Of a stretch of 64,000 bases of DNA, positions 1-64,000 are shown one piece after another. Position 1 is the first letter of the stretch; every line of letters begins with the position of its first letter. The stretch is from assembly GCA_025454795.1 (NCBI GenBank), contig JALONT010000001.1:1-64000 (forward strand), written 5' to 3'. Source of the stretch: Bacteroidales bacterium. Its GTDB lineage: Bacteria; Bacteroidota; Bacteroidia; Bacteroidales; VadinHA17. The position numbers and the translations under genes were made by a program. The notes below the pieces were generated by a model, which ran no database searches, had not been told where the DNA came from, and saw only the letters and a list, made by a program, of their open reading frames with translations.

Positions 1-142
1 TTTTATTCAAATTTACTGAAAATCAATGCAAAAATCAAGATTTCAAAGAACATAAGTTATTAACATTCAATGTGTTAATAATTATTAAGGATCAACTAAT
101 TAATAAACAATTATCTTACAGCCTATTGCCTTCGTGTTTCAG

Positions 143-158
143 CCCCCCTTTAGGGGGG
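143..158. terminator. GC-rich hairpin downstream of the acyl-CoA synthetase gene
   Basis: Six C, TTTA, six G form a perfect hairpin just past the stop codon of the minus-strand acyl-CoA synthetase gene, followed on the plus strand by another G run. Its position suits a transcription stop, but no long U tract follows, so it may instead be one of the C6/G6 intergenic repeats common in Bacteroidota. The remaining first 140 bases are AT-rich and show no gene. Confidence 0.4.
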
Positions 159-166
159 TTGGGGGG

Positions 167-1819
167 TTATTCCTTGGTATATAAGAATCTTTTAATACTT
201 CTTTTCGGCGTTTTTACAAACTCTTCCGGATGAATCCTGAACTTGCTGACAGCCATGAAATCAGGAATACGCTCATTAACTTTTTCCCTGGTCTCATCCA
301 GAATGATCATAAGCTTCTCTTCAGAAATATTATCCCGCTTCATCATATCAAAATCAGGGTAAATAAGCCCAATCAGCTTATTGTCTTCAGAAATAACAAG
401 CGATTCAGTAATATAATCCATGTTGTTTATTATGGCTTCAATTTCTTCAGGGAATATGTTCTTGCCTGACGGACCCAGCAGCATGGTTTTACTTCTTCCT
501 TTGATGAAGATATTACCCTCTTTATCTATCAATCCAAGGTCTCCGGTATGCATCCAGCCTTTATCATCTATCATCTCCCGGGTTGCCTTTTCATTTTTGT
601 AATAACCGTTCATTACATTCTCGCCCCGAAGGATAATTTCACCCATCTGTTTTTGCGGATCAGAAGAGTCGATTGTAACCTCAAGTGTATCAACAGCACG
701 ACCTGATGCACCCAGTTTTGTTGTATCCCACGATGCATAACTGATCAGCGGACCACATTCAGTCATTCCATAACCGACAGTAAATCTGAAACCTATCTTT
801 TTAAAGAATCTTTCAGCCTCAGCATTAAAGGCAGCCCCTCCAATGACAACCTCTTTGAATCTACCTCCGAATGTCTCAACAAGCTTTTCCCTGATCTTCT
901 TATGCAGAATTATGTTAATTCCGGGTATGGCAAGCAGTATCTTCATATGCGGTTTGCTGATAACCGGCAGAAGCTGCTTCTTGAATATCTTTTCAATTAC
1001 AAGGGGAACCGAAAGGATCAGCCTTGGTTTTATCTCCTTAAATGCCTGTACCAGTATCTGTGGTGAAGGTGTTTTTGTAAGTATTGTAATATGACATCCG
1101 AAAGTAAATGGAAAAAGAAACTCGAACGCACATCCATAGGTATGAGCAAGCGGAAGGAATGATACTACAGGGTCTCCGGACTTCAATGGCATGTTATTCT
1201 GTGCAAACCTTATATTTGCAGCAAGGCTGTTATGAGAGATCATAACTCCTTTTGAAAATCCGGTTGTCCCGCCTGTATAACTAATAACTGCGAGCGTTTC
1301 ATTGGAAATGTCAGAGAATTTTATATCTTCCTGTTTAAGGACAGGAAATGCTTTCAGATATTTTTCTTCTATTGAAGCGTAGGCCTCCTTTACTATCGCA
1401 TTTCCAGCGGTTATCATTGACAAATTTTCCAGCGACACCACTCCGGTTATTTCCTGAATCTTGCTGACATCAAGCATTTCAAAGATCTTATCGTCAACAA
1501 ACAAAATGCGGGAATCGGAATGGTTAATAAGATTTGTAAGATCGTCTGGCTTAAAATCGGGAAGTATAGGAACAATTACTGCTCCATATGTTACCGCAGA
1601 AAGATAAACTATGCACCAGTTGGCTGAGTTTCTTCCGACAAGTGCGATTTTATCTCCTTCTTTGATTCCGGCTTCCTTATAATAAATGTGAAGCTTCAGG
1701 ATCTTTATGGCGATTTCCTTATAGGAGTAGCCCTTTTCCTTATAATTCGACAAAGCTTCAATGTCCCAGTTTTGTTTTATGCTTTGTTCGATATAACCGA
1801 TTAAACGTTCCCTGATCAT
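167..1819 (-). CDS. AMP-binding long-chain acyl-CoA synthetase
   Basis: 550 residues, full length for a bacterial long-chain fatty acid-CoA ligase of the ANL superfamily, which adenylates a fatty acid with ATP and transfers it to CoA. Seen: the phosphate loop YTGGTTGFSKGV (about residue 180), the GYGMTECGP motif (about 345), the TGDLG adenylate-binding motif with a following K-G-R hinge, and a C-terminal KTPKRSIKR segment carrying the likely catalytic lysine. Family knowledge gives the reaction; exact chain length is not readable. It is the last gene of a minus-strand run, about 100 bases after the small membrane protein, so it may be co-transcribed or separate. ATG start. Confidence 0.9.
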   Translation of the reverse strand: MIRERLIGYIEQSIKQNWDIEALSNYKEKGYSYKEIAIKILKLHIYYKEAGIKEGDKIALVGRNSANWCIVYLSAVTYGAVIVPILPDFKPDDLTNLINHSDSRILFVDDKIFEMLDVSKIQEITGVVSLENLSMITAGNAIVKEAYASIEEKYLKAFPVLKQEDIKFSDISNETLAVISYTGGTTGFSKGVMISHNSLAANIRFAQNNMPLKSGDPVVSFLPLAHTYGCAFEFLFPFTFGCHITILTKTPSPQILVQAFKEIKPRLILSVPLVIEKIFKKQLLPVISKPHMKILLAIPGINIILHKKIREKLVETFGGRFKEVVIGGAAFNAEAERFFKKIGFRFTVGYGMTECGPLISYASWDTTKLGASGRAVDTLEVTIDSSDPQKQMGEIILRGENVMNGYYKNEKATREMIDDKGWMHTGDLGLIDKEGNIFIKGRSKTMLLGPSGKNIFPEEIEAIINNMDYITESLVISEDNKLIGLIYPDFDMMKRDNISEEKLMIILDETREKVNERIPDFMAVSKFRIHPEEFVKTPKRSIKRFLYTKE

Positions 1820-1922
1820 TGGCTTAAGTTTTGGTTTATGATTACAAAGTTACATTATGGTATACAATTATTTCCCGGTATAAAGATATCTTTTCATTGT
1901 TAGTCCTCCGGGAGCTGTCTTT

Positions 1923-2336
1923 TCAGACAAAAAACATCACAAGTATTGCAATAATGGAAAGGATATTGACAATTGTAAAGAAATAATTATACCCTTCACG
2001 TTTTTTGCTGAAGTGCCCAAGTTTACGCGCAAAAATGCCAATGTTGGGAACAAAAAGAACGATAAGAAAGGCAAAAAACTCAATTCCGAAAAAAACCTCT
2101 TCAAGTCCTCCTTTCACTAAAGCTGAAAAATAAACGATAATCAATAATATCAACAGATATGCAAGGTATGTAACCTTAAGAAGAAGAGTTGAGACAAGCC
2201 TTCGCTTATGAAGCTGGTGTGGTTTCAGATAAGCATAGGCAAGCGAAAAGATGATGATAATGAAAACAATACCCAGAATATGATTCAGTATCTCGTTGAA
2301 ATTTGCCATCTCTTCAGGTATTAGTTTGAGTATCAT
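1923..2336 (-). CDS. Small four-helix membrane protein, unknown function
   Basis: 137 residues with four hydrophobic segments (roughly residues 17-37, 50-70, 78-98, 118-137) and short basic loops (KPHQLHKRR; RKLGHFSKKR), so it is an integral inner-membrane protein. I do not recognise a family. Its ATG overlaps the TGA of the upstream ROK kinase gene by four bases, which strongly suggests translational coupling with the sugar-kinase operon. No catalytic motif is visible. Confidence 0.75.
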   Translation of the reverse strand: MILKLIPEEMANFNEILNHILGIVFIIIIFSLAYAYLKPHQLHKRRLVSTLLLKVTYLAYLLILLIIVYFSALVKGGLEEVFFGIEFFAFLIVLFVPNIGIFARKLGHFSKKREGYNYFFTIVNILSIIAILVMFFV

Positions 2337-3304
2337 AATTCATTGTTTGACCAGATTAGCGAACTGGCTCCAAGGACGGCAGCGTTTTGTGTGCTCAGTT
2401 GTGACTCAAGCAGCTTTACCTTCCCTTTATAAACGCTCAGAAGATTCTCTTCCATATATTCCTTTGCCGGTTCAAATATGAGGTCTTTTGCGAGTGCAAG
2501 TCCACCGAAAAGAAATATAGCTTCAGGATTTGTGTGGGCAACAACATCCGCCAGCTTAAATCCCAGCATTCTTCCGGTATAGGTGAAGGCTCTCAGTGCC
2601 AGGTAATCTCCGTGTTTTGCCGCTTCGTGAATCATTTCAGCATCTAGCTCATCAAAGCTGTATTTCCTTAATTCACTTGGTTGTATACTGTCGGCCATAA
2701 TCTTCAGCAACGATCTTTTAAGTCCCGTCGCTGAGACATAAGTTTCGAGACATCCTTTTCGTCCGCAACCGCAATCACGGTTCGAAGGACCCGGACGTAT
2801 TGCAGTATGCCCGATCTCGCCGGCAAAGCCATCATGACCGTAAACCAGCTTCCCATCAATGACAAAACCGCTGCCAAGACCTGTTCCCAGGGTTATCACA
2901 ACAAAATTCTTCATTCCTTTTGCGCCGCCATAGATCATTTCACCTACAGCTGCTGCGTTGGCATCATTTGTGACAATAACCGGAAGGTTGGTATGACGGT
3001 GAAAAATGTCGGAAAGCGGGATAATTCCTTTCCATGGTAATCCTGCTGCATATTCAATAGTGCCTTTGTTAATATTCCCCATGGGGGCGCCGATGCCAAA
3101 TCCCTTAAGCTCTATTCCATTACCAACTTTCTGAGCAGTTACTGATATCTTCTCATAAAGAGCTGCAACAAAAACCTCTATCTCGTCATAATGGGTGGTC
3201 TTTAAACTGTCCTCTGCCAGAATATTTCCTTCCCTGTCAACAAAACCAAATATCGTATTGGTCCCGCCAATATCGATACCCACTGCGACCACTTTTTTTG
3301 CCAC
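2333..3304 (-). CDS. ROK-family sugar kinase (glucokinase/amino-sugar kinase type), copy 1
   Basis: 323 residues with the complete ROK layout: N-terminal phosphate-binding GIDIGGTNT, the second ATP loop LGTGLGSG near residue 140, and the structural zinc site made from the His of GHTAI and CGCGRKGCLE. ROK kinases phosphorylate glucose, GlcNAc, ManNAc or similar sugars at O6. The start is GTG (no ATG fits the conserved N-terminus). It is paralogous to the kinase 2.6 kb upstream, and lies after a SIS-domain gene, which favours an amino sugar over glucose as substrate. That substrate is inference. Confidence 0.9.
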   Translation of the reverse strand: MAKKVVAVGIDIGGTNTIFGFVDREGNILAEDSLKTTHYDEIEVFVAALYEKISVTAQKVGNGIELKGFGIGAPMGNINKGTIEYAAGLPWKGIIPLSDIFHRHTNLPVIVTNDANAAAVGEMIYGGAKGMKNFVVITLGTGLGSGFVIDGKLVYGHDGFAGEIGHTAIRPGPSNRDCGCGRKGCLETYVSATGLKRSLLKIMADSIQPSELRKYSFDELDAEMIHEAAKHGDYLALRAFTYTGRMLGFKLADVVAHTNPEAIFLFGGLALAKDLIFEPAKEYMEENLLSVYKGKVKLLESQLSTQNAAVLGASSLIWSNNEL

Positions 3305-3378
3305 TCTTTTTATCTGTAATTGTTTATTACTGTAAATATACCATTAAAATCAAAATGTGTTCTTTCATTGTTTATGTG

Positions 3379-4395
3379 CTATTCTGATACATATTCATTG
3401 CCAACTTTTCTTGCCCTTTTAGGATGGTCCAGGTCTATTCCAAGCGAGATTCCGGTCTCAACAAGCATATTCCATCCTGCAGCCATCTGAACATATTCAT
3501 CATATTGTCCGGCCTCCGGAATAAGAATTGCAGGGAAGATTGTTTTTCTTTTTGATATGGAAATTACATGAATGCCGGCACCCCTGACAAGACATTCCTG
3601 AAACTTATTCTGGTCATCATCAAATGGATCAATCCATATCAGCACATCATTTTCATCCATCACTTCCTCAATGCCATGAAGGGCAAATGTGCCTTCCAGG
3701 AATGCTGATTTTTTTCTGGTTATTTCATTTGTTTTAAGGGCCAGTTCAGCAGCCACACCGTTGTCACGACCTGCGAAATAAATAATCTTGGCTTCCCGGA
3801 TTTTTTTAATAATATCTTTATCTATTCCAGCCGTAAGTACCTGGCTGGTCATCTCAGCAAGATCTTTCAGTCCTTCCATTTTTTCCCCTCTCAGATTGCG
3901 GAGAAGAGAATCGTAAAACAATCCCTGTTCGATAACTGATTTGGTTGCAGCCACGGCGTTTTCCTTTCCGCATGAAAGGACATGTGTGTCTGTGGCAAAT
4001 TCTTCAAGTTTCGTATTTTTATTTGCAGTAAGTCCGAAAATAGCTTTATGTCCCTTTGTATTCAAAGAATTTACCAGGCGGATAACTTCCTTTGTCTGAC
4101 CTGAATTAGAAGCTGCAAAAACAACATAATCATTCAGGTTATATTCACACGCCTGCGTGCACCCTTCCGTTATAACCGGAAGCAGAAAATCTTTTTTAAG
4201 CGATGAATAAATGGCTCTTTTCGCCGGAAAAAGTCTACTGCTGCCTTCTCCCGTAAGAAACAATCCTTTTCGCGATTTTATTGTTTTTACGAATCGTCCT
4301 GAGACTCCTGGCTCAAAGGACCTGATAATTCCGGGTGTCTCCATCATCTCCCTGACAAGAGCATACCTGTTGTATTTTTCTTCGCTTGTATTCAT
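3379..4395 (-). CDS. Double SIS-domain sugar-phosphate isomerase/deaminase (GlmS C-terminal-like)
   Basis: 338 residues with two SIS halves: the first contains GEGSSR and ASNSGQTKEV (phosphosugar-binding SGxT), the second FAGRDNG and the helix with ALKTNEI. The layout matches the isomerase half of GlmS and the AgaS/GlmD-type deaminases, without a glutaminase domain. Members interconvert fructose-6-P and glucosamine-6-P or deaminate amino-sugar phosphates. Its neighbours (two ROK kinases, a decayed LmbE deacetylase and a phosphofructokinase) fit a GlcN-6-P deaminase feeding glycolysis, but this role is inferred from context. ATG start. Confidence 0.8.
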   Translation of the reverse strand: MNTSEEKYNRYALVREMMETPGIIRSFEPGVSGRFVKTIKSRKGLFLTGEGSSRLFPAKRAIYSSLKKDFLLPVITEGCTQACEYNLNDYVVFAASNSGQTKEVIRLVNSLNTKGHKAIFGLTANKNTKLEEFATDTHVLSCGKENAVAATKSVIEQGLFYDSLLRNLRGEKMEGLKDLAEMTSQVLTAGIDKDIIKKIREAKIIYFAGRDNGVAAELALKTNEITRKKSAFLEGTFALHGIEEVMDENDVLIWIDPFDDDQNKFQECLVRGAGIHVISISKRKTIFPAILIPEAGQYDEYVQMAAGWNMLVETGISLGIDLDHPKRARKVGNEYVSE

Positions 4396-4424
4396 TGTTT
4401 TTAATTTTTTATTTTAAAGATATG

Positions 4425-4698
4425 TCATTTCACAAGAAATTCAAACAGATCATTCTGAACTTGTGGATCCTTCCGGAAGCCTCCTCCCTGATGCTGCCAG
4501 TAGACTTCGGCATATTCAACTCCCGCCATTTTTCCATAATTGCGGTTCCCTTCCAGCACGAATCCAAAGAAATCATCCATTTTATGCATATGCCTCATCA
4601 ACTCAATCTGGGAAAGATGACACTCCAGCATTCCAGGCTTCGGCATCGTCAGGATGCGCATTGAATGATAATGCAACTTTATTGAATTTTAGTGTCAT
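4425..4698 (-). pseudogene. LmbE/PIG-L deacetylase remnant (internal deletion)
   Basis: From the ATG at 4698 the first 20 or so codons read as a PIG-L/LmbE N-terminus, including the zinc-binding AHPDDAE; that frame stops after 31 codons. In another frame the DNA then encodes a typical LmbE C-terminus, with GNRNYGKMAGVEYAEVYW, ending at 4425. The whole locus is about 91 codons, against about 220-300 in the family, so roughly 150-200 codons from the middle are gone and the two ends are out of frame. It lies between the phosphofructokinase and SIS genes. The intact ancestor probably deacetylated an N-acetylamino sugar. Confidence 0.8.
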
Positions 4699-4706
4699 AA
4701 TCTATT

Positions 4707-5915
4707 TTATTTTCTTTTTGCCATTATTTTTTCGAGCCTTATAAATTCAGGGAATGTTCCTGCCAGGGGTTTCAAATAATCAATAAATGCCTGGGAAATA
4801 TAATTACCATCCTCATTGAAAAATTCCGGAGGCATAGGTTTTGCAGAAACGGCGACATCCTTCAGCGCAATCCGGCCAAATTTTATTGTGTACGGATCAT
4901 TTGATATTCTTTCAATGGTTACCATGTTTCCAGATATGCCTTTTTCGGCCAGTCTGACTGCTTCAGCACCACATTCGTAAGCTTCCTTCAGGTCGATTTC
5001 TGATGCCCTGATAAAATCGCTCATTATCAGCGATTCTGTAATCTGAAATTCTCCCCGGTAACCAAACTTTTCTGTTATCATCCTGTGCATGCTGATAGCA
5101 GCGCTTGTTCCTCCCATTGCGCCAAATTCAATATTGTTGAATTTATCTTTTGTCTGTGAAGCGCTTACAGGGGTTCCGTCTTCATATTTAATCCCTTCTC
5201 CGCAAACAATCCATACCCATCCATTAGTCCTTATGCAGCTTTCAACATCCCAGAGAAATTTTTCCCTGTTGAAGGAAAACTCCGGTGTGTAAATAAGATG
5301 GGGAGCATCGTCCTCATTTTTCCTGGCCATTGCCGTTGCTGCAGCAAGCCATCCTGCGTCCCTGCCTATTGTCTGATAAATCACGAATTTATCTACTTTC
5401 TGCATATCCCTTGCCAGTATCCCTGCCTGCATAACATTCAGGATATTCGACCTGGCTGCAGATGCAAATCCGGGAGTATGGTCTGTTCCGAAAAGATCAT
5501 TGTCAACAGTTTTGGGAATCCCGATACCTGTTAATTCATAATTACACTTCCTGCAATATTTCTCAACCCTGTTAACCGTGTCCATGGTATCATTTCCCCC
5601 AATAAGAAAAAAATACCGGATGTTGAATTTTTTCAGAACTTCAAGGATCCGTGGAAAATCTTCCTCTTTAACCTTATGCCTCGAAGAGCCGAGGGCAGAA
5701 GATGGTGTTTTTCGCAAACCTTTAATTATACTTGCCGGCTGTTTCCCGAGATCATAAAGCAACTCCTGCATAAATCCCTCAATGCCGTACTGCATCCCGT
5801 AAATCTCTTCAATAAATGAAGATGCTTTTGAAGTCTCAATTACTCCTGCAAGACTTGAATTGATCACTGAAGTCGGGCCGCCTGACTGACCGATTAATGC
5901 ATTTCCTTTAGGCAT
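4707..5915 (-). CDS. 6-phosphofructokinase, probably pyrophosphate-dependent
   Basis: 402 residues of the PfkA fold: N-terminal GQSGGPTSVINSS, GGNDT at 106-110, PKTVDNDL from 134, and MGGTSAA further on. In E. coli PfkA the first motif is GGDGS and the second PGTIDND. Here the residue matching E. coli Gly104 is Asp and that matching Gly124 is Lys, the combination known for PPi-dependent enzymes that phosphorylate fructose-6-P with pyrophosphate. Cofactor choice is therefore an inference from two positions. The gene is 12 bases from the ROK gene upstream and just before the LmbE remnant. ATG start. Confidence 0.88.
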   Translation of the reverse strand: MPKGNALIGQSGGPTSVINSSLAGVIETSKASSFIEEIYGMQYGIEGFMQELLYDLGKQPASIIKGLRKTPSSALGSSRHKVKEEDFPRILEVLKKFNIRYFFLIGGNDTMDTVNRVEKYCRKCNYELTGIGIPKTVDNDLFGTDHTPGFASAARSNILNVMQAGILARDMQKVDKFVIYQTIGRDAGWLAAATAMARKNEDDAPHLIYTPEFSFNREKFLWDVESCIRTNGWVWIVCGEGIKYEDGTPVSASQTKDKFNNIEFGAMGGTSAAISMHRMITEKFGYRGEFQITESLIMSDFIRASEIDLKEAYECGAEAVRLAEKGISGNMVTIERISNDPYTIKFGRIALKDVAVSAKPMPPEFFNEDGNYISQAFIDYLKPLAGTFPEFIRLEKIMAKRK

Positions 5916-5927
5916 ATCATTAATATT

Positions 5928-6887
5928 TCATCTGTTCTGTTCGTTCCAGATCAGGGCTGCAGCACCCAGAACGGCAGCATTGCTTTCGGAAATACCTGAT
6001 GGAAGTATTTTAACTGTACCTCTGAATATAGGCTGAACATTCTGTTCAACATATTTTCTTACAGGAACAAAAAGCATATCGCCTGCCCGGGCAAGTCCTC
6101 CGAAAAGAAAAACTGCTTCGGGACTCGAAAATCCTATTGCATTTATAATCCCAAAAGCAAGATGTTCAGCTGTAAAGTCCATTGCCTCAAGTGCAACAGG
6201 GTCTTTTTTTGAAGCAGCTTCAGCGATCATTCTGGATGTCAGCTTTACCGGAGGGATATCACGAAGGATACTCTCGTCCCGCATTTCGCTGAGCAGATAA
6301 AGTACTGTTTTTACGAGCCCTGAAGCCGAAGCATAAGTTTCAAAGCATCCCTGCCTGCCGCACCCGCAATCCCGTCCGCCTGGAACTATAATAGTATGGC
6401 CAAGCTCACCTGCAAAACCGGTATGTCCATAAACTACTTGCCCGTTGATCACAATACCGCTGCCGAGACCTGTTCCGAGGGTCAGAACAATGAAGTCTTT
6501 CATTTTCTTTGCACCACCGAAGATCATCTCCCCCATGGCTGCTGCATTGGCATCATTTGTCAGAACTACGGGAACGCTTATCTTTTTCCTGATAAGCCCG
6601 GCAAGAGGAACAATCCCTTTCCAGGCAAGATTCGGGGCAAGTTCTATTGTTCCCTTGTGATAATTTGCATTAGGAGCCCCGATACCTATTCCTGTCAGTT
6701 TATATCCTGATTTTCGAGATAATAATTTATTTATTGCATTGACCAGAGCTGAAACAAACCTGTTGATTTCAGGATAATCAGTTGTTGTCAGATTGCCTTC
6801 TGATACTATTTTCCCTGTTTTTTCCACCAGACCGAAAATGGTATTGGTTCCGCCGATATCGACGCCTGCAACTACTTCTTTGATCAT
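5928..6887 (-). CDS. ROK-family sugar kinase, copy 2
   Basis: 319 residues, clearly a paralogue of the kinase at 2333-3304 with the same motif order: GVDIGGTNT, LGTGLGSG, GFAGELGHT, and the zinc-binding CGCGRQGCFE. All catalytic elements look intact. Keeping two ROK kinases in one operon suggests two sugars, or two steps (for example a free amino sugar and its N-acetyl form). It sits 12 bases from both the Ig-like lipoprotein gene upstream and the phosphofructokinase downstream, so all three are probably one transcript. Confidence 0.9.
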   Translation of the reverse strand: MIKEVVAGVDIGGTNTIFGLVEKTGKIVSEGNLTTTDYPEINRFVSALVNAINKLLSRKSGYKLTGIGIGAPNANYHKGTIELAPNLAWKGIVPLAGLIRKKISVPVVLTNDANAAAMGEMIFGGAKKMKDFIVLTLGTGLGSGIVINGQVVYGHTGFAGELGHTIIVPGGRDCGCGRQGCFETYASASGLVKTVLYLLSEMRDESILRDIPPVKLTSRMIAEAASKKDPVALEAMDFTAEHLAFGIINAIGFSSPEAVFLFGGLARAGDMLFVPVRKYVEQNVQPIFRGTVKILPSGISESNAAVLGAAALIWNEQNR

Positions 6888-6899
6888 AAATCTTTATTT

Positions 6900-8723
6900 T
6901 TATCTGAGTGGTGTTGTGCGCGGTGTTGTGCCTGATGATGTGCCTGATGTTTTACCGGTAATCCTGATATTCTTTACATTCTGGTCACTTATGTCCCAAT
7001 CCTGATCAATTTCCCAGTTCGCTTTTACTTCTATCTCGCGCGGGAAAAAAGAAACCGGTTCCGGTTGCCTTCCTTTTTCATAATCCCCGGTTGTCCACTT
7101 TCCATCAATGTTTAAGTCATAGATTACCCTTATTTTATATTTCCCGGGGTCAAGAAATGTGAAATCAGCTTTGCCGTCCTGATCCATTTGTTTTTCCCTC
7201 ACCACTTTTTCGTCGCTGGAAAGAAGCTGAATTATCCGGTCACCCTGGTAGTTTTTAATATTGATGGTCAGCTTGCCAAATGTGTCATTTGCTCTTATTG
7301 AAAATTTGACTCCCGTTGAATCAGCCTGCTCACCATAAACATTGCCAAATGCAGCTGAGTCAGCCACATAAAGATAATTCTTTCCCTGTACCAGCATTAC
7401 ATCCATTGTCATTTTACAGGAGTTAGTGCTGTCCTGGTTCAGTCTGAACGGGATAGCTTTCTTTTCAGTACCTGTGAGTTCATATATCCTGATCAGCGAG
7501 GTATCGGGGTCCCTGAAGGGTGTCAGTGATGTTAAAATAATTTTTTGTCCGGGTCTGAGAGAGCTGCCTGAAAAACTTGTCTTTACAGAATATGGGACCG
7601 GTTTGGTTTTGCCCCTGGTTGAACGTGGCATCAGAAACCGCATCAGGATAGTATCTTCCTTTTTAACAATATTGCCGGTAGTATCTGTAAACGGATAACG
7701 CACCAGTGTGTTGATCTGCTGCCGTGAATATAACGAACTGTCAGAGAGCCATATCCTGAGTGTATCGTTTCCTTTGCTTCTCTCCAGTAAATATGATTTC
7801 GCATCCGTATCAGGAATTGAAAAGTCAAAGCCCATTGTGTCGGGTGGTAATGAAAGTGTATAAATAAGATTGTAAGGAGTGTTTCTGGCAGAGGAGGTCA
7901 GATAATGCATCTTTTTCTCATGAAGAAAAAGTATCAGCCTGTACTCCCCTTTGAGAACTGTTGTGTCAGTTGTATTTACCTTTTCATTCTGAACTTTTAC
8001 AGTATCTTTTACAACCGGCAGGTAGTTTTTCCCGGGTGAGATTACTATTGAGGTATCCAGAAAAGCAAACTCTTCACCGGGAAGATTGAAATTCTTGCTG
8101 TTATCAGCATCTTTAAGAGCATAAAGCCTGTATGTTCCCGTCTTTAGATTATCAAGCCGGAAATACCCCTTTTTATCCGCTCTTGAGATATACCCGGGAA
8201 TGTGCTTAACAACAGCAGAATCCTCAAGTTTTCTATAAAGGAGGATCAATGTCTCTTCAGGTGGATTGAGATCATATGCCTTATAAACATTGCCGGTTAC
8301 AGAAAGAGAATCAATCACCGGACCGGTGGAAAAAACAAACTGGTAATTATCAATCTCGTTTCCTTCATTCAGATCTTTAATTGCATCCTGAAAATTAAAT
8401 GTATATGTTGTGCTGTCACTCAGGTCATCTTCATACTCAACCACCAAGCTTTTCCCTTTCAGAGATACCTTCGGCTTTTTTACCATGGGCGGAGAGATCA
8501 TGAATTTTTCATTTATTTTATCCAGCACAACATATTCATCGAATGTTATGGCGAATCTTTTCCCCTTGAAATTTCTGGCACCATTTTCCGGAGTGCTTTT
8601 TACAATTACAGGAGGCTCTTTATCTCTTGGTCCGCCTAAAGGAGAGCTTATTTTCGCGCATCCCTCAATCAGAAAGTATGTCAATATCAGAGTTAATATC
8701 TGCTTAAATATGCTCCGTGCCAT
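6900..8723 (-). CDS. Lipoprotein with N-terminal SbsA-type Ig-like domain
   Basis: 607 residues from the ATG at 8723 (a TTG directly before it is less likely). The signal sequence ends at FLIEGCAK, a plausible lipobox. The next ~100 residues (DKEPPVIVKSTPENG to FVFSTG) match the bacterial Ig-like domain 5 (SbsA-like) found at the start of many Bacteroidota surface proteins. The rest is beta-rich with carboxypeptidase-regulatory-like stretches (GYFRLDNLKTGTYRLYALKD; FLDPGKYKIRVIYD). A Ser/Thr/Gly tail ends the protein. Likely surface- or periplasm-anchored; function unknown. It is the first gene of the amino-sugar operon. Confidence 0.8.
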   Translation of the reverse strand: MARSIFKQILTLILTYFLIEGCAKISSPLGGPRDKEPPVIVKSTPENGARNFKGKRFAITFDEYVVLDKINEKFMISPPMVKKPKVSLKGKSLVVEYEDDLSDSTTYTFNFQDAIKDLNEGNEIDNYQFVFSTGPVIDSLSVTGNVYKAYDLNPPEETLILLYRKLEDSAVVKHIPGYISRADKKGYFRLDNLKTGTYRLYALKDADNSKNFNLPGEEFAFLDTSIVISPGKNYLPVVKDTVKVQNEKVNTTDTTVLKGEYRLILFLHEKKMHYLTSSARNTPYNLIYTLSLPPDTMGFDFSIPDTDAKSYLLERSKGNDTLRIWLSDSSLYSRQQINTLVRYPFTDTTGNIVKKEDTILMRFLMPRSTRGKTKPVPYSVKTSFSGSSLRPGQKIILTSLTPFRDPDTSLIRIYELTGTEKKAIPFRLNQDSTNSCKMTMDVMLVQGKNYLYVADSAAFGNVYGEQADSTGVKFSIRANDTFGKLTINIKNYQGDRIIQLLSSDEKVVREKQMDQDGKADFTFLDPGKYKIRVIYDLNIDGKWTTGDYEKGRQPEPVSFFPREIEVKANWEIDQDWDISDQNVKNIRITGKTSGTSSGTTPRTTPLR

Positions 8724-8841
8724 CAATGCGTCTGTTCTTGTTGTTTACAAACTTACATCATTTTTTATTTAAATTTTTGGTTTAATTGTAAAAGCTGCAA
8801 CGCAATAAAGTGAATTCTCCGCATTAAATAATAATAATTTT

Positions 8842-8849
8842 TAACTTTG
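8842..8849 (+). promoter_or_regulatory. -7 box of the lgt promoter
   Basis: TAACTTTG matches the Bacteroidota -7 consensus TAnnTTTG and ends 23 bases before the lgt ATG. I could not assign a matching -33 TTTG. Confidence 0.55.
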
Positions 8850-8872
8850 ACAATCACATAAACAGGCTGATT

Positions 8873-9679
8873 ATGCATTTACTTATTATTCCATGGGATG
8901 TTAATCCTGAGATATTCAGGGTTGGTTCCTTTGCCGTCCGCTGGTATGGATTATTATTTGCCTCCTCATTTTTCTTTGGGTACATAATTATGAATAAAAT
9001 ATTCAAAAATGAAAACCTTAATGATGTGGTGCTTGACAGGCTTACTATTTATATGGCCGTCGGCGTTATTGCAGGAGCCAGACTCGGACATTGTCTTTTA
9101 TATGAGCCCGGATATTATCTGTCACATCCTCTTGAGATCCTTAAGATCTGGCATGGAGGACTTGCAAGCCATGGAGCAGCAGCTGGCATATTAATTGCTG
9201 TTGGCTTATTTTCACATAAAGAGAAAAAAGGATATTTCTGGACCCTCGATCGCATTGCCATTGTTGTTGCGTTGTCCGGGTTTTTTATCAGAATGGGGAA
9301 TCTGATGAATTCTGAAATATATGGCGTTGAAACAACAGTCCCGTGGGGATTTGTCTTTTTACGCAACGGAGAGACTGCTCCCAAGCATCCTACACAGATA
9401 TATGAAGCGCTTGCCTATTTGTCAATCTTCCTCCTTCTCTTCTGGCTCTACTGGAGAAAAAAAGGCGAACATATAGAGGGAACACTGCTCAGCCTTGCCT
9501 GCATCCTTATTTTTGCAGCACGTTTTTTTATTGAATTCCTGAAAGAGGATCAGGTGGCATTTGAAGCAGGAATGAAATATAATTTAGGCCAGAAATACAG
9601 CATCCCTTTCTTCTTAATAGGATGTATTGGGCTCTATTTAAGCCTCAAAATTAAAAAGAGAGCAGTAATAAAGAGGTGA
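8873..9679 (+). CDS. lgt: Prolipoprotein diacylglyceryl transferase
   Basis: 268 residues, normal for Lgt, with about seven hydrophobic helices. Lgt moves diacylglycerol from phosphatidylglycerol to the lipobox cysteine of prolipoproteins in the inner membrane. Seen: GARLGHCLLYEP, the HGGLASHGAA segment with the essential His, the signature RMGNLMNSEIYG (family pattern RxGNFxNxE), and HPTQIYEAL. A -7 box lies just upstream. It converges with the TetR gene, one base separating the two stops. Confidence 0.95.
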   Translation: MHLLIIPWDVNPEIFRVGSFAVRWYGLLFASSFFFGYIIMNKIFKNENLNDVVLDRLTIYMAVGVIAGARLGHCLLYEPGYYLSHPLEILKIWHGGLASHGAAAGILIAVGLFSHKEKKGYFWTLDRIAIVVALSGFFIRMGNLMNSEIYGVETTVPWGFVFLRNGETAPKHPTQIYEALAYLSIFLLLFWLYWRKKGEHIEGTLLSLACILIFAARFFIEFLKEDQVAFEAGMKYNLGQKYSIPFFLIGCIGLYLSLKIKKRAVIKR

Positions 9680-9680
9680 T

Positions 9681-10262
9681 TTATTTTTTCAGGATCCCGT
9701 TGAAAAGCACATCAAGAATTGCGTTGAGCCGATGCTCAATATTTACCTCTTTTTTCTTCCAGAACAGAGGAACTTCCAATCCTTTAAGCGTTGTCTGAAC
9801 TGCAAGTGCAGTATATTCGCTGTTAGTCACATTAAATACTTTACGCCTTGCTCCATGATACAATATCAGCCTCAGGATCGCAAGTTCTTCGCGGTCGTAT
9901 TTTGCACGGATAGTCTCGATAAAATCAAAATGGTCAAGGTTCTTGTCAAATATCGCATTATAATAATTTGACAGTTTTTCGAACGCTTTCATCCTTACAA
10001 AAACATAATTTCTCATTTTTTCAATGGGGGAATCGACTGATTTTATTGATGTAGTAAGCTCATTTCTAAGGATATTGGCTTCATTTAGCACAACTGCTTC
10101 AAATATCTGCTCCTTGCCCTGAAAATAGTAATAGATAGAACTTTTACCCATTTTAAGGGCTTTCGCTATTTCATCCATTGTCGTTTTTTTGAAACCATAA
10201 TGGCTGAAAATCTCTCCTGCCGTTATAATGATTTTCTTCCTAATTTCCTCTTTGTTAATCAT
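9681..10262 (-). CDS. TetR/AcrR-family transcriptional regulator
   Basis: 193 residues. Residues 8-58 form the TetR DNA-binding domain (AGEIFSHYGFKKTTMDEIAK, then the recognition helix MGKSSIYYYFQGKEQIF). The C-terminal two thirds is the helical ligand and dimer domain and carries no recognisable signature, so the effector is unknown. It is divergent from mtnA across a ~165-base gap, and convergent with lgt. Regulation of mtnA or of itself is possible but no palindrome was clear enough to call as an operator. Confidence 0.88.
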   Translation of the reverse strand: MINKEEIRKKIIITAGEIFSHYGFKKTTMDEIAKALKMGKSSIYYYFQGKEQIFEAVVLNEANILRNELTTSIKSVDSPIEKMRNYVFVRMKAFEKLSNYYNAIFDKNLDHFDFIETIRAKYDREELAILRLILYHGARRKVFNVTNSEYTALAVQTTLKGLEVPLFWKKKEVNIEHRLNAILDVLFNGILKK

Positions 10263-10384
10263 ATATTACTCTTTTGGAGATCCTGTTCTGTCTGACTGCA
10301 AATTTAATATATAAATCAATTTATTCAAAATCTTCGAATAAATTGGTCGACAATTCGAAAGCCGCGTTTCTTGTCTAAATTTTA

Positions 10385-10392
10385 TACTTTTG
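10385..10392 (+). promoter_or_regulatory. -7 box of the mtnA promoter
   Basis: TACTTTTG fits TAnnTTTG and lies 36 bases before the preferred mtnA ATG at 10429. Its presence argues against translation starting at the in-frame TTG at 10390, which overlaps the box. Confidence 0.6.
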
Positions 10393-10428
10393 CCTTATAA
10401 TATTTTAAATACCAGAAAGTTTAACATA

Positions 10429-11538
10429 ATGCTGGTTGGCGATAAAAATTATCAGAGTATCTGGCTCGATGAATCTGATCCGTCAGTTGTAAAAGTAATC
10501 GATCAGCGAAAATTACCATTCTTTTTTGAAATATCTGAGCTTCGGACTGTCGATGATATTTATAATTCGATCCGGGATATGATTGTCAGAGGGGCTCCAC
10601 TGATAGGAGCCGCCGGGGCTTTTGGTATCTATCTGGCAACTCTTGAAATAACTTCCAATACAAATGTGCGTCTTCATCTTGAGAATGCGGCAAGGTATCT
10701 GATTTCATCCCGCCCTACAGCAGTAAATCTCTCCTGGGCCGTAAATTATGTACTTGGCTCTCTCGACAAGGGTCTCCCGGTTCAATCTTTATCCCCGGCA
10801 GCCCTGGAATCAGCACTGTTCATTTGTGAAAAGGAAAAGAACAGCTGCAGGGAAATAGGCAGATTTGGATTGCCCCTGATTAAAGCTATCTCAGTCAGAA
10901 AGAAGGGAGAATCGGTAAATATCCTCACTCACTGCAATGCCGGCTGGCTGGCCTGTATTGATTACGGGACAGTTACTGCTCCTATTTATCTTGCCCACGA
11001 TTCAGGTATTCCTGTTCATGTCTGGATCGATGAAACAAGGCCCAGGAACCAGGGTGCAAAACTGACTGCCTGGGAGTTAGGACAGGCCGGTGTTCCCCAT
11101 ACTCTGATTACTGATAATACAGGAGGGCATCTTATGCAGCACGGAATGGTCGATATTGTTTTTGTTGGATGTGATCGTGCAACAGCAAAAGGAGATGTTG
11201 CCAATAAAATCGGTACATATCTTAAAGCGCTTGCTGCATTCGAAAATAAAATACCTTTTTATTCTGTGCTGCCTTCTTCTTCAATTGATTTTGGAATAAG
11301 TGACGGGGTCTCTGAGATCCTCATTGAGGAACGTGATGCGGAAGAGGTAACAACTGTTTCCGGATTTGCCGGGGGGAAAATCGTATCGGTTCGCATCTGT
11401 CCCGAAAATACTCCGGCTCTTAATTTCGGATTTGATGTAACACCTGCAAAGTACATTTCAGGCCTGATTACAGAAAAAGGCATTTGCAGGGCTTCTGAAA
11501 AAAATATTAAAGAAATGTTCTCAGAAAAATTCAACTAA
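10429..11538 (+). CDS. mtnA: S-methyl-5-thioribose-1-phosphate isomerase
   Basis: 369 residues from the ATG at 10429. MtnA converts the aldose phosphate MTR-1-P (or 5-deoxyribose-1-P) to the ketose. Seen: RGAPLIGAAGAFG, RPTAVNLSWAV, HCNAGWLAC with the catalytic Cys, DETRPRNQGAKLTAWEL, and GCDRATAKGDVANKIGTY with the catalytic Asp. It is followed after one base by a class II aldolase gene, so the two form an operon. None of the later methionine-salvage genes (mtnC, mtnD, mtnW, mtnX) is nearby, which leaves a 5'-deoxyadenosine/MTA disposal role open. Confidence 0.93.
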   Translation: MLVGDKNYQSIWLDESDPSVVKVIDQRKLPFFFEISELRTVDDIYNSIRDMIVRGAPLIGAAGAFGIYLATLEITSNTNVRLHLENAARYLISSRPTAVNLSWAVNYVLGSLDKGLPVQSLSPAALESALFICEKEKNSCREIGRFGLPLIKAISVRKKGESVNILTHCNAGWLACIDYGTVTAPIYLAHDSGIPVHVWIDETRPRNQGAKLTAWELGQAGVPHTLITDNTGGHLMQHGMVDIVFVGCDRATAKGDVANKIGTYLKALAAFENKIPFYSVLPSSSIDFGISDGVSEILIEERDAEEVTTVSGFAGGKIVSVRICPENTPALNFGFDVTPAKYISGLITEKGICRASEKNIKEMFSEKFN

Positions 11539-11539
11539 A

Positions 11540-12142
11540 ATGGAAGGGGTAGTAAAATTCAATTGTCACTGGAGTCAGTCGGGCCCTGTCATTTCCGATG
11601 AACAATATGAAATAATTAATTCCTGGCGGGAAATACTTTATAATATGGACCTTATAGGCGCATACGAAAACGGTGTTGGTTTTGGAAATATCAGCATGCG
11701 CATAAGAGGGGGGAACCAGTTTATTATAACAGGATCTGCAACGGGGGAAATCCCCGAACTGGAACCGGGACATTATGTAAAGGTCAGTTCTTTTAATATT
11801 GATGATAATGCCGTTCAGTGTGTCGGTCCCCTCAAAGCTTCATCAGAGTCACTAACGCATGCCGCCATCTATCTTGCTGATCCGGGGGCAAATGCAGTGG
11901 TACATGTTCATGCTATTGAGCTCTGGAACGAGCTTATATACAAGGTGCCGACAACCAATCCCTCGATGGATTATGGTACCATAGGACTGGCGAAAGATAT
12001 TTTCAGGCTCTTCAGCGATTCAGATATTTTTGAGAAGAGAATTATTGTGATGGCTGGCGACAGGGCGGGGATTCTAGCTTTTGGCCATGATATGGACGAG
12101 GCAGTAAATGTTCTTATGTCATATCTCAGGCGAGAGAAATGA
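11540..12142 (+). CDS. Class II aldolase/adducin-family protein partnered with MtnA
   Basis: 200 residues with the class II aldolase fold: GVGFGNISMR (phosphate loop), ITGSATGEIP, PLKASSESLTHAAIY with the likely acid/base Glu, and the zinc-binding VHVHA. The family includes MtnB (methylthioribulose-1-P dehydratase) and aldolases for fuculose-1-P and 5-deoxyribulose-1-P. Because it starts one base after mtnA with no other salvage gene visible, an aldolase of the DHAP-shunt type, splitting the MtnA product to DHAP and an aldehyde, is a reasonable alternative to MtnB. The sequence alone does not decide. Confidence 0.82.
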   Translation: MEGVVKFNCHWSQSGPVISDEQYEIINSWREILYNMDLIGAYENGVGFGNISMRIRGGNQFIITGSATGEIPELEPGHYVKVSSFNIDDNAVQCVGPLKASSESLTHAAIYLADPGANAVVHVHAIELWNELIYKVPTTNPSMDYGTIGLAKDIFRLFSDSDIFEKRIIVMAGDRAGILAFGHDMDEAVNVLMSYLRREK

Positions 12143-12160
12143 CAAAAGTCGCTAAGATCT

Positions 12161-12925
12161 TTATAATTCCCGTGGCTTGTCGTGCCTGATAAAGGTTTTA
12201 TTATCAAGTTCTCTGAATGCCTCATTTAATTCTTCTTTCGTATTCATAACAATCGGGCCACCCCATGCAACCGTTTCCTTAAGTGGTTTACCGGCTAAGA
12301 GGAAAAATCTTGCCCCGTTAATTCCTGACTTTACAAGCACTTCATCAAAAGCAGAGTCGTTTGCCGATGAACCTGACATCAGGATTGCACAGGCCTTTTC
12401 TTCAAAATTTACCATTGCATCATCCGGAGCAAGAGTTCCATCAATCAGATAGATGAATAAGGTTTGGTCGCTGGCAGTTTCCTGGTAATGCCAGACGCAA
12501 TTTGGTTCCAGCGCTACATCCAGGTACTGAACTTTAACATATTGACCCTTCACAGCCCCCGGATGGTTGTGGTAGTTGCCGGATAAAACTCTTACAGTTG
12601 CGCTTCCTTCCTGAATTTCTGAAACATCTTGTTGTCTGATGTCACGATAGGTTGGTTGTGTCATTTTATCCTTTTTTGGAAGATTGACCCAGAGCTGACA
12701 GCCAAACAATCTTTCAGAGGCTTTAGGCATCTCCTGGTGAATTATCCCTGATCCTGCTGTCATCCACTGGCACTGAAGATCTCTTATGATTCCCTTGTTA
12801 CCCAGGCTGTCGCCATGTTCTATTTCTCCCCTTAACAAATAAGTAACTGTTTCGATTCCGCGGTGAGGATGCCAGGGGAAACCCCTGATGTAATCCTGCG
12901 GATTGGAAGAATCAAATGAAATCAC
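12161..12925 (-). CDS. Pirin-family protein, N-terminally truncated
   Basis: 254 residues from a GTG. Pirins are bicupin iron-binding proteins, some with quercetinase activity. Seen: the metal-binding GFPWHPHRGIETVTY, GDSLGNKG, and GSGIIHQEMP with a further His; the C-terminal cupin is complete. Family members carry about 40-45 more residues before the conserved DNPxDYI region. Here the frame upstream of the GTG gives only nine unrelated codons before TAA at 12953-12955, and the DNA beyond 12938 is a MITE-like repeat. The gene is probably cut at its 5' end and may be non-functional, though the metal site remains. Confidence 0.75.
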   Translation of the reverse strand: MISFDSSNPQDYIRGFPWHPHRGIETVTYLLRGEIEHGDSLGNKGIIRDLQCQWMTAGSGIIHQEMPKASERLFGCQLWVNLPKKDKMTQPTYRDIRQQDVSEIQEGSATVRVLSGNYHNHPGAVKGQYVKVQYLDVALEPNCVWHYQETASDQTLFIYLIDGTLAPDDAMVNFEEKACAILMSGSSANDSAFDEVLVKSGINGARFFLLAGKPLKETVAWGGPIVMNTKEELNEAFRELDNKTFIRHDKPREL

Positions 12926-12937
12926 AGATATTTTAAC

Positions 12938-13034
12938 CAGTGTAAGCCTGCCTTAAGACACTTGAGATACATAACCAGGTAAAAAGTATTTAACTCCAGC
13001 TATAGGTGGTCAATTCAGGTCGCCAAACATTTTC
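12938..13034 (-). repeat. MITE-like repeat, copy A (most diverged)
   Basis: Read on the minus strand it carries the family core TTGACCACC, then GGAGTTAAATACTT, and ends AAGGCAGGCTTACAC, matching the right end of the other copies. The right end abuts the truncated pirin coding sequence. The left end is poorly conserved. From here to 13188 the only other thing seen is AGTAACG repeated three times at 13156-13176. Confidence 0.6.
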
Positions 13035-13155
13035 AAACTGTTTTTGGATTATTAACAACAAATGGTTAATATTGCAATCCGTTTATATAAGGTGCTGGTT
13101 GCTTGTTTCTGGTTGCTAGTTAATTGATATCAAGAATGTTAATCAATGAGAAACA

Positions 13156-13176
13156 AGTAACGAGTAACGAGTAACG
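13156..13176. repeat. Three tandem AGTAACG units
   Basis: Three perfect 7-base units directly upstream of the broken tRNA copy; a fourth unit is degenerate (AGCAACA). No function assigned. Confidence 0.8.
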
Positions 13177-13188
13177 AGCAACAAGAAC

Positions 13189-13310
13189 GGGCCCATAGCT
13201 CAGATGGTCCCGTTCCGCCAAAGCGGAACGAGGATCCTCGATCCGCCAAACGGCGGATCGGGATTAGAGCACCTGGTTTTAACCAGTAAAGGCCATTAGT
13301 TCATTGTCAA
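13189..13310 (+). pseudogene. Broken duplicate of the tRNA(CAU) gene, interrupted in the D-loop
   Basis: GGGCCCATAGCTCAGATGG is identical to the first 19 bases of the intact tRNA downstream. A 56-base insert follows, then TTAGAGCACCTG resumes the tRNA exactly where it left off. After that the anticodon arm is altered (loop reads TTTTAA instead of CTCATAA), and the T arm and 3' acceptor strand are absent. It cannot fold as a functional tRNA. It is a tandem duplicate of the next gene that was interrupted and decayed. Confidence 0.8.
13208..13263. mobile_element. 56-bp palindromic insert within the tRNA copy
   Basis: The insert begins TCCCGTTCCGCC and ends GGCGGATCGGGA. It contains two hairpins, GTTCCGC/GCGGAAC and GATCCGCC/GGCGGATC, joined by the palindrome GAGGATCCTC, so the whole sequence is close to self-complementary. 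Removing it restores the tRNA sequence GATGG-TTAGAGC without extra or missing bases. It looks like a small palindromic mobile repeat; I see no second copy in the window. Confidence 0.7.
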
Positions 13311-13314
13311 GATT

Positions 13315-13388
13315 GGGCCCATAGCTCAGATGGTTAGAGCACCTGACTCATAATCAGGGGGTCGCTGGTTCGATCCCAGCTGGGCCCA
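13315..13388 (+). tRNA. tRNA with CAU anticodon (Ile2 with lysidine, or elongator Met)
   Basis: 74 bases fold completely: acceptor GGGCCCA/TGGGCCC with discriminator A, D arm GCTC/GAGC, anticodon stem CCTGA/TCAGG with loop CTCATAA, T arm GCTGG-TTCGATC-CCAGC. No 3' CCA is encoded. The anticodon is CAU. It is not an initiator type (the acceptor starts with a G-C pair). The GACTCATAATC and GGTCGCTGG segments resemble bacterial tRNA-Ile2, in which TilS converts C34 to lysidine, but elongator Met cannot be excluded by eye. Confidence 0.93.
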
Positions 13389-13391
13389 CTT

Positions 13392-13470
13392 GAAAAAGAG
13401 TGAGAACGTGAGCGAGAGCGAGCGAACTCACTCTTTTTCCTCGCTCTCGCTCTCCCACTCACACTTTTCT
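13392..13470. repeat. Interleaved inverted repeats downstream of the tRNA
   Basis: Segment A (13392-13404, GAAAAAGAGTGAG) pairs perfectly with 13427-13439. Segment B (13410-13422, GAGCGAGAGCGAG) pairs perfectly with 13440-13452. The order A-B-A'-B' is that of an H-type pseudoknot with two 13-bp stems. In addition 13440-13470 is an imperfect reverse complement of the whole of 13392-13422. It may end the tRNA transcript (T5 in A'), but its structure is unusual. Confidence 0.75.
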
Positions 13471-13951
13471 TCTGGTGCCAGTTTGGTGCCAGGATTTGGG
13501 GGAAAATGGGGTATTTTTTCAATAGATTATCTTCCTTTCTGGTCAAAGGAAGTTTTTCTTATAAGTATTTGATTTAACCATTTTTCAAGATTGGTTTTCC
13601 TCGTTTCTTTTCTTTTTAGCCAACCGAAAACAGAGAATAGCAAAAAAAATAGCTATTAGACCAATACCAACTCCGCCAATATTGGTAGAATTAAACGCTC
13701 CCCCTTTCAAAATTTGATCAGTTGGAAGCATTTTCAATTGGGAGTCAGATTTTCCCTTTCAGGGATTTTGGGGATCTTATTAATAATTTTATTAGGATTT
13801 ATTTTATCAGGCTTAGTACATGACAAAAAACGCTAACGCGTTGATTGTTAATATATTATATGTTAATTGTTAATAAATATACGTTCTTTTATAAATATAA
13901 AACCCTGATATTCATTATGTTGGAAATGTGTTACCAATACATTTTCCGACT
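13471..13951. other. Gene-free stretch between the inverted repeat and the transposase remnant
   Basis: No coding sequence is convincing. TGGTGCCAG occurs twice, at 13473-13481 and 13485-13493, and could be an old integration scar beside the tRNA. The last 130 bases are AT-rich and may hold the left end of the IS4-type element (GACAAAAAACG near 13822), but a matching right end could not be confirmed. Confidence 0.4.
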
Positions 13952-14239
13952 ATGAAAATCAAGGTTGAAAACAAAGTTACAGTTTTATCTGATACGTTGA
14001 AAGAGTTCTTTAGTGACAAAATGAACTTAGCACGTATAAAGTTCTTTAGCTTATTTATCAGTGCGTTATGTAAGGTGCAGACTGTCTGCTTCGAAAAGCT
14101 GGCCTATGGATTTGACTCAAGCGTTAAAGCCGAGTCTTCGTTGCGAAGGATACAGAGATTTCAGATATCAAAAAACCGTTCGTTTACTTTGAAAGCAATT
14201 ATTAAACCTTTGTTTAAACAATGTAAGTTTGTCGTTTAA
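13952..14239 (+). pseudogene. IS4-type transposase remnant
   Basis: 95 codons from the ATG at 13952. The first ~65 residues (LSDTLKEFFSDKMNLARIKF, ALCKVQTVCFEKLAYGFDSS, SLRRIQRF) are the N-terminus of an IS4-type DDE transposase common in Bacteroidota. The catalytic DDE core is missing; after RRIQRF comes a short unrelated or fused tail rich in Lys and Phe, then a stop. The full protein would be over 350 residues. It is therefore inactive, probably an internally deleted insertion sequence. Confidence 0.75.
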
Positions 14240-14242
14240 TTT

Positions 14243-15844
14243 TTAATACTCTGTATTCTGAGGATCAAAATTACACCAACTTGCTGTCCAATTGGTAGTA
14301 TTAAAAGCACCCCTGTAGCTGACCCGGGTAAAGAATGAATCACTCAGCCTGGTATTGGCAAATGAAGCACCGCTAAGCAAAAGAGATCCTGCTACAGGAA
14401 GGAAATTAGGTGCTGTTAAGTTGAACGGATCAGCAATCTGAAGAAGGTCATTTGATACCAGTACCTGGTTATTCCTTGAAGTATTTGTATACCATGCTTC
14501 GGTATCTGTCAAATATGTTGTTACGTAATTATTTGTAATACCAGCCATAATACAGTTCTCGATCTGTAAAACATTTGCTGTAGCCTGTGCAGGTGAATCT
14601 CCCTTCTGTCCATCAACATACAATCCGTTTGGCCATCCTGCAAAAACAGTATTGTAAATTGAAAGACGTGTTCCCCGTCGTAATTGCATTGCATTACGGT
14701 AAAGTGAGTTGATTGTTGTTGTGGGTGTCGTAAGAGGACCGAAAACACTGCCATTTGCAAATATTGCAGTAGTAAAAGGTGTCAGGGTTGACCCGTCAGC
14801 ATCATTATCCGATTCAAAACCATTTGACTGAGACTGGTCAGCGCTTGAAGGATCGCGCAAGCCTACAAAAAACTGCACCTTACCCACAAAACCATTATCA
14901 GTATCAAAATCGTCATCCCATCCTCTTAATGCAACCAGATATTTGGCATTAACAGTACCTCCGAACCATTCATACGAATCATCACCGGAATAAGAAACCT
15001 GGATATGGTCAATCGTAGTGCCTGAACCAACAGAATAAAGAGTCAATCCGTTAATTTCACTGTTGGCAGTGGCAGTAAGTGGAATTCCCGGGAATTCAAT
15101 TCTGACAAACTGGAGCACGCCTGAATTATCGGCAGGATCATTCCCACCGTAATTGGAGCCGATTCCGCCCTCTGCAACACCAACACCTGTTCCGTTATCA
15201 TGTTTGTTGGTCGGAGCCTTACCGCAGATCACAAGACCTCCCCAGTCTCCATAAGCACGCTGCCCTTTGGGTTTATCAGAAGTAAAAACAATCGGTTTGC
15301 TCTCAGTTCCCAGAGCCATGATCTTAGAACCCATATCTATAATAAGAGAACCTTTGGTCCCGGAAACACCTTTGATAATGGTACCCGCCTCAATCGTGAG
15401 AGTTGCATTGTTTTTAACATATACAAATCCCGAGAGAAAATAACGAGCATTGGCGTACCATTTTGTATCGTCAGTGATATCACCACTAACTGTGATCTGC
15501 TGACCATTCGAAGGAATAACAATTATTTCGCATGCTGCCTGCAGAGTGTTGTTTTCCTTAGATATAGCCTTTATTGTTGCAGAACCAAGTGCAACGCCTG
15601 TCACGACACCTTCAGTTACAGTAGCGATACCGGTATTGGTCGATTCCCATGTAATAATCTTATTTGTTGCATCGATCGGATTGAATATTACGCTCAGATT
15701 CAAAGTCGCTCCTACCATTACATCTGCATTTACCTGGTCAAGATCTATTCCCATTACAGGTACATCTTTTTCGCAATAGGTTGAAATCCCGATTAACAGA
15801 ACCAGAGTAATAAACAGATTCAAAAATTTAAAATTTGTCTTCAT
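14243..15844 (-). CDS. Secreted Big_2-domain protein with C-terminal beta-helix-like region
   Basis: 533 residues. A signal sequence ends near GISTYCEKD; the Cys suggests a lipoprotein but Tyr before it is a poor lipobox. Residues ~30-110 are a Big_2 (Ig-like) domain with VSVIFNPIDAT-like spacing and TGIATVTEGVVTGVALGSAT. The rest (from DDTKWYANARYFLSG) resembles Bacteroidota secreted proteins with repeated short beta strands and Gly/Asn-rich turns. It lies 153 bases downstream of the TonB receptor gene, and is likely its surface partner. With PhoB/PhoR and PiT genes next door, a part in scavenging phosphorus compounds is inferred; no phosphatase motif is visible. Confidence 0.7.
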   Translation of the reverse strand: MKTNFKFLNLFITLVLLIGISTYCEKDVPVMGIDLDQVNADVMVGATLNLSVIFNPIDATNKIITWESTNTGIATVTEGVVTGVALGSATIKAISKENNTLQAACEIIVIPSNGQQITVSGDITDDTKWYANARYFLSGFVYVKNNATLTIEAGTIIKGVSGTKGSLIIDMGSKIMALGTESKPIVFTSDKPKGQRAYGDWGGLVICGKAPTNKHDNGTGVGVAEGGIGSNYGGNDPADNSGVLQFVRIEFPGIPLTATANSEINGLTLYSVGSGTTIDHIQVSYSGDDSYEWFGGTVNAKYLVALRGWDDDFDTDNGFVGKVQFFVGLRDPSSADQSQSNGFESDNDADGSTLTPFTTAIFANGSVFGPLTTPTTTINSLYRNAMQLRRGTRLSIYNTVFAGWPNGLYVDGQKGDSPAQATANVLQIENCIMAGITNNYVTTYLTDTEAWYTNTSRNNQVLVSNDLLQIADPFNLTAPNFLPVAGSLLLSGASFANTRLSDSFFTRVSYRGAFNTTNWTASWCNFDPQNTEY

Positions 15845-15997
15845 ATTTTCATCTTTAGTTTATTAAATAGTAATCCAATACATTATAAATTGGTTGCCTT
15901 AATGTTTTAGGAATTATTTTCAATGTCGCTTTAACCACACTAGGTATCGGAAGTAATTTTTTGCTTAATCATTGTCTCTATACACCCTATTCCCTTC

Positions 15998-18862
15998 TTA
16001 AAGCTTTACCGACACCCCAATGCTGAAATACCTCCCCGGATAATAAATTCTGGTATACTGGGTACGGTTGAATTCTTTCGCACCATCATCAGCACCTTTT
16101 GTATAAGTTTTCATATCAACAAGGGCATCGATTGTCTGCGTATACTCGACCTTTTCATTAAGAAGATCCTTTAAACCACTTTTAATCTCAATTCTTTTCC
16201 CGATCATCTTACTTACAGTCAAATCAATAACATTCCTGGGTATTTCATAAATATCAGGTATATCCTCCCATTCGTTGGGAGACGGCCTTCCGACTGCAAT
16301 AATCCGTTTCCCTATAATGTTATACATCATGCTTACCATAAGTCCATTTGTTTTACCCTGGTAAAAGAGGCCTGTATTTACAATATAGGGTGACTGTCCT
16401 TCGAGTGGTCTGTTGCGCGACAGGGCTCCATCCGGGAATATGACCTTGCTCCAGATAAATGAGCTGTTCATTACAAATGTGAAATTCTCTAAAACAGGTA
16501 TGAACTCAAGTGATTTTCTGGCTTCTGCTTCTATTCCTGCACTGTATGCCGATTCAACATTCTCAAATGAATATTGTGTAGGATTGTTTCCCAGGATTAC
16601 CTGTTCGATGGGATTAAGGAACTTCTTATAAAAAGCTCCTAGATTGAATGTTTCACCCGGACTTGGATAAAGCTCATATCTTGCATCAAAGCTGTGAATG
16701 TAGGCCTGTTTAATGTGAGGTGCTCCGTAAATTCCGGCATTCATCTCAAAGTCGACATAGTAAAATGGAGCTATCTCCCTGAATTCCGGACGATTGACTG
16801 TCATTCCATATGCAAACTTGACAAGGCTTTTTTCAGTAAAGTTATATGTAAGGTTAGCCGATGGGAACAGGTTGATAGTATCCCTGTCGACATCGACTTT
16901 TACTGTTGAAGCCTGCTTGTAGCTTGAAAGGGTCTGTCGGTTCTTTTCAAGTCTTAAACCTGCTAAGAAATTAATCTTTTCACCAACTGGTATACGGACT
17001 GAAAGATACCCCGCAACCTGATGATTTGCTGCTGTATAGGAATCTGACAGCGCTGTTACCTCCATTAACTTTATCCCTGTGGTCAGATTCATGTTTTCAT
17101 CAGCAAATATCTGGTCAACAGGGAGAGTGGTCTGTCCGAATGTTGATTCCGGACTGCCCTTTGCATATCCGAAATTCCGGGCATTGAATTCCCTGTCCTT
17201 GTTTTCAAAATAGAGGCCGGCCTTTATCTCAGGATTGAAACCGTTAATATCAAACTGCTGTTTAAAATTAAATGAAGCGGATACGGTACGTTCATAAAGG
17301 TCGATCCACATCCTTGATTGCGAAGAAAGATCTGCCTGATCGTTAAAAATCATAAAATATCTTGTAGTATCAGTTTCATCCCGCAGGTATCTGTATCTTT
17401 TTGTATCCGGTTCCTTTTTATTTGATGATGCATAACCCAGAATCCAGTCGATTTTTGTTTTACCTTCCCCGATTGTATGTTCACCTGCAAGCTGACCCGC
17501 ATAAATCGACCTGCTCAGATATCTCATCTCCTCCGATCGGATAAACCTGCCATCATTATACCATTCTCTCCCGCAGCGGGAAATATACCGGGACGAACCT
17601 GCCTGGTTGAAAAGATTACGCATTTCAAGCTTTGTTCCTTTACCAAGGTAAAATGAAGTGTTGTTCATCGCTGAAAACCTGGCAGAATTTGAATAGAGCT
17701 GGTCAATGAATTGATTTTGGTAGGAAGGTTTATCATCACTGTAATCGTAAATTGAATAATCTGAATTCAGCAATTCCTCTGAAGTATTTGAAATACTGTA
17801 TGTCAAAGCTGTCAGGTTACCACCGGTACTTTTTCCGATTTTAAATTTACGGTTTAAGCTGAAACTGAACTTCTGCTCAGGGTAAGCCACAGCAGGGAAA
17901 GATGACCAGTTTTTATTTAGTCCACTGCCGAGAGTGGTTATTTTTTCCCTTATTACCGGATTGGTTGCAGATTCATAATCATTAAGATGTTGTGGCATAT
18001 CTTCAGGTAAAGCTCTTGAACCATTGTCAAAGCCCAGCCAGTCAGTTTCGCCAGGTACCGGTTTATAGAATTCTTTAAACGTAGTGTTTTGATAAAAACC
18101 GGTGCTGTAAGAAAAACCCATCCCGTTATTTTCTGGCATATTCTTCGTTGCTATTTTGACAAAACCTCCCGAGAAATCTGCAGGAAGTTCAGCTGCCGGT
18201 GATTTGTATATCATTATATTATCAATCATTGAGCTGGGAATGATATCAAATGAGAAAGCTTTAACATCAGCTTCGGCACTTGGAGTTGCGGCATTGTTTA
18301 ACCACACATTATTATACCTCTGAGATAGACCACGGACGACCAGAAATCTGTTATCTATAATAGTGATACCGGGAACACGCTTCACAACTTCTGAGGCATC
18401 TTTATCAAGAGTTTTGGATATCTGCTGTCCGGATATGCCAGTTGAAACGAACTGACTGGCTTTTATATCAGTTATCATTGAAATCTCGGTATTCGTTTTC
18501 CTGACAGCTGAAACAGTTATGTCACCAATGGTTACGAGATTTCCTTCGAGCTCTACACTTATTGTTGTAATTTTATCTGTCTCAACGTTGACATTTTCAA
18601 TTATTCTGGTAGTGTAAGAAACATAAGATATTTTAAGCGTATAATTTCCCGCTTTGAGATTAGGGAAGATAAAATGTCCATCTATATCTGTGGTTGTTCC
18701 GATTGTTGTACCTTCTATCTGAACTGTTGTACCGATAAGGATTTCAGAATTTGCCTTATCTGTTACAATACCTTCAATTGAACCAATTTGGCCATTTAAG
18801 CAGGTTGAACAAATAAGAATTATTAATATTGACAGAATGTTTGATTTCTTGAGATTATACAT
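15998..18862 (-). CDS. TonB-dependent outer-membrane receptor (phosphate locus)
   Basis: 954 residues. Signal peptide (~1-24); carboxypeptidase-regulatory-like domain (~27-110, GSIEGIVTDKANSEILIGTT); plug domain (~140-250, VVKRVPGITIIDNRFLVVRG, then DFSGGFVKIATK); then a long beta-barrel ending in the aromatic-rich strand RYFSIGVSVKL. Such receptors import scarce compounds using TonB energy. It is divergent from phoB across 219 bases that contain Pho-box-like repeats in both orientations, and is followed by a secreted Big_2 protein. Uptake of a phosphorus-containing ligand is inferred from this context. Confidence 0.85.
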   Translation of the reverse strand: MYNLKKSNILSILIILICSTCLNGQIGSIEGIVTDKANSEILIGTTVQIEGTTIGTTTDIDGHFIFPNLKAGNYTLKISYVSYTTRIIENVNVETDKITTISVELEGNLVTIGDITVSAVRKTNTEISMITDIKASQFVSTGISGQQISKTLDKDASEVVKRVPGITIIDNRFLVVRGLSQRYNNVWLNNAATPSAEADVKAFSFDIIPSSMIDNIMIYKSPAAELPADFSGGFVKIATKNMPENNGMGFSYSTGFYQNTTFKEFYKPVPGETDWLGFDNGSRALPEDMPQHLNDYESATNPVIREKITTLGSGLNKNWSSFPAVAYPEQKFSFSLNRKFKIGKSTGGNLTALTYSISNTSEELLNSDYSIYDYSDDKPSYQNQFIDQLYSNSARFSAMNNTSFYLGKGTKLEMRNLFNQAGSSRYISRCGREWYNDGRFIRSEEMRYLSRSIYAGQLAGEHTIGEGKTKIDWILGYASSNKKEPDTKRYRYLRDETDTTRYFMIFNDQADLSSQSRMWIDLYERTVSASFNFKQQFDINGFNPEIKAGLYFENKDREFNARNFGYAKGSPESTFGQTTLPVDQIFADENMNLTTGIKLMEVTALSDSYTAANHQVAGYLSVRIPVGEKINFLAGLRLEKNRQTLSSYKQASTVKVDVDRDTINLFPSANLTYNFTEKSLVKFAYGMTVNRPEFREIAPFYYVDFEMNAGIYGAPHIKQAYIHSFDARYELYPSPGETFNLGAFYKKFLNPIEQVILGNNPTQYSFENVESAYSAGIEAEARKSLEFIPVLENFTFVMNSSFIWSKVIFPDGALSRNRPLEGQSPYIVNTGLFYQGKTNGLMVSMMYNIIGKRIIAVGRPSPNEWEDIPDIYEIPRNVIDLTVSKMIGKRIEIKSGLKDLLNEKVEYTQTIDALVDMKTYTKGADDGAKEFNRTQYTRIYYPGRYFSIGVSVKL

Positions 18863-18897
18863 AATTGTTAATTGATGATTATCAAATATCTCCGTTG

Positions 18898-18905
18898 CAA
18901 ATATA
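18898..18905 (-). promoter_or_regulatory. -7 box of the TonB receptor promoter
   Basis: TATATTTG on the minus strand fits TAnnTTTG and lies 35 bases before the receptor ATG. The Pho-box-like repeat ends 43 bases upstream of it. Confidence 0.5.
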
Positions 18906-18948
18906 TTATCAAACCTGCAAATGAGCAGTTACGAAGTGATGAAGGTTT

Positions 18949-18966
18949 ATTTACAATAATGTTACA
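18949..18966 (-). promoter_or_regulatory. Pho-box-like direct repeat upstream of the TonB receptor
   Basis: TGTAACA-TTAT-TGTAAAT on the minus strand: two 7-base half-sites at an 11-base period, the same geometry as the classical PhoB box (7+4+7). Similar sites precede phoB and pit in this window. Confidence 0.6.
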
Positions 18967-18980
18967 GACTACTGGCTTTT

Positions 18981-18998
18981 TGTAACAAAAATGTAATT
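18981..18998 (+). promoter_or_regulatory. Pho-box-like direct repeat upstream of phoB
   Basis: TGTAACA-AAAA-TGTAATT, 7+4+7 geometry. It ends 21 bases before the -7 box, about where a -33 element would be. The flanking bases also match the pit site (TTTGTAACAAAAAyGTAA). It would allow autoregulation of phoB. Confidence 0.65.
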
Positions 18999-19019
18999 CC
19001 ATTATTTGTCAATAGGAAT

Positions 19020-19027
19020 TACCTTTG
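19020..19027 (+). promoter_or_regulatory. -7 box of the phoB promoter
   Basis: TACCTTTG fits TAnnTTTG and ends 54 bases upstream of the phoB ATG. A TTTG at 19005-19008 is too close to serve as -33, consistent with an activator-dependent promoter. Confidence 0.6.
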
Positions 19028-19081
19028 CATCAGACATCTAATTTTTTGTGAATAAGCTTTTGGAAATCCAACCTAGTACAA

Positions 19082-19768
19082 ATGGAAATTAAGGGTAAAA
19101 GAATTTTAATAGTGGATGATGAAGAAGATCTTTGTGAAATCCTGCAATATAACCTTGGCAATGAAGGTTATGACACAGCAGTTGCTCATTCCGCAGAAGA
19201 AGCCGTGGAAAAATCACCCGGCAGTTTTGATCTTTTATTACTTGATGTCATGATGGGTCAGATATCAGGTTTCAAGTTAGCAGATATGCTTCGAAAGGAA
19301 TTGAACAATAATGTTCCTATTATCTTTCTTACAGCAAAAGATACTGAAAATGATGTTTTAACCGGATTCAGCCTTGGAGCAGATGATTATATTGCCAAAC
19401 CATTTTCTGTTAATGAATTAATAGCAAGAGTAAAAGCTGTCCTGAAACGCTCGCAAAAAGACAAGGTTAAAAGCCATGGTATATTGAAGTTTGAAGTCAT
19501 TGAACTAGATACAACACGTAAAAGACTAATTTTAAATAATAAGAAGATTGAACTCACAAAAAAGGAATATGAGATCATGAAGCTCTTACTGGAAAACCAA
19601 AATAAAGTATTTTCAAGGGAGGATATTTTAGAGAAAGTATGGGGTAATGATGTAATTGTAACTGACCGTACCGTGGATGTAAACATTACCCGGTTAAGAA
19701 TCAAACTCGGTGATTTTGGTCAGAATCTGAAAAATAAAACAGGTTATGGATATTTTTTTGAATTCTGA
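19082..19768 (+). CDS. PhoB-like OmpR-family response regulator
   Basis: 228 residues. Receiver domain (~5-118) with acidic pocket VDDEEDL, phospho-acceptor Asp in LLLLDVMMG, the conserved Thr/Ala in FLTAKD, and Lys in IAKPFS. C-terminal winged helix (~130-226, [34 protein letters not shown]). It is 11 bases from the sensor kinase gene and divergent from the TonB receptor; the PiT transporter follows. That context, and Pho-box-like repeats before three operons, points to phosphate starvation control. ATG start. Confidence 0.88.
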
Positions 19769-19779
19769 AGACGGCACAC

Positions 19780-21543
19780 ATGAAAATAAGTAACTCCGTA
19801 AGAAATAATCTACTTCTTTATTATTCAATAATATTCCTGGTTTTTACTTCTCTGATTCTTACATACCTATATAAAAGGGAAAAGGAATACAGGGTATCAA
19901 CACTTAATGATGAGCTTTATAATATTACCATTATAGTTAATAATTTCATTAAGTCAAATTCTATTTATGATCTTGGCAATTATGAAATAACGGATTCCCT
20001 TGTAAAGCTTCTTCCACAAACCAATCTTAGGATAACAATTATCGACTCAACCGGAAACATTCTTTACGACAGCGCATTCAGGAACTGGAAAAGCATGGAA
20101 AATCATTCAGACAGACCTGAAATCAAAACCTCGCTTTATGCCGATTATGGAGCTATCATAAGAAAATCAGAAACCACAGGTCAACCATATTACTATTATG
20201 CGGTAAACTTTGGAAATTACTTTATAAGAGCTGCTGTCACTTACGATATAAATATTGTCAACTTTCTCAAAGCCAAGAAGTTATTCCTGTTAATAGTATT
20301 TTTATCATTTTTGGCAATCTGGACCGTATTATTATTTATTACCAGCAGGTTCGGTGAGTCTATTACGAAACTTAAAGATTTTACACTGAAGATCGGAAAT
20401 AATGAAGAATTTGATTTTAATACGAAATTCCCTAAAAATGAAATTGGCACCATTGGAGAGGAGATTTTGAGAATTTACAAAAACCTTTTACGAACAAAAA
20501 ATGACCTTATTAATGAAAAAGAAAAACTTTTCAATCACCTGAACGCATTAGATGAAGGAATTGCATTCTTTTCTTCTGATAAGAATAAGATCTTTAATAA
20601 CGATCATTTTATAAAACTGATGAACATGATATCAGGCGAGCTACAAATTTTTTCATCCGGATTTTTTGATATACCGGAGTTTTTTGCAGTAAAGGAATTT
20701 ATTGGAAAATATTCCGATATTGAAATAACTCAATCCGATCTGCCAAAAATGGAATACCAGGTAACAAAGGATGGAAGGTTTTTCCGGGTGCAATGTGTAA
20801 TATTTTACGATAAAAGCTTTGAAGTGATTCTAAGCGACATTACCAAAATAGGGAAAAGCAAACTTATCAAGCAGCAGATGACATCAAATATTGCTCATGA
20901 GCTTAAAACCCCTGTTTCTTCTGTCAAAGGTTATATTGAGACATTGCTTAATGACCCCGGTATTGAACCGAAGAAGCAAAAGTATTTTCTTGAGAAAGCA
21001 TTAGCACAGACAGACAGGTTGACGGGATTAATCAATGATATATCAATTCTTAACAGAATAGAAGAAGCAGGATCATCATTCCAGCCTGAAAAACTCAAAG
21101 TAAAAAAGGTAGTCAAGGAAGTCCGTGACAATTTCAAGTCGGCAATTGAGGCCAGAAACATGAAGGTTGAGATTAATATAGGTGACGATATTTCTGTGAA
21201 AGGGAACAAGTCACTTTTACTTTCAATTTTTCAGAACTTGCTTGAAAATGCTATTAACTATGCCGGAGATAATACTACCATTAGAATACTTGTTTATAAT
21301 GAGGATAAGAAATTCTACCATTTTTCCTTTTCTGATGATGGTGTTGGCATTCCTCAGGAACATATTAATCGTGTTTTTGAACGTTTTTACCGGGTTGATT
21401 CTGGTCGTTCAAGAAAAAGCGGAGGTACTGGTCTGGGCTTGTCGATTGTTAAGAATGCAATTTTACTGCATAAGGGAGATATCCTGGTACGTAACAAAGT
21501 GGGTGGTGGGACGGAATTTCTTTTTTCACTTCCAAAGAATTGA
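19780..21543 (+). CDS. PhoR-like sensor histidine kinase
   Basis: 587 residues. Two membrane helices (~10-29 and ~168-188) flank a ~135-residue periplasmic domain; a HAMP-like linker and a PAS-like region follow. The kinase core has the phospho-acceptor His in [17 protein letters not shown] (~373), the N box [25 protein letters not shown] and [10 protein letters not shown]. All kinase motifs are intact. It would phosphorylate the PhoB-like regulator encoded 11 bases upstream. The large periplasmic domain is unlike E. coli PhoR, so what it senses is unknown. Confidence 0.88.
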
Positions 21544-21561
21544 AAATAAACCATTATTACA

Positions 21562-22548
21562 TTAGAAAACTGCATTAAATAAAAGGTACATTCCTGCTCC
21601 AATAATCGCTGATACAGGTATGGTCAGTATCCAGGCCCAGAATATCTTGGTAGTTACTCCCCATTTCACTGCCGAAAGTCTTTTTGTTGCTCCTACCCCT
21701 ATAATTGATCCAGTAATTGTATGAGTTGTACTCACCGGTATTCCAAAATGAGTTGCTCCGAATAACGTCAGGGCACCTGCTGTCTCAGCACAAAATCCTT
21801 CAAATGGTTTAAGCTTGGTTATTTTTTGTCCCATTGTTTTAACTATTCTCCATCCACCGAACAATGTTCCAAGAGCAATTGCTGCATGGCATGATAAAAC
21901 GATCCATAGGTCTATCGGTGCATTTTTAGCAACCTGATTTGTGGCAATCAACGCAACCCAGATAATTCCCATGGATTTTTGGGCATCATTTCCACCATGA
22001 CCAAGACTGAACGCTGAGGATGATAAAAGTTGTAGTCTTCGGAACCATTTATCAACTCCAGATGGCGTTTGTTTTTTTACAATATGTAAAACAACGACCG
22101 AAATTATAAATGACATTATCATTCCCAGAACCGGTGCAATAATAATGAAAATACCTATTTTTATTACTCCTGAGTAAATTACCGATCCGAATCCGGATCC
22201 TGCTATACCTGCTCCAACAAGACCTCCAACAAGAGTATGAGACGAACTTGATGGTAAACCCATCCACCAAGTAATAAGGTTCCAGGTGATAGCGGCTGTT
22301 ACGGCAGCAGCAATTAAATTTAAGGACATAATTTCTGGATTTACAACACCTTTACCGATGGTTGTAGCTACTTTAAGTGGAAAAATCAAAAATGCAAGAA
22401 AATTGAAAGTTGCCGCAAGTCCTACGGCAGCAATTGGTGATAATACTCTTGTAGAAACGACGGTTGCAATAGAATTTGCCGAGTCATGAAAACCATTTAT
22501 GAAATCAAATATTAAGACTAGGGTTATTATGATAATTAGAAATGTCAC
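21562..22548 (-). CDS. pit: PiT-family inorganic phosphate transporter
   Basis: 328 residues, about ten hydrophobic helices. PiT proteins import phosphate (with a metal or proton/sodium) through the inner membrane. The N-terminal signature GFHDSANSIATVVSTRVLSP and the repeated-half signature GHGGNDAQKSMGIIW are both present, as is PVSTTHTITGSIIGVG near the C-terminus. GTG start. It converges with the sensor kinase gene (18 bases apart). A Pho-box-like repeat 128 bases upstream suggests PhoB control. Confidence 0.93.
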   Translation of the reverse strand: MTFLIIIITLVLIFDFINGFHDSANSIATVVSTRVLSPIAAVGLAATFNFLAFLIFPLKVATTIGKGVVNPEIMSLNLIAAAVTAAITWNLITWWMGLPSSSSHTLVGGLVGAGIAGSGFGSVIYSGVIKIGIFIIIAPVLGMIMSFIISVVVLHIVKKQTPSGVDKWFRRLQLLSSSAFSLGHGGNDAQKSMGIIWVALIATNQVAKNAPIDLWIVLSCHAAIALGTLFGGWRIVKTMGQKITKLKPFEGFCAETAGALTLFGATHFGIPVSTTHTITGSIIGVGATKRLSAVKWGVTTKIFWAWILTIPVSAIIGAGMYLLFNAVF

Positions 22549-22636
22549 TTTGTCAACATTTGATGATTTTTACCGAGTAATTGAAATCTGTCATTTATTA
22601 AGTAAGAAATGATCACTAATTTCAATTAGTCAGATA

Positions 22637-22644
22637 CAAAATTA
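22637..22644 (-). promoter_or_regulatory. -7 box of the pit promoter
   Basis: TAATTTTG on the minus strand fits TAnnTTTG. The Pho-box-like repeat ends 31 bases upstream. Confidence 0.5.
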
Positions 22645-22675
22645 TAAACTATGCTATTGATAATCTGATTTTTAT

Positions 22676-22693
22676 TGTTACGTTTTTGTTACA
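22676..22693 (-). promoter_or_regulatory. Pho-box-like direct repeat upstream of pit
   Basis: TGTAACA-AAAA-CGTAACA on the minus strand, 7+4+7 geometry, preceded by TT as at the phoB site; 17 of 18 bases of TTTGTAACAAAAAyGTAA-type core agree with that site. Confidence 0.65.
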
Positions 22694-22754
22694 AATAACC
22701 CTTGTTATCTGTGACTTTTTAATTTAGGTGAAAAACCAGCTGCCATGTGAGAAA

Positions 22755-22889
22755 AAGCCAGAGGCTCTGACCAGCTTGCGCCGGAGTAAACTGAACATCC
22801 CTGGCCGCAATAAAGTGCTTGTTGCTAAATTATTTATAATAATTGCGATTTAACCGGCCAGATGTGTTCAAGGTGCCCGGCTTTTGTAC
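22755..22889 (+). repeat. MITE-like repeat, copy B
   Basis: Left end AAAAAGCCAGAGGCTCTGACCA, then CGCCGGAGTAA; right end CCGGCCAGATGTGTTC, then GCCCGGCTTTTGTACT. The right end read in reverse complement begins AAAAGCCGGGC, so the two ends are inverted repeats. It ends at the stop codon of the WD40-caspase gene. Confidence 0.65.
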
Positions 22890-24998
22890 TCAGCGTCTGA
22901 TAAAAATAAAATCCCCGCCTTCATCACCAACATTCTGTATCACGCCATACTGGGGAACATTGCTACTGTTATTCATTACTGCTGTTTTGAAGCTGCTGAA
23001 AAGGAGTTCTGATGACAGGAATCTCTCCCCGTTCTCATCAAGCCTTTTAACAAGATATTTGATAAACACACTTTCATCAGGTACTTCCTGCAATATGCCA
23101 CTAGTCATTGCTTTTCGGCTTGACAGTTCGTACAACTTTTGAATACCCTGCGGAGTATCTGAAAAAGCAGCTCTCGATTTGAAAATAGCGCCACTAAAAC
23201 AGGCATCAGCTATCAGAATAGTATGTTTTGTCTGGATACTTCCTATAAAATCCCTTAAAGTACTGTTGCGAAACCAGTTAACAGTACTGTTCTTTGATGC
23301 ATCTGATGGAAACCAGTAACCCACTTTTCCTTTATCATCCCAGTAACCATGACCGGCATAAAAAATAAGAAGATTATCATTCGAAGTGAGCTTTTTTCCC
23401 AGATCATCAAGAGTTGTAATTATCATACTCTGTGTTGGATTTTTAAGAAAAAGAACATTGTCTTTTTCAAAATTATATTTCGATAAAAGGACATTATAAA
23501 GACTTTCAGCATCTTTAATCGGATTTTCAAGATCAGCAATCTCATCGTACTGGTAGTCATTTATCCCTATCAGCAGAGCAAAATACCGGCCTTTTGCTAT
23601 CTCAGGTATTTCTTCTCCCGGGAGTGATGCATTTTCGGCAGTGCAATCAACAATAAGTTTCTGTTCATTCATTATTCCTTTATTATTGATCGCGACAAGA
23701 CTCACCTGGTTCTCTCCTTTTGACAGTTTAAGGTCAAATTGAAAAACGCCGCCTTCTGATAGTTTTATAACATTTTTATTTATCAGAAGGGTATTGATTC
23801 CCAGGGGATCACTTACACGGCCTACAATAAGGATACTATTTTTATCCTGAACAATCTTCCCCATTACAGGAACAGGTGAAAATACCTCAATCATTGTATT
23901 ATTCCCGGTAAGATCTCTTGCCGGAGGATTATTGCCGGCATTTTGCTGATTCAGAGGTAAAATATTATTTGATAATATATTTGTTGTTATTGTTCCCGAA
24001 GGTTTTTTCCATTGTGTCTCATCAAATCCTGAGAGAGCCCAGGTCTCAAGATCTTCAGATTTATAGTACGCAGAAATAAAATCAGGCCGCACCGGATCGA
24101 AATCCAGGGATAATACAACATTCCCCTGACTTTCAGATTTGTGCAGGATATTGCCCGAAGTTACATCCCAGAGTATAATATACCCATCCCGTGCGCCACT
24201 GATAAGGCTTTTACTGTCCGGACTGAAGTCAATTGTCTGAACCCAGTTTTTATGACCCTTAAGGGAAACCAGATTATTTAAACCGGGTACCTGGAAAATA
24301 ATAATTTCGTTGTTATAACCACAGCTTGCCAGGAGTTTACCGTCAGGGCTGAAGGTTATATGCTGGATCCCGTTTTTCTGGCCAGGTTGAGATTTTAACA
24401 TGGTGCCGTTTCCTGTATTCCAGAGTACAATTATCCCATCTTCACCTCCGGAAGCAAGTATTTTACCATCCGGACTAAAGGCTACAGAGTTTATATCTTT
24501 ATTTTTATTCAGTCCTTTCAGCTCATAAACCAGTGTTACACTTTTTAGGTCCCAGATCTTTATTGTCCCGCCAATAGTTCCTGTCGCCAGATACTTTCCG
24601 TCAGGACTTATATCAAGTGATTTTACGGGACCGTTAAAGCCTTCAAAAGTCTTTATTATTTTCGCTGGCATCGTGCCAAGGTCCCACATTGAAACTTTAT
24701 TGTCCTTTCCCCCGGACAGAACAAATTTATTATCAACCGAAAACAGAGCAGAATTAGGCCTCCCTTTTAGTCCTGTCAGCGTCCGGAAGATAGTCCTGCG
24801 GTCTGCATTCCAAATAATGATACTGCTGTCTGAACCTGCCGTAATAATATAGGTGCCATCAGGGCTGTATGAGGCAAAAACAATTTCATGATTTGTTTCA
24901 TGAAGAGTACGGATCACATTGAAATTATACTGGGCTTCAAGATTTCCGCTAATTCCAAAGAGAAAAAACAGAAAAATAAAGGAAAAATAGTGCTTCAT
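22890..24998 (-). CDS. Secreted WD40-repeat protein with C-terminal caspase-like (C14) domain
   Basis: 702 residues. A signal peptide (~1-22) is followed by about seven WD40 repeats (~30-320; recurrent SPDGK..ASGG and IxxWD), a linker with an Ig-like segment (~360-450), and a caspase/metacaspase domain (~470-700). The catalytic dyad is seen as His550 in FYAGHG and Cys600 in ADACFSG. The signal peptide places it outside the cytoplasm, unlike prokaryotic caspases used in abortive defence. Two bases upstream is a beta-barrel gene, suggesting an envelope partner. Natural substrate unknown; specificity for Arg/Lys would be expected of metacaspase types. Confidence 0.85.
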   Translation of the reverse strand: MKHYFSFIFLFFLFGISGNLEAQYNFNVIRTLHETNHEIVFASYSPDGTYIITAGSDSSIIIWNADRRTIFRTLTGLKGRPNSALFSVDNKFVLSGGKDNKVSMWDLGTMPAKIIKTFEGFNGPVKSLDISPDGKYLATGTIGGTIKIWDLKSVTLVYELKGLNKNKDINSVAFSPDGKILASGGEDGIIVLWNTGNGTMLKSQPGQKNGIQHITFSPDGKLLASCGYNNEIIIFQVPGLNNLVSLKGHKNWVQTIDFSPDSKSLISGARDGYIILWDVTSGNILHKSESQGNVVLSLDFDPVRPDFISAYYKSEDLETWALSGFDETQWKKPSGTITTNILSNNILPLNQQNAGNNPPARDLTGNNTMIEVFSPVPVMGKIVQDKNSILIVGRVSDPLGINTLLINKNVIKLSEGGVFQFDLKLSKGENQVSLVAINNKGIMNEQKLIVDCTAENASLPGEEIPEIAKGRYFALLIGINDYQYDEIADLENPIKDAESLYNVLLSKYNFEKDNVLFLKNPTQSMIITTLDDLGKKLTSNDNLLIFYAGHGYWDDKGKVGYWFPSDASKNSTVNWFRNSTLRDFIGSIQTKHTILIADACFSGAIFKSRAAFSDTPQGIQKLYELSSRKAMTSGILQEVPDESVFIKYLVKRLDENGERFLSSELLFSSFKTAVMNNSSNVPQYGVIQNVGDEGGDFIFIRR

Positions 24999-25000
24999 TT

Positions 25001-25744
25001 TTACAACTCTTTAGATTTTATGAAATTCCATCTTAGTCCTAATTGAAGACGAATGGCATGAAAATTTTCTTCCCGCAAAATATCTTTGAAATTCTGTTTG
25101 TCAAGAATAATCAAATAATAGCCTGATTCGAGGTAAAAATGTAATTTATCATTAGGGCTGAATTCAACACCAATCCCTGGGCTGAATCCAAATCCGAAAC
25201 TGTTTTCGAGATTGTCATTGCCGGGAATTGTGTCTTCAACACCCAGGTAGCCAAGCTTCTTAAGTGCGGCCCATTCAGTATTATCAAAAAATGAGCGAGT
25301 CCAGTTAATATTAACTCCCGCGTGAAAATATGGATCCCATTTCTTCTCTGGCAGAAAATAATATTTTATTTTGATGCCAAAGCTATAATTGTAAATATCC
25401 AGGTAATTCTCCCCTTTGGCAAGTAGAGCTCCGGTTACAGAATCATTAATAACCCAGGTCAGATCATTAATATAGTCCTCTCCCTTATATGTCCACTTTT
25501 TTGAGATCATTATTCCACCTTCAGCCGCCAAAGACAATTTTTTGCTGATTTTAAACTGTAATCCTCCGTTTAAAGCGAATCCCGGTTTATAATTTGGCAT
25601 CTGCATCGGGTTACCATCAGTGTCGGTATAGCCTATTGTTTTAAATCCTCCGGCCGCCAGATTGATGCCTAATTTTTGTTCAAATTGAGCGATGGCAGAT
25701 AATGAGACGAAGACAAATGAAAGTAGAAAAAGGATCCTTTTCAT
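25001..25744 (-). CDS. PorT-like outer-membrane beta-barrel protein
   Basis: 247 residues with a signal peptide (~1-19, ends AIAQ) and alternating beta strands rich in aromatic residues, e.g. GGFKTIGY, LNGGLQFKISKKLSLAAEGG, GFSPGIGVEFSPNDKLHFYL and RLQLGLRWNF at the end. This matches the small 8-stranded outer-membrane barrels of the Bacteroidota. It lies two bases upstream of the WD40-caspase gene in the same direction, so the pair is almost surely co-expressed. Function unknown. Confidence 0.8.
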   Translation of the reverse strand: MKRILFLLSFVFVSLSAIAQFEQKLGINLAAGGFKTIGYTDTDGNPMQMPNYKPGFALNGGLQFKISKKLSLAAEGGIMISKKWTYKGEDYINDLTWVINDSVTGALLAKGENYLDIYNYSFGIKIKYYFLPEKKWDPYFHAGVNINWTRSFFDNTEWAALKKLGYLGVEDTIPGNDNLENSFGFGFSPGIGVEFSPNDKLHFYLESGYYLIILDKQNFKDILREENFHAIRLQLGLRWNFIKSKEL

Positions 25745-25961
25745 AGCCGTAATATTAATTCATACTGGAATTAAGAGGCCATGTATTTGCTTATTTCAAA
25801 TACATGGTATCAAAGTTATGAAATATAAATCGATTGATGCTTTTTGTTTTATCCTTATCTATTAATCTAATCAAAAATACAACCTGTTTTAACAAAAACA
25901 ATAACTACTTACTTCTTGATTAATGATTAGGATATTTATTCAAACCAGGATAGTTTCCCCT

Positions 25962-26924
25962 TTATTCAAAATACTCAAAAGCATCAATTATGTCCAAATA
26001 AACACCATCAAAACTTGCATTAATTATTTTCCTGAGGTAAGAATTTTCATTGCCAAAAATGATATTCTGCCATCCACCTTCCCAATATTTCACTTTATAA
26101 TTACCTTCCCAGTCAGGATTTTCACGATCAATCCAGGAAGGTTTTTCTGAACCCCAGCTTGATTGCCAATAGTATCTATAATCTTCTGCTTCTCCTATAG
26201 ACATATATGAAATTACCAGGCGTTTCCCGCCATTCACTTTACTCTTTAACCGGGTGATTTCAGTTGCGGTAAATTCTGTTCCATCCTGAAAGAAAAAATC
26301 CATTATCAGAAGATCATAGTTTGTTGAAGTTACAGAATTTATAAAATCTGTCCTGGTTGAGTAATTCTCAGGATTGATTAAGTATAGGAAATTTTTTACT
26401 TCGGATAATGTTGTAATAACACCGTTATTCTCTCCATAAATTGGCATGGGATAATCCGGTATATTATTTAACTCTCTTTGACTGGCAGCAAAAGAGATAT
26501 ACCCGGCTGCATTGTTTTGATTATAAGAACTCACCATTTTTGAAGGTGATGAACAGTAGTCTGTTACCAGGATTGTTTTCCCGGCATTCTTTGATATATC
26601 TAAAAATATTTTCAGGTAGGAATTATCGCTTGCCGAAGTTGCCTGATCGTCATTATCATATCCAAAAAACAAATCTTCCTGACCATTTCCGTCTATTGCA
26701 GTTAAATATTCTGTTTGTACTGACCCACCTTCTTCTCCGTTACTTGTTACTAATTCAATGCCATTCTGCGGGATTATAATAAATTTAGTATCAGATGCTT
26801 TGGCGTAATCGCTTATCCCTGTCACAAAATCACGCATTTCTTGTTTATAATCTAAATTATCATCTTTATTACATGAGATAAAAATTATCGGAATTATCTG
26901 GATAAGAATAATCTTATTTATCAT
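25962..26924 (-). CDS. GH114/TM1410-like lipoprotein
   Basis: 320 residues. The signal sequence ends IFISCNKDD, a good lipobox. The rest resembles the TM1410/glycoside hydrolase family 114 fold (endo-alpha-1,4-polygalactosaminidase type): YDLLIMDFFFQDG, VISYMSIGEAEDYRYYW, and the acidic strand GVYLDIIDAFEYFE near the C-terminus. Acidic residues at the strand ends needed for a retaining TIM-barrel hydrolase are present. A role in exopolysaccharide cleavage is likely from the family. The gene stands alone; the flanking gap of 217 bases downstream holds nothing recognisable. Confidence 0.7.
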   Translation of the reverse strand: MINKIILIQIIPIIFISCNKDDNLDYKQEMRDFVTGISDYAKASDTKFIIIPQNGIELVTSNGEEGGSVQTEYLTAIDGNGQEDLFFGYDNDDQATSASDNSYLKIFLDISKNAGKTILVTDYCSSPSKMVSSYNQNNAAGYISFAASQRELNNIPDYPMPIYGENNGVITTLSEVKNFLYLINPENYSTRTDFINSVTSTNYDLLIMDFFFQDGTEFTATEITRLKSKVNGGKRLVISYMSIGEAEDYRYYWQSSWGSEKPSWIDRENPDWEGNYKVKYWEGGWQNIIFGNENSYLRKIINASFDGVYLDIIDAFEYFE

Positions 26925-27105
26925 ATTATATTCTTAATTATGGTTTAGTCACCCCCAGCCTAAAGTTACTTTTTACACTTTATTAAAAGGTTTATAAGCA
27001 CCTCCCGGCAAAAATCTAATTAATACTTCTAGCCATACCATTGATCTTATGGCGCGTAAGGTAAATATATTTTCTAAAAATAGTATCGTTGCTGTTATGA
27101 TGGCT

Positions 27106-27258
27106 TCAGGGGATTTCAATCTCTGAAGGATCGATCAAAGCGACAAGTTCGCTGGCATCGGTTTCGTAGAAATTGGCGTGCAGCCCAAAATCATTCTTAA
27201 CACCGCATACAAAACACATCTTTGAGATGTGCTGCTTTTTCAGGACTTTATGTTTCAT
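27106..27258 (-). pseudogene. PaaI-type hotdog thioesterase remnant
   Basis: From the ATG at 27258, 50 codons read as the start of a PaaI-family thioesterase: KKQHISKMCFVCGVKNDFGL, then HANFYETD and ELVALIDP. The frame ends at 27106 before the hotdog helix, so about two thirds of the gene is missing. MITE-like copy C lies about 40 bases upstream of its start. Around it, 26925-27105 shows nothing else. Confidence 0.7.
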
Positions 27259-27300
27259 GGCAGACAAATGTTATGCAAAAATAGATGATTCATTGGAAAT

Positions 27301-27431
27301 GCCAGTGGATCTGACCACTCAAATAGACTAACCACTCAACCTCTGGAGTTAAATTCTTGTTGTTTCTTAATTTATGTTTCGTTTTATCAGACAGGATTTT
27401 GAAATAGTCAAAGAAGGCCGGATTTTACTTT
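27301..27431 (+). repeat. MITE-like repeat, copy C
   Basis: Left end GCCAGTGGATCTGACCACTC, central CTGGAGTTAAATTCTTGTTG, right end GTCAAAGAAGGCCGGATTTT. The ends are imperfect inverted repeats of each other. The stretch from 27432 to 27741 after it has no gene or clear signal. Confidence 0.65.
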
Positions 27432-27741
27432 ATTCATTATTTCTACTATGTTTTAAGGTCTCTGGTGACAGATCATCTTCTGCCAGGCTCTCCCCTTATT
27501 TCCCTCACAAACTATCCCGGAAGCAACCAGAATTAATCTGGTGACCTCTGGTGAATTAAAAAGTCGTTGGTAATTAACACTATTCTTTTCGTAATTATTG
27601 ATCACTCTTCCCCTAACAGGTTTTTGAAAGTTTATTACCTTAAAAATAGAGAATCCTTCCCTGGATTTTAGCTACAAATAAAACGTTCGTATTTTTCAGC
27701 GTAATTTCACATTTGAAATGGATGTTTCTAGAATTATATCA

Positions 27742-28365
27742 CTAAATCAATCGCCGGTTTGCAATCAACAAGAAAACATCAAATTGTTTTATTTCAGTAT
27801 CTGAAGTTTTTTTATTTATAACAAAGCATTGATCAGAATTAATATCTATAAAACCATGTTTACTTATGAGGGCTGATAATTCCTGCATATCAAAGCCATT
27901 ATGACCGGTAAACCCTGGCCCATGAAATGATCCGTCTTCAGACAAAAGATCTGCAACAGCTATGTAGCCTCCCGGGTTAAGCATCATATAGAATTTCTTA
28001 ATTATGCTGTCAATATCATCAACATGATGGAGAACCATTTGGCTTAAGATGAGATCAAATTTACCATTATGCCAGTCGTGCTTTTCAAGATCAAAACATA
28101 TCGCTTTAAGATTATTTGCCTGTGCAGCTTCAATTTTTTCAGTCATGATCCGCACCATCTCAGAAGAACTGTCCATCATTGTGATCTCCTTAAGATGATC
28201 TTTTATCAGGAAGCTTGTTAATCCAGTTCCGGCTCCAAACTCCAGTGCGATCATCCATGGTTGAAGTGGTATTTTTCCAACCACATGCCTTGCAATAGAT
28301 TCTGCGCGTTCAAGATGCATCGGATTCAAATCCCACCCGTTAGCTTTATTGTCAAATTCGTTCAT
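27742..28365 (-). CDS. Class I SAM-dependent methyltransferase
   Basis: 207 residues with the Rossmann methyltransferase order: motif I LEFGAGTGLTSFLI (~39), acidic loop MMDSSSEMV (~64), CFDLEKHDW (~95), LILSQMVLHHVDD (~106) and NPGGYIAVADLL (~130). It transfers a methyl group from SAM to an unknown acceptor; the HHVDD and DLLSEDGSFH motifs are like UbiE/type-11 members. No operon partner; the two flanks carry MITE-like copies C and D. Confidence 0.85.
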   Translation of the reverse strand: MNEFDNKANGWDLNPMHLERAESIARHVVGKIPLQPWMIALEFGAGTGLTSFLIKDHLKEITMMDSSSEMVRIMTEKIEAAQANNLKAICFDLEKHDWHNGKFDLILSQMVLHHVDDIDSIIKKFYMMLNPGGYIAVADLLSEDGSFHGPGFTGHNGFDMQELSALISKHGFIDINSDQCFVINKKTSDTEIKQFDVFLLIANRRLI

Positions 28366-28496
28366 TAAATATTTGCGATTTAAAAAGTTAATTAAAGTAT
28401 GAAAAATTTAATTGCAAAGTGAGTTATTCGTTATAAAATTGCTATGTGACTTCTTATACTGATATACTATCAAATAATTGTTGAAATATTTGCAAA

Positions 28497-28632
28497 AGCC
28501 AGTGACCTTCACCACATTTGAACGGAATAAATTGACCATCTGTAGCCGAAGTTAAATCCCTGATTGTTTAGATAAATATAATTATTTCAAGCTGCCCGGC
28601 CAAATGTTGTCCATAAAGTTAGCTTTTACATT
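28497..28632 (+). repeat. MITE-like repeat, copy D
   Basis: Left end AAGCCAGTGACCTTCACCAC, then ATTTGAACGGAATAA, TTGACCATC and GAAGTTAAAT; right end GGCCAAATGTTGTCC, then AGCTTTTACAT. Reverse complement of the right end (AAAAGCTAAC, GGACAACATTTGGCCGG) matches the left end over about 30 bases. The remaining parts of the gap 28366-28731 show nothing else. Confidence 0.65.
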
Positions 28633-28731
28633 AATCATTTAATACATAAAAATTAAATTCTAAAAGTGCATTATGGAAGAGGCCGTGGCAGACAGCTTAA
28701 CAATTAATTGATAATAAACTTTAAAATTTTT

Positions 28732-29133
28732 ATGGAAATGAAAACAAAACTTTTAATTACAGGAATTGCCTTTATGGCTTTAACAACACTGGTAAGTGCT
28801 CAGAATCAGGGAGTCGGTCAAAGACAACAAAACGCAACAGACAAAGGAGTTGCCTTTGTGGATGCCAATAACAACGGTATTTGCGATAATTATGAAAATC
28901 GTGCATCAAATTCAACTGCCACTGCAGGAAATAATAATTGCAAAGGGGGCGGACAAGGAATGAGACATGGTGAGGGACAAGGTTCTGGGAAACAGGGCAA
29001 GAGACAGGAAAGAGCACAGGGTCAGGGACAGGGAAATTTTAATAACCGAAATTTCGTTGATGCTGATAAAAACGGAATATGTGATTTCCGTGAAACACCT
29101 GCAAAAAAGCAGGACCTTTTAAGGTTTAATTAA
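28732..29133 (+). CDS. Secreted EF-hand-like protein with Q/G-rich linker
   Basis: 133 residues from the ATG at 28732. Signal peptide ends TLVSAQ. Two nearly identical calcium-loop motifs, FVDANNNGICDNYEN (~44) and FVDADKNGICDFRET (~114), follow the 12-residue EF-hand pattern DxNxNGxxDxxE. Between them is a Gly/Gln/Arg-rich linker (GKQGKRQERAQGQGQGN). Probably a small extracellular calcium-binding protein. It faces the QT-rich gene across a shared bidirectional terminator. No known name. Confidence 0.7.
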   Translation: MEMKTKLLITGIAFMALTTLVSAQNQGVGQRQQNATDKGVAFVDANNNGICDNYENRASNSTATAGNNNCKGGGQGMRHGEGQGSGKQGKRQERAQGQGQGNFNNRNFVDADKNGICDFRETPAKKQDLLRFN

Positions 29134-29138
29134 GTCAT

Positions 29139-29173
29139 AAAAAAAGGGGCAGTCATGAAAATGCCCCTTTTTT
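29139..29173. terminator. Bidirectional rho-independent terminator
   Basis: AAAAAAAGGGGCA and TGCCCCTTTTTT form a stem with A and T runs on both sides, ideal for stopping transcription from both directions between the EF-hand gene (+) and the QT-rich gene (-). Confidence 0.9.
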
Positions 29174-29192
29174 AATTACTTGCTTTGAACAA

Positions 29193-29606
29193 TTATTTTC
29201 TGCCAGCACCTGCGCTTTTTGAGACTTTTGCTGCATTGCGCTGTGGAGTAGCTGAGCGTGCCCCTTTGTTCTTTGTGGTAGTTTTTTCCTGCTCAGTAAA
29301 CTGTTCCCTATTCTGGACAGCTTCCTTTTTTTTCATCTCTTTCTGTTGTTTTTGCTGAGCTTTTCTTTCTTCATTCCTGGCCTGTTTCTGAGCCTTCGTC
29401 ATCTGACCCTGGTTTTTATACTGAGTCTGATCCTGAGTACTCGTCTGAGCCTGGGTCATTTCTCCTGTCCGGGTTTGGGTTTGAGTTCCGGTCTGTGCCT
29501 TCTCTCTGGTCTGTACTTTGGCTTGTGGAGCCTCCTGTGCTGAAATGGCTGCACTAATAAAAAGTGCCATAATTGCCATAATAATCTGTTTTTTCATAAT
29601 CTTCAT
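29193..29606 (-). CDS. Secreted QT/K-rich low-complexity protein
   Basis: 137 residues with a signal peptide (~1-23, ends AISAQ) and a mature part made almost wholly of Gln, Thr, Lys, Arg and Glu, e.g. TGTQTQTRTGEMTQAQTSTQ and KQARNEERKAQQKQQKEMKK. No domain is recognised; it should be disordered and positively charged near the end. It lies downstream of two beta-barrel genes and the LTxxQ/QN-rich gene on the same strand and shares their unusual composition. Confidence 0.65.
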   Translation of the reverse strand: MKIMKKQIIMAIMALFISAAISAQEAPQAKVQTREKAQTGTQTQTRTGEMTQAQTSTQDQTQYKNQGQMTKAQKQARNEERKAQQKQQKEMKKKEAVQNREQFTEQEKTTTKNKGARSATPQRNAAKVSKSAGAGRK

Positions 29607-29659
29607 TTTTTGTTTAATAAATAGTTAAAAAATCTACAATATGTGAATCAATGCTAATC

Positions 29660-30562
29660 TTAAAAAATTCTGTAACTAATGTTAAGAAACAATGTAAAAC
29701 CTTTCGGACTTTGTATGCCGGTATCAGAATATGTTGGTAGTATATATCCTGGTTCTGCTTCAACTGTCAGTTTACCTGTATTGAGCGCAACCGGTACACC
29801 GAGATCAACCTCCATAAGACTAAAAAATGTTGAAGTTGTTCCCGGATTACTTCCTCCTCCTCCTCCACCTGAAGGTTTTCCGGTCTTGAACGGAGGTGAT
29901 ACTCCTATTGAAGTACCATCAGCAGTAATAGTTTTGGTAAGAGTTCCAAATAACAGGGTTACATAAGGATCAAATGAAAAATAAACTTTACCATTCATAA
30001 TTTTCGGAGTCGTAAAATATTTTGAATTCTTAAGCTGGAAATAAGCGTTGCTCGCTTCAGAAAAAATCCCGCTAACTGAAATATTTGTATAAAGGATTTC
30101 CCAGTCAAAACCTGCCGCCAGGCTGCCATAGAAGAAATTGTTGAATAAGGTATCTGTAAGCTTGCTGTTGACCTGGTAACTCGAAGCACTAAATGAAATA
30201 TCAAGCCATGAATTAAAATCATGGCTATAGCTCAAGGAAATAGTTGAAAAAACAAGGAAAGGATCAAAAGCGGTAAGGTGATTTATTGAGACAGAAGCGA
30301 ATAGCTCGTTTTTGTATCCATAGGTTATGAATCCGGAGTAAACAGGCTTATCCTGCGAGATATTTGAACCCATATAAATCATATTATTGCTGTACCCGAT
30401 TCCTGTAAAAAGTGAATGGGGAGATTCATTTTCCTGGAGTGCAGTAACATCTGATTTCCTGGTAACTACCGTTGAATTCTCCTGCGCTGAAGCATTAACA
30501 GGTAGCATCACCATCATAATGCTTCCTGCCAGTAAACGGGCGTATAACCTGATTTTTTTCAT
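29660..30562 (-). CDS. Beta-barrel-like outer-membrane protein 1
   Basis: 300 residues with a signal peptide (~1-27, ends ASAQ) and many amphipathic strands ending in aromatic residues (GFITYGYKNELFASVSIN, ISLSYSHDFNSWLDISFSAS, FTLFLNISYRIF at the C-terminus). A glycine run followed by SNPGTTST (~230) is probably an exposed loop. It resembles the next gene upstream in strand pattern and length and the two are probably paralogues, 27 bases apart. Function unknown. Confidence 0.7.
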   Translation of the reverse strand: MKKIRLYARLLAGSIMMVMLPVNASAQENSTVVTRKSDVTALQENESPHSLFTGIGYSNNMIYMGSNISQDKPVYSGFITYGYKNELFASVSINHLTAFDPFLVFSTISLSYSHDFNSWLDISFSASSYQVNSKLTDTLFNNFFYGSLAAGFDWEILYTNISVSGIFSEASNAYFQLKNSKYFTTPKIMNGKVYFSFDPYVTLLFGTLTKTITADGTSIGVSPPFKTGKPSGGGGGGSNPGTTSTFFSLMEVDLGVPVALNTGKLTVEAEPGYILPTYSDTGIQSPKGFTLFLNISYRIF

Positions 30563-30588
30563 TATATCTATTATTATGCAGTAAAAAA

Positions 30589-31452
30589 TTATTTCAATGA
30601 CAGCAGGTAACCGACAGAGAATGAAAAAAATGAACTTGCCGGATATTTGTAATTATTATCCTGTGTCATGGGAATATTCATCGAATAGCCAAATTCGAAG
30701 CTAAAATTTCCGGCATAAATACAAACCGGCAGATATGCCTGTGTATTTAACAGTCCATATTTCTCAGTAACAGGAGAAGGCGAACTCAATGGATCAATTA
30801 TGCTTCCATTATAATATTCAATAGTTTCAGATCCTATGAAGAGAGAAAGTTCCGGCACTAACCGGATCTCCCCATATCTTCCAAACCGTATTAGCGTGAT
30901 ATTTGAATAAATAGCAGGTGAAAGGTTCATACTAAATTCCTTTCCGAACAAAGCATTTAACGAAAGATATCCTCCGATCCAGTTGTTCCTTATTGATAGT
31001 CCTGCTCCCAGATTATTTTTAGAAATATTTTCTGTTGAAGAGTCTGCAGAATTGAGCAAATATCTGCTGTATGAAGCCCTGAAACTCAGGTTTTTCTTTT
31101 GATTAAGAGGCTTCCTTATCCCTGCAGTGGCAACAGTGAAATTATAGCCCGGATCGAGATCACTGTACCATGACCCTGATACCCCTAAATATAAACCGCC
31201 GGAATGGAACACGTAAAGATTCCCATTTATTGAATACATATTTTCTCCCAATTCCCTTCCTGCATAAAATGTTTTACTGTCGCAGTTGATTCCGCTATAT
31301 ATATAACTGCTGGCTGAGGGTTGATCGAACAAGTGGTTTAAAGCTTTGTCATTCTCAAACACATCTAAAAGCAAGGAGTCAATCCTGTTGTATTGCGACA
31401 ATGCCGGCAATACCCAGAGCAACAACATTATCAGAATGGCAATCCGTTTCAT
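30589..31452 (-). CDS. Beta-barrel-like outer-membrane protein 2
   Basis: 287 residues with a signal peptide (~1-19) and repeated beta strands (GLYLGVSGSWYSDLDPGYNF, LSFRASYSRYLLNS, FSFEFGYSMNIPM, FFSFSVGYLLSLK at the end). No known family is certain. It lies about 100 bases downstream of the LTxxQ/QN-rich gene and 27 bases before its likely paralogue, and could belong to the same ECF-sigma-controlled transcript. Confidence 0.7.
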   Translation of the reverse strand: MKRIAILIMLLLWVLPALSQYNRIDSLLLDVFENDKALNHLFDQPSASSYIYSGINCDSKTFYAGRELGENMYSINGNLYVFHSGGLYLGVSGSWYSDLDPGYNFTVATAGIRKPLNQKKNLSFRASYSRYLLNSADSSTENISKNNLGAGLSIRNNWIGGYLSLNALFGKEFSMNLSPAIYSNITLIRFGRYGEIRLVPELSLFIGSETIEYYNGSIIDPLSSPSPVTEKYGLLNTQAYLPVCIYAGNFSFEFGYSMNIPMTQDNNYKYPASSFFSFSVGYLLSLK

Positions 31453-31550
31453 TTATTTCGTAATATTATTTGTATTTTTTTTAAGATTGAAAAAGGAGTC
31501 CGGAAGCAGCAGTATGTCTACCCGGATCTCCTTAATTTCTTAAGAATGTA

Positions 31551-32141
31551 CTATAGCTGACCGTTGCCGTTTTTGCCTGCTGAATTACGGGTATTTGTAC
31601 CATTTTGAATCATTTGCCTGCTTTGCTCTCCGGAAGCATTGTCGTTCCGGAATTCATTCCTTTGCTGCTGGCGCAACTCCTGGTTTTCCTGAAGCATATT
31701 GCACTGTTGTTCTGTGAGTGAATTCATAAAAGTTTTACGCTTTTGATTCTGTTTCATCTCTTTGTTTCCCAGGATTGCTATTTGTTCCTCGGTCAGTGAA
31801 TTGCGGAATTTTTCACGGTTCTGCTGCTTCTCCTGGCTCTGTCCCATTAATTGGTTCTGAATCTGTAATTGGCTCTGGTTCTTTACCTGATTCTGGTTCT
31901 TCACCTGGTTTTGATTCTTTACCTGATTCTGGTTCATAACCTGGTTTTGATTCTTTACCTGATTCTGGTTCATAACCTGATTCTGGTTCATAACCTGATT
32001 CTGCACCTGGTTCTCTACCTGGTCTTTTAACTGGCTCTGTTCCCTGGTTCTGGTACGATTTTGTTCCTGTCCAAAGGAGACTCCTGCCAGAAGGAAGAGT
32101 GCCATGCTTGTTGCTGAAATTTTTAATGCTAAGTTTCTCAT
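31551..32141 (-). CDS. Secreted LTxxQ-motif protein with QN-hexad repeats
   Basis: 196 residues. Signal peptide (~1-24). Residues ~34-100 are a tandem of hexads of type NQNQVM/NQNQVK, encoded by 18-base repeats. After it come two copies of an LTxxQ unit, NSLTEEQIAIL (~114) and NSLTEQQCNML (~142), the motif of the Spy/CpxP/ZraP family of periplasmic chaperone or sensor proteins. The family assignment rests on that motif alone. An ECF-type promoter-like element shared with the sigma gene lies 75 bases upstream. The repeat number is likely to vary between strains. Confidence 0.7.
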   Translation of the reverse strand: MRNLALKISATSMALFLLAGVSFGQEQNRTRTREQSQLKDQVENQVQNQVMNQNQVMNQNQVKNQNQVMNQNQVKNQNQVKNQNQVKNQSQLQIQNQLMGQSQEKQQNREKFRNSLTEEQIAILGNKEMKQNQKRKTFMNSLTEQQCNMLQENQELRQQQRNEFRNDNASGEQSRQMIQNGTNTRNSAGKNGNGQL

Positions 32142-32215
32142 TTCTATACAATTTAATTATACATTTCAGAAGCTTATTCAATATTATCATCTTGTTTTAC
32201 AGCTTCTTTGCAATT

Positions 32216-32247
32216 AAACCGCATGAAATTCCTTTTACCCTACTTTT
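32216..32247 (-). promoter_or_regulatory. Candidate ECF-sigma promoter of the LTxxQ gene
   Basis: On the minus strand: AAAAGTAGGGTAA, six bases, TTTCATGCGGTTT. The same two blocks with the same spacing occur 60 bases before the sigma gene (TTTCATTCGGTTT there). One mismatch in 26 block positions. Confidence 0.65.
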
Positions 32248-32329
32248 TTAGGATTATATTTTAGAAATTATCCGGAAAAGGACACCTTCAAAAGGCGATA
32301 AATGTGTTTAAAACCTTCCAAACGAGGTA

Positions 32330-34852
32330 TTAAAAGTATATGTTCAGGAAAATTGTAGGCGTAAGAGGGACAGCTTCAGCATATAAGCTTATCGTTGTAG
32401 TTTCATTAGTCGGGATTCTGGTATAATTCGAGTAGCGTATATTCTCCCTGTTTAGTACATTTAATACAGAAATTCCTGCATCAAGGTGGACTCTCCGTTT
32501 TGAAAGTTTATAGATCAGGGCAGCATCAAGCCGGCTGTATGGCTGCATATAGTCAATCAGGGCAGGCAGCTGATCAGGGTCAGGAAATCCAGAACCAAAG
32601 ACATAATTGACCGAAAGATGAAGGGATTTATACCTTGTAAGTCCTGCAAATTTCAGCTCATGCCTTTGATCGTGCATTGCCGGAATATATTCCATGGTCG
32701 GGAAATAAGGAAAATATTCCAGCGTTTTGCTCAGGGTATAGGAAATCCAGATTGTCTGATCCTTAAAATCTTTTTTGATGAAAATGTCCAATCCTTTTGT
32801 CTTGCTGTCACCTTCATACAGGTCTGTTCCGCTGTCTGTTTCCAGGAAACGGGTAATGGCACCTGTTCTTTTCAGGTAACCTTCAGCACTGAAAATAAAT
32901 CCTTTTTTATTATATGTTAATCCACATGTCAGACTTTTAGAGCTCAGCACAGATACTTCGTTGTTGTCACAAACAGACCATGCCAGCCGATAATCTCCCA
33001 AAGTTTCAATTATCATGTTCTTTGCTACAAACTGGTTGTATGTACCTGCTGCCGAATTTATTTTCAGATAATCATTTATCCTGTACAGCAGTGAAAGACG
33101 GGGTTGAAAAAATATTTTACCTGCAGTTGAATGGTAATCCAGCCTTATTCCCGGTTTTATAGTGATCTTTTTATGCAGGTTGATATTGTCCTGAAGGTAA
33201 AAATATGGAAGAGTAAGATTTATTTTTTCATCCTTAATGGAATACAGCATACTTGTTTCGTCCCTGTCTGTAAAATAATTGAGTACCCCGACGCCGGCAT
33301 CGATCTGGTGTTTCTCCGATATGCTGAATGTATTTTCTATCCTTCCGTTTACCTCGTTTATCGACAAATCATAAATATTATGGATGCTTGTGGACACCTG
33401 GGGCCCTGATGTTCGTATTATATCTTCATTATGAGTCCGGGCAGTTTGCAATGATGAAAAACTTGCAATGAAGTTGCTTGTATGTTTATCTTTCCAGCGA
33501 AGGCCGTAAAATGCTGAACCACCAAGCTGGTTATTTTTTTCATTGTGATCCAGCGTAATAGTCTTCTGGAAGGTTTCCTGGTCAAAAGCATATGAAAAAT
33601 TATCCCTGCCACCATAAAGACTTATATAATAGTTGGTATTGGTGCTACTCCCTGAATATTTCAAATTTATATCACGGAATTTGTAATCGGGTGTAAGATA
33701 ATAGTCTGCCTGGGAATTTTGCCTGCCTCTCCCATATGAAGAAGTAGAAAACATTACAGGATTATAAAGATCATAGTAGGTTTGCCGGTAAGCAAGTAAC
33801 AATGCCGACTTTTTTTGGAAAGGAATACTTGCCATTCCGTTGACTGTCATATTATTTATGCAAAACTGCGCTGATGGTTCCAGCCTGTTTCCATCCACAC
33901 CCGTAATATCCACTATCCCTCCTACTCTTTCGCCATATTCAGCACCAAATCCGCCTTTTAATACTTTAATGTCTTTTGCCATAAAAGGATTTATTGCGCT
34001 GATGTTGTCATTGAAATTCTTCATCCCATAAAGTGTAAACCCATCAAAAATAATCTGACTATGTCCTTCATAGCTTCCCCATATAATAAGGTCAGCGGAT
34101 TGCTCGCCTGCTGCAAGTATCCCGGGCTGTAGCCGCAGCAGGTTAAATATCGAGTTGTCGCCATTACCAGGAAGGTAATAGGCTATCTTATGATTCAGTC
34201 TGATTATCCCTGGTGAGCTTCCTGCCTGAATTGTCTGTGCTACTACTGCTCCTTTGACAACAACCTCCTGCAATGCTATTACCGATGGCATAAGATTAAA
34301 ATTATTATTTGTCCCGGCATTTACGATTGTATCCAGAATATAATAACCTATATATGATATTTTGACATTAAAAATACTGTCAGTTGTTGATGTTAATGAA
34401 AAATTACCTTTTGCATCCGAACCAAGCACAGTATTATTGATCTGTATTCCCGAAAAAGGGAGAGTTTCCTGATTGGTTTTGTCAGTGATACGGCCAGAAA
34501 TGATATACTTCTTCGGTTTTTCCTTAATCCTGAACGGATAAATAATATATACTCCATTGTTGATTTCATGCCTCAGGGGTAATCCCAATAAAAGAAAGTC
34601 AATTGCTTTTTCTGCAGATGCGAAGGCTGTATCACAGGAAAGCTTAAATGATGATAAATGTGAGTCATCGAACGACAGCATCAATCCGTATTCAGATCTT
34701 AAATTAATCAGGAGTTGATTCAATGGTTCTTCTGTACATTTTATACTGATCTCCTGTGAGTAGGAGAAGCAAAACAGGTACAGTAAATACGAAGAAATAA
34801 TAAGCTTTTTAAGTGATAAGCTTTTATTTATTTCTCGTGATAAGGTATTCAT
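32330..34852 (-). CDS. TonB-dependent receptor with N-terminal STN signalling domain
   Basis: 840 residues. Signal peptide (~1-33); STN (secretin/TonB short) domain (~38-105, EPLNQLLINLRSEYGLML to NGVYIIYP), which in FecA-type receptors passes a signal to the anti-sigma factor; carboxypeptidase-like domain (~115-190); plug (~195-310, LLRLQPGILAAGEQSADLII); barrel to the C-terminus (ending TPTIFLNIYF). The start overlaps the end of the fecR-like gene by 29 bases. The ligand is unknown. Together with FecR and the ECF sigma gene it forms a surface-signalling trio. Confidence 0.88.
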   Translation of the reverse strand: MNTLSREINKSLSLKKLIISSYLLYLFCFSYSQEISIKCTEEPLNQLLINLRSEYGLMLSFDDSHLSSFKLSCDTAFASAEKAIDFLLLGLPLRHEINNGVYIIYPFRIKEKPKKYIISGRITDKTNQETLPFSGIQINNTVLGSDAKGNFSLTSTTDSIFNVKISYIGYYILDTIVNAGTNNNFNLMPSVIALQEVVVKGAVVAQTIQAGSSPGIIRLNHKIAYYLPGNGDNSIFNLLRLQPGILAAGEQSADLIIWGSYEGHSQIIFDGFTLYGMKNFNDNISAINPFMAKDIKVLKGGFGAEYGERVGGIVDITGVDGNRLEPSAQFCINNMTVNGMASIPFQKKSALLLAYRQTYYDLYNPVMFSTSSYGRGRQNSQADYYLTPDYKFRDINLKYSGSSTNTNYYISLYGGRDNFSYAFDQETFQKTITLDHNEKNNQLGGSAFYGLRWKDKHTSNFIASFSSLQTARTHNEDIIRTSGPQVSTSIHNIYDLSINEVNGRIENTFSISEKHQIDAGVGVLNYFTDRDETSMLYSIKDEKINLTLPYFYLQDNINLHKKITIKPGIRLDYHSTAGKIFFQPRLSLLYRINDYLKINSAAGTYNQFVAKNMIIETLGDYRLAWSVCDNNEVSVLSSKSLTCGLTYNKKGFIFSAEGYLKRTGAITRFLETDSGTDLYEGDSKTKGLDIFIKKDFKDQTIWISYTLSKTLEYFPYFPTMEYIPAMHDQRHELKFAGLTRYKSLHLSVNYVFGSGFPDPDQLPALIDYMQPYSRLDAALIYKLSKRRVHLDAGISVLNVLNRENIRYSNYTRIPTNETTTISLYAEAVPLTPTIFLNIYF

Positions 34853-35696
34853 TGTCTGCTTTTCGGGTAATTTCCAAATTAAAAGGTCTGCACACCAAAT
34901 TTAGCACATTTTCAACAGCGCTTTCTTTAATAAATGTACCTGTATATATATATTCGAGATCTTCAGGGATATTGATTAGAACTCCGTACTGCCTGCCAAT
35001 CTCTTCAAATACTTTCCTGAGCGATACGGATGTAAAACTAAGTTTATTGTTTAACCATGATAAAGTCTGGTTAGTATCTATATCGGATTGAATAACCAAA
35101 GTACCTTCTGCATTTAATGCTGTTTGCTGACCGGGATTCAGGATAACATCCTGATTCCCGGATATTCCTGAAACTTTTACCTTGCCTGAAATACAGGTCA
35201 CCTGGTAGTCGCTATTTCTGGAGTATATGTTAAAGGTGGTCCCAAGTACAATAGTTTTTCCTTTACCGGAAATAACCTCGAACTGTTTTCCTTTCATAAC
35301 ATCAAAATAAGCTTCTCCTTCAAACTTAACCGTGCGCGTATACTTCCACAAAAGAGGTTTATATGATATTGTTGACTGGGCATTGAGATTTATCCTTGAA
35401 TTATCGGGAAGATAAATTTCAGCGTGTTGTCCCATTGGCACATTTATAGTTTTTGTATAGAACCTGGCAAGAGCTGATATTCCTATCAATAAAGCAATTC
35501 CTGCAGCCATTGCAATCTTCATCCCGGGTCTGAAAAAGATAATTTTCCCGGCAGATGGTACAGTATCTATCTTCTTTTCCAACTCCGTCCATGCCTCTTC
35601 TTTGCTTTTCCCCCAGAGAATATGAGTGTTGGAGATCATGGTCTCCGTTTCCTTCGAAAAATGATTTTGCTCCTTATTTTTCTCTCCTTTTTTCAT
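34824..35696 (-). CDS. FecR-family anti-sigma factor
   Basis: 290 residues. A cytoplasmic N-terminal region (~1-60) is followed by one membrane helix (~68-84, MKIAMAAGIALLIGISALA) and a periplasmic FecR domain (~95-200: HAEIYLPDNSRINLNAQSTI, GEAYFDVMKG, ISGKVKVSG). A C-terminal DUF4974-like STN-related part follows (SFTSVSLRKVFEEIGRQYGV). It would hold the ECF sigma factor until the TonB receptor reports ligand. Four bases after the sigma gene; overlaps the receptor gene by 29 bases. Confidence 0.9.
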   Translation of the reverse strand: MKKGEKNKEQNHFSKETETMISNTHILWGKSKEEAWTELEKKIDTVPSAGKIIFFRPGMKIAMAAGIALLIGISALARFYTKTINVPMGQHAEIYLPDNSRINLNAQSTISYKPLLWKYTRTVKFEGEAYFDVMKGKQFEVISGKGKTIVLGTTFNIYSRNSDYQVTCISGKVKVSGISGNQDVILNPGQQTALNAEGTLVIQSDIDTNQTLSWLNNKLSFTSVSLRKVFEEIGRQYGVLINIPEDLEYIYTGTFIKESAVENVLNLVCRPFNLEITRKADNEYLITRNK

Positions 35697-35700
35697 TTAT

Positions 35701-36186
35701 TTATTCCTCTAATGTTTTTTTAAGAAAAGCCAGCGCTATGCTCATCCTTTTCTCTACTGCCTTAACGCTCAACTGTAACCTGTCGGCAATTTCCTGGTAT
35801 TTCAGCCCGTCCATTCTTGCCATCATAAAAACAGTGCGATGTTTCTCGCCCAATGCAGCCAGAGATTTTGTGTACCTGGAAAACAATTCCGTATAACGCA
35901 GCTGATCTTCGGGAGAAAAATCGACTGAGTCGTTTTTCAAGGCTGCTTTATAATTCAGTTCAAGCTTCTCTCTTCTATATTGGCTTATAAACATGTCGCC
36001 TGCAATTTTATATAATAAACCTGGAGCTGTCTTCATATCAAGATTCATCTGTTTCTCCCAAACTCTTAAAAATACATCCTGGGCGAGATCAGAAGCCTGT
36101 TCCTTTTCTGCACCACGATAAAACAGATAACTGCGTACAGAATCGAAATATGCATCAAACAACAACTTAAATTCTTCTTTCGTCAA
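35701..36186 (-). CDS. ECF-family RNA polymerase sigma factor
   Basis: 161 residues. Region 2 (~10-75, LFDAYFDSVRSYLFYRG, ASDLAQDVFLRVWEK) and region 4 (~105-158, HRTVFMMARMDGLKYQEIAD, LSVKAVEKRMSIALAFLKK) are complete, as in FecI-like ECF sigma factors of Bacteroidota. It is probably released by the FecR-like protein. An element 60 bases upstream matches one before the LTxxQ gene, so it may activate its own operon and that gene. ATG start. Confidence 0.92.
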   Translation of the reverse strand: MTKEEFKLLFDAYFDSVRSYLFYRGAEKEQASDLAQDVFLRVWEKQMNLDMKTAPGLLYKIAGDMFISQYRREKLELNYKAALKNDSVDFSPEDQLRYTELFSRYTKSLAALGEKHRTVFMMARMDGLKYQEIADRLQLSVKAVEKRMSIALAFLKKTLEE

Positions 36187-36245
36187 TTGAAAACAATCGT
36201 GAGTTAATATTTAAATTTATTCTCACATTAAAGTTAACTAAACTC

Positions 36246-36277
36246 AAACCGAATGAAAAGAATATTACCCTACTTTT
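36246..36277 (-). promoter_or_regulatory. Candidate ECF-sigma promoter of the sigma/FecR/receptor operon
   Basis: On the minus strand: AAAAGTAGGGTAA, six bases, TTTCATTCGGTTT; 60 bases before the sigma ATG. The 16-17-base distance between GTAGGG and CGG suits -35/-10 spacing of ECF promoters. Confidence 0.65.
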
Positions 36278-36778
36278 ATAAGAAATTTTTATTATTTAGA
36301 TTGCATAGACATCTCATTTACATCAGAAGGAGTTGAAAACCTTCAGGCAGGAACGGCAGTTACCAGGTCGCAACCAACACAGACAATAAGCATAATTACA
36401 CCTCCTGAAAATTTCGCCGGAGACCAGTCCTGCAAGGACAATCAGCTGAAGGGCTATAACAAAACAGAATGCCTTTACTTAGTCTTCGTGCATGGGGTAT
36501 GTAACATCAGCCTTCCCGGTTGGTCTTATCGGATAAGAAATGGTGAGGAATTTATGTATGATAGTGTCCAGTCAAATTTTTTATGTCGTAAATCTTAAGT
36601 TGGCAATCGGCAATGTGCAGTTGGACTTACCGTCAATTGCTTTTTGTTAACTGCCAGCTTTTAATATTCAGTCAAAATTGAGTTGCCACGACAATAGTTT
36701 CCAAATTATTCAATTAATTTATATCCGGGTCTTTAAATTTTAATAAATTGTTCTTCAATCAATTTAAAAATCATCGGA
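36278..36778. other. Intergenic stretch without a supportable gene
   Basis: A plus-strand frame is open from about 36290 to 36597 but has no start codon and no recognisable family, so it is not called. CAGTCAAA occurs at 36571 and again near 36672. Otherwise nothing is recognised. Confidence 0.4.
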
Positions 36779-37453
36779 ATGAAAACGATTCAACTATTCA
36801 TAAAGAGTTTAATAGGAACTCTTTTCTTCCTGTTTATACTTTTCATTAGTGCAGGACGAATAAATTACTGGCAGGGATGGTTATATGCTACAATTTGTAT
36901 TATATCAGTATTGTTAAATTCGTTTGCATTAAAAAATCAAGAGGAACTTGCTGCAGAAAGATCAGGGGTAAAATCAGGAACAAAATCCTGGGATAAAATA
37001 ATATTAGGTTTATCTGCAGTCACACTAATAATAACATATATCGTTGCCGGATCAGATTCGGGTCGATTCCAATGGTCTCCTTTATTTCATTGGTGGATTA
37101 ATGCAGTCGGAGCAATTCTTATTCTATCGGGAGAAGTAATCTTTCTTATGGCACAAAAACAAAACAAATTCTTTTCTAGTCTGATGCGTATTCAAACAGA
37201 CAGGGGGCATACTGTATGCGATACCAGGATTTATAAGATCATACGACATCCGGCATATTTTGGAAATATAATTACAGCCATAGGTATACCATTAATCCTG
37301 GGGTCTATATGGGGTTTTATACCAGCTGCCGTTTCTATTTTCCTGGTTATAATAAGAACATCTCTTGAAGACAAGACTCTCATTAATGAGTTGGATGGTT
37401 ATCTTGATTATACTTATAAAACCCGATACAGATTGCTCCCATACATTTGGTAA
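36779..37453 (+). CDS. Isoprenylcysteine carboxyl methyltransferase-family membrane protein
   Basis: 224 residues with five or six membrane helices and the family's C-terminal catalytic motif: YKIIRHPAYFGNIITAIG (RHPxYxG) followed by IRTSLEDKTLINELDGYLDY with the conserved Glu. Bacterial members of the ICMT/PEMT group methylate varied small or lipid substrates with SAM; the substrate here is unknown. It stands alone and faces a remnant of a similar gene downstream. Confidence 0.8.
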   Translation: MKTIQLFIKSLIGTLFFLFILFISAGRINYWQGWLYATICIISVLLNSFALKNQEELAAERSGVKSGTKSWDKIILGLSAVTLIITYIVAGSDSGRFQWSPLFHWWINAVGAILILSGEVIFLMAQKQNKFFSSLMRIQTDRGHTVCDTRIYKIIRHPAYFGNIITAIGIPLILGSIWGFIPAAVSIFLVIIRTSLEDKTLINELDGYLDYTYKTRYRLLPYIW

Positions 37454-37553
37454 TTTAATTCACCACATTTTAAGTATTACCAACATCTGAGATTGAAGGA
37501 TGCGGTGTTCGATCTTCGATGGTGAGTATATTTATTAGCTAAATTGTTTTTTT

Positions 37554-37724
37554 CTATTTGCCTTTTCTCTGAAACCAGGGAATGAACAATGATATCTTTT
37601 TTCGATATTCTTCATATTGATTTCCAAAATCCTTTAATAATCTCTTTCCCCCCATTTTCACAACAACAGTCAACATAATAACAAAAATTGCACAAACTAT
37701 TACAATAAAGGTTATTGTAAAACC
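37554..37724 (-). pseudogene. C-terminal remnant of a second ICMT-family methyltransferase
   Basis: On the minus strand, from about 37719 the DNA encodes a membrane helix (FTITFIVIVCAIFVIMLTVV) and then KDFGNQYEEYRKKISLFIPW and a stop at 37554. This is the usual C-terminus of ICMT-family proteins. An in-frame stop precedes it and no start or catalytic RHP motif remains. Confidence 0.65.
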
Positions 37725-37727
37725 TAA

Positions 37728-38063
37728 TTATTCCATACATCCCGCCAGTACGATGGGTTGCTGAAATGAAAGCTTACAAAATAATTTCGCCTGATTATCC
37801 ATAAACAGGACCATAAGAGTTGTAATATATTTGGAGTGCTCTGCAGGAGTACCATCCGGAAGCATAAAATCTATTTCCCCCCTGGTGATTATCCCTTCCT
37901 CGTTTGTTACAATAACCGGAACTGCAAACATTAAAAAGTATTTTGCACTGATGATGGAATAATATAATGTATGATTGTTTATACCATCCATGGTAAAAGT
38001 ATAGATCCCTTTTCTGAATGCAGGCATTTCAGTTCCCCCGATCTGGCCTGGTGCCTGTCGCAT
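37728..38063 (-). CDS. Hypothetical protein, 111 residues
   Basis: No family recognised. The sequence has beta-rich alternation (KYFLMFAVPVIVTNEEGIIT, GEIDFMLPDGTP) and no signal peptide or membrane helix that is clear. It begins two bases after the acyltransferase stop on the same strand, which supports its being a real gene in the same transcript. It could also be a decayed fragment, since the region around it has several remnants. Confidence 0.45.
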   Translation of the reverse strand: MRQAPGQIGGTEMPAFRKGIYTFTMDGINNHTLYYSIISAKYFLMFAVPVIVTNEEGIITRGEIDFMLPDGTPAEHSKYITTLMVLFMDNQAKLFCKLSFQQPIVLAGCME

Positions 38064-38065
38064 AA

Positions 38066-38914
38066 TTACAGAATAGTCCGGGGTATAAATGAGGCTGGCA
38101 GTGGCATTTCATAGACCGCCTTCCTTAAAAAAGCGCCAAGAGTTTCGGGGTCAGTAAATTGTTCCTGCTCCTGAACAGTTATGATGTTACCTATTCCGAT
38201 GCGAGGATTTTGTTTCCTCTTATTGAAAAGTTCAGCCGGTAATCTTAAGTTGCGTATTTTCCAGTTAATCAATCCAAGAAAGTAAAAGAACGGGGAGTTA
38301 CCGTCAAAAAAACGAATCGGTAAAACAGGGACTTTTACGGAATGAATCAGGTGAAGAATGCTTTCCTGCCATTTCCGGTCTCTTACGCGTAATTCTTTCA
38401 GACTGAAATCCGAAACAGCTCCTGACGGAAAAAAACCCGCAGGATGGTCATCATGTAAATGTATTATTGTTTCACGAATCGCATGCAGATTTGTAACGGG
38501 GACGCCGTTTCGTTTTTGGCCGGTAGGTACAACCGAAATAAAATTCTCCTTCATCGCTTTTGCCCTGGCGAGTAGTTTGTTGACCATAAACCGGTAATCT
38601 TCACGTATTCCGGCTATCAAATCTATAAGTATAATTCCATCCAGGCCTCCGTAGGGATGATTGGATACGGTAATAAAAGCTCCTTCAGGTAATAGTTTTA
38701 GCTGTTCGGCATTACCGATGACATAATTTACACCCAGATCATTCAATAAGCTTCCAGCAAATGCACTCCCCTTGTAGCCGCTTGAACGGTCATATAACTG
38801 ATTGACTTTATTGATTCCAAAAATTCCCATGAAGAATTTAGCACGCCTGTATCCCTTTTCTCCTCTGAAAAAAGAAAATATCGATCCAAAGTCTTTTTCA
38901 GTAAATATTCCCAT
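38066..38914 (-). CDS. PlsC-type lysophospholipid acyltransferase-like protein
   Basis: 282 residues. The acyltransferase block I appears as VSNHPYGGLDGIILIDLI (NHx4D-type: His and Asp in NHPYGGLD, ~83), block III as FFPSGAVSDF (~150) and a late PVLPIRFFDG. These enzymes transfer an acyl chain to a lysolipid at the inner membrane. In Bacteroidota the NHPxGGLDG variant is known from O-acyltransferases acting on amino-acid lipids as well as on glycerolipids; the acceptor here cannot be told. ATG start. Confidence 0.75.
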   Translation of the reverse strand: MGIFTEKDFGSIFSFFRGEKGYRRAKFFMGIFGINKVNQLYDRSSGYKGSAFAGSLLNDLGVNYVIGNAEQLKLLPEGAFITVSNHPYGGLDGIILIDLIAGIREDYRFMVNKLLARAKAMKENFISVVPTGQKRNGVPVTNLHAIRETIIHLHDDHPAGFFPSGAVSDFSLKELRVRDRKWQESILHLIHSVKVPVLPIRFFDGNSPFFYFLGLINWKIRNLRLPAELFNKRKQNPRIGIGNIITVQEQEQFTDPETLGAFLRKAVYEMPLPASFIPRTIL

Positions 38915-39085
38915 TTTAATATTTACGACATTTTACATCTCAATTCGCCCTTTAAAATGTAAAAAAGAGCCATTTTTTCGGGTTTTTCTTCTGATCCAGG
39001 AACATCTGGACACTCTTGTTCTGGTAAATAATAAAAACTCCGGAAAGCAAAAATAACAATTAAACCTTAAGATGAAAATTAGATA

Positions 39086-39230
39086 GGCTGGAAAAACAAT
39101 TCGTTTTGACCACTTCCGGCCGGAATAACTGACTACCAATTACCTGAGTTAAATACTTGTCGTTTAGTCATGTATAGCAATTGCTATCTGACCGGCTGAA
39201 TGTGGTCAGCAAGCCTGGCTTTTACATACG
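39086..39230 (+). repeat. MITE-like repeat, copy E (best preserved)
   Basis: Left end GGCTGGAAAAAC, GTTTTGACCACTTCCGGCCG, GAATAACTGACTACC; centre GAGTTAAATACTTGTCG; right end GAATGTGGTCAGCAAG, CCTGGCTTTTACAT. TGACCAC on the left and GTGGTCA on the right, with GCC(A/T)GG outside, form the terminal inverted repeats. No coding capacity. Confidence 0.7.
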
Positions 39231-39249
39231 CTTTGAACTCTGTATTTAG

Positions 39250-40605
39250 TTATTGGTAAGTCACTTGCCTGCCATTTATGATTACATTATTAAGTTTCAG
39301 TTTCTGAACATTCTTTGCAGCAAATGGTATGGACGCGCTTTTTACTTCCACATTTCGTATCACTACATTCTGTACCGGTAGCTGGTCAAAACCCGCTATG
39401 TCTATACCTGTACCGGTTACCGATATGGCTTTCACATTCTCAATAAAAAAGTCTTTGAAGAGCGTGGGGAAATTATTTTTACTCTCATGCTTGTAGTCAG
39501 GTTCAAATTTAATTAAAGAGGAACGAGCCCTTTCAACCTCAATATTTTTAATATATATGTTCTGAATATATCCCCCTCTGTCAAGATTCGACTTAAAAAA
39601 AATAGCATCAGTAACCGATTTCATAACAATATCTCTTACAAAAACATTCCTTACACCCCCTGATATTTCACTGCCTATACAGAGACCATTTATTTTGGAG
39701 TCAAAAATACAGTTACGAATAATCACATTCTCTGTTGGTTGTCCCACGCGCCAGGCATCGTTGTCGCGGCCTGATTTAATTGCTATTGCATCGTCACCCG
39801 TTTGAAAAAAGCAATTCTCTATTAATACATTCAGACACGACTCGGGATCACAACCATCGTTATTGTCGTTAAAACTTTCAACGCGAACGCCACGAACAGT
39901 GACATTCTCGCAACATAGCGGGTGAATGACCCAGAACGTAGCATCAATTATCTTAACATCCTCAATCAGCACATTGGAACATGAAACCGGTTCAATGAAA
40001 GCCTGACGCAATACATGTCTTTCTCCAAAAACACGTACATAAAGAGGACGTACTTCTGTGCCCATCTTGCGTAATAACTGTTGGTCAGGCTTTTACCCGG
40101 GCTTCCACTTTGCTATATTTTTCGATCCTTACCCGTTCAGGGTTCCTTTGCCTGTGATGGCTATATTCTTCACGTTATAAGCATAGACAAGTGGTGAGAA
40201 GTTAAAAACTTCTATTCCCTCCCAGCGGGTTAATACTGGTGGCAGATAATCCTTTTCATTCGTGCTAAAGAGAATCTCAGCTCCTTCCGACACGTACAAA
40301 TTGACGTTGCTTTTCAACACCACTGGCCCCCCGGAAAAGAATTTGCCTGCAGGTACCACCACTCGCCCGCAACCTTTCGTACTGCAAATGTCGATTGCCC
40401 TTGAGATCGCAGGAAACGCGTCTGTCATTCCATCTCCAATTGCTCCATAATCTGTAATCAGATAATTTCTGTCAATAAAAACCGGAGCAATAATATTATT
40501 TTCTATCTGCTTTACCATTCTCCGTGCCCCCTGTCTACAAAAAAGCTGGTGACCAGGCAACAGGGTGAAAACAAATAATAATGTTATGATAAACTTTTTC
40601 ATCAT
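39250..40605 (-). pseudogene. GH28-type glycoside hydrolase gene interrupted by two in-frame TAA codons
   Basis: From 40605 a signal peptide and GH28 start (DYGAIGDGMTDAFPAISRAI, SEGAEILFS, AITGKGTLNG) run to TAA at 40129-40131. The same frame continues GSKNIAKWKPG to a second TAA at 40093-40095, then KPDQQLLRKMGTEVRPLYVR and the rest of the beta-helix to 39250. Catalytic motifs are intact: DGCDPESC, TGDDAIAIKSG, GLCIGSE. Both stops differ by one base from CAA (Gln), expected at least at the first (GTLNGQGS). Without the two stops the gene would be a ~450-residue polygalacturonase-like enzyme. The second part might still be translated from the ATG at 40065, but without a signal peptide. Confidence 0.8.
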
Positions 40606-40663
40606 GCTTTTTTGTATTGTGGTTTATAAAATTCAACATATTAAATGCAGCATCTCAGTTAAT

Positions 40664-41299
40664 TCATACAATGTCCATATTTTCAGAGTAAGTCTTTAAC
40701 CTTTTAAGTCTTGATTTAAATGCACTGTATAATCCATCTGAAGTTTCTGCCAAAGTTCGTTTTGAGTTAGTATGAGGATTAACTGATGTGGCATAATCAA
40801 CCTGTTTAATCAATTCTGTTGGAATAGAGCTTCCTCCCGTTAATGATCCCGAGATACCCGCAGCAACAGCTGTAAGACAATCTGTATCCCGTCCCATGTT
40901 TATGCCGGCTTTCATAGATTCCCACGTATTTGCTTTTGTCATTCGGAATACGTAAATAGCTTTTGTTACTATTTCATTAGCGTAACTTTGAGCATAAGGA
41001 ACACCTGTCCCGCTATAAATTTCATCAAATTTTTCACGCATTTGCCTAAAATTGGTGCAACCAGTTGTTAGTTTCAGTGCCTTTTCGATTTCTCCGGGAA
41101 TACCAGCCTGCCTTATGAATCGCTTATCTGCCTTGTCACAATTATCAAAAATAGCACCAAGGACACTATCAATTGTTGCACCAGGCTTTGTTGCTGCTGC
41201 AATGGCGATGACAACTACTTCAGCCCAGAGTATTCCACGACTGTTTTTGTTTTGCGGAGATATAGCTCCTGATAAATAATTAAAACTTTTAGCACCCAT
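40664..41299 (-). pseudogene. ADP-ribosylglycohydrolase-family gene with lost start and internal deletion
   Basis: 211 codons from an internal ATG. The C-terminal half of an ADP-ribosylglycohydrolase is clear: ILWAEVVVIAIAAATKPG, then INMGRDTDCLTAVAAGISG with the metal-binding GRDTD. The N-terminal half with the first Asp cluster is missing. In frame upstream of the ATG the DNA encodes KKREFIRKISLLSASTAIIP, a typical exported-protein leader, but its first codon is ATA and a TAA lies seven codons before it. So leader and C-terminal half are joined, and the usual start is absent. Probably inactive. Confidence 0.65.
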
Positions 41300-41435
41300 T
41301 GCAGGTATTATCGCTGTTGAAGCAGATAATAGACTGATTTTACGAATGAATTCTCTCTTTTTTATACCGTTATGTTCATTGTATTATTTTCTACATTTAA
41401 TTAACAGGTTCCTGGTAATTTTTGATTCCGCCCGC

Positions 41436-42188
41436 TTATTTACTTTTATTATCAAATAATTTAAAATGAAATAATCGTGCCTTTTGCAGAAAGAATTTAA
41501 TTGAAACACTCAGAACACCTAATCCATAGATGACACTGCTGAAAAATCTTATTGTAGAGCTGTCCTTTGAATATTCTGTAGGACATGAAATTTCCCCGAT
41601 TTTATATTTCTTATATATTATTTGTGCTAAAAACTCATTATCAAATATATAACCATCAGAATTTTTGTTGTATGCTACATTTTCAAGTACTATCCTTGAA
41701 TATGCTCTGTACCCTGTATGATATTCTGACAGTTTCTGATTAAGCAATACATTCTGGTAAAATGTTAGAATTCTGTTTGAAATATATTTATAAAAAGGCA
41801 TTCCTCCCTTCAGTGCTCCCGGGCTCAAAATCCTTGATCCAAGCACCACATCAAAAGTACCGTTTGCGATCAGGTTACTCATCGGGAGGATCAGTCGTGG
41901 AGTATACTGATAATCAGGATGTAACATTATAATTATATCAGCCCCAAGGGAGAGAGCCTTGTCATAGCAGGTTTTCTGATTTGCCCCGTAACCCCGGTTT
42001 GACTCATGTTTAATTATGTAACTTATTGACAATTGCCTGGCTATCTCAACTGTATTATCCCGGCTATAATCATCGGTAAGGATCACAAAATCGACGATGT
42101 CGTGAGGAATTTCATTATATGTTTTACTTAGTGTTTTTTCAGCATTGTATGCAGGCAGGACAACTGTTATCTTTTTCCCGTTTATCAT
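41436..42188 (-). CDS. Family 2 glycosyltransferase (dolichol-phosphate mannosyltransferase-like)
   Basis: 250 residues of the GT-A fold: VVLPAYNAEKTLSKTYNEIP at the N-terminus, DDYSRDNTVEIA (~38), GYGANQKTCYDKAL (~67), then the DxD-like LHPDYQYTP (~93) and GSRILSPGALKGG (~116). It lacks C-terminal membrane helices, like DPM1-type enzymes that load a sugar onto a lipid carrier. Acceptor unknown. Isolated in a decaying region but with all core motifs present. Confidence 0.85.
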   Translation of the reverse strand: MINGKKITVVLPAYNAEKTLSKTYNEIPHDIVDFVILTDDYSRDNTVEIARQLSISYIIKHESNRGYGANQKTCYDKALSLGADIIIMLHPDYQYTPRLILPMSNLIANGTFDVVLGSRILSPGALKGGMPFYKYISNRILTFYQNVLLNQKLSEYHTGYRAYSRIVLENVAYNKNSDGYIFDNEFLAQIIYKKYKIGEISCPTEYSKDSSTIRFFSSVIYGLGVLSVSIKFFLQKARLFHFKLFDNKSK

Positions 42189-42251
42189 GTTTCCTCTGTG
42201 TCGTTTTGTTTAGGAATTATTTCTTAAAGTTATATCACAAAAACTTATACC

Positions 42252-42473
42252 CTAATCCTGTGAAGGATTTGCAGACCTCAAATAAAATTCCTTCTGGAGT
42301 TTCTCTATTATTCCGAGAGGAATCACACAAACACCTCCAGCTTTTGCAACTGCGGTAACAAACTGCGGAGAGGTCATCTCTTCCATTTTAAAAGAGATCT
42401 CCCGGCTCTCTGTTTGTGAGATTACAAGAGCACTCCAGAAAATGGCTAAAAAGAAAGTTGATGTTATTTTCAT
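42252..42473 (-). pseudogene. Creatininase-family remnant
   Basis: 73 codons. A signal peptide is followed by MEEMTSPQFVTAVAKAGG and VCVIPLGIIEK, the usual start of creatininase-family metal hydrolases. The metal-binding sequence that should follow (HGPHLPLGTD type) is absent; the frame passes directly to LQKEFYLRSANPSQD and stops. That tail could be the original C-terminus, in which case about 200 codons were deleted from the middle. Confidence 0.7.
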
Positions 42474-42572
42474 ATTATTTTATTCATTGATTCAATTATT
42501 TCATCAAATTTAAAAGAATTAAATAATAGAATATGTCATTCTATGAATCTATGATAAGAGTTAATCATTGTA

Positions 42573-42580
42573 TATATTTG
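42573..42580 (+). promoter_or_regulatory. -7 box upstream of the Nramp gene
   Basis: TATATTTG fits TAnnTTTG and ends 47 bases before the proposed ATG of the transporter. No clear Fur or MntR palindrome was found beside it. Confidence 0.5.
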
Positions 42581-42635
42581 TTAGTGCAAAACTTTCAGTT
42601 CAGAAAATGAGCTAAGTACTTGAATATTTGTTCAT

Positions 42636-43929
42636 TATGGCAGGCTTGAAATCTATATTCAATCCGTTGGGTTTTTTCCGGGATCTGAAAAGAAAAGACC
42701 ATCTTCCTGTTTTCGGGGCACTTGATATTCTTAAATATATCGGTCCGGGACTTCTTGTAACAATAGGTTTTACTGATCCCGGGAACTGGGCAGCTAATAT
42801 TGCAACCGGGTCTGGGTATGGATACACTCTGTTATGGGTTGTGACCTTATCGACTATAATGCTCATTGTTCTTCAGCATAACGTTGCTCATCTTGGCATA
42901 GCAACCGGTTATTGTCTTGCAGAGGCTGCGACAATATACACTAACCGCAAAATTTCAAAGATTATGCTTTCTTTTGCGACGCTGGCTTCCGTGGCAACTT
43001 CTCTTGCAGAGATTCTTGGAGGCGCCATTGCTCTTCAGATGCTTTTTAATGTCCCCATCAAAATAGGGGCTTTGCTGGTAACGATATTTGTTATAATAAT
43101 GCTTTTCACACACTCTTATAAGAAAATTGAAAAGTGGATCATTGCGTTTGTATCAATAATCGGTCTTTCATTTCTTTATGAACTCTTCCTGGTTGATGTT
43201 GACTGGGTAACTGCAGGCATTTCCTGGGTGAAACCATCTATCCCGGATGGTTCAATCCTTTTATTAATGAGTGTTCTTGGTGCTGTGGTGATGCCTCATA
43301 ACCTTTTTCTTCATTCTGAAATTATCCAGAGCCGCCAGTGGAACCTTGAGGATGAAGAGGTAATTAAAAAACAGATGAAATTTGAATTTGCCGATACTTT
43401 GTTTTCTATGATTATTGGCTTCGCAATTAACAGTGCAATGATTATCCTGGCTGCATCAACATTTTACCAGCATAATATTAAAGTCGAGGAGCTGCAGCAG
43501 GCTAAAAGTCTCCTTGAACCATTGCTGGGAACAAATGCTTCCGGGGTTTTCGCTTTAGCTTTGCTCTTTTCCGGGATTGCCTCGTCAATAACCTCTGCAA
43601 TGGCAGGCGGGTCAATTGTCTCGGGTATGTACATGGAACCCTACAATATTAAAGATAGTCATACCCGTGTTGGTGTTCTTGTTTCTCTTCTTGGTGCTCT
43701 TCTGATTATTTTCTTTATAGGTGATCCTTTTAAGGGACTTATTCTTTCTCAGGTATTCCTGAGTATACAGTTACCGTTTACTGTTGCAATACAGGTGTAC
43801 CTTACATCATCAAAAAAAGTTATGGGGGAATACGCCAACAGCCGATTTCTAATTGTAATTTTAACCTCAATTGCATTGACTGTAATTGTTCTTAATCTGA
43901 AATTGTTTTTTGATGTTATTTTCAGGTAA
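42636..43929 (+). CDS. Nramp-family divalent metal ion transporter
   Basis: The reading frame opens with the ATG at 42636 (start could be that codon or slightly earlier; the protein is about 430 residues). About eleven membrane helices. The metal-binding signatures are intact: FTDPGNWAANIATG in helix 1 (DPGN) and VVMPHNLFLHSEI in helix 6 (MPH). Nramp proteins import Mn(II) or Fe(II) with protons at the inner membrane. The patatin gene begins directly after its stop codon, so the two are probably co-transcribed. Several Bacteroidota have this transporter; metal preference cannot be read. Confidence 0.88.
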
Positions 43930-44727
43930 ATGAAAGGAGGAGAAAAATATAATACCGGACTCGTATTGAGCGGCGGAGGGGCAAGAGGATTTGCTCATCT
44001 GGGAGTTCTGCAGGCATTGCAGGAAGCCAATATTTTTCCGGATATCGTCTCAGGGACGAGCGCAGGAGCACTTACCGGAGTTCTCTATTGCGATGGGAAT
44101 TCCCCAAAGGAGATACTTAAAATAATGAAGTTGCAGAGTAAGTTTGATTACATGCGTCCTACAGTTCCCCGTGACGGACTCTTGCAGATCTCCGGCATCG
44201 TTAAGATCCTTGAAAGTCATCTTAAGGCAAAAAAATTTGAAGACCTGAAGATACCTCTGTTTGTATGCGCCACGGATCTTAACAATGGTCAGGCTGTCTA
44301 TATTTCAAAAGGTGAACTTATCACCGCCGTGATAGCATCTTCAAGCATTCCTGTGTTATTTAAACCTATGATAATCAATAATATATATTATGTCGATGGT
44401 GGAGTGCTTGATAATTTTCCTGTCAAACCGATAATAAATAAATGTAACATGCTGATCGGTTCCTTTGTGAATCCTGTCGGCTATGAAGAATCAATATCGG
44501 GACTTATAACAATAGCTTTAAGAACCTTTATGCTCGATCAGACAAAGGAGATGGTGGAAAAATCAAAATATTTTGATGTTGTGATTGCTCCTGCCGAGCT
44601 GACAAAGTTTGGTTTCCTTGAAACAGAACAGGCTGATGCAATTTTTGAGATGGGCTATAAAGTAACCAAAGAAAAACTGAAGGATCCCGGAGTTCAGAAG
44701 GTCATTGCCCTGAAGTTGGAGGCTTAA
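43930..44727 (+). CDS. Patatin-like phospholipase (RssA type)
   Basis: 265 residues with all patatin motifs: oxyanion loop [14 protein letters not shown] (~14-27), nucleophile Ser in SGTSAGAL (~43), and the catalytic Asp in [10 protein letters not shown] (~158). Such serine hydrolases cleave acyl chains from phospholipids. No signal peptide is visible, so it is probably cytoplasmic. It starts directly after the Nramp gene's stop, and its 3' end overlaps the convergent nfo gene by 26 bases. Confidence 0.9.
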
Positions 44728-45562
44728 TCAGCGAATAAAGCTTCTTTATCTCTGCTTCCCACAATGATTCTTCAGGGGTTTCAAGTATCAGCGGCATATT
44801 TTCAAACCGATTGTCGTTCATTATAAATTCAAATGTTCCTTCCCCGATAAAACCGCCTCCTAAATTTTCATGCCTGTCGACCCGGGTGCCAAAATCTTTT
44901 TTTGAGTCATTAAGATGCATTCCTTTAAGATATTCTAAACCAATAATTTCACTGAATTTTTTAAAGGTTTCTATAAAACCGGCAGCAGATTTAACATCAA
45001 ACCCTGATGTGTAAGCATGGCATGTATCAATACATACTCCTATCCTGGATTTATCTTCAATATTATCAATAATATATTTTATTTGTTCAAATGTGTGCCC
45101 GAGGTTTGTTCCCTGTCCTGCTGTATTTTCAATAACTGCAGTTACTCCCTTTGTTTTATCAAGGACAATATTTATTGATTCAGCTATCCTTTTCAGACAC
45201 TCTTCAATTGATATTGTATTCAGATGGCTCCCGGGATGAAAATTGAGCCTGTCAAGGCCAAGAAGCTCGCAGCGTTGCATTTCGTCGAGGAATGAAGTTC
45301 TTGATTTCTCCAGGGATTCTTTTTCCGGATGTCCGAGGTTTATAAGATAGCTGTCGTGCGGAAGTATCTGAAAGGGTTTATAATTAAACTTCTCACAATT
45401 ATTTCTGAATGCGCTTATTGATGATTCAGATAGTGGATTTGAAAACCATTGTCTTTGATTTTTCGTAAACAGAGCAAATGCTTTTGCCCCAATGGCATTC
45501 GCATTTAACGGAGCATTCTGAACTCCACCCTCCGCACTTACATGTGCACCAACATATTTCAT
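44702..45562 (-). CDS. nfo: Endonuclease IV (AP endonuclease)
   Basis: 286 residues. Nfo cuts the DNA backbone 5' of abasic sites in base-excision repair using three zinc ions. Seen: [13 protein letters not shown] at the N-terminus, [73 protein letters not shown] and ILETPEE, with the usual His, Glu and Asp metal ligands. Its 3' end overlaps the patatin gene's. A tandem of TCTTTGG units lies between it and the PurF-like gene upstream. Confidence 0.94.
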
Positions 45563-45585
45563 TTTCTTGAGTCTTTTGTTTTGGA

Positions 45586-45643
45586 TCTTTGGTCTTTGGT
45601 CTTTGGTCTTTGGTCTTTGGTCTTTTATCTTTGGTCTTTTATC
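45586..45643. repeat. Heptanucleotide tandem repeat TCTTTGG
   Basis: Five perfect TCTTTGG units (45586-45620), then degenerate units with TCTTTTA inserted. It lies between the start of nfo and the stop of the upstream PurF-like gene, i.e. in the nfo leader. Copy number could vary by slippage. Confidence 0.9.
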
Positions 45644-47047
45644 TTAAAAATATGAGCTTCCGTCCCAGCAATGAGTGCAAAGTTTTTCCTTCGGTAGTCC
45701 TATTGCTTCAACCAGATCATCAAGTCTCTGATATACAAGAGAATCCAGGTCGAGGTTTTCGGCTATTTGTTCAACCATTTTTTTGTATTTTTCAGAATCC
45801 GGATCAGAATATTCCTTAAGATCCTTTTCTTCTCCGTTCATCTGGAGTATTGCCTTTCTTCCTGCCAGTTCAAGAGGTGTCCTTGACTGCGAAAAATTCA
45901 GGAATTCGCAGGGATATAAAAGCGGGGGACAGGCTATCCGCATATGAATTTCTGCCGCACCTGATTTTCTCAGATCTTTAGAATTATCCTTCAGCTGTGT
46001 GCCCCTTACTATGCTGTCGTCGAGAAAAACCATTTTCTTCCCATCTATTATTGCCTTATTGGGGATCAGTTTCATTTTTGCAACAAGGTCTCTCATATCC
46101 TGGCTCTGTGGCATGAAACTGCGAGGCCAGGTGGGTGTATATTTCGAATAAGGTCTCATTGTGGGCATATCTTTTTCATTGGCATATCCCGTTGCATGTC
46201 CAACACCGGAATCGGGAACACCGGACACATAATCAGCAACAACATTATCCCTTCTTGCAAGAGCAGCACCACATCTGTATCGGCATTCGTCCACATTAAT
46301 GCCTTCGTAATAAGAGGGAGGATATCCCCAATAGACCCATAAAAATGCACAAACCTGCATTTTTTCTCCGGGTTTTTTCAGCTGAGTTAATCCATCAGAT
46401 GTTATATGGATAATCTCCCCCGGTCCCAGATAATATTCAAGCTCGAATCCGGTGTTAGGAAAGGCGCAAGACTCTGATGCCACTGCCCTTGCTTCTTCTC
46501 TTTTACCGATCACCACCGGTGTTCTTCCAAGCTTATCCCTGGCTGCTATTATTCCTTCTTCAGTAAGTATCATAATTGAACACGATCCTTTTATGTTTTC
46601 AAAAACATTTTCTATACCTGCAACAAAGGACTCTTTTTCTATGATCAGGTTGGCAACGACTTCTGTAGGATTTATATTCCCTTCAAAATTTTCGGTGAAA
46701 TGTTTCTTCTTTTCCAGTAAATGTTTTTCCAGTTCAATCAGATTTACCAGCCTGCTTACCGTTACAATTGCAAAACGACCAAGGTGTGAATTAAAAAGTA
46801 TAGGCTGGGGATCTGTATCGCTGATTATACCCATTCCCGAGTTGCCGGAAAATTCTTTTAATTCATCTTCAAATTTATTTCTGAAATATGAGTTTTCAAG
46901 ACTGTGGATGGATCGGCGGAATCCCTTACCGGGCACAATAAATACCATACCCGCCCGTTTCGTACCCAGATGGGAATGATAATCGGTACCAAAGAATACA
47001 TCTTCAACACAATCACCCTTTGAAACTACGCCAAAAAAACCACTCAT
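45644..47047 (-). CDS. Amidophosphoribosyltransferase-like protein lacking the N-terminal Cys
   Basis: 467 residues with PurF architecture: N-terminal Ntn-hydrolase domain (~1-230) and C-terminal phosphoribosyltransferase domain, with the PRPP loop VFLDDSIVRGTQ (~341-352) and SGVPDSGVGHATGYA. PurF makes phosphoribosylamine from PRPP and glutamine. Here the N-terminus is MSGFFGVVS; the glutaminase nucleophile Cys that should follow Met is Ser. Glutamine hydrolysis by the usual route is therefore unlikely; ammonia-dependent or other function is possible. The C-terminal CTHCWDG has two Cys. I believe similar divergent PurF paralogues occur in other Bacteroidota. Confidence 0.82.
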   Translation of the reverse strand: MSGFFGVVSKGDCVEDVFFGTDYHSHLGTKRAGMVFIVPGKGFRRSIHSLENSYFRNKFEDELKEFSGNSGMGIISDTDPQPILFNSHLGRFAIVTVSRLVNLIELEKHLLEKKKHFTENFEGNINPTEVVANLIIEKESFVAGIENVFENIKGSCSIMILTEEGIIAARDKLGRTPVVIGKREEARAVASESCAFPNTGFELEYYLGPGEIIHITSDGLTQLKKPGEKMQVCAFLWVYWGYPPSYYEGINVDECRYRCGAALARRDNVVADYVSGVPDSGVGHATGYANEKDMPTMRPYSKYTPTWPRSFMPQSQDMRDLVAKMKLIPNKAIIDGKKMVFLDDSIVRGTQLKDNSKDLRKSGAAEIHMRIACPPLLYPCEFLNFSQSRTPLELAGRKAILQMNGEEKDLKEYSDPDSEKYKKMVEQIAENLDLDSLVYQRLDDLVEAIGLPKEKLCTHCWDGSSYF

Positions 47048-47136
47048 TAGTTTGAATATTAATTAATTAATAAATCCTGCTCCGCTGGTAAATTTAATCA
47101 ATGGTTCTGATATTATTTAATTTTATTATATATTAT

Positions 47137-47144
47137 TACTTTTG
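47137..47144 (+). promoter_or_regulatory. -7 box of the coiled-coil membrane protein gene
   Basis: TACTTTTG fits TAnnTTTG; it ends 29 bases before the ATG. Confidence 0.6.
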
Positions 47145-47173
47145 CAGACGCATATCTTATAAAAACAATCTAA

Positions 47174-48079
47174 ATGACAGAAACAGTTATCAACTCACCA
47201 AAAGTGCAGCCAGATAAAAAAAGTGTTCCGGTCGGTATGATCGCGATATCAATTATTCTTGCCGCTGCTCTTATTTTTCTTGTAGTAAAGTATGTCGACC
47301 AGAAGAATAAAATGATCGAAATGGAAACTGTGCTTACTCAGGAAAAGGATTCTCTGGCACATGAACTAATGCTTATGGTCGCCAGCTATGATACACTTAA
47401 AAGCGATAACGATAGTCTTAACGCGAGTCTCGAAAGAGAAAAAAAGAGGATCATTCAATTACTCTCGGTAAATGCATCAAATATCCAGCTGATTAAAAAA
47501 TACAGAAGTGAGATCACCACGATGCGTGAAATAATGAAAAGCTATATTGTCCAGATTGATTCCCTGAATACCCGCAATAAAATTCTTGTCGCGGAAAATA
47601 CTCAGATTATACAGGAGTATACAAAGGTTCAGAATTCAAATGCTGAACTTGAAAAAGTCAAAGAGGAATTGAATTCAAAAGTCGAGATTGCTTCTGTTAT
47701 CCAGGCAAAAAATATTGCTGCTGTAGCCCTGAATAAAAAACGTAAGGAGACTTCCAGGCTCGCTCTGCTTGATAAATTAAGGATTTGCTTTACTCTTCGT
47801 GAAAATCCGATTGCAAAAGCCGGAGTAAAAGAAGTGTTCATGAGAGTCCTGAGGCCAGATTCTCTGATAATTACCAGCAGTCCCGATAATCTCTTTGACT
47901 ATAAGGGAAATAAGCTGATCTATTCTGCAAACCGTTCTGCTGATTATTTGAATCAGGATATTGAGATGTGTATTTTTCTTGATAATACCGGCGACTTTGT
48001 ACCTGGAAACTATAGTGTTGAACTTTACCTTGACGACAATATCATCGGAAAAACAACCTTTATGCTTACAAAGAGATGA
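47174..48079 (+). CDS. Membrane-anchored coiled-coil protein
   Basis: 301 residues: a short cytoplasmic N-terminus, one membrane helix (~20-40, VGMIAISIILAAALIFLVV), a long coiled coil (~45-180 with heptads in MIEMETVLTQEKDSLAHELM and RNKILVAENTQIIQEYTKVQ), and a C-terminal ~100-residue beta-rich domain (EVFMRVLRPDSLIITSSPDN, GNYSVELYLDD). Similar proteins are common in Bacteroidota without an assigned role; a periplasmic structural or scaffold role is a guess. It converges with hemW, whose coding 3' end carries its likely terminator. Confidence 0.8.
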   Translation: MTETVINSPKVQPDKKSVPVGMIAISIILAAALIFLVVKYVDQKNKMIEMETVLTQEKDSLAHELMLMVASYDTLKSDNDSLNASLEREKKRIIQLLSVNASNIQLIKKYRSEITTMREIMKSYIVQIDSLNTRNKILVAENTQIIQEYTKVQNSNAELEKVKEELNSKVEIASVIQAKNIAAVALNKKRKETSRLALLDKLRICFTLRENPIAKAGVKEVFMRVLRPDSLIITSSPDNLFDYKGNKLIYSANRSADYLNQDIEMCIFLDNTGDFVPGNYSVELYLDDNIIGKTTFMLTKR

Positions 48080-49216
48080 TCACTTATCTCCGGGCATCAT
48101 AAGCTCGGAAATAATATTATCTGATATCATCATACCCTGGTTCGTAAGGACCAGGGTGTTTTTTTCCTGTTTCATTAATCCGTAATTCATGAATTTTCCT
48201 GACAGGTTAATGATATAATCATAGCCCTCCTTTTCAAAATTCTTCTCGACATACTCAAGGTCAATTCCCCACATTGTTCTTAATGAGGTCATTATATATT
48301 CATTGAACCTGGTTTTTGCGTCAAGTTCCTCTATTTCAAAAACCGGCTTCCCTTCATTTACTGATTTAATATACTTTTTCAGATCTCTGACATTCCACTG
48401 CCGTGAATAACCGTTAAATGAGTGTGCCGAGGGACCCAGGCCAAGATATGACGCCTGTTTCCAGTAATTTGAATTATGAACAGAGAAAAATCCGGGTTTC
48501 CCGAAATTTGAAATTTCATAATGAATAAATCCGGCTGCTGCTGATTTTTCAATCAATATGTTAAACTGAGAATTGCTTTCCTCCTCTTCGATCTCTTCCA
48601 GCAATCCTTTTTCTTTCATCTTTCCGAAAACCGTTCCCGGCTCAATTGTAAGATGGTAGGCAGACAAATGGGTGATGCCAAAAGTGAATGATTTATCAAG
48701 ATTGGAAGACCAGTTTCCGGGGTTCTGGCCTGGTATCCCATAGATCAAATCTATTGTCACATTCTCATATCCTGCATAGAATACTTCATTAAGAGCAGCA
48801 GTTGCCTGCTCTGATGTATGCCTTCTGTTGAGCATTTTAAGATCCTCATCGTGCCATGATTGAATTCCCATACTGATCCTGTTTATTTCAGTTTTTTTCA
48901 GCATTTTCAGGTATTCAGGAGTTACATCATCAGGATTAATTTCCAAAGTAATCTCGCTTTCGGCTTCAATATTATAGTGCCTTTTCAGATTATCAAAGAT
49001 CATTGCCAGTTCATCACCGGATAATACAGAAGGTGTTCCCCCTCCCAAATAAATGGTAGATATTGATTCTTTTCCAGTGTAATCTTTCCTGATTTCAGCT
49101 TCTTTTACTAGTGCATTTACAAATGCCGCATTATTATCACCGGAAATTATATGATAAAAATCGCAGTAATGGCAAAGTTTTTTGCAAAAAGGAATATGTA
49201 TATAAATGCCTGCCAT
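48080..49216 (-). CDS. hemW: HemW-like radical SAM protein
   Basis: 378 residues. The radical SAM [4Fe-4S] motif CKKLCHYCDF (CxxxCxxC) is at ~10-18, followed by YLGGGTPSVL (~57), ITLEINPDDVT, RISMGIQSW and GIPGQNPGNW. The C-terminal HemN-like domain includes GLGPSAHSFNG. HemW is a haem chaperone related to, but not the same as, the anaerobic coproporphyrinogen oxidase HemN; the CxxxCxxC followed by F rather than HemN's extra Cys favours HemW. ATG start; convergent with the coiled-coil gene, with one base or less between stops. Confidence 0.88.
   Translation of the reverse strand: MAGIYIHIPFCKKLCHYCDFYHIISGDNNAAFVNALVKEAEIRKDYTGKESISTIYLGGGTPSVLSGDELAMIFDNLKRHYNIEAESEITLEINPDDVTPEYLKMLKKTEINRISMGIQSWHDEDLKMLNRRHTSEQATAALNEVFYAGYENVTIDLIYGIPGQNPGNWSSNLDKSFTFGITHLSAYHLTIEPGTVFGKMKEKGLLEEIEEEESNSQFNILIEKSAAAGFIHYEISNFGKPGFFSVHNSNYWKQASYLGLGPSAHSFNGYSRQWNVRDLKKYIKSVNEGKPVFEIEELDAKTRFNEYIMTSLRTMWGIDLEYVEKNFEKEGYDYIINLSGKFMNYGLMKQEKNTLVLTNQGMMISDNIISELMMPGDK
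48134..48165 (+). terminator. Terminator for the coiled-coil gene, embedded in the end of hemW
   Basis: ACCCTGGT and ACCAGGGT form a perfect 8-bp stem with an 8-base loop followed by GTTTTTTT on the plus strand. It lies within the last codons of hemW (minus strand) and 55 bases after the coiled-coil gene's stop. Confidence 0.8.
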
Positions 49217-49290
49217 AGTTGAAAATTGCAGATTTAAAATTATAAATAAAATACCATACTAATAACTATATTTACATCAGGTTAAGAATT

Positions 49291-49671
49291 ATGATTAAAA
49301 AGAATATATTCACCATAACAACGTCCCTGATTATCCTCTATCTGAGTCTGGCAGGTTCACTGACAATCAACAGGATTAATTTTATTAATATTTCATATAT
49401 AGATAAAATCGGGCATTTTGGTCTTTATTTCATTTTGATGGCTGTTATTATAATTGAGCATAGAAGTTCTTTCTTTAATACCAGGCAATTATTATTAATA
49501 GCATTAATACCTTTCTCGTTCGGAATATTAATAGAATTAATGCAATTGTATTTTACAACTGATCGCAAAGGAGAGATACTGGATGCTATTTCTAATTGTG
49601 CAGGAATAACTGTCGCGCTCTATTTATGGCTTGTTTTTAAACCATACTATAAGCAGAGCATCAGATCATAA
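49291..49671 (+). CDS. VanZ-like membrane protein
   Basis: 126 residues, four membrane helices. The VanZ pattern is seen: DKIGHFGLYFILM (~37), then FGILIELMQLYFTTDRKGEI (~87) and DAISNCAGITVAL. VanZ itself gives low-level teicoplanin resistance, but the small stand-alone members have no known role. It converges with the Rrf2 gene, overlapping by 11 bases. Confidence 0.8.
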   Translation: MIKKNIFTITTSLIILYLSLAGSLTINRINFINISYIDKIGHFGLYFILMAVIIIEHRSSFFNTRQLLLIALIPFSFGILIELMQLYFTTDRKGEILDAISNCAGITVALYLWLVFKPYYKQSIRS

Positions 49672-50101
49672 ATTTTTCACTCTCATCTTTTTTCTTAATA
49701 AGATCGTTGATTGTCGTACTACTGAACATTTCAACAAGATCTGTTCTGATTTTTGTATAATCGTCATGAAGAGGGCATGTATCTTTTCTTTTTTCAACAC
49801 CTTTGCATGTACTGTTATGTACAATACAGTTTGTAAAGATCTCATCTCCATCGATCGTTTTCACAATATCAAGTAATGTTATTTTCTTAGGCTCTTTCAT
49901 GAGTGAAAATCCTCCGTGCGGTCCCTTGGTAGAATGCAGAATTTTCTGTTTTGCCAGCTGCTGAAGTATTTTGGCGAGAAAAGGAGTCGGCAGGGACAGA
50001 TCTTTTGATATCTGTTTAATTCCGGTCTTTCCTCCGGTCTTTGGCCTGTTCGCTATGTAAATGACAGCACGAAGACCATATCTGCATGAGTTTGAAAACA
50101 T
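49661..50101 (-). CDS. Rrf2-family transcriptional regulator with putative Fe-S cysteines
   Basis: 146 residues. Winged helix N-terminus (SCRYGLRAVIYIANRPK, DLSLPTPFLAKILQQLAKQK, STKGPHGGFSL). Three Cys lie in CIVHNSTCKGVEKRKDTC (~93-110), as in NsrR/IscR-type regulators that bind a [2Fe-2S] or [4Fe-4S] cluster sensitive to NO or iron state. Targets unknown; no operator was identified. It precedes nothing else on its strand and follows rpiB by two bases, so it may be in the same transcript. Confidence 0.88.
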   Translation of the reverse strand: MFSNSCRYGLRAVIYIANRPKTGGKTGIKQISKDLSLPTPFLAKILQQLAKQKILHSTKGPHGGFSLMKEPKKITLLDIVKTIDGDEIFTNCIVHNSTCKGVEKRKDTCPLHDDYTKIRTDLVEMFSSTTINDLIKKKDESEKFMI

Positions 50102-50102
50102 G

Positions 50103-50549
50103 TTAATATATTTTTAACGGTATTTTGTCAATCCTTCTTTTATGCCGTCCTCCTTCAAATGATGTCTCAAGAAAAGTTTTAACCATGAGATAAGCTTCTG
50201 ATTCTGATACAAACCTTCCGGGAATGGCACATATATTTGCATCATTATGAGCTCTGGCCAGCCTGCTTATCTCTTCGCTCCAGCATAATGCACTCCTTAT
50301 TCCCGGATGCTTGTTTACTGTCATGTTCATTCCATTTCCCGTTCCGCATATAGATATGCCAATCTCAAATTCTCCGGACGCTATAGCATTTGCCAGGGGA
50401 TGGCCAAAATCGGGATAATCTACAATCTCATCTGATGGACAACCGAAATCCTTTACTTCATATTTATCTTTTATCAGATAATTCAGCAGTTTTTCCTTCA
50501 AATAAAAGCCTGCATGGTCCGACACTATTGCTATTTTTCTCTTTTTCAC
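50103..50549 (-). CDS. rpiB: Ribose-5-phosphate isomerase B
   Basis: 148 residues. RpiB interconverts ribose-5-P and ribulose-5-P. Seen: SDHAGFYLKEKLLNYL, VDYPDFGHPLANAIASGE, GISICGTGNGMNMTVNK with the active Cys, and ARAHNDANICAIPGRF. Start GTG at 50549. It is followed two bases later by the Rrf2 gene. The 570-base gap upstream (to nadA) is AT-rich. Confidence 0.92.
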   Translation of the reverse strand: MKKRKIAIVSDHAGFYLKEKLLNYLIKDKYEVKDFGCPSDEIVDYPDFGHPLANAIASGEFEIGISICGTGNGMNMTVNKHPGIRSALCWSEEISRLARAHNDANICAIPGRFVSESEAYLMVKTFLETSFEGGRHKRRIDKIPLKIY

Positions 50550-51119
50550 CTGTTTATTATTTAATAATGATCTATGAATGCAATTAAAAATATTCTGTTA
50601 AATTAAAGAAAAAAATACACTTAATTCCTTATTTTAAAAACTATCCTATAAATTGACAATTGATTTTGTTTTCTGTATTACTTAAGTAATATTTTAATTT
50701 AAGCCTTGAACGTTTGTTAATAAAATGTAAGTAACCATTTAATTAAAAATCATAAACACGGGCAGTTTTATTAAAATATCATCTTTTGCATGATTTGAAA
50801 TATATTTAAAAATTATACTAAGAAAATAAAGTCAGTGTATCAACTTTAAATGAACAGTAAAAAATATACTTTTGTTCTTTTACCATTATTAATATCTGTA
50901 TTCTAACAGTTGTTAATTTTTCTTCTAACATGCTGATAATCAAAAATGGTATATTTTTTGAGATGTTGAAAAGATGTTTGCTTGATGATGACAATGAAAA
51001 AAACAATGAAAATCTTAATAAAATTTAAACACTATTAACAACATATCATTATCATCATAATTAATTTAAATTTAAATAACTTAATAATTATATACTGTTA
51101 ATTAAAATTTATTACCCTG
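50550..51119. other. AT-rich intergenic region between rpiB and nadA (divergent)
   Basis: 570 bases, over 75 percent A+T by eye. No coding frame with sensible composition, no tRNA and no riboswitch I recognise. It must hold the promoters of rpiB and nadA, but no good TAnnTTTG with -33 could be assigned. Confidence 0.5.
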
Positions 51120-52073
51120 ATGTCCGGAAAAGAAAAACAGGATATTATTTTTGAAATTAAGAAGATGAAAGATGAAAAGAATGCTATCATTCTTGCTCAT
51201 TATTATCAGACCGGAGATATTCAGGATATCGCTGATTTTGTAGGAGACAGCCTGGCGCTATCACAAAAGGCTGCATCAAATAATGCAGATATTATTTTAT
51301 TTGCAGGAGTAAAATTTATGGGTGAAACAGCAAAGATTCTGGCACCTGAAAAGAAAGTTTTACTTCCTGATATGAATGCCGGATGTTCACTTGCTGATTC
51401 ATGCAAAGCTGATGATTTTAAAATATTTCTTAACCAAAATCCGGGGAGAACTGTTGTTTCATATGTAAATACTACAGCTGAAATAAAAGCTATGTCAGAT
51501 ATTATATGCACTTCATCAAATGCGATCCAAATAATCAACTCTCTTCCTGAAAAAGAAAAAATAATTTTTGCTCCTGACAGAAATCTTGGAAATTATGTAC
51601 TAAATAAAACAGGACGAGATATTATTGTATGGAACGGAACCTGTCATGTTCATGAAGAATTCTCTCTTGAAGCAATTCTTAAATTGAAGAATGAAAATCC
51701 TGCTGCAAAAATAATTGTTCATCCTGAATGTGAACTTCCTGTAAGGATGGTTGCTGATTTTATTGGATCAACAGCAGCTTTGCTTCAGTTCACAAAACAG
51801 GATAAGAGCAAATGCTATATCGTTGCCACAGAACCAGGGATAATACATCAGATGAAAAAGGAAAATCCTGACAAGAATTATATTCCAGCCCCTCCGAAAG
51901 ATTCAACATGCGGATGCAATGAATGCAATTTCATGAAACTGATAACAATGGAAAAAATATATAAATGTCTGAAAAACGAAAAACCTGAAATTTTCGTTGA
52001 TAATAAGATAATTATTGATGCACTGAAACCAATAAAAAGAATGCTTGAAATTTCGGAAAAATTAGGCCTTTAA
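51120..52073 (+). CDS. nadA: Quinolinate synthase A
   Basis: 317 residues. NadA condenses iminoaspartate with DHAP to quinolinate in de novo NAD synthesis using a [4Fe-4S] cluster. Seen: AHYYQTGDIQDIADFVGDSL, FAGVKFMGETAKIL, NAGCSLADSC, NGTCHVHEEF, VHPECELPVRMVADFIGST and DSTCGCNECNFM. The three cluster cysteines (in NAGCSL, HPEC and the CGCNEC region) are present. nadB and nadC are not in the window. A MORN-repeat gene follows after three bases. Confidence 0.95.
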   Translation: MSGKEKQDIIFEIKKMKDEKNAIILAHYYQTGDIQDIADFVGDSLALSQKAASNNADIILFAGVKFMGETAKILAPEKKVLLPDMNAGCSLADSCKADDFKIFLNQNPGRTVVSYVNTTAEIKAMSDIICTSSNAIQIINSLPEKEKIIFAPDRNLGNYVLNKTGRDIIVWNGTCHVHEEFSLEAILKLKNENPAAKIIVHPECELPVRMVADFIGSTAALLQFTKQDKSKCYIVATEPGIIHQMKKENPDKNYIPAPPKDSTCGCNECNFMKLITMEKIYKCLKNEKPEIFVDNKIIIDALKPIKRMLEISEKLGL

Positions 52074-52076
52074 CTG

Positions 52077-53630
52077 ATGAAAAAAATCTTGATAATAATA
52101 GTGCTGTTATTTTTCGGAAGATCTCTAAATGCTCAGGTCAGCGAAGTACTTCAGGATGGATATCAGATTTTCAAATATCCGAACGGTGTTATTTCAAGTG
52201 AAGGACTTATAAAAAATGGGAAACCTGAAGGATTCTGGAAAAGTTATTACGTAACAGGAGTTAAAAAGGCAGAAGGTAAAAGGACAAGCTTCATGCTAGA
52301 TAGTATATGGGTATTCTTTGATCAGGTCGGAGATACTACCGAAAAGATAAGCTATCTGCTTGGGAAAAAGAATGGATATTATTTAAAATATAAAAAAGAT
52401 CCTTCTGCTGGCCCGTATCTCTGGTCTAAAGAACTATTTGCAGGAGACAGGAAAGAAGGAACCGGCTATATATATTTTCCTGACGGAAAGATCCAGCAAA
52501 CGATTTCCTTCAATTCAGGTAAAAAAGAGGGATTATCTAAAGAATTCGATAAGTACGGAAATGTTATAGTTCTTCAGGAATACAATAATGATTTTCTTAT
52601 CAGCAGGGAAAAAATAAACAGGACAGATAATCAGGGACTGAAACAAGGAGAGTGGACAGAATTCTATCCAAATGGAAATAAAAAATCAGAAAAGACTTTT
52701 AAAGACGACCAGCTGCATGGTTATTATAAAGAGTATGATACCCGTGGAAACCTGGTACTTACGATGCTTTACGATAACGGATCTATTGTAAAATCAAGGG
52801 TCGAAGATGAACCGGATATAGAAATAGTTAATAAATACGATAATGATAACAAGCTGATATACAACGGACCATATAGAAACAATGTACCGGTAGGTGTCCA
52901 CAGGGAATACGGTAAAGACGGAAAAGTGGCAAATGCTTTTGTCTATAATGATAACGGATTATTGCTGTCTGAAGGCATTGTGGATGAAGCCGGTAACCGT
53001 AACGGAAAATGGAAAGATCTCTACCCGGACGGGAAAACACAGGCTGAAGGATCATATTCAGATAACAGGCGTACAGGACTTTGGAAGTTTTACAGCTCCT
53101 CTGCCAAAGTTGAGCAGACAGGATATTATAATAACGGAAGACCTGACGGACTATGGAAATGGTATTATGAAAACGGAGCGATCCTGAGGGAGGAAGAATA
53201 TTTTCAGGGGTTACGTGACGGGACCTGTACCGAATATTCTTATTCCGGTGATGTCATATCACAGGGCCAGTATTCGGATGGAGAGAAAAACGGAGAATGG
53301 AAATTAAAATCCGGTGATTTCACTGAAACAGGAAAATATATAATCGGTTTAAAAGACGGCCAGTGGAGAGCATACTATACTGACGGAACCCTTAAATTCA
53401 AAGGCAACTATGTACAGGGCAACCCCGACGGACAGCATCTGCATTATTATGAAGATGGCAGATTGAAGGAGGAACAGTATTTCAGAATGGGGCTGAGGCA
53501 GAGAACCTGGAAAAAATTTGACAGCGAAGGGATGGTTATGCTGGCAATAACATATAAAGATGACGTTGAAATCAGCATCAACGGAGTTAAAATTAATCTT
53601 CCGGAAAGCGATACGAAGCTGATAAAATAG
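52077..53630 (+). CDS. Secreted MORN-repeat protein
   Basis: 517 residues. Signal peptide (~1-20, ends LNAQ). The whole mature protein is a chain of MORN-type repeats of ~22 residues with the pattern YxxGxxxGxWKxYY, e.g. NGKPEGFWKSYYVTG, QGEWTEFYPNGNKKSE, NGRPDGLWKWYYENGA, DGQWRAYYTDGTLKF. Bacteria use such repeats in envelope or YwqK-like proteins; the role is unknown. Likely a periplasmic or surface beta-solenoid. Three bases after nadA and 12 before ruvB, so it is part of that transcript. Confidence 0.85.
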   Translation: MKKILIIIVLLFFGRSLNAQVSEVLQDGYQIFKYPNGVISSEGLIKNGKPEGFWKSYYVTGVKKAEGKRTSFMLDSIWVFFDQVGDTTEKISYLLGKKNGYYLKYKKDPSAGPYLWSKELFAGDRKEGTGYIYFPDGKIQQTISFNSGKKEGLSKEFDKYGNVIVLQEYNNDFLISREKINRTDNQGLKQGEWTEFYPNGNKKSEKTFKDDQLHGYYKEYDTRGNLVLTMLYDNGSIVKSRVEDEPDIEIVNKYDNDNKLIYNGPYRNNVPVGVHREYGKDGKVANAFVYNDNGLLLSEGIVDEAGNRNGKWKDLYPDGKTQAEGSYSDNRRTGLWKFYSSSAKVEQTGYYNNGRPDGLWKWYYENGAILREEEYFQGLRDGTCTEYSYSGDVISQGQYSDGEKNGEWKLKSGDFTETGKYIIGLKDGQWRAYYTDGTLKFKGNYVQGNPDGQHLHYYEDGRLKEEQYFRMGLRQRTWKKFDSEGMVMLAITYKDDVEISINGVKINLPESDTKLIK

Positions 53631-53642
53631 TTACTTTGCTTT

Positions 53643-54668
53643 ATGGAAGAGAACTTCAATATCCGTAAGGAAGATATTTCAGTTGCTGACAAGGAATTCG
53701 AAAAAAGGCTGAGACCACTCAGTTTCAATGATTTTAAAGGGCAAAAACAGGTAATTGACAATCTGATAGTTTTTGTCACAGCAGCAAAACAAAGAGGTGA
53801 ATCACTTGATCATGTACTTCTGCACGGACCCCCGGGACTTGGAAAAACAACCCTTGCGTCTATCATATCAAACGAACTGAAGGTTAATTTACGTGTAACC
53901 TCAGGGCCCGTACTTGATAAACCGGGAGACCTGGCAGGACTTCTTACAAACCTTGAGGAAGGCGACGTCCTGTTTATTGATGAAATACACCGTCTGAGCC
54001 CCGTTGTTGAAGAATATTTGTATTCAGCAATGGAAGATTATCAGATTGACATAATGATTGATAAAGGACCCAGTGCAAGATCGGTACAGCTTACGCTGAA
54101 TAAATTCACTCTTATTGGCGCAACAACACGGTCAGGCCTTCTTACAAGTCCCCTGAGAGCACGATTTGGCATCAAATTCCACCTGGAATATTATGATCAT
54201 GAAATACTTACAGGTATTGTAAAAAGATCTGCCGGAATTCTGAAAATACAGATTGCTGAAGACGCTGCTGTTGAAATTGCACGAAGAAGCAGGGGAACTC
54301 CAAGGATAGCAAATAATCTGTTAAGAAGAATCAGAGATTTCGCCCAGGTAAAAGGTTCGGGGAAAGTAGATCTTGAAATAACCAGGTACGGTCTTAATGC
54401 TCTTAATATTGACAAGTTCGGACTCGATGAGATGGACAACAGAATTTTATCAGCTTTAATTGATAAGTTTAATGGAGGTCCGGTGGGCATAACAACTATT
54501 GCAACAGCTGTTGGCGAGGAGAGCGGGACAATCGAAGAAGTATACGAGCCGTTTCTGATAAAAGAGGGATTTCTGAAAAGAACTCCAAGGGGCAGGGAAG
54601 CCACTGAGCATGCTTATAAACACCTTGGTAAACAATTCGGACACAACCTAAACGGTTCTCTGTTTTGA
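53643..54668 (+). CDS. ruvB: Holliday junction branch-migration ATPase RuvB
   Basis: 341 residues. RuvB is the AAA+ motor that drives branch migration with RuvA. Seen: Walker [15 protein letters not shown] (~62-75), Walker [21 protein letters not shown] (~110), sensor 1 [20 protein letters not shown], sensor 2 [19 protein letters not shown], and the C-terminal winged helix ([36 protein letters not shown]). Complete. ATG start. Confidence 0.97.
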
Positions 54669-54705
54669 ACAAAAATTATTGAGAAAAATACAGGACCCGG
54701 GGCAA

Positions 54706-55416
54706 TCAGTTAAATATATTACTGATTTTTTCAAGACCCTTAATATTTAAAATCCTGATCTTTCTGCCGTTAAGCTCGACAAGCTTGTCAGTTTTAAATT
54801 CCGACAACAGCCTGATAACCGATTCTGTTGCAGTTCCGACAATATTTGCAAGCTCTTCACGGGTAAGTGATATCTGGAGGAAGTTCTGACTGTCTAGTCC
54901 AAAATCATGCACCAGCAGCAGCAGGATTTCAGCAAGTCGTTCTCTTACTGTCTTCTGGGCGATGTCGGTTATAAATGAGTTTGCCTCTCCCAGCTCATGG
55001 CAAGCCAGCTTCAGTAGTTCATGCGCATAGGTGGAGTTGGATTTAACAAGTGATATCAGGATCTCAGAAGGGATAAAACACACCTGGCAGTCTTCTATAA
55101 CCTTTGCAGATGTACAGGCGACTTCGTTGCTGAGAACGCTACGGTATGCAATAATTTCACCAGGCTTGGCAAAACGAATGATCTGCTCTTTTCCGTCAAA
55201 ACCTGTCTTAAAAACTTTAATAATACCAGTATGAATACAATAAAAACCGCTTATCCGGCTACCTTCAGTGTACAGGATCTCCCCGCGCTTAAACTGGCGA
55301 AACTCCTTTTCAAAGTTAATCTTGTCAACCTCATCACGGTTGAGATACTTGAAAAGAGCCCCGTTCTCCATTGAGCATTTATCACAAAAGGGAGTAGGTA
55401 TCTCCTGCTGCTTCAT
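54706..55416 (-). CDS. Crp/Fnr-family transcriptional regulator
   Basis: 236 residues. Cyclic-nucleotide-binding-type domain (~30-150, GEILYTEGSRISGFYCIHTG, FAKPGEIIAYRSVL) and HTH (~175-215, REELANIVGTATESVIRLLS). The N-terminal FCDKCSMENG and the later ACTSAK/DCQVCF cysteines raise the chance of an FNR-like oxygen or redox sensor, but spacing does not clearly match FNR. Stand-alone on the minus strand, convergent with ruvB. Confidence 0.85.
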   Translation of the reverse strand: MKQQEIPTPFCDKCSMENGALFKYLNRDEVDKINFEKEFRQFKRGEILYTEGSRISGFYCIHTGIIKVFKTGFDGKEQIIRFAKPGEIIAYRSVLSNEVACTSAKVIEDCQVCFIPSEILISLVKSNSTYAHELLKLACHELGEANSFITDIAQKTVRERLAEILLLLVHDFGLDSQNFLQISLTREELANIVGTATESVIRLLSEFKTDKLVELNGRKIRILNIKGLEKISNIFN

Positions 55417-55476
55417 TTCAGATAAGAATTATAATACAAAGATTGACAATGTCTTTTATATAATTGTTCAAATATT

Positions 55477-56517
55477 TTAAAAAGCAGTACGAAATTGCTC
55501 CAGGAAACGGATGTCATTTTCGAAATACAAACGAAGATCATTAACCTGGTACTTTAACATTGCAGGCCTTTCAACACCCATTCCGAAAGCAAAACCGGTA
55601 TATTTCTTACTGTCAATACTGCATGCTTCAAGAACTGCAGGATGTACCATCCCACAGCCAAGAACCTCTAGCCAGCCGGTATATTTGCAAACATTACATC
55701 CTTTTCCTCCGCAGATTGTACAGCTTACGTCCATCTCGGCAGATGGTTCAGTGAAGGGAAAATAGGAAGGCCTGAGCCTTATTTCAGTATTTCGGCCAAA
55801 CATTTCCCTGGCATAAAAGAGAAGTGTTTGCTTGAGATCGGCAAATGATACATTTTCATCAATATAAAGCCCTTCAACCTGGTGAAAAATACAATGTGCC
55901 CTTGCCGAAATTGCTTCATTGCGGAAAACCCTGCCTGGAGAGATCGTCCTGATCGGAGGTTTATGGCTCTGCATTACCCTGACCTGAACAGATGAAGTAT
56001 GGGTTCGCAGTAATATATCTTCGGGATTAGAGTCTTCCGGAGATATCCGTGAAACATAGAAAGTATCCTGCATATCCCTTGCCGGATGTTCCGGGGCAAA
56101 ATTCAGTTTTGTAAAGACATGATCATCATCTTCAATTTCCGGACCCTCCGACACTGTGAAACCAATACGTTCAAAAATATTTATTATCTCATTCCTTATT
56201 ATCGAAATAGGATGACGGGATCCATGATTCCACGGAAAAGCAGGCATTGAAAGATCATTATAAGACGATTTTTCATCTGACGACTGAAGCCCATCCCTGA
56301 GAAGATTATATTTATCAAGAGCTTTCTGCTTTAATAAATTCAGCTTCTGGCCGGTCTCTTTTTTGTCAGCGGCAGGGACATTTCTGAATTCTTCAAAAAG
56401 ATCAGAAAGAAGTCCTTTTTTGCTAAGAAATTTAAGGCGGAATGACTCTAATTCATCTGGTCCATTAACAGTTGCAGCCGATATTTCTGCGAGGAAATTA
56501 TTTATTTTGGCAAGCAT
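55477..56517 (-). CDS. pheS: Phenylalanyl-tRNA synthetase alpha subunit
   Basis: 346 residues. N-terminal coiled-coil arm (~1-90) then class II catalytic domain: HPISIIRNEIINIFERIGF, the LRTHTSSVQVR motif, VFRNEAISARAHCIFHQVEG, PSYFPFTEPSAEMDVSC and GMGVERPAMLKY. The beta subunit gene pheT is not in the window. The GGKGCNVCKYTGWLEVLGCG stretch is the usual insertion. ATG start. Confidence 0.96.
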   Translation of the reverse strand: MLAKINNFLAEISAATVNGPDELESFRLKFLSKKGLLSDLFEEFRNVPAADKKETGQKLNLLKQKALDKYNLLRDGLQSSDEKSSYNDLSMPAFPWNHGSRHPISIIRNEIINIFERIGFTVSEGPEIEDDDHVFTKLNFAPEHPARDMQDTFYVSRISPEDSNPEDILLRTHTSSVQVRVMQSHKPPIRTISPGRVFRNEAISARAHCIFHQVEGLYIDENVSFADLKQTLLFYAREMFGRNTEIRLRPSYFPFTEPSAEMDVSCTICGGKGCNVCKYTGWLEVLGCGMVHPAVLEACSIDSKKYTGFAFGMGVERPAMLKYQVNDLRLYFENDIRFLEQFRTAF

Positions 56518-56544
56518 TTAAAAAATATTAGAAAACAAAAAGGG

Positions 56545-57360
56545 CTACTTATTTAAGATTTTTATTTTAAGGATCTTAATATCGTTTAGAGGTTTATCAC
56601 CATTATTGGTGGGTACAGCGGCGATTTTATCCACAACATCAAGCCCTTCAGTTACCTCACCAAAAACCGTATATGTTTCGTCAAGGCGGGGAACTCCGCC
56701 AATGGTTTTATAGACTGTACGCTGATCCTCCGGGATACTATAATTTTCAATGGTGGTAAGATACTGAAACATCTTTTCAGATGCTTTTTCCTGAATTTCT
56801 GCATCAGAAAGAAGAGTTCCTGAAAAACGAGCACTGTCAGCAATATGCCTCACTTTCTGGTTGAAAACAGCCTGTTTTATATTACTGTTAATACTGTTTT
56901 CTGCCAGAAGAAGCTCCTCTTCAGAAAAGACTCTACCCTGAACAATATAGAAATGAGTGCCGGAAGACCTCATATCAGGATTTACATCATTACCTTCACG
57001 TGCCGCAGCAAGGGCTCCTTTTTTGTGAAAGTGTAACCTGTTAAACTCCGAAGGAATGGTATAAGTATTAAGGGAATCAGCTGTCTTTACAATTGGAATG
57101 GTACGGGCAAGAGGATCTCCTGCCTGAATCATAAACGCATTTATGATACGGTGAAAAGAAATCCCCTCATAAAAGCCGGAATTAACGAGTTTAATGAAGT
57201 TATCACGATGAATGGGAGTATCGTCATACAACATGATCTTAATGTCACCAAGCGTCGTTTTCATCAGAATTACGGTATTTTCATTACCCCCCGGAGCGTT
57301 GCATGAATATGCAAGAAATAATACAAAAAGAACAAATGTTCTCATGAAAATTTTGTTCAT
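56545..57360 (-). CDS. Cyclophilin-type peptidyl-prolyl isomerase, lipoprotein
   Basis: 271 residues. Signal sequence ends FLAYSCNAPGG (lipobox), so it should be membrane-anchored in the periplasm. The cyclophilin fold is seen as MLYDDTPIHRDNFIKLVNSG, FYEGISFHRIINAFMIQAGD, SSGTHFYIVQGR and the late VFGEVTEGLDVVDKIAAVPT, with an insertion of ~70 residues (~150-220, EELLLAENSINSNIKQAV). The gene is 28 bases from pheS on the same strand. Confidence 0.9.
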   Translation of the reverse strand: MNKIFMRTFVLFVLFLAYSCNAPGGNENTVILMKTTLGDIKIMLYDDTPIHRDNFIKLVNSGFYEGISFHRIINAFMIQAGDPLARTIPIVKTADSLNTYTIPSEFNRLHFHKKGALAAAREGNDVNPDMRSSGTHFYIVQGRVFSEEELLLAENSINSNIKQAVFNQKVRHIADSARFSGTLLSDAEIQEKASEKMFQYLTTIENYSIPEDQRTVYKTIGGVPRLDETYTVFGEVTEGLDVVDKIAAVPTNNGDKPLNDIKILKIKILNK

Positions 57361-57412
57361 GAATATTTTCTTTTAGTTAATAATGTTCTGCAAATCTGAA
57401 GACAAAGATATT

Positions 57413-57420
57413 TAACTTTG
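57413..57420 (+). promoter_or_regulatory. -7 box upstream of the flippase gene
   Basis: TAACTTTG fits TAnnTTTG, 107 bases before the GTG of the flippase gene. Confidence 0.45.
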
Positions 57421-57527
57421 CGCGATCACGAAAGAAAAAGATTTTCAACTTATGCCGTTTTAAACAGACAGCAGAATAAAGCCCAATACAATATCTTCAC
57501 AATTATATCGTACATATAACTATTAAA

Positions 57528-58994
57528 GTGAACGAAGTCAGGACATTAGCAAAACAAACCCTTATTTATGGCCTGGGAACAATTATTCCCAGGTTCCTTA
57601 ACTATGGTATTCTTGCCATCTTCTATACGAGGTTCTTTGATAAAGCTGAATACGGAGTTGTGACAGAGCTGTATGCCTGGATGGTTCTGCTGCTTATAAT
57701 CCTGACTTACGGTATGGAGACCGGATTTTTCAGGTTTGCACAGAAAAAGGAAGATTATGAAAAAGTATACAGCACTTCATTGATCAGCCTTCTGATAACC
57801 TCAATAGTATTTCTGATTCTGGTCAATATTTTCATCAATCCAGTTTCTTCTGCACTTAATTACAGAGGCCATCATGACTACATAAGAATGTTTGCTGCAA
57901 TTGTAGCAATAGATGCTTTTACAGCAATACCTTTTGCCAGGCTGAGAAAGGAAAACAGACCGATAGTATTTAGCGTAATAAAGATTCTGAATGTAATAAT
58001 TACAATCATTGCGGTTTTGTTTTTACTGATTATAGCTCCGGGGATATATGAAAAGAACACAGGCTGGTTCAGGCATGTTTATAATCCGGCATACAGGGTG
58101 GGGTATGTATTTGTTGCAAATCTTATTGGCAGCGGGGCAACCTTATTAATGCTGCTTCCCTTCATAATTAAAATTAAACCGTTTTTCGATAAGTTTATCT
58201 GGTTGAGATTGTTAAGCTACTCTTTTCCTCTAATGATTGCAGGGCTTGCAGGATCAATAAACGATACTCTTGATAAAGTAATAATGAGAAGGGTTGTTGG
58301 AGAGAATACCGGGCTTGAAATGGTGGGAGAATATGGTGCAGGGTATAAACTGGCGGTACTTATGGCACTATTTATCCAGATGTTCAGATTTGCTGCAGAA
58401 CCATTCTTTTTTGAAAGAGCTAAACATTCAGATGCAAAAGAGACATATGCCTACGTGATGAAATATTTTGTGATCACCATGCTTATGGTCTATCTGGCTA
58501 TTAATTTATTTTTACCTGGAATACAGTTAATTATTGGTAAAAATTTCAGAGATGCAGTAATAATTGTTCCAATAGTGAGCATGGGATATCTTCTTTACGG
58601 AATATATGTAAACCATAGTATCTGGTATAAGCTGAATGATCTGACTCGGTACGGTGTTTATATTATCATGATCGGAGCTGCAATAACAATTATGATCAAT
58701 GTGTTTCTATTACCTGCATTTGGTTATATGGCATCAGCCTGGGCACATGTGGCATCATACGGTACAATGATTATACTGTCTTTCATCTTTGCCAGGAAGC
58801 ATTACAAAATTGAATATAATATGAAAGCGCTGATCCCCTATTTTATTCTTGCTGTTGGAATGGTAATATTCAGTCAGTTGTTTCATTATAAAAATTTAAC
58901 TGCCGAACTTATAATTAATTCAGTTTTATTTGTCTTTTTTATCATTTTCACCCAGTACCGAGATAAATTACTTACTCTGTTCTTACGGAAATAA
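57528..58994 (+). CDS. Wzx/MATE-type polysaccharide flippase
   Basis: 488 residues with about 14 membrane helices of the MOP superfamily, e.g. TLIYGLGTIIPRFLNYGILA, FPLMIAGLAGSINDTLDK, GVYIIMIGAAITIMINVFLL. It would move a lipid-linked oligosaccharide across the inner membrane. Start GTG at 57528 (no nearer ATG fits). First gene of a seven-gene plus-strand block continuing into MnmG; the next gene follows after five bases. Confidence 0.88.
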   Translation: MNEVRTLAKQTLIYGLGTIIPRFLNYGILAIFYTRFFDKAEYGVVTELYAWMVLLLIILTYGMETGFFRFAQKKEDYEKVYSTSLISLLITSIVFLILVNIFINPVSSALNYRGHHDYIRMFAAIVAIDAFTAIPFARLRKENRPIVFSVIKILNVIITIIAVLFLLIIAPGIYEKNTGWFRHVYNPAYRVGYVFVANLIGSGATLLMLLPFIIKIKPFFDKFIWLRLLSYSFPLMIAGLAGSINDTLDKVIMRRVVGENTGLEMVGEYGAGYKLAVLMALFIQMFRFAAEPFFFERAKHSDAKETYAYVMKYFVITMLMVYLAINLFLPGIQLIIGKNFRDAVIIVPIVSMGYLLYGIYVNHSIWYKLNDLTRYGVYIIMIGAAITIMINVFLLPAFGYMASAWAHVASYGTMIILSFIFARKHYKIEYNMKALIPYFILAVGMVIFSQLFHYKNLTAELIINSVLFVFFIIFTQYRDKLLTLFLRK

Positions 58995-58999
58995 AACAA

Positions 59000-60733
59000 A
59001 TGAAAAGATTCTCTTATTTTATAACAATATTGGTTTTAGTTATTTCGGCACTTTTATCTTGCGGAAAAAGACTGGTTCCGGCAGAAGTATCTAAAGGAAA
59101 AATCAGGACATACGATTCTGCAACATTTAATTACATTTTCGTTGAAGCTGTTAAGCAAAAGCTCCTGGGAAACAGTGGTGATGCACTGAAGCTTCTCGAA
59201 CAGTGCATAAGAATTAATCCCGAAAGTGATGCTTCTTATTTCCAGATGGCTCAGATTATGATGGCTGCAGGAGATAACATTAATGGCAAGAAATATGGAC
59301 TGAAGGCATTATCTCTGGAGAGTAGAAACTTCTGGTATTTGATGCTGCTTGCCGGAACCTATTATCAGGAATACAATCTCGACAGCGCAATAATTTTCTA
59401 TGAACAGGCTGCAAGATACTTTCCGGAAAAGGAAGATCTGCAGCTGACACTTGGAAACCTATATTCACAAAACAAGAAGTACGGGAAGGCAAATGATGTT
59501 TTTGTAAATCTTGATCAGAAATACGGAGTTAACGAAACGTCAACCGTGGAAACTGTTAAAAACCTTATGAGGGCTGAAAGGTATGATGAGGCGCTTGAAA
59601 AGGCAAAAGAACTGCTGGGGAAATATCCGGATGAAATTCAGTACAATGGATTAATGGCTGAAATCTACAGGGGAAAAGGAGAAAAAGAAAAGGCGATAGA
59701 AGTTTATAGAGAACTGATGAAGAGAAATCCGGATAATCCACAGACATTGCTTTCTCTATGCGATTTTCTTTTAAATGAAAAAAATTATGACGACCTGTTT
59801 GTGATGTTACAAAATGTAATTCTGAATGAGAAAGTCACCAGGGAAGATAAAATAGACCTTTTTGTGAGGATGATAGGATTACCTGATATTGTTAAGGTAT
59901 ACGGAGATAAACTTCTGCTTTCTTCTATGTTAATGGAAGCTTCGTTTCCGGAAGATGATATTGTTGTGCTTCTTCGTCCGGAAGTATTTATTGAAAGAGG
60001 ATTAAATGATGAAGCAGCCAGCAGACTGGAGGAAATTATTAAGGAAAGGCCGGAGAATTATTACGCCTGGGAAAAGCTTCTGCTTGTATATCTTCAGAAA
60101 GGGGATTACAGAAGCCTGGAGGTTAAGGGAAAAGAATGTGCAACAAATTTTAACAGATCTTTCCTGGCAAAGTTATTATATGCGACAGGGGCTAATGAAA
60201 ACAGAAATTATGATATAGCACTTGAGGAATTAAGAAAAGCAACAATACTTGCCGGAAATAACAAAGATTATATACTGCAGGTATTATCATTGAAGGCGGA
60301 TGTATATTACAGGCAGAAGAATTATGGGCAAGCATTCAAAACATTTGATGAAGCACTGACCTATAATAATGAAGACCTTACGATCCTGAATAATTATGCA
60401 TATTTTCTTGCAGAGCAGAATAATAGACTTAAAGAAGCAGAAGCTATGGCAAGGAAAGTAATTGAAAAAGAGAGCAAAAACAGTACATTTCTGGATACTT
60501 ATGCATGGGTCCTCTACAAAAGAGGAAAGCTAAGAGAAGCTGATAAAATAATGTATTCAATAACAAACAGCGGAGAAAAACCTGATGCTGAATGGTATGA
60601 ACATTACGGATATATATTAAAGAAAAGAAGAGATTGCAAAAATGCAATTGTAAATTGGAATAGTGCGCTAAAAATTGATAGTACTAAGAAACACCTTATA
60701 AAGGAAATAGAAAATTGTCAAGAATCACGTTGA
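59000..60733 (+). CDS. TPR-repeat lipoprotein
   Basis: 577 residues. Lipobox ALLSCGKR at ~18-24. About 12 TPR-like helix pairs from ~45 to 575, e.g. EQCIRINPESDASYFQMAQI, SAIIFYEQAARYFPEKEDLQ, EIQYNGLMAEIYRGKGEKEK, GQAFKTFDEALTYNNEDLTI. Likely an envelope scaffold. The last 19 bases overlap the next gene (DUF4292), which starts with TTG. Confidence 0.88.
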   Translation: MKRFSYFITILVLVISALLSCGKRLVPAEVSKGKIRTYDSATFNYIFVEAVKQKLLGNSGDALKLLEQCIRINPESDASYFQMAQIMMAAGDNINGKKYGLKALSLESRNFWYLMLLAGTYYQEYNLDSAIIFYEQAARYFPEKEDLQLTLGNLYSQNKKYGKANDVFVNLDQKYGVNETSTVETVKNLMRAERYDEALEKAKELLGKYPDEIQYNGLMAEIYRGKGEKEKAIEVYRELMKRNPDNPQTLLSLCDFLLNEKNYDDLFVMLQNVILNEKVTREDKIDLFVRMIGLPDIVKVYGDKLLLSSMLMEASFPEDDIVVLLRPEVFIERGLNDEAASRLEEIIKERPENYYAWEKLLLVYLQKGDYRSLEVKGKECATNFNRSFLAKLLYATGANENRNYDIALEELRKATILAGNNKDYILQVLSLKADVYYRQKNYGQAFKTFDEALTYNNEDLTILNNYAYFLAEQNNRLKEAEAMARKVIEKESKNSTFLDTYAWVLYKRGKLREADKIMYSITNSGEKPDAEWYEHYGYILKKRRDCKNAIVNWNSALKIDSTKKHLIKEIENCQESR

Positions 60734-61470
60734 TATTGTTTATTACAATTTTTTTATCGGGCTGTTTTTCTTTAAGGAGAACCGGAAAGATATTTTATAA
60801 AAACGGGGAAGGGAGAGTTTATTACGATACTATAATAAAATTAAACATTACTAATAGGGATTTTAATATTCAAAAAGCTGAAATTGAATTGATTAAAGAT
60901 GACGAGAGACAAGCATTCCTTGCAAATCTGAAATATAGAAAAGGAGGAAATTATTTACTGAGCATACGAAGTAAATCCGGAATTGAAGCAGCGAGGTTTT
61001 ATCTTACAAAGGATACGATCTTAATAAATGACAAAATCAGGAGAAAAATATATTATGGATCTTCCTCTTATTTGAATGAAAAATATGGAATAACAACATC
61101 TGCATTACCTGTTTTATTTGGCGATTATCTTAGCAACACCAAAACAGATAGTTCTTCATTAGTTTGCACTAATGGATTAGTTTATAGAAACGAACGAATG
61201 CTAAATAAGAAGATCTGTTATACAATAGATTGTCAAAATAAGAAAGTACAAAACGCAAAAATTACTGATGAAGACGAGGACGAGGTTATTATATTTTCAT
61301 ATGACAGATTTCAAAGTGAAAACAATTCTTTGTTTCCGGGCAAAATTGAAATAGAAGACAATTTGAAAAACTTTATTGTCAGAATAACTATTGAGAAGAT
61401 AGATTTCATCCGGATAGAAAGTATAAATTTTATACCGGGCAACAATTACGAAAAGGTGCTGTTAAAATGA
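60715..61470 (+). CDS. DUF4292-type lipoprotein
   Basis: 251 residues. Starts TTG, overlapping the TPR gene by 19 bases, so probably translationally coupled. Lipobox FLSGCFSL at ~14-20. The mature part is beta-rich, typical of the DUF4292 family, a LolA/LolB-like fold in Bacteroidota. Its stop overlaps the next ATG (ATGA). Function not known; a lipoprotein/LPS-carrier role is only a fold-based guess. Confidence 0.8.
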   Translation: MSRITLILFITIFLSGCFSLRRTGKIFYKNGEGRVYYDTIIKLNITNRDFNIQKAEIELIKDDERQAFLANLKYRKGGNYLLSIRSKSGIEAARFYLTKDTILINDKIRRKIYYGSSSYLNEKYGITTSALPVLFGDYLSNTKTDSSSLVCTNGLVYRNERMLNKKICYTIDCQNKKVQNAKITDEDEDEVIIFSYDRFQSENNSLFPGKIEIEDNLKNFIVRITIEKIDFIRIESINFIPGNNYEKVLLK

Positions 61471-62645
61471 AATTTCTAAGCATAGTTGCTATATTATTGA
61501 TTTCTTTTTATGGTTTACTTTCAGGACAAACAAGGGCAGAACTTGAAGATCAAAGAAGGAAGACGTTAGAAGATATTTCATACGTTGATGATCTGCTGAA
61601 AAGCACAGCAAAAGTAAAAAGCGAAAGTTTAAATGCAGTAAAAATACTGGGGAATAAGGTATACCTGAGAGAATCTGTCATTAAAGGAATGGGTCAGGAA
61701 ATAAATCTGCTTAATGAAAGAATAGAACTCAATAGAATTGCAATAGAAATGATGGAGAATGATCTTGTTTTATTGAAGGAAGAATATTCAAGGACTATAA
61801 TAAACTCATATAAATTAAAAAAAGTAAATCCGGAAATAGTTTATATTCTTTCTGCAAGGGATTTCAATCAGGGTTATAAAAGGCTTAAATATCTTCAGCA
61901 GGTATCAAAATTCAGAAGAAACGAATCAGAAATTATTGCTGAACTGAAAGCGCAGATTGAAGAAACAAAAATAAATCTTGAAAATGACCTTTTGAAAATG
62001 TCAGATCTCAGGCACAGGGAAGTGATACAGAAAAATATGCTTCAGGAAGAACAGATAAAGAAACAAAAGATGGTAAGGTCTTTAAGCAATAAAGAAAAAC
62101 AATTACAAAAAGATCTGGCGGAAAAGAAAAGAATAGCAAAAAGAATTGAAGATGAAATTGCAAGAATCATTGAGGCCGAAAGAAAGAAAAGTATACGAAC
62201 TGCATTAACTCCGGAACAGAAGATAATTGGAGATAATTTTTCGGATAATAAGGGAAGATTACCATGGCCTGTAGAAAGAGGAATTATAACGAGCCATTTT
62301 GGAACACATCAGCATCCTGTGCTTAAATATCTGACAGAAGAGAATATTGGGGTCGAGATAACAAGTTCGGGGAAAACTTTTGCCAGAAGTGTTTTTAACG
62401 GTGAAGTAACAGCCATATCTGCAATATCAGGGTCTAACATGACGGTAATAATACAACATGGGAAATATTATTCAGTATATAATAACCTTGTAAATGTAAA
62501 AGTAAAAAAGGGCGATAAGGTTGATATAAAACAATTAATTGGTGAAGTTTTTGCCGATCCGGGTTCAAATTTTGCCTGCACTTTAAAGTTTATGATTTTT
62601 GAACAGAAATATTTGGATCCGGAGCTTTGGATCTCAAAAATTTGA
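61467..62645 (+). CDS. EnvC-like murein hydrolase activator (degenerate M23 domain)
   Basis: 392 residues. Signal peptide (~1-20), long coiled coil (~25-235) and a C-terminal LytM/M23 domain (~270-390, GRLPWPVERGIITSHFGTHQ, NIGVEITSSGKTFARSVFNG, IIQHGKYYSVYNNLVNVKVK). The zinc ligands of active M23 peptidases are not all present: the usual Asp after the first His is replaced in VEIT, and the HxH becomes HGKYY. This is as in EnvC, which activates amidases rather than cutting itself. Coupled to the previous gene. Confidence 0.85.
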   Translation: MKFLSIVAILLISFYGLLSGQTRAELEDQRRKTLEDISYVDDLLKSTAKVKSESLNAVKILGNKVYLRESVIKGMGQEINLLNERIELNRIAIEMMENDLVLLKEEYSRTIINSYKLKKVNPEIVYILSARDFNQGYKRLKYLQQVSKFRRNESEIIAELKAQIEETKINLENDLLKMSDLRHREVIQKNMLQEEQIKKQKMVRSLSNKEKQLQKDLAEKKRIAKRIEDEIARIIEAERKKSIRTALTPEQKIIGDNFSDNKGRLPWPVERGIITSHFGTHQHPVLKYLTEENIGVEITSSGKTFARSVFNGEVTAISAISGSNMTVIIQHGKYYSVYNNLVNVKVKKGDKVDIKQLIGEVFADPGSNFACTLKFMIFEQKYLDPELWISKI

Positions 62646-62702
62646 GTGAGAATGTAACAAAATTGAACGAAACAAGTATAAAGGGTTTGCCAAAGTGAAG
62701 AA

Positions 62703-63107
62703 ATGTTAAAAAAATTAAAAATAGAATCAAACATAAATAATCTTAGTATTGTTGAAAATGCAATAGATTTTATAACCGGCCAGGCGGGAATAAACCAGGA
62801 TAATTATGGAAAGATTCTTGTTTCAACTCTTGAAGCAGTTAATAATGCAATAATTCACGGAAACAAATCAGATTCCAGGAAGTTTGTGGAAATAGAAATA
62901 ATAATAAAGGGAAATTTACTTCAGGTTAAGGTGACTGATGAAGGATCAGGATTCAGACCTGAAAGAGTACCGGATCCCACATTTCCTGAAAATATTGAAG
63001 CGATAAACGGAAGAGGCGTTTTTCTGATGTCTAAACTGGCGGATGAAATAGAATTTAATAAAAAAGGGAACAGCGTAAAACTAAAATTTAAAAACATTTT
63101 GTCTTGA
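62703..63107 (+). CDS. RsbW/SpoIIAB-like histidine-kinase-type ATPase
   Basis: 134 residues of the HATPase_c fold: STLEAVNNAIIHGNKSDSRK (N box), VTDEGSGFRPERVPDP (G1), GRGVFLMSKLADEIEF (G2). Such proteins are anti-sigma kinases in Gram-positive bacteria; in Bacteroidota a lone member has an unknown target. Its stop overlaps the TTG start of ybeY (TTGA). Confidence 0.85.
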   Translation: MLKKLKIESNINNLSIVENAIDFITGQAGINQDNYGKILVSTLEAVNNAIIHGNKSDSRKFVEIEIIIKGNLLQVKVTDEGSGFRPERVPDPTFPENIEAINGRGVFLMSKLADEIEFNKKGNSVKLKFKNILS

Positions 63108-63526
63108 TAAAGCTATTTTATGATAATACCGGATACAGACTAAGAGGAAGCAAAAAAGCTTTAAATTTGATTCAAAAGGTCATCAGGAAGGAAAATAGAA
63201 TTTCAGGTGACCTTAATTTTATTGTTACAAATAAAAACAGGTTAAGAGAGGTAAACATTGAATTTTTGAAACAAGATTATTTTACAGATGTTATAGCTTT
63301 TGGATATTCTGATGGAAAGGTTATAAAAGGGGAGATATATATGAGCCTGGAGACGATTAAGGAAAACTCAGTTAACTATAAAGTTAGTTTAATGAATGAA
63401 ATGGTAAGAGTAATGATACATGGTACACTTCATTTATGCGGATATGAAGATAAAAGGAAAAGTGAAAGGTTAATAATGAGAGAGAAAGAGAATTACTGGC
63501 TGGATCTATTCGAAAAAGAAAAGTAA
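63104..63526 (+). CDS. ybeY: rRNA maturation endoribonuclease YbeY
   Basis: 140 residues. YbeY is a zinc-dependent RNase for 16S rRNA maturation. The metal site motif is MIHGTLHLCGYEDK; the first two His (HGTLH) are present, but the third ligand, His in E. coli (GYDH), is Asp here. I recall the same change in other Bacteroidota, so the enzyme is probably functional. TTG start; overlaps the ATPase gene; followed directly by mnmG. Confidence 0.9.
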   Translation: MIKLFYDNTGYRLRGSKKALNLIQKVIRKENRISGDLNFIVTNKNRLREVNIEFLKQDYFTDVIAFGYSDGKVIKGEIYMSLETIKENSVNYKVSLMNEMVRVMIHGTLHLCGYEDKRKSERLIMREKENYWLDLFEKEK

Positions 63527-64000
63527 ATGGATTTCAGATACGATATTATAGTTGTAGGTGGCGGTCATGCAGGATGTGAAGCAGCTCATGCTGCTGCCGT
63601 TATGGGGGCAAGAACACTCCTTATAACAATGGATATGACTAAGCTGGCTCAGATGTCATGTAACCCTGCAATGGGGGGAATTGCGAAGGGACAGATAGTT
63701 AGAGAGATAGACGCTTTAGGAGGGCTGAGCGGACTTATTACTGACAGAAGTATGATACAATTCAGGATGCTGAACAGATCAAAGGGACCTGCAATGTGGA
63801 GTCCAAGAGCTCAGTGTGACAGGCAGAAGTTTACAAACGAGTGGAGACGTGAAATTGAAAATACAGACAATTTATTCATATGGCAGGAACAGGCACAAAA
63901 AGTTATTGTTGAGAATGGAAGAGTTATCGGTGTCGAAACAATATTTGGTACAAGGTTTTTAGCAAATTCAGTTATTCTTACAAACGGAACATTCCTTAAC
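63527..64000 (+). CDS. mnmG: tRNA uridine-5-carboxymethylaminomethyl synthesis enzyme MnmG, partial (runs off the window)
   Basis: The first 158 codons only; the gene continues beyond 64000. Seen: FAD-binding IIVVGGGHAGCEAAHAAAVM and the family signature MSCNPAMGGIAKGQIVREID, then GPAMWSPRAQCDR. With MnmE it modifies U34 of certain tRNAs. ATG start directly after the YbeY stop. Confidence 0.95.
   Translation, partial: MDFRYDIIVVGGGHAGCEAAHAAAVMGARTLLITMDMTKLAQMSCNPAMGGIAKGQIVREIDALGGLSGLITDRSMIQFRMLNRSKGPAMWSPRAQCDRQKFTNEWRREIENTDNLFIWQEQAQKVIVENGRVIGVETIFGTRFLANSVILTNGTFLN

Follow-up and report, generated by a model that had tools for sequence, protein, structure and literature searches.

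Two copies of a two-block element are predicted to place a FecI-like sigma operon and a secreted LTxxQ protein gene of Bacteroidota under one ECF sigma factor

The locus raises the question whether two nearly identical upstream elements, one before an ECF sigma gene and one before the gene of a secreted LTxxQ protein, are promoters read by that same sigma factor. The window, the whole 64,000-nucleotide stretch of DNA analysed here, contains two 32-base elements of the form AAAAGTAGGGTAA-6-TTTCATkCGGTTT at 36277–36246 (P1) and 32247–32216 (P2), both on the minus strand. Their 26 block bases differ at one position (T/G), and the blocks are separated by a six-base gap in each copy. P1 is located 60 bases before the start codon of the sigma gene and P2 75 bases before that of the LTxxQ gene. 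The earlier note had described the pair with this strand, spacing, single mismatch and these distances, all of which are confirmed; its ATG as sigma start has to be replaced by a TTG at 36186. ECF promoters consist of a pair of conserved blocks separated by about 16 bases. In P1, GTAGGG (36273–36268) is followed after a 16-base gap by CGGT (36251–36248), and P2 shows the same arrangement with GTAGGG at 32243–32238 and CGGT at 32221–32218. Inferred from ECF geometry, transcription from P1 is predicted to start at about 36241 on the minus strand; the predicted start for P2 is at about 32211 on the same strand. We consider it highly probable that the ECF sigma factor of 35701–36186 reads P1 and P2 as its promoters, with P1 driving the operon of sigma factor, regulator and receptor and P2 driving the LTxxQ gene.

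The minus-strand order is sigma gene, FecR-type regulator, receptor, P2, LTxxQ gene, two predicted barrels and a QT-rich secreted protein. The FecI-like sigma factor (35701–36186, minus strand) has 161 aa and contains Sigma70_r2 and Sigma70_r4_2. In alignments, its nearest orthologs begin at this TTG/GTG-type start too, and its best NCBIfam subfamily is TIGR02985 with 112.3 bits, under the cut-off of 126.4. The FecR-type anti-sigma/sigma regulator (34824–35696, minus strand, 290 aa) carries FecR (PF04773) and FecR_C (PF16344) domains and one membrane helix, read from the sequence rather than predicted by a tool. The TonB-dependent receptor-like protein (32330–34852, minus strand, 840 aa) consists of CarbopepD_reg_2, plug and barrel. 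For its N-terminal signalling domain, no STN match is found in the window protein; among the receptor orthologs, L118 matches STN at 4e-6, just below cut-off, and L137 matches FecR_C at 1.3e-7. A sigma relative at E <= 1e-36 occurs in 0 of 35 other genomes of the genus, so that the window sigma is patchy, and a 75% identical sigma is found in L118, another Bacteroidales MAG.

The expectation for a FecI–FecR–FecA system is an ECF sigma factor with regions 2 and 4 next to a FecR-domain regulator, and both are found here. Like E. coli FecI/FecR/FecA, the locus combines a FecI-like ECF sigma factor, a FecR-domain regulator with a C-terminal FecR_C and a TonB-dependent receptor, for which an N-terminal STN/FecR_C-type domain is matched in orthologs. 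In E. coli, the target of FecI is fecA, and no autoregulation of fecIR takes place (PMC9249621). In contrast to fecIR, the sigma operon here carries the promoter element, and autoregulation is predicted. The receptor gene lies inside the sigma operon, unlike in E. coli Fec, and the predicted second target encodes a secreted Q-rich protein where Fec has a transport operon.

All genome-wide statements for the host are pattern searches. In its 3.29-Mb genome, the full pattern with up to three mismatches matches the two window sites and nothing else, which answers the genome-wide search for the block pair that had been proposed earlier. A reversed control pattern gives no match in this genome, and shuffled windows give no match to the full pattern at up to three mismatches. 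The core GTAGGG-N10-TTCATNCGGT occurs genome-wide twice exactly, never with one mismatch and three times with two mismatches; with the gap shortened to 8 as spacing control, the best matches have two mismatches. With a scoring matrix built without the window's own clade, P1 and P2 score 34.0 bits each, and the next best site in the 64 kb reaches 4.2. These searches bear on the possibility that the promoter is real and is read by a paralogous ECF sigma factor, or by several with overlapping specificity. A first look gives about 20 sigma-like candidates in the genome. In addition, the upstream region of a sigma paralog with 37% identity (G003, locus L007) contains TAGGGTA, with TGT replacing CGG at unchanged distance. 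The −35 specificity may thus be shared more widely, and the sequence hints at a wider promoter family with a varying −10 block. Against reading by paralogs, the element tracks this sigma lineage across families and is present in its own genome at the two units of this locus only; we regard this alternative as very unlikely. Reading by the adjacent sigma factor remains the preferred explanation.

The comparison with relatives was carried out in two samples. The order sample comprises 393 genomes, of which 34 contain a sigma relative at E <= 1e-36. The pattern GTAGGGTA-N14-CGGWWT is found in 19 of these 34 genomes compared to 16 of the 359 without sigma ortholog (Fisher p = 4e-14). This stricter pattern is absent from the other 15 sigma genomes, many of which have relaxed versions or a layout in which a lipoprotein gene comes first. 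Of the sigma genes inspected in the order sample, about half are preceded directly by the element; for the remaining ones with readable flanks, it is mostly located before a lipoprotein gene that adjoins the sigma gene upstream. The second scan covers 80 sigma loci from public genomes (1.09 Mb), including Labilibaculum, Marinifilum, Sunxiuqinia, Gaoshiqia, Draconibacterium, Carboxylicivirga, Dysgonomonas and Crocinitomix, and has a few genomes in common with the order sample. On the sigma strand, GTAGGG-N16-CGG[A/T] occurs at 96 sites in 75 of the 80 loci, and on the opposite strand of these loci it does not occur. Gaps of 8–15 and 17–24 give between 0 and 2 sites per gap on the sigma strand. 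Among the five element-free loci, three (L177, L184 and L193) are contigs ending near the sigma start, and in L153, which lacks the core pattern, GAGGG replaces TAGGG. Alignment of the sites displays an A-rich stretch, GTAGGGTAa, a weak T-rich zone and kCGGTwt, and T-R-A-A-A is conserved around the predicted transcript start.

The sites are rarely intragenic. Only 3 of the 96 lie within an open reading frame of at least 150 aa, though such frames make up about 81% of the DNA of the 80 loci, and the median distance from site to start codon is 70 bases. Twenty-three sites are found within 330 bases before the sigma gene and 49 between 330 and 1500 bases upstream of it, the latter mostly before the lipoprotein gene that precedes sigma. 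The element marks the sigma operon either directly or via the lipoprotein gene ahead of it. What is found agrees with an ECF promoter: two blocks at one fixed spacing of about 16 bases, upstream of genes, in one orientation, and before the cognate sigma operon across relatives. Sequence comparison directly establishes the element with its fixed spacing, its strand and position, its tie to the sigma gene and its recurrence before LTxxQ orthologs. The complete strand bias, the single spacing, the positions and the matrix scores make autoregulation and strand-specific promoter function well supported predictions. The earlier note's ECF-type reading of the blocks and its proposal of an autoregulated sigma operon are both borne out at this level, and the comparison with upstream regions of orthologous sigma genes speaks in their favour.

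A bipartite operator could also present two shared blocks at fixed spacing, so that the element might be the binding site of a DNA-binding transcription factor acting on both units instead of a sigma promoter. Apart from the sigma system, no regulator or transcription-factor gene recurs in the 80 loci, while the sigma gene does. The two blocks show no repeat relation to each other, direct or inverted, and their location 60–90 bases before start codons, on a single strand and with a 16-base gap, fits −35 and −10 elements of an ECF promoter. We therefore give an operator little credence. The near identity of P1 and P2 could further mean that one upstream segment was duplicated recently, with no regulation in common. 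Flanks and six-base gap are not alike between the two copies, and relatives at 56–75% sigma identity carry the element independently at both positions, before sigma and before the LTxxQ gene, with diverged spacers. Conservation at both positions in diverged relatives excludes a recent duplication for practical purposes. We conclude that the element is, as judged from these comparisons, the promoter class of this FecI-like sigma factor of Bacteroidota.

Two layouts are found. In the first, one element precedes sigma and a second copy, usually about 2–4 kb downstream, precedes the gene of a secreted protein. In the second layout, a single element is located ahead of a lipoprotein gene, and sigma, regulator and receptor come after that gene. 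The genes behind the second copy of the first layout belong to the Q-rich LTxxQ family (ten relatives among L118–L156, the window and G418), to DUF2202 proteins, to His-rich lipoproteins (L157 group) or to Met-rich lipoproteins (L072, L193). A NigD assignment for the lipoprotein class was rejected, as the match is weak and far under cut-off. Wherever the LTxxQ gene is present in L118–L156, ten loci in all, it is preceded by the element, and so it is in G418, in line with the earlier proposal of the LTxxQ gene as second target. Third promoter copies are observed in L118 at about 14600, before a DUF2202 lipoprotein gene, and at the end of locus L114 (G418), before a secreted protein with T9SS-like C-terminus that is followed by a barrel.

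The predicted P2 target in the window (31551–32141, minus strand) is a secreted Q/N-rich LTxxQ protein of 196 aa with a signal-peptide-like N-terminus and a two-repeat LTxxQ-type helical domain at about residues 106–154. The domain is confidently modelled as four helices with the LTxxQ motifs at turns (mean pLDDT 89). The protein shares with CpxP/Spy a pair of LTxxQ motifs placed at the turns between helices of a domain predicted to be all-helical; unlike CpxP/Spy, it has long Q/N-rich tails. The protein matches no Pfam family, and its domain matches no solved structure by sequence or fold. Membership in the CpxP/Spy (LTXXQ) family was rejected, with neither a Pfam LTXXQ match nor a CpxP/Spy fold match. 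In the order sample, six genomes contain the LTxxQ domain, five of them together with a sigma ortholog. A 125-aa open reading frame with PESG repeats in another frame over the LTxxQ gene (31813–32190, minus strand) is most likely a by-product of Q/N codon repeats.

Directly after the LTxxQ gene, a predicted outer-membrane beta-barrel of 287 aa is encoded at 30589–31452 on the minus strand. Its family accompanies the LTxxQ gene in 11 loci, the window counted. Structure modelling of the protein gives a beta-barrel (mean pLDDT 72), and Foldseek returns generic outer-membrane barrels, FapF, Tsx, NanC and PcoB among them, which are too generic to tell its function. Between the two genes, a terminator-like hairpin with U run is located at 31476–31555 on the minus strand (−22.8 kcal/mol, z −4.2), and in most relatives a strong hairpin occupies this position, with no second element. 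Given this hairpin, P2 transcripts may mostly end there, with read-through to the barrel, and co-control of the 287-aa barrel with the LTxxQ protein is therefore uncertain. The suggestion that the barrels are under sigma control stands in part: the first barrel is conserved beside the LTxxQ gene but is separated from it by the hairpin, and the second, of 300 aa (29660–30562), has no relatives in the 80 loci, as is the case for the QT-rich gene (29193–29606).

A sub-lineage shows a different regulator. In L120, L121, L122 and L125, no receptor gene is found beside sigma, and the layout of G296 is alike. Paludibacter jiangxiensis has a locus of this type. The FecR-type regulators of these four loci (L120:8486–9841, L121:8486–9808, L122:8491–9795, L125:8446–9774) have 435–452 aa compared to the usual approximately 290 aa. 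They keep the FecR domain, lack FecR_C and end with a low-complexity tether and an LTxxQ domain; a profile built from the secreted LTxxQ proteins alone detects these tails at E = 1e-14 to 1e-23. In L131 (Breznakibacter xylanolyticus), the open reading frame after sigma (8497–9084) has the LTxxQ domain without a FecR domain or an obvious membrane helix; it would be a shortened or decayed regulator. Where an LTxxQ locus retains the receptor, its FecR protein is always of the ordinary kind and carries no LTxxQ. In the sigma tree, LTxxQ loci with a receptor are also found beyond the clade that has the fusions, an indication that the receptor-bearing state is the older one. On this tree, which is poorly resolved inside the clade, the LTxxQ fusion takes two changes. 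New here is the loss of receptor gene and FecR_C together with an anti-sigma protein ending in the LTxxQ domain of the target, in four relatives and partly in a fifth.

Since target and fused anti-sigma protein end in the same LTxxQ domain, the comparison points to feedback between target and sensor. The shared domain also suggests that the LTxxQ protein binds the ligand or partner of the sensor and tunes the response. We tentatively propose, as a possibility that falls short of a favoured reading, that the secreted LTxxQ protein is the feedback partner of the sensor and that the sub-lineage swapped receptor and FecR_C for an LTxxQ domain on the regulator. If so, the ligand or envelope state measured by the sigma factor through LTxxQ domains would be the one bound by its own product; this would amount to cell-surface signalling that needs no receptor and has titration built in.

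Very probably, then, one envelope-sensing regulator turns on itself and the LTxxQ protein. In the proposed mechanism, the receptor would pass an envelope signal to the FecR-type regulator, which would release or activate the sigma factor. Polymerase would begin about 8–10 bases past CGG at both P1 and P2. The output would be more of the signalling system, i.e. positive autoregulation, and a burst of LTxxQ protein; in the periplasm or on the surface, this protein would act on whatever the system senses. In this scheme, we infer that the adjacent sigma factor is the reader, where transcription starts, what the signal is and what the LTxxQ protein does. Transcription of its own operon and of the LTxxQ gene by the sigma factor is strongly supported by the comparisons, and tuning of the response by the LTxxQ protein has moderate probability.

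The Dma/Das systems of Bacteroides use dual membrane-spanning anti-sigma proteins with ECF21 sigma factors, Dma having a C-terminal beta-barrel (PMC13088901). The present locus shares with Dma/Das (PMC13088901) the Bacteroidota ECF sigma factor, a regulator with one helix, the principle of an anti-sigma protein that extends into the envelope on a disordered tether, and the output of an envelope protein, and the LTxxQ-fused FecR proteins of L120–L122 and L125 have a long low-complexity tether like that of Dma. Unlike Dma, the regulator here combines a FecR domain with FecR_C or LTxxQ at its C-terminus, and the barrel is a separate gene. Membership in the Dma anti-sigma family was rejected, as no C-terminal outer-membrane barrel is present in the same chain.

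The sharp and transferable element GTAGGGTA-N14-CGGTWT would make regulons readable from sequence in dozens of genera and offers a ready reporter design. To our knowledge, promoter sequences are rarely known for FecI-like sigma factors of Bacteroidota. No description of the motif is found in literature text; logos in figures are not text-searchable, which makes this a weak sign of novelty. The sigma class is predicted to activate itself and one secreted protein whose family varies by lineage, from Q-rich LTxxQ, DUF2202, His-rich and Met-rich proteins to other lipoproteins. The exchange of receptor for LTxxQ on the anti-sigma protein is a direct and testable lead to what such systems sense.

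Two further observations concern individual loci. L157 and L158 (Bacteroides sp. 519 and Parabacteroides sp. PF5-9) do not differ in their sigma protein, their promoter sites or the N-terminus of the target, which points to a recent transfer or to mislabelled records. A small secreted protein with VDANNNGICDNYEN repeats is encoded in the window at 28708–29133 on the plus strand without a promoter element; a similar gene in L077 has the element.
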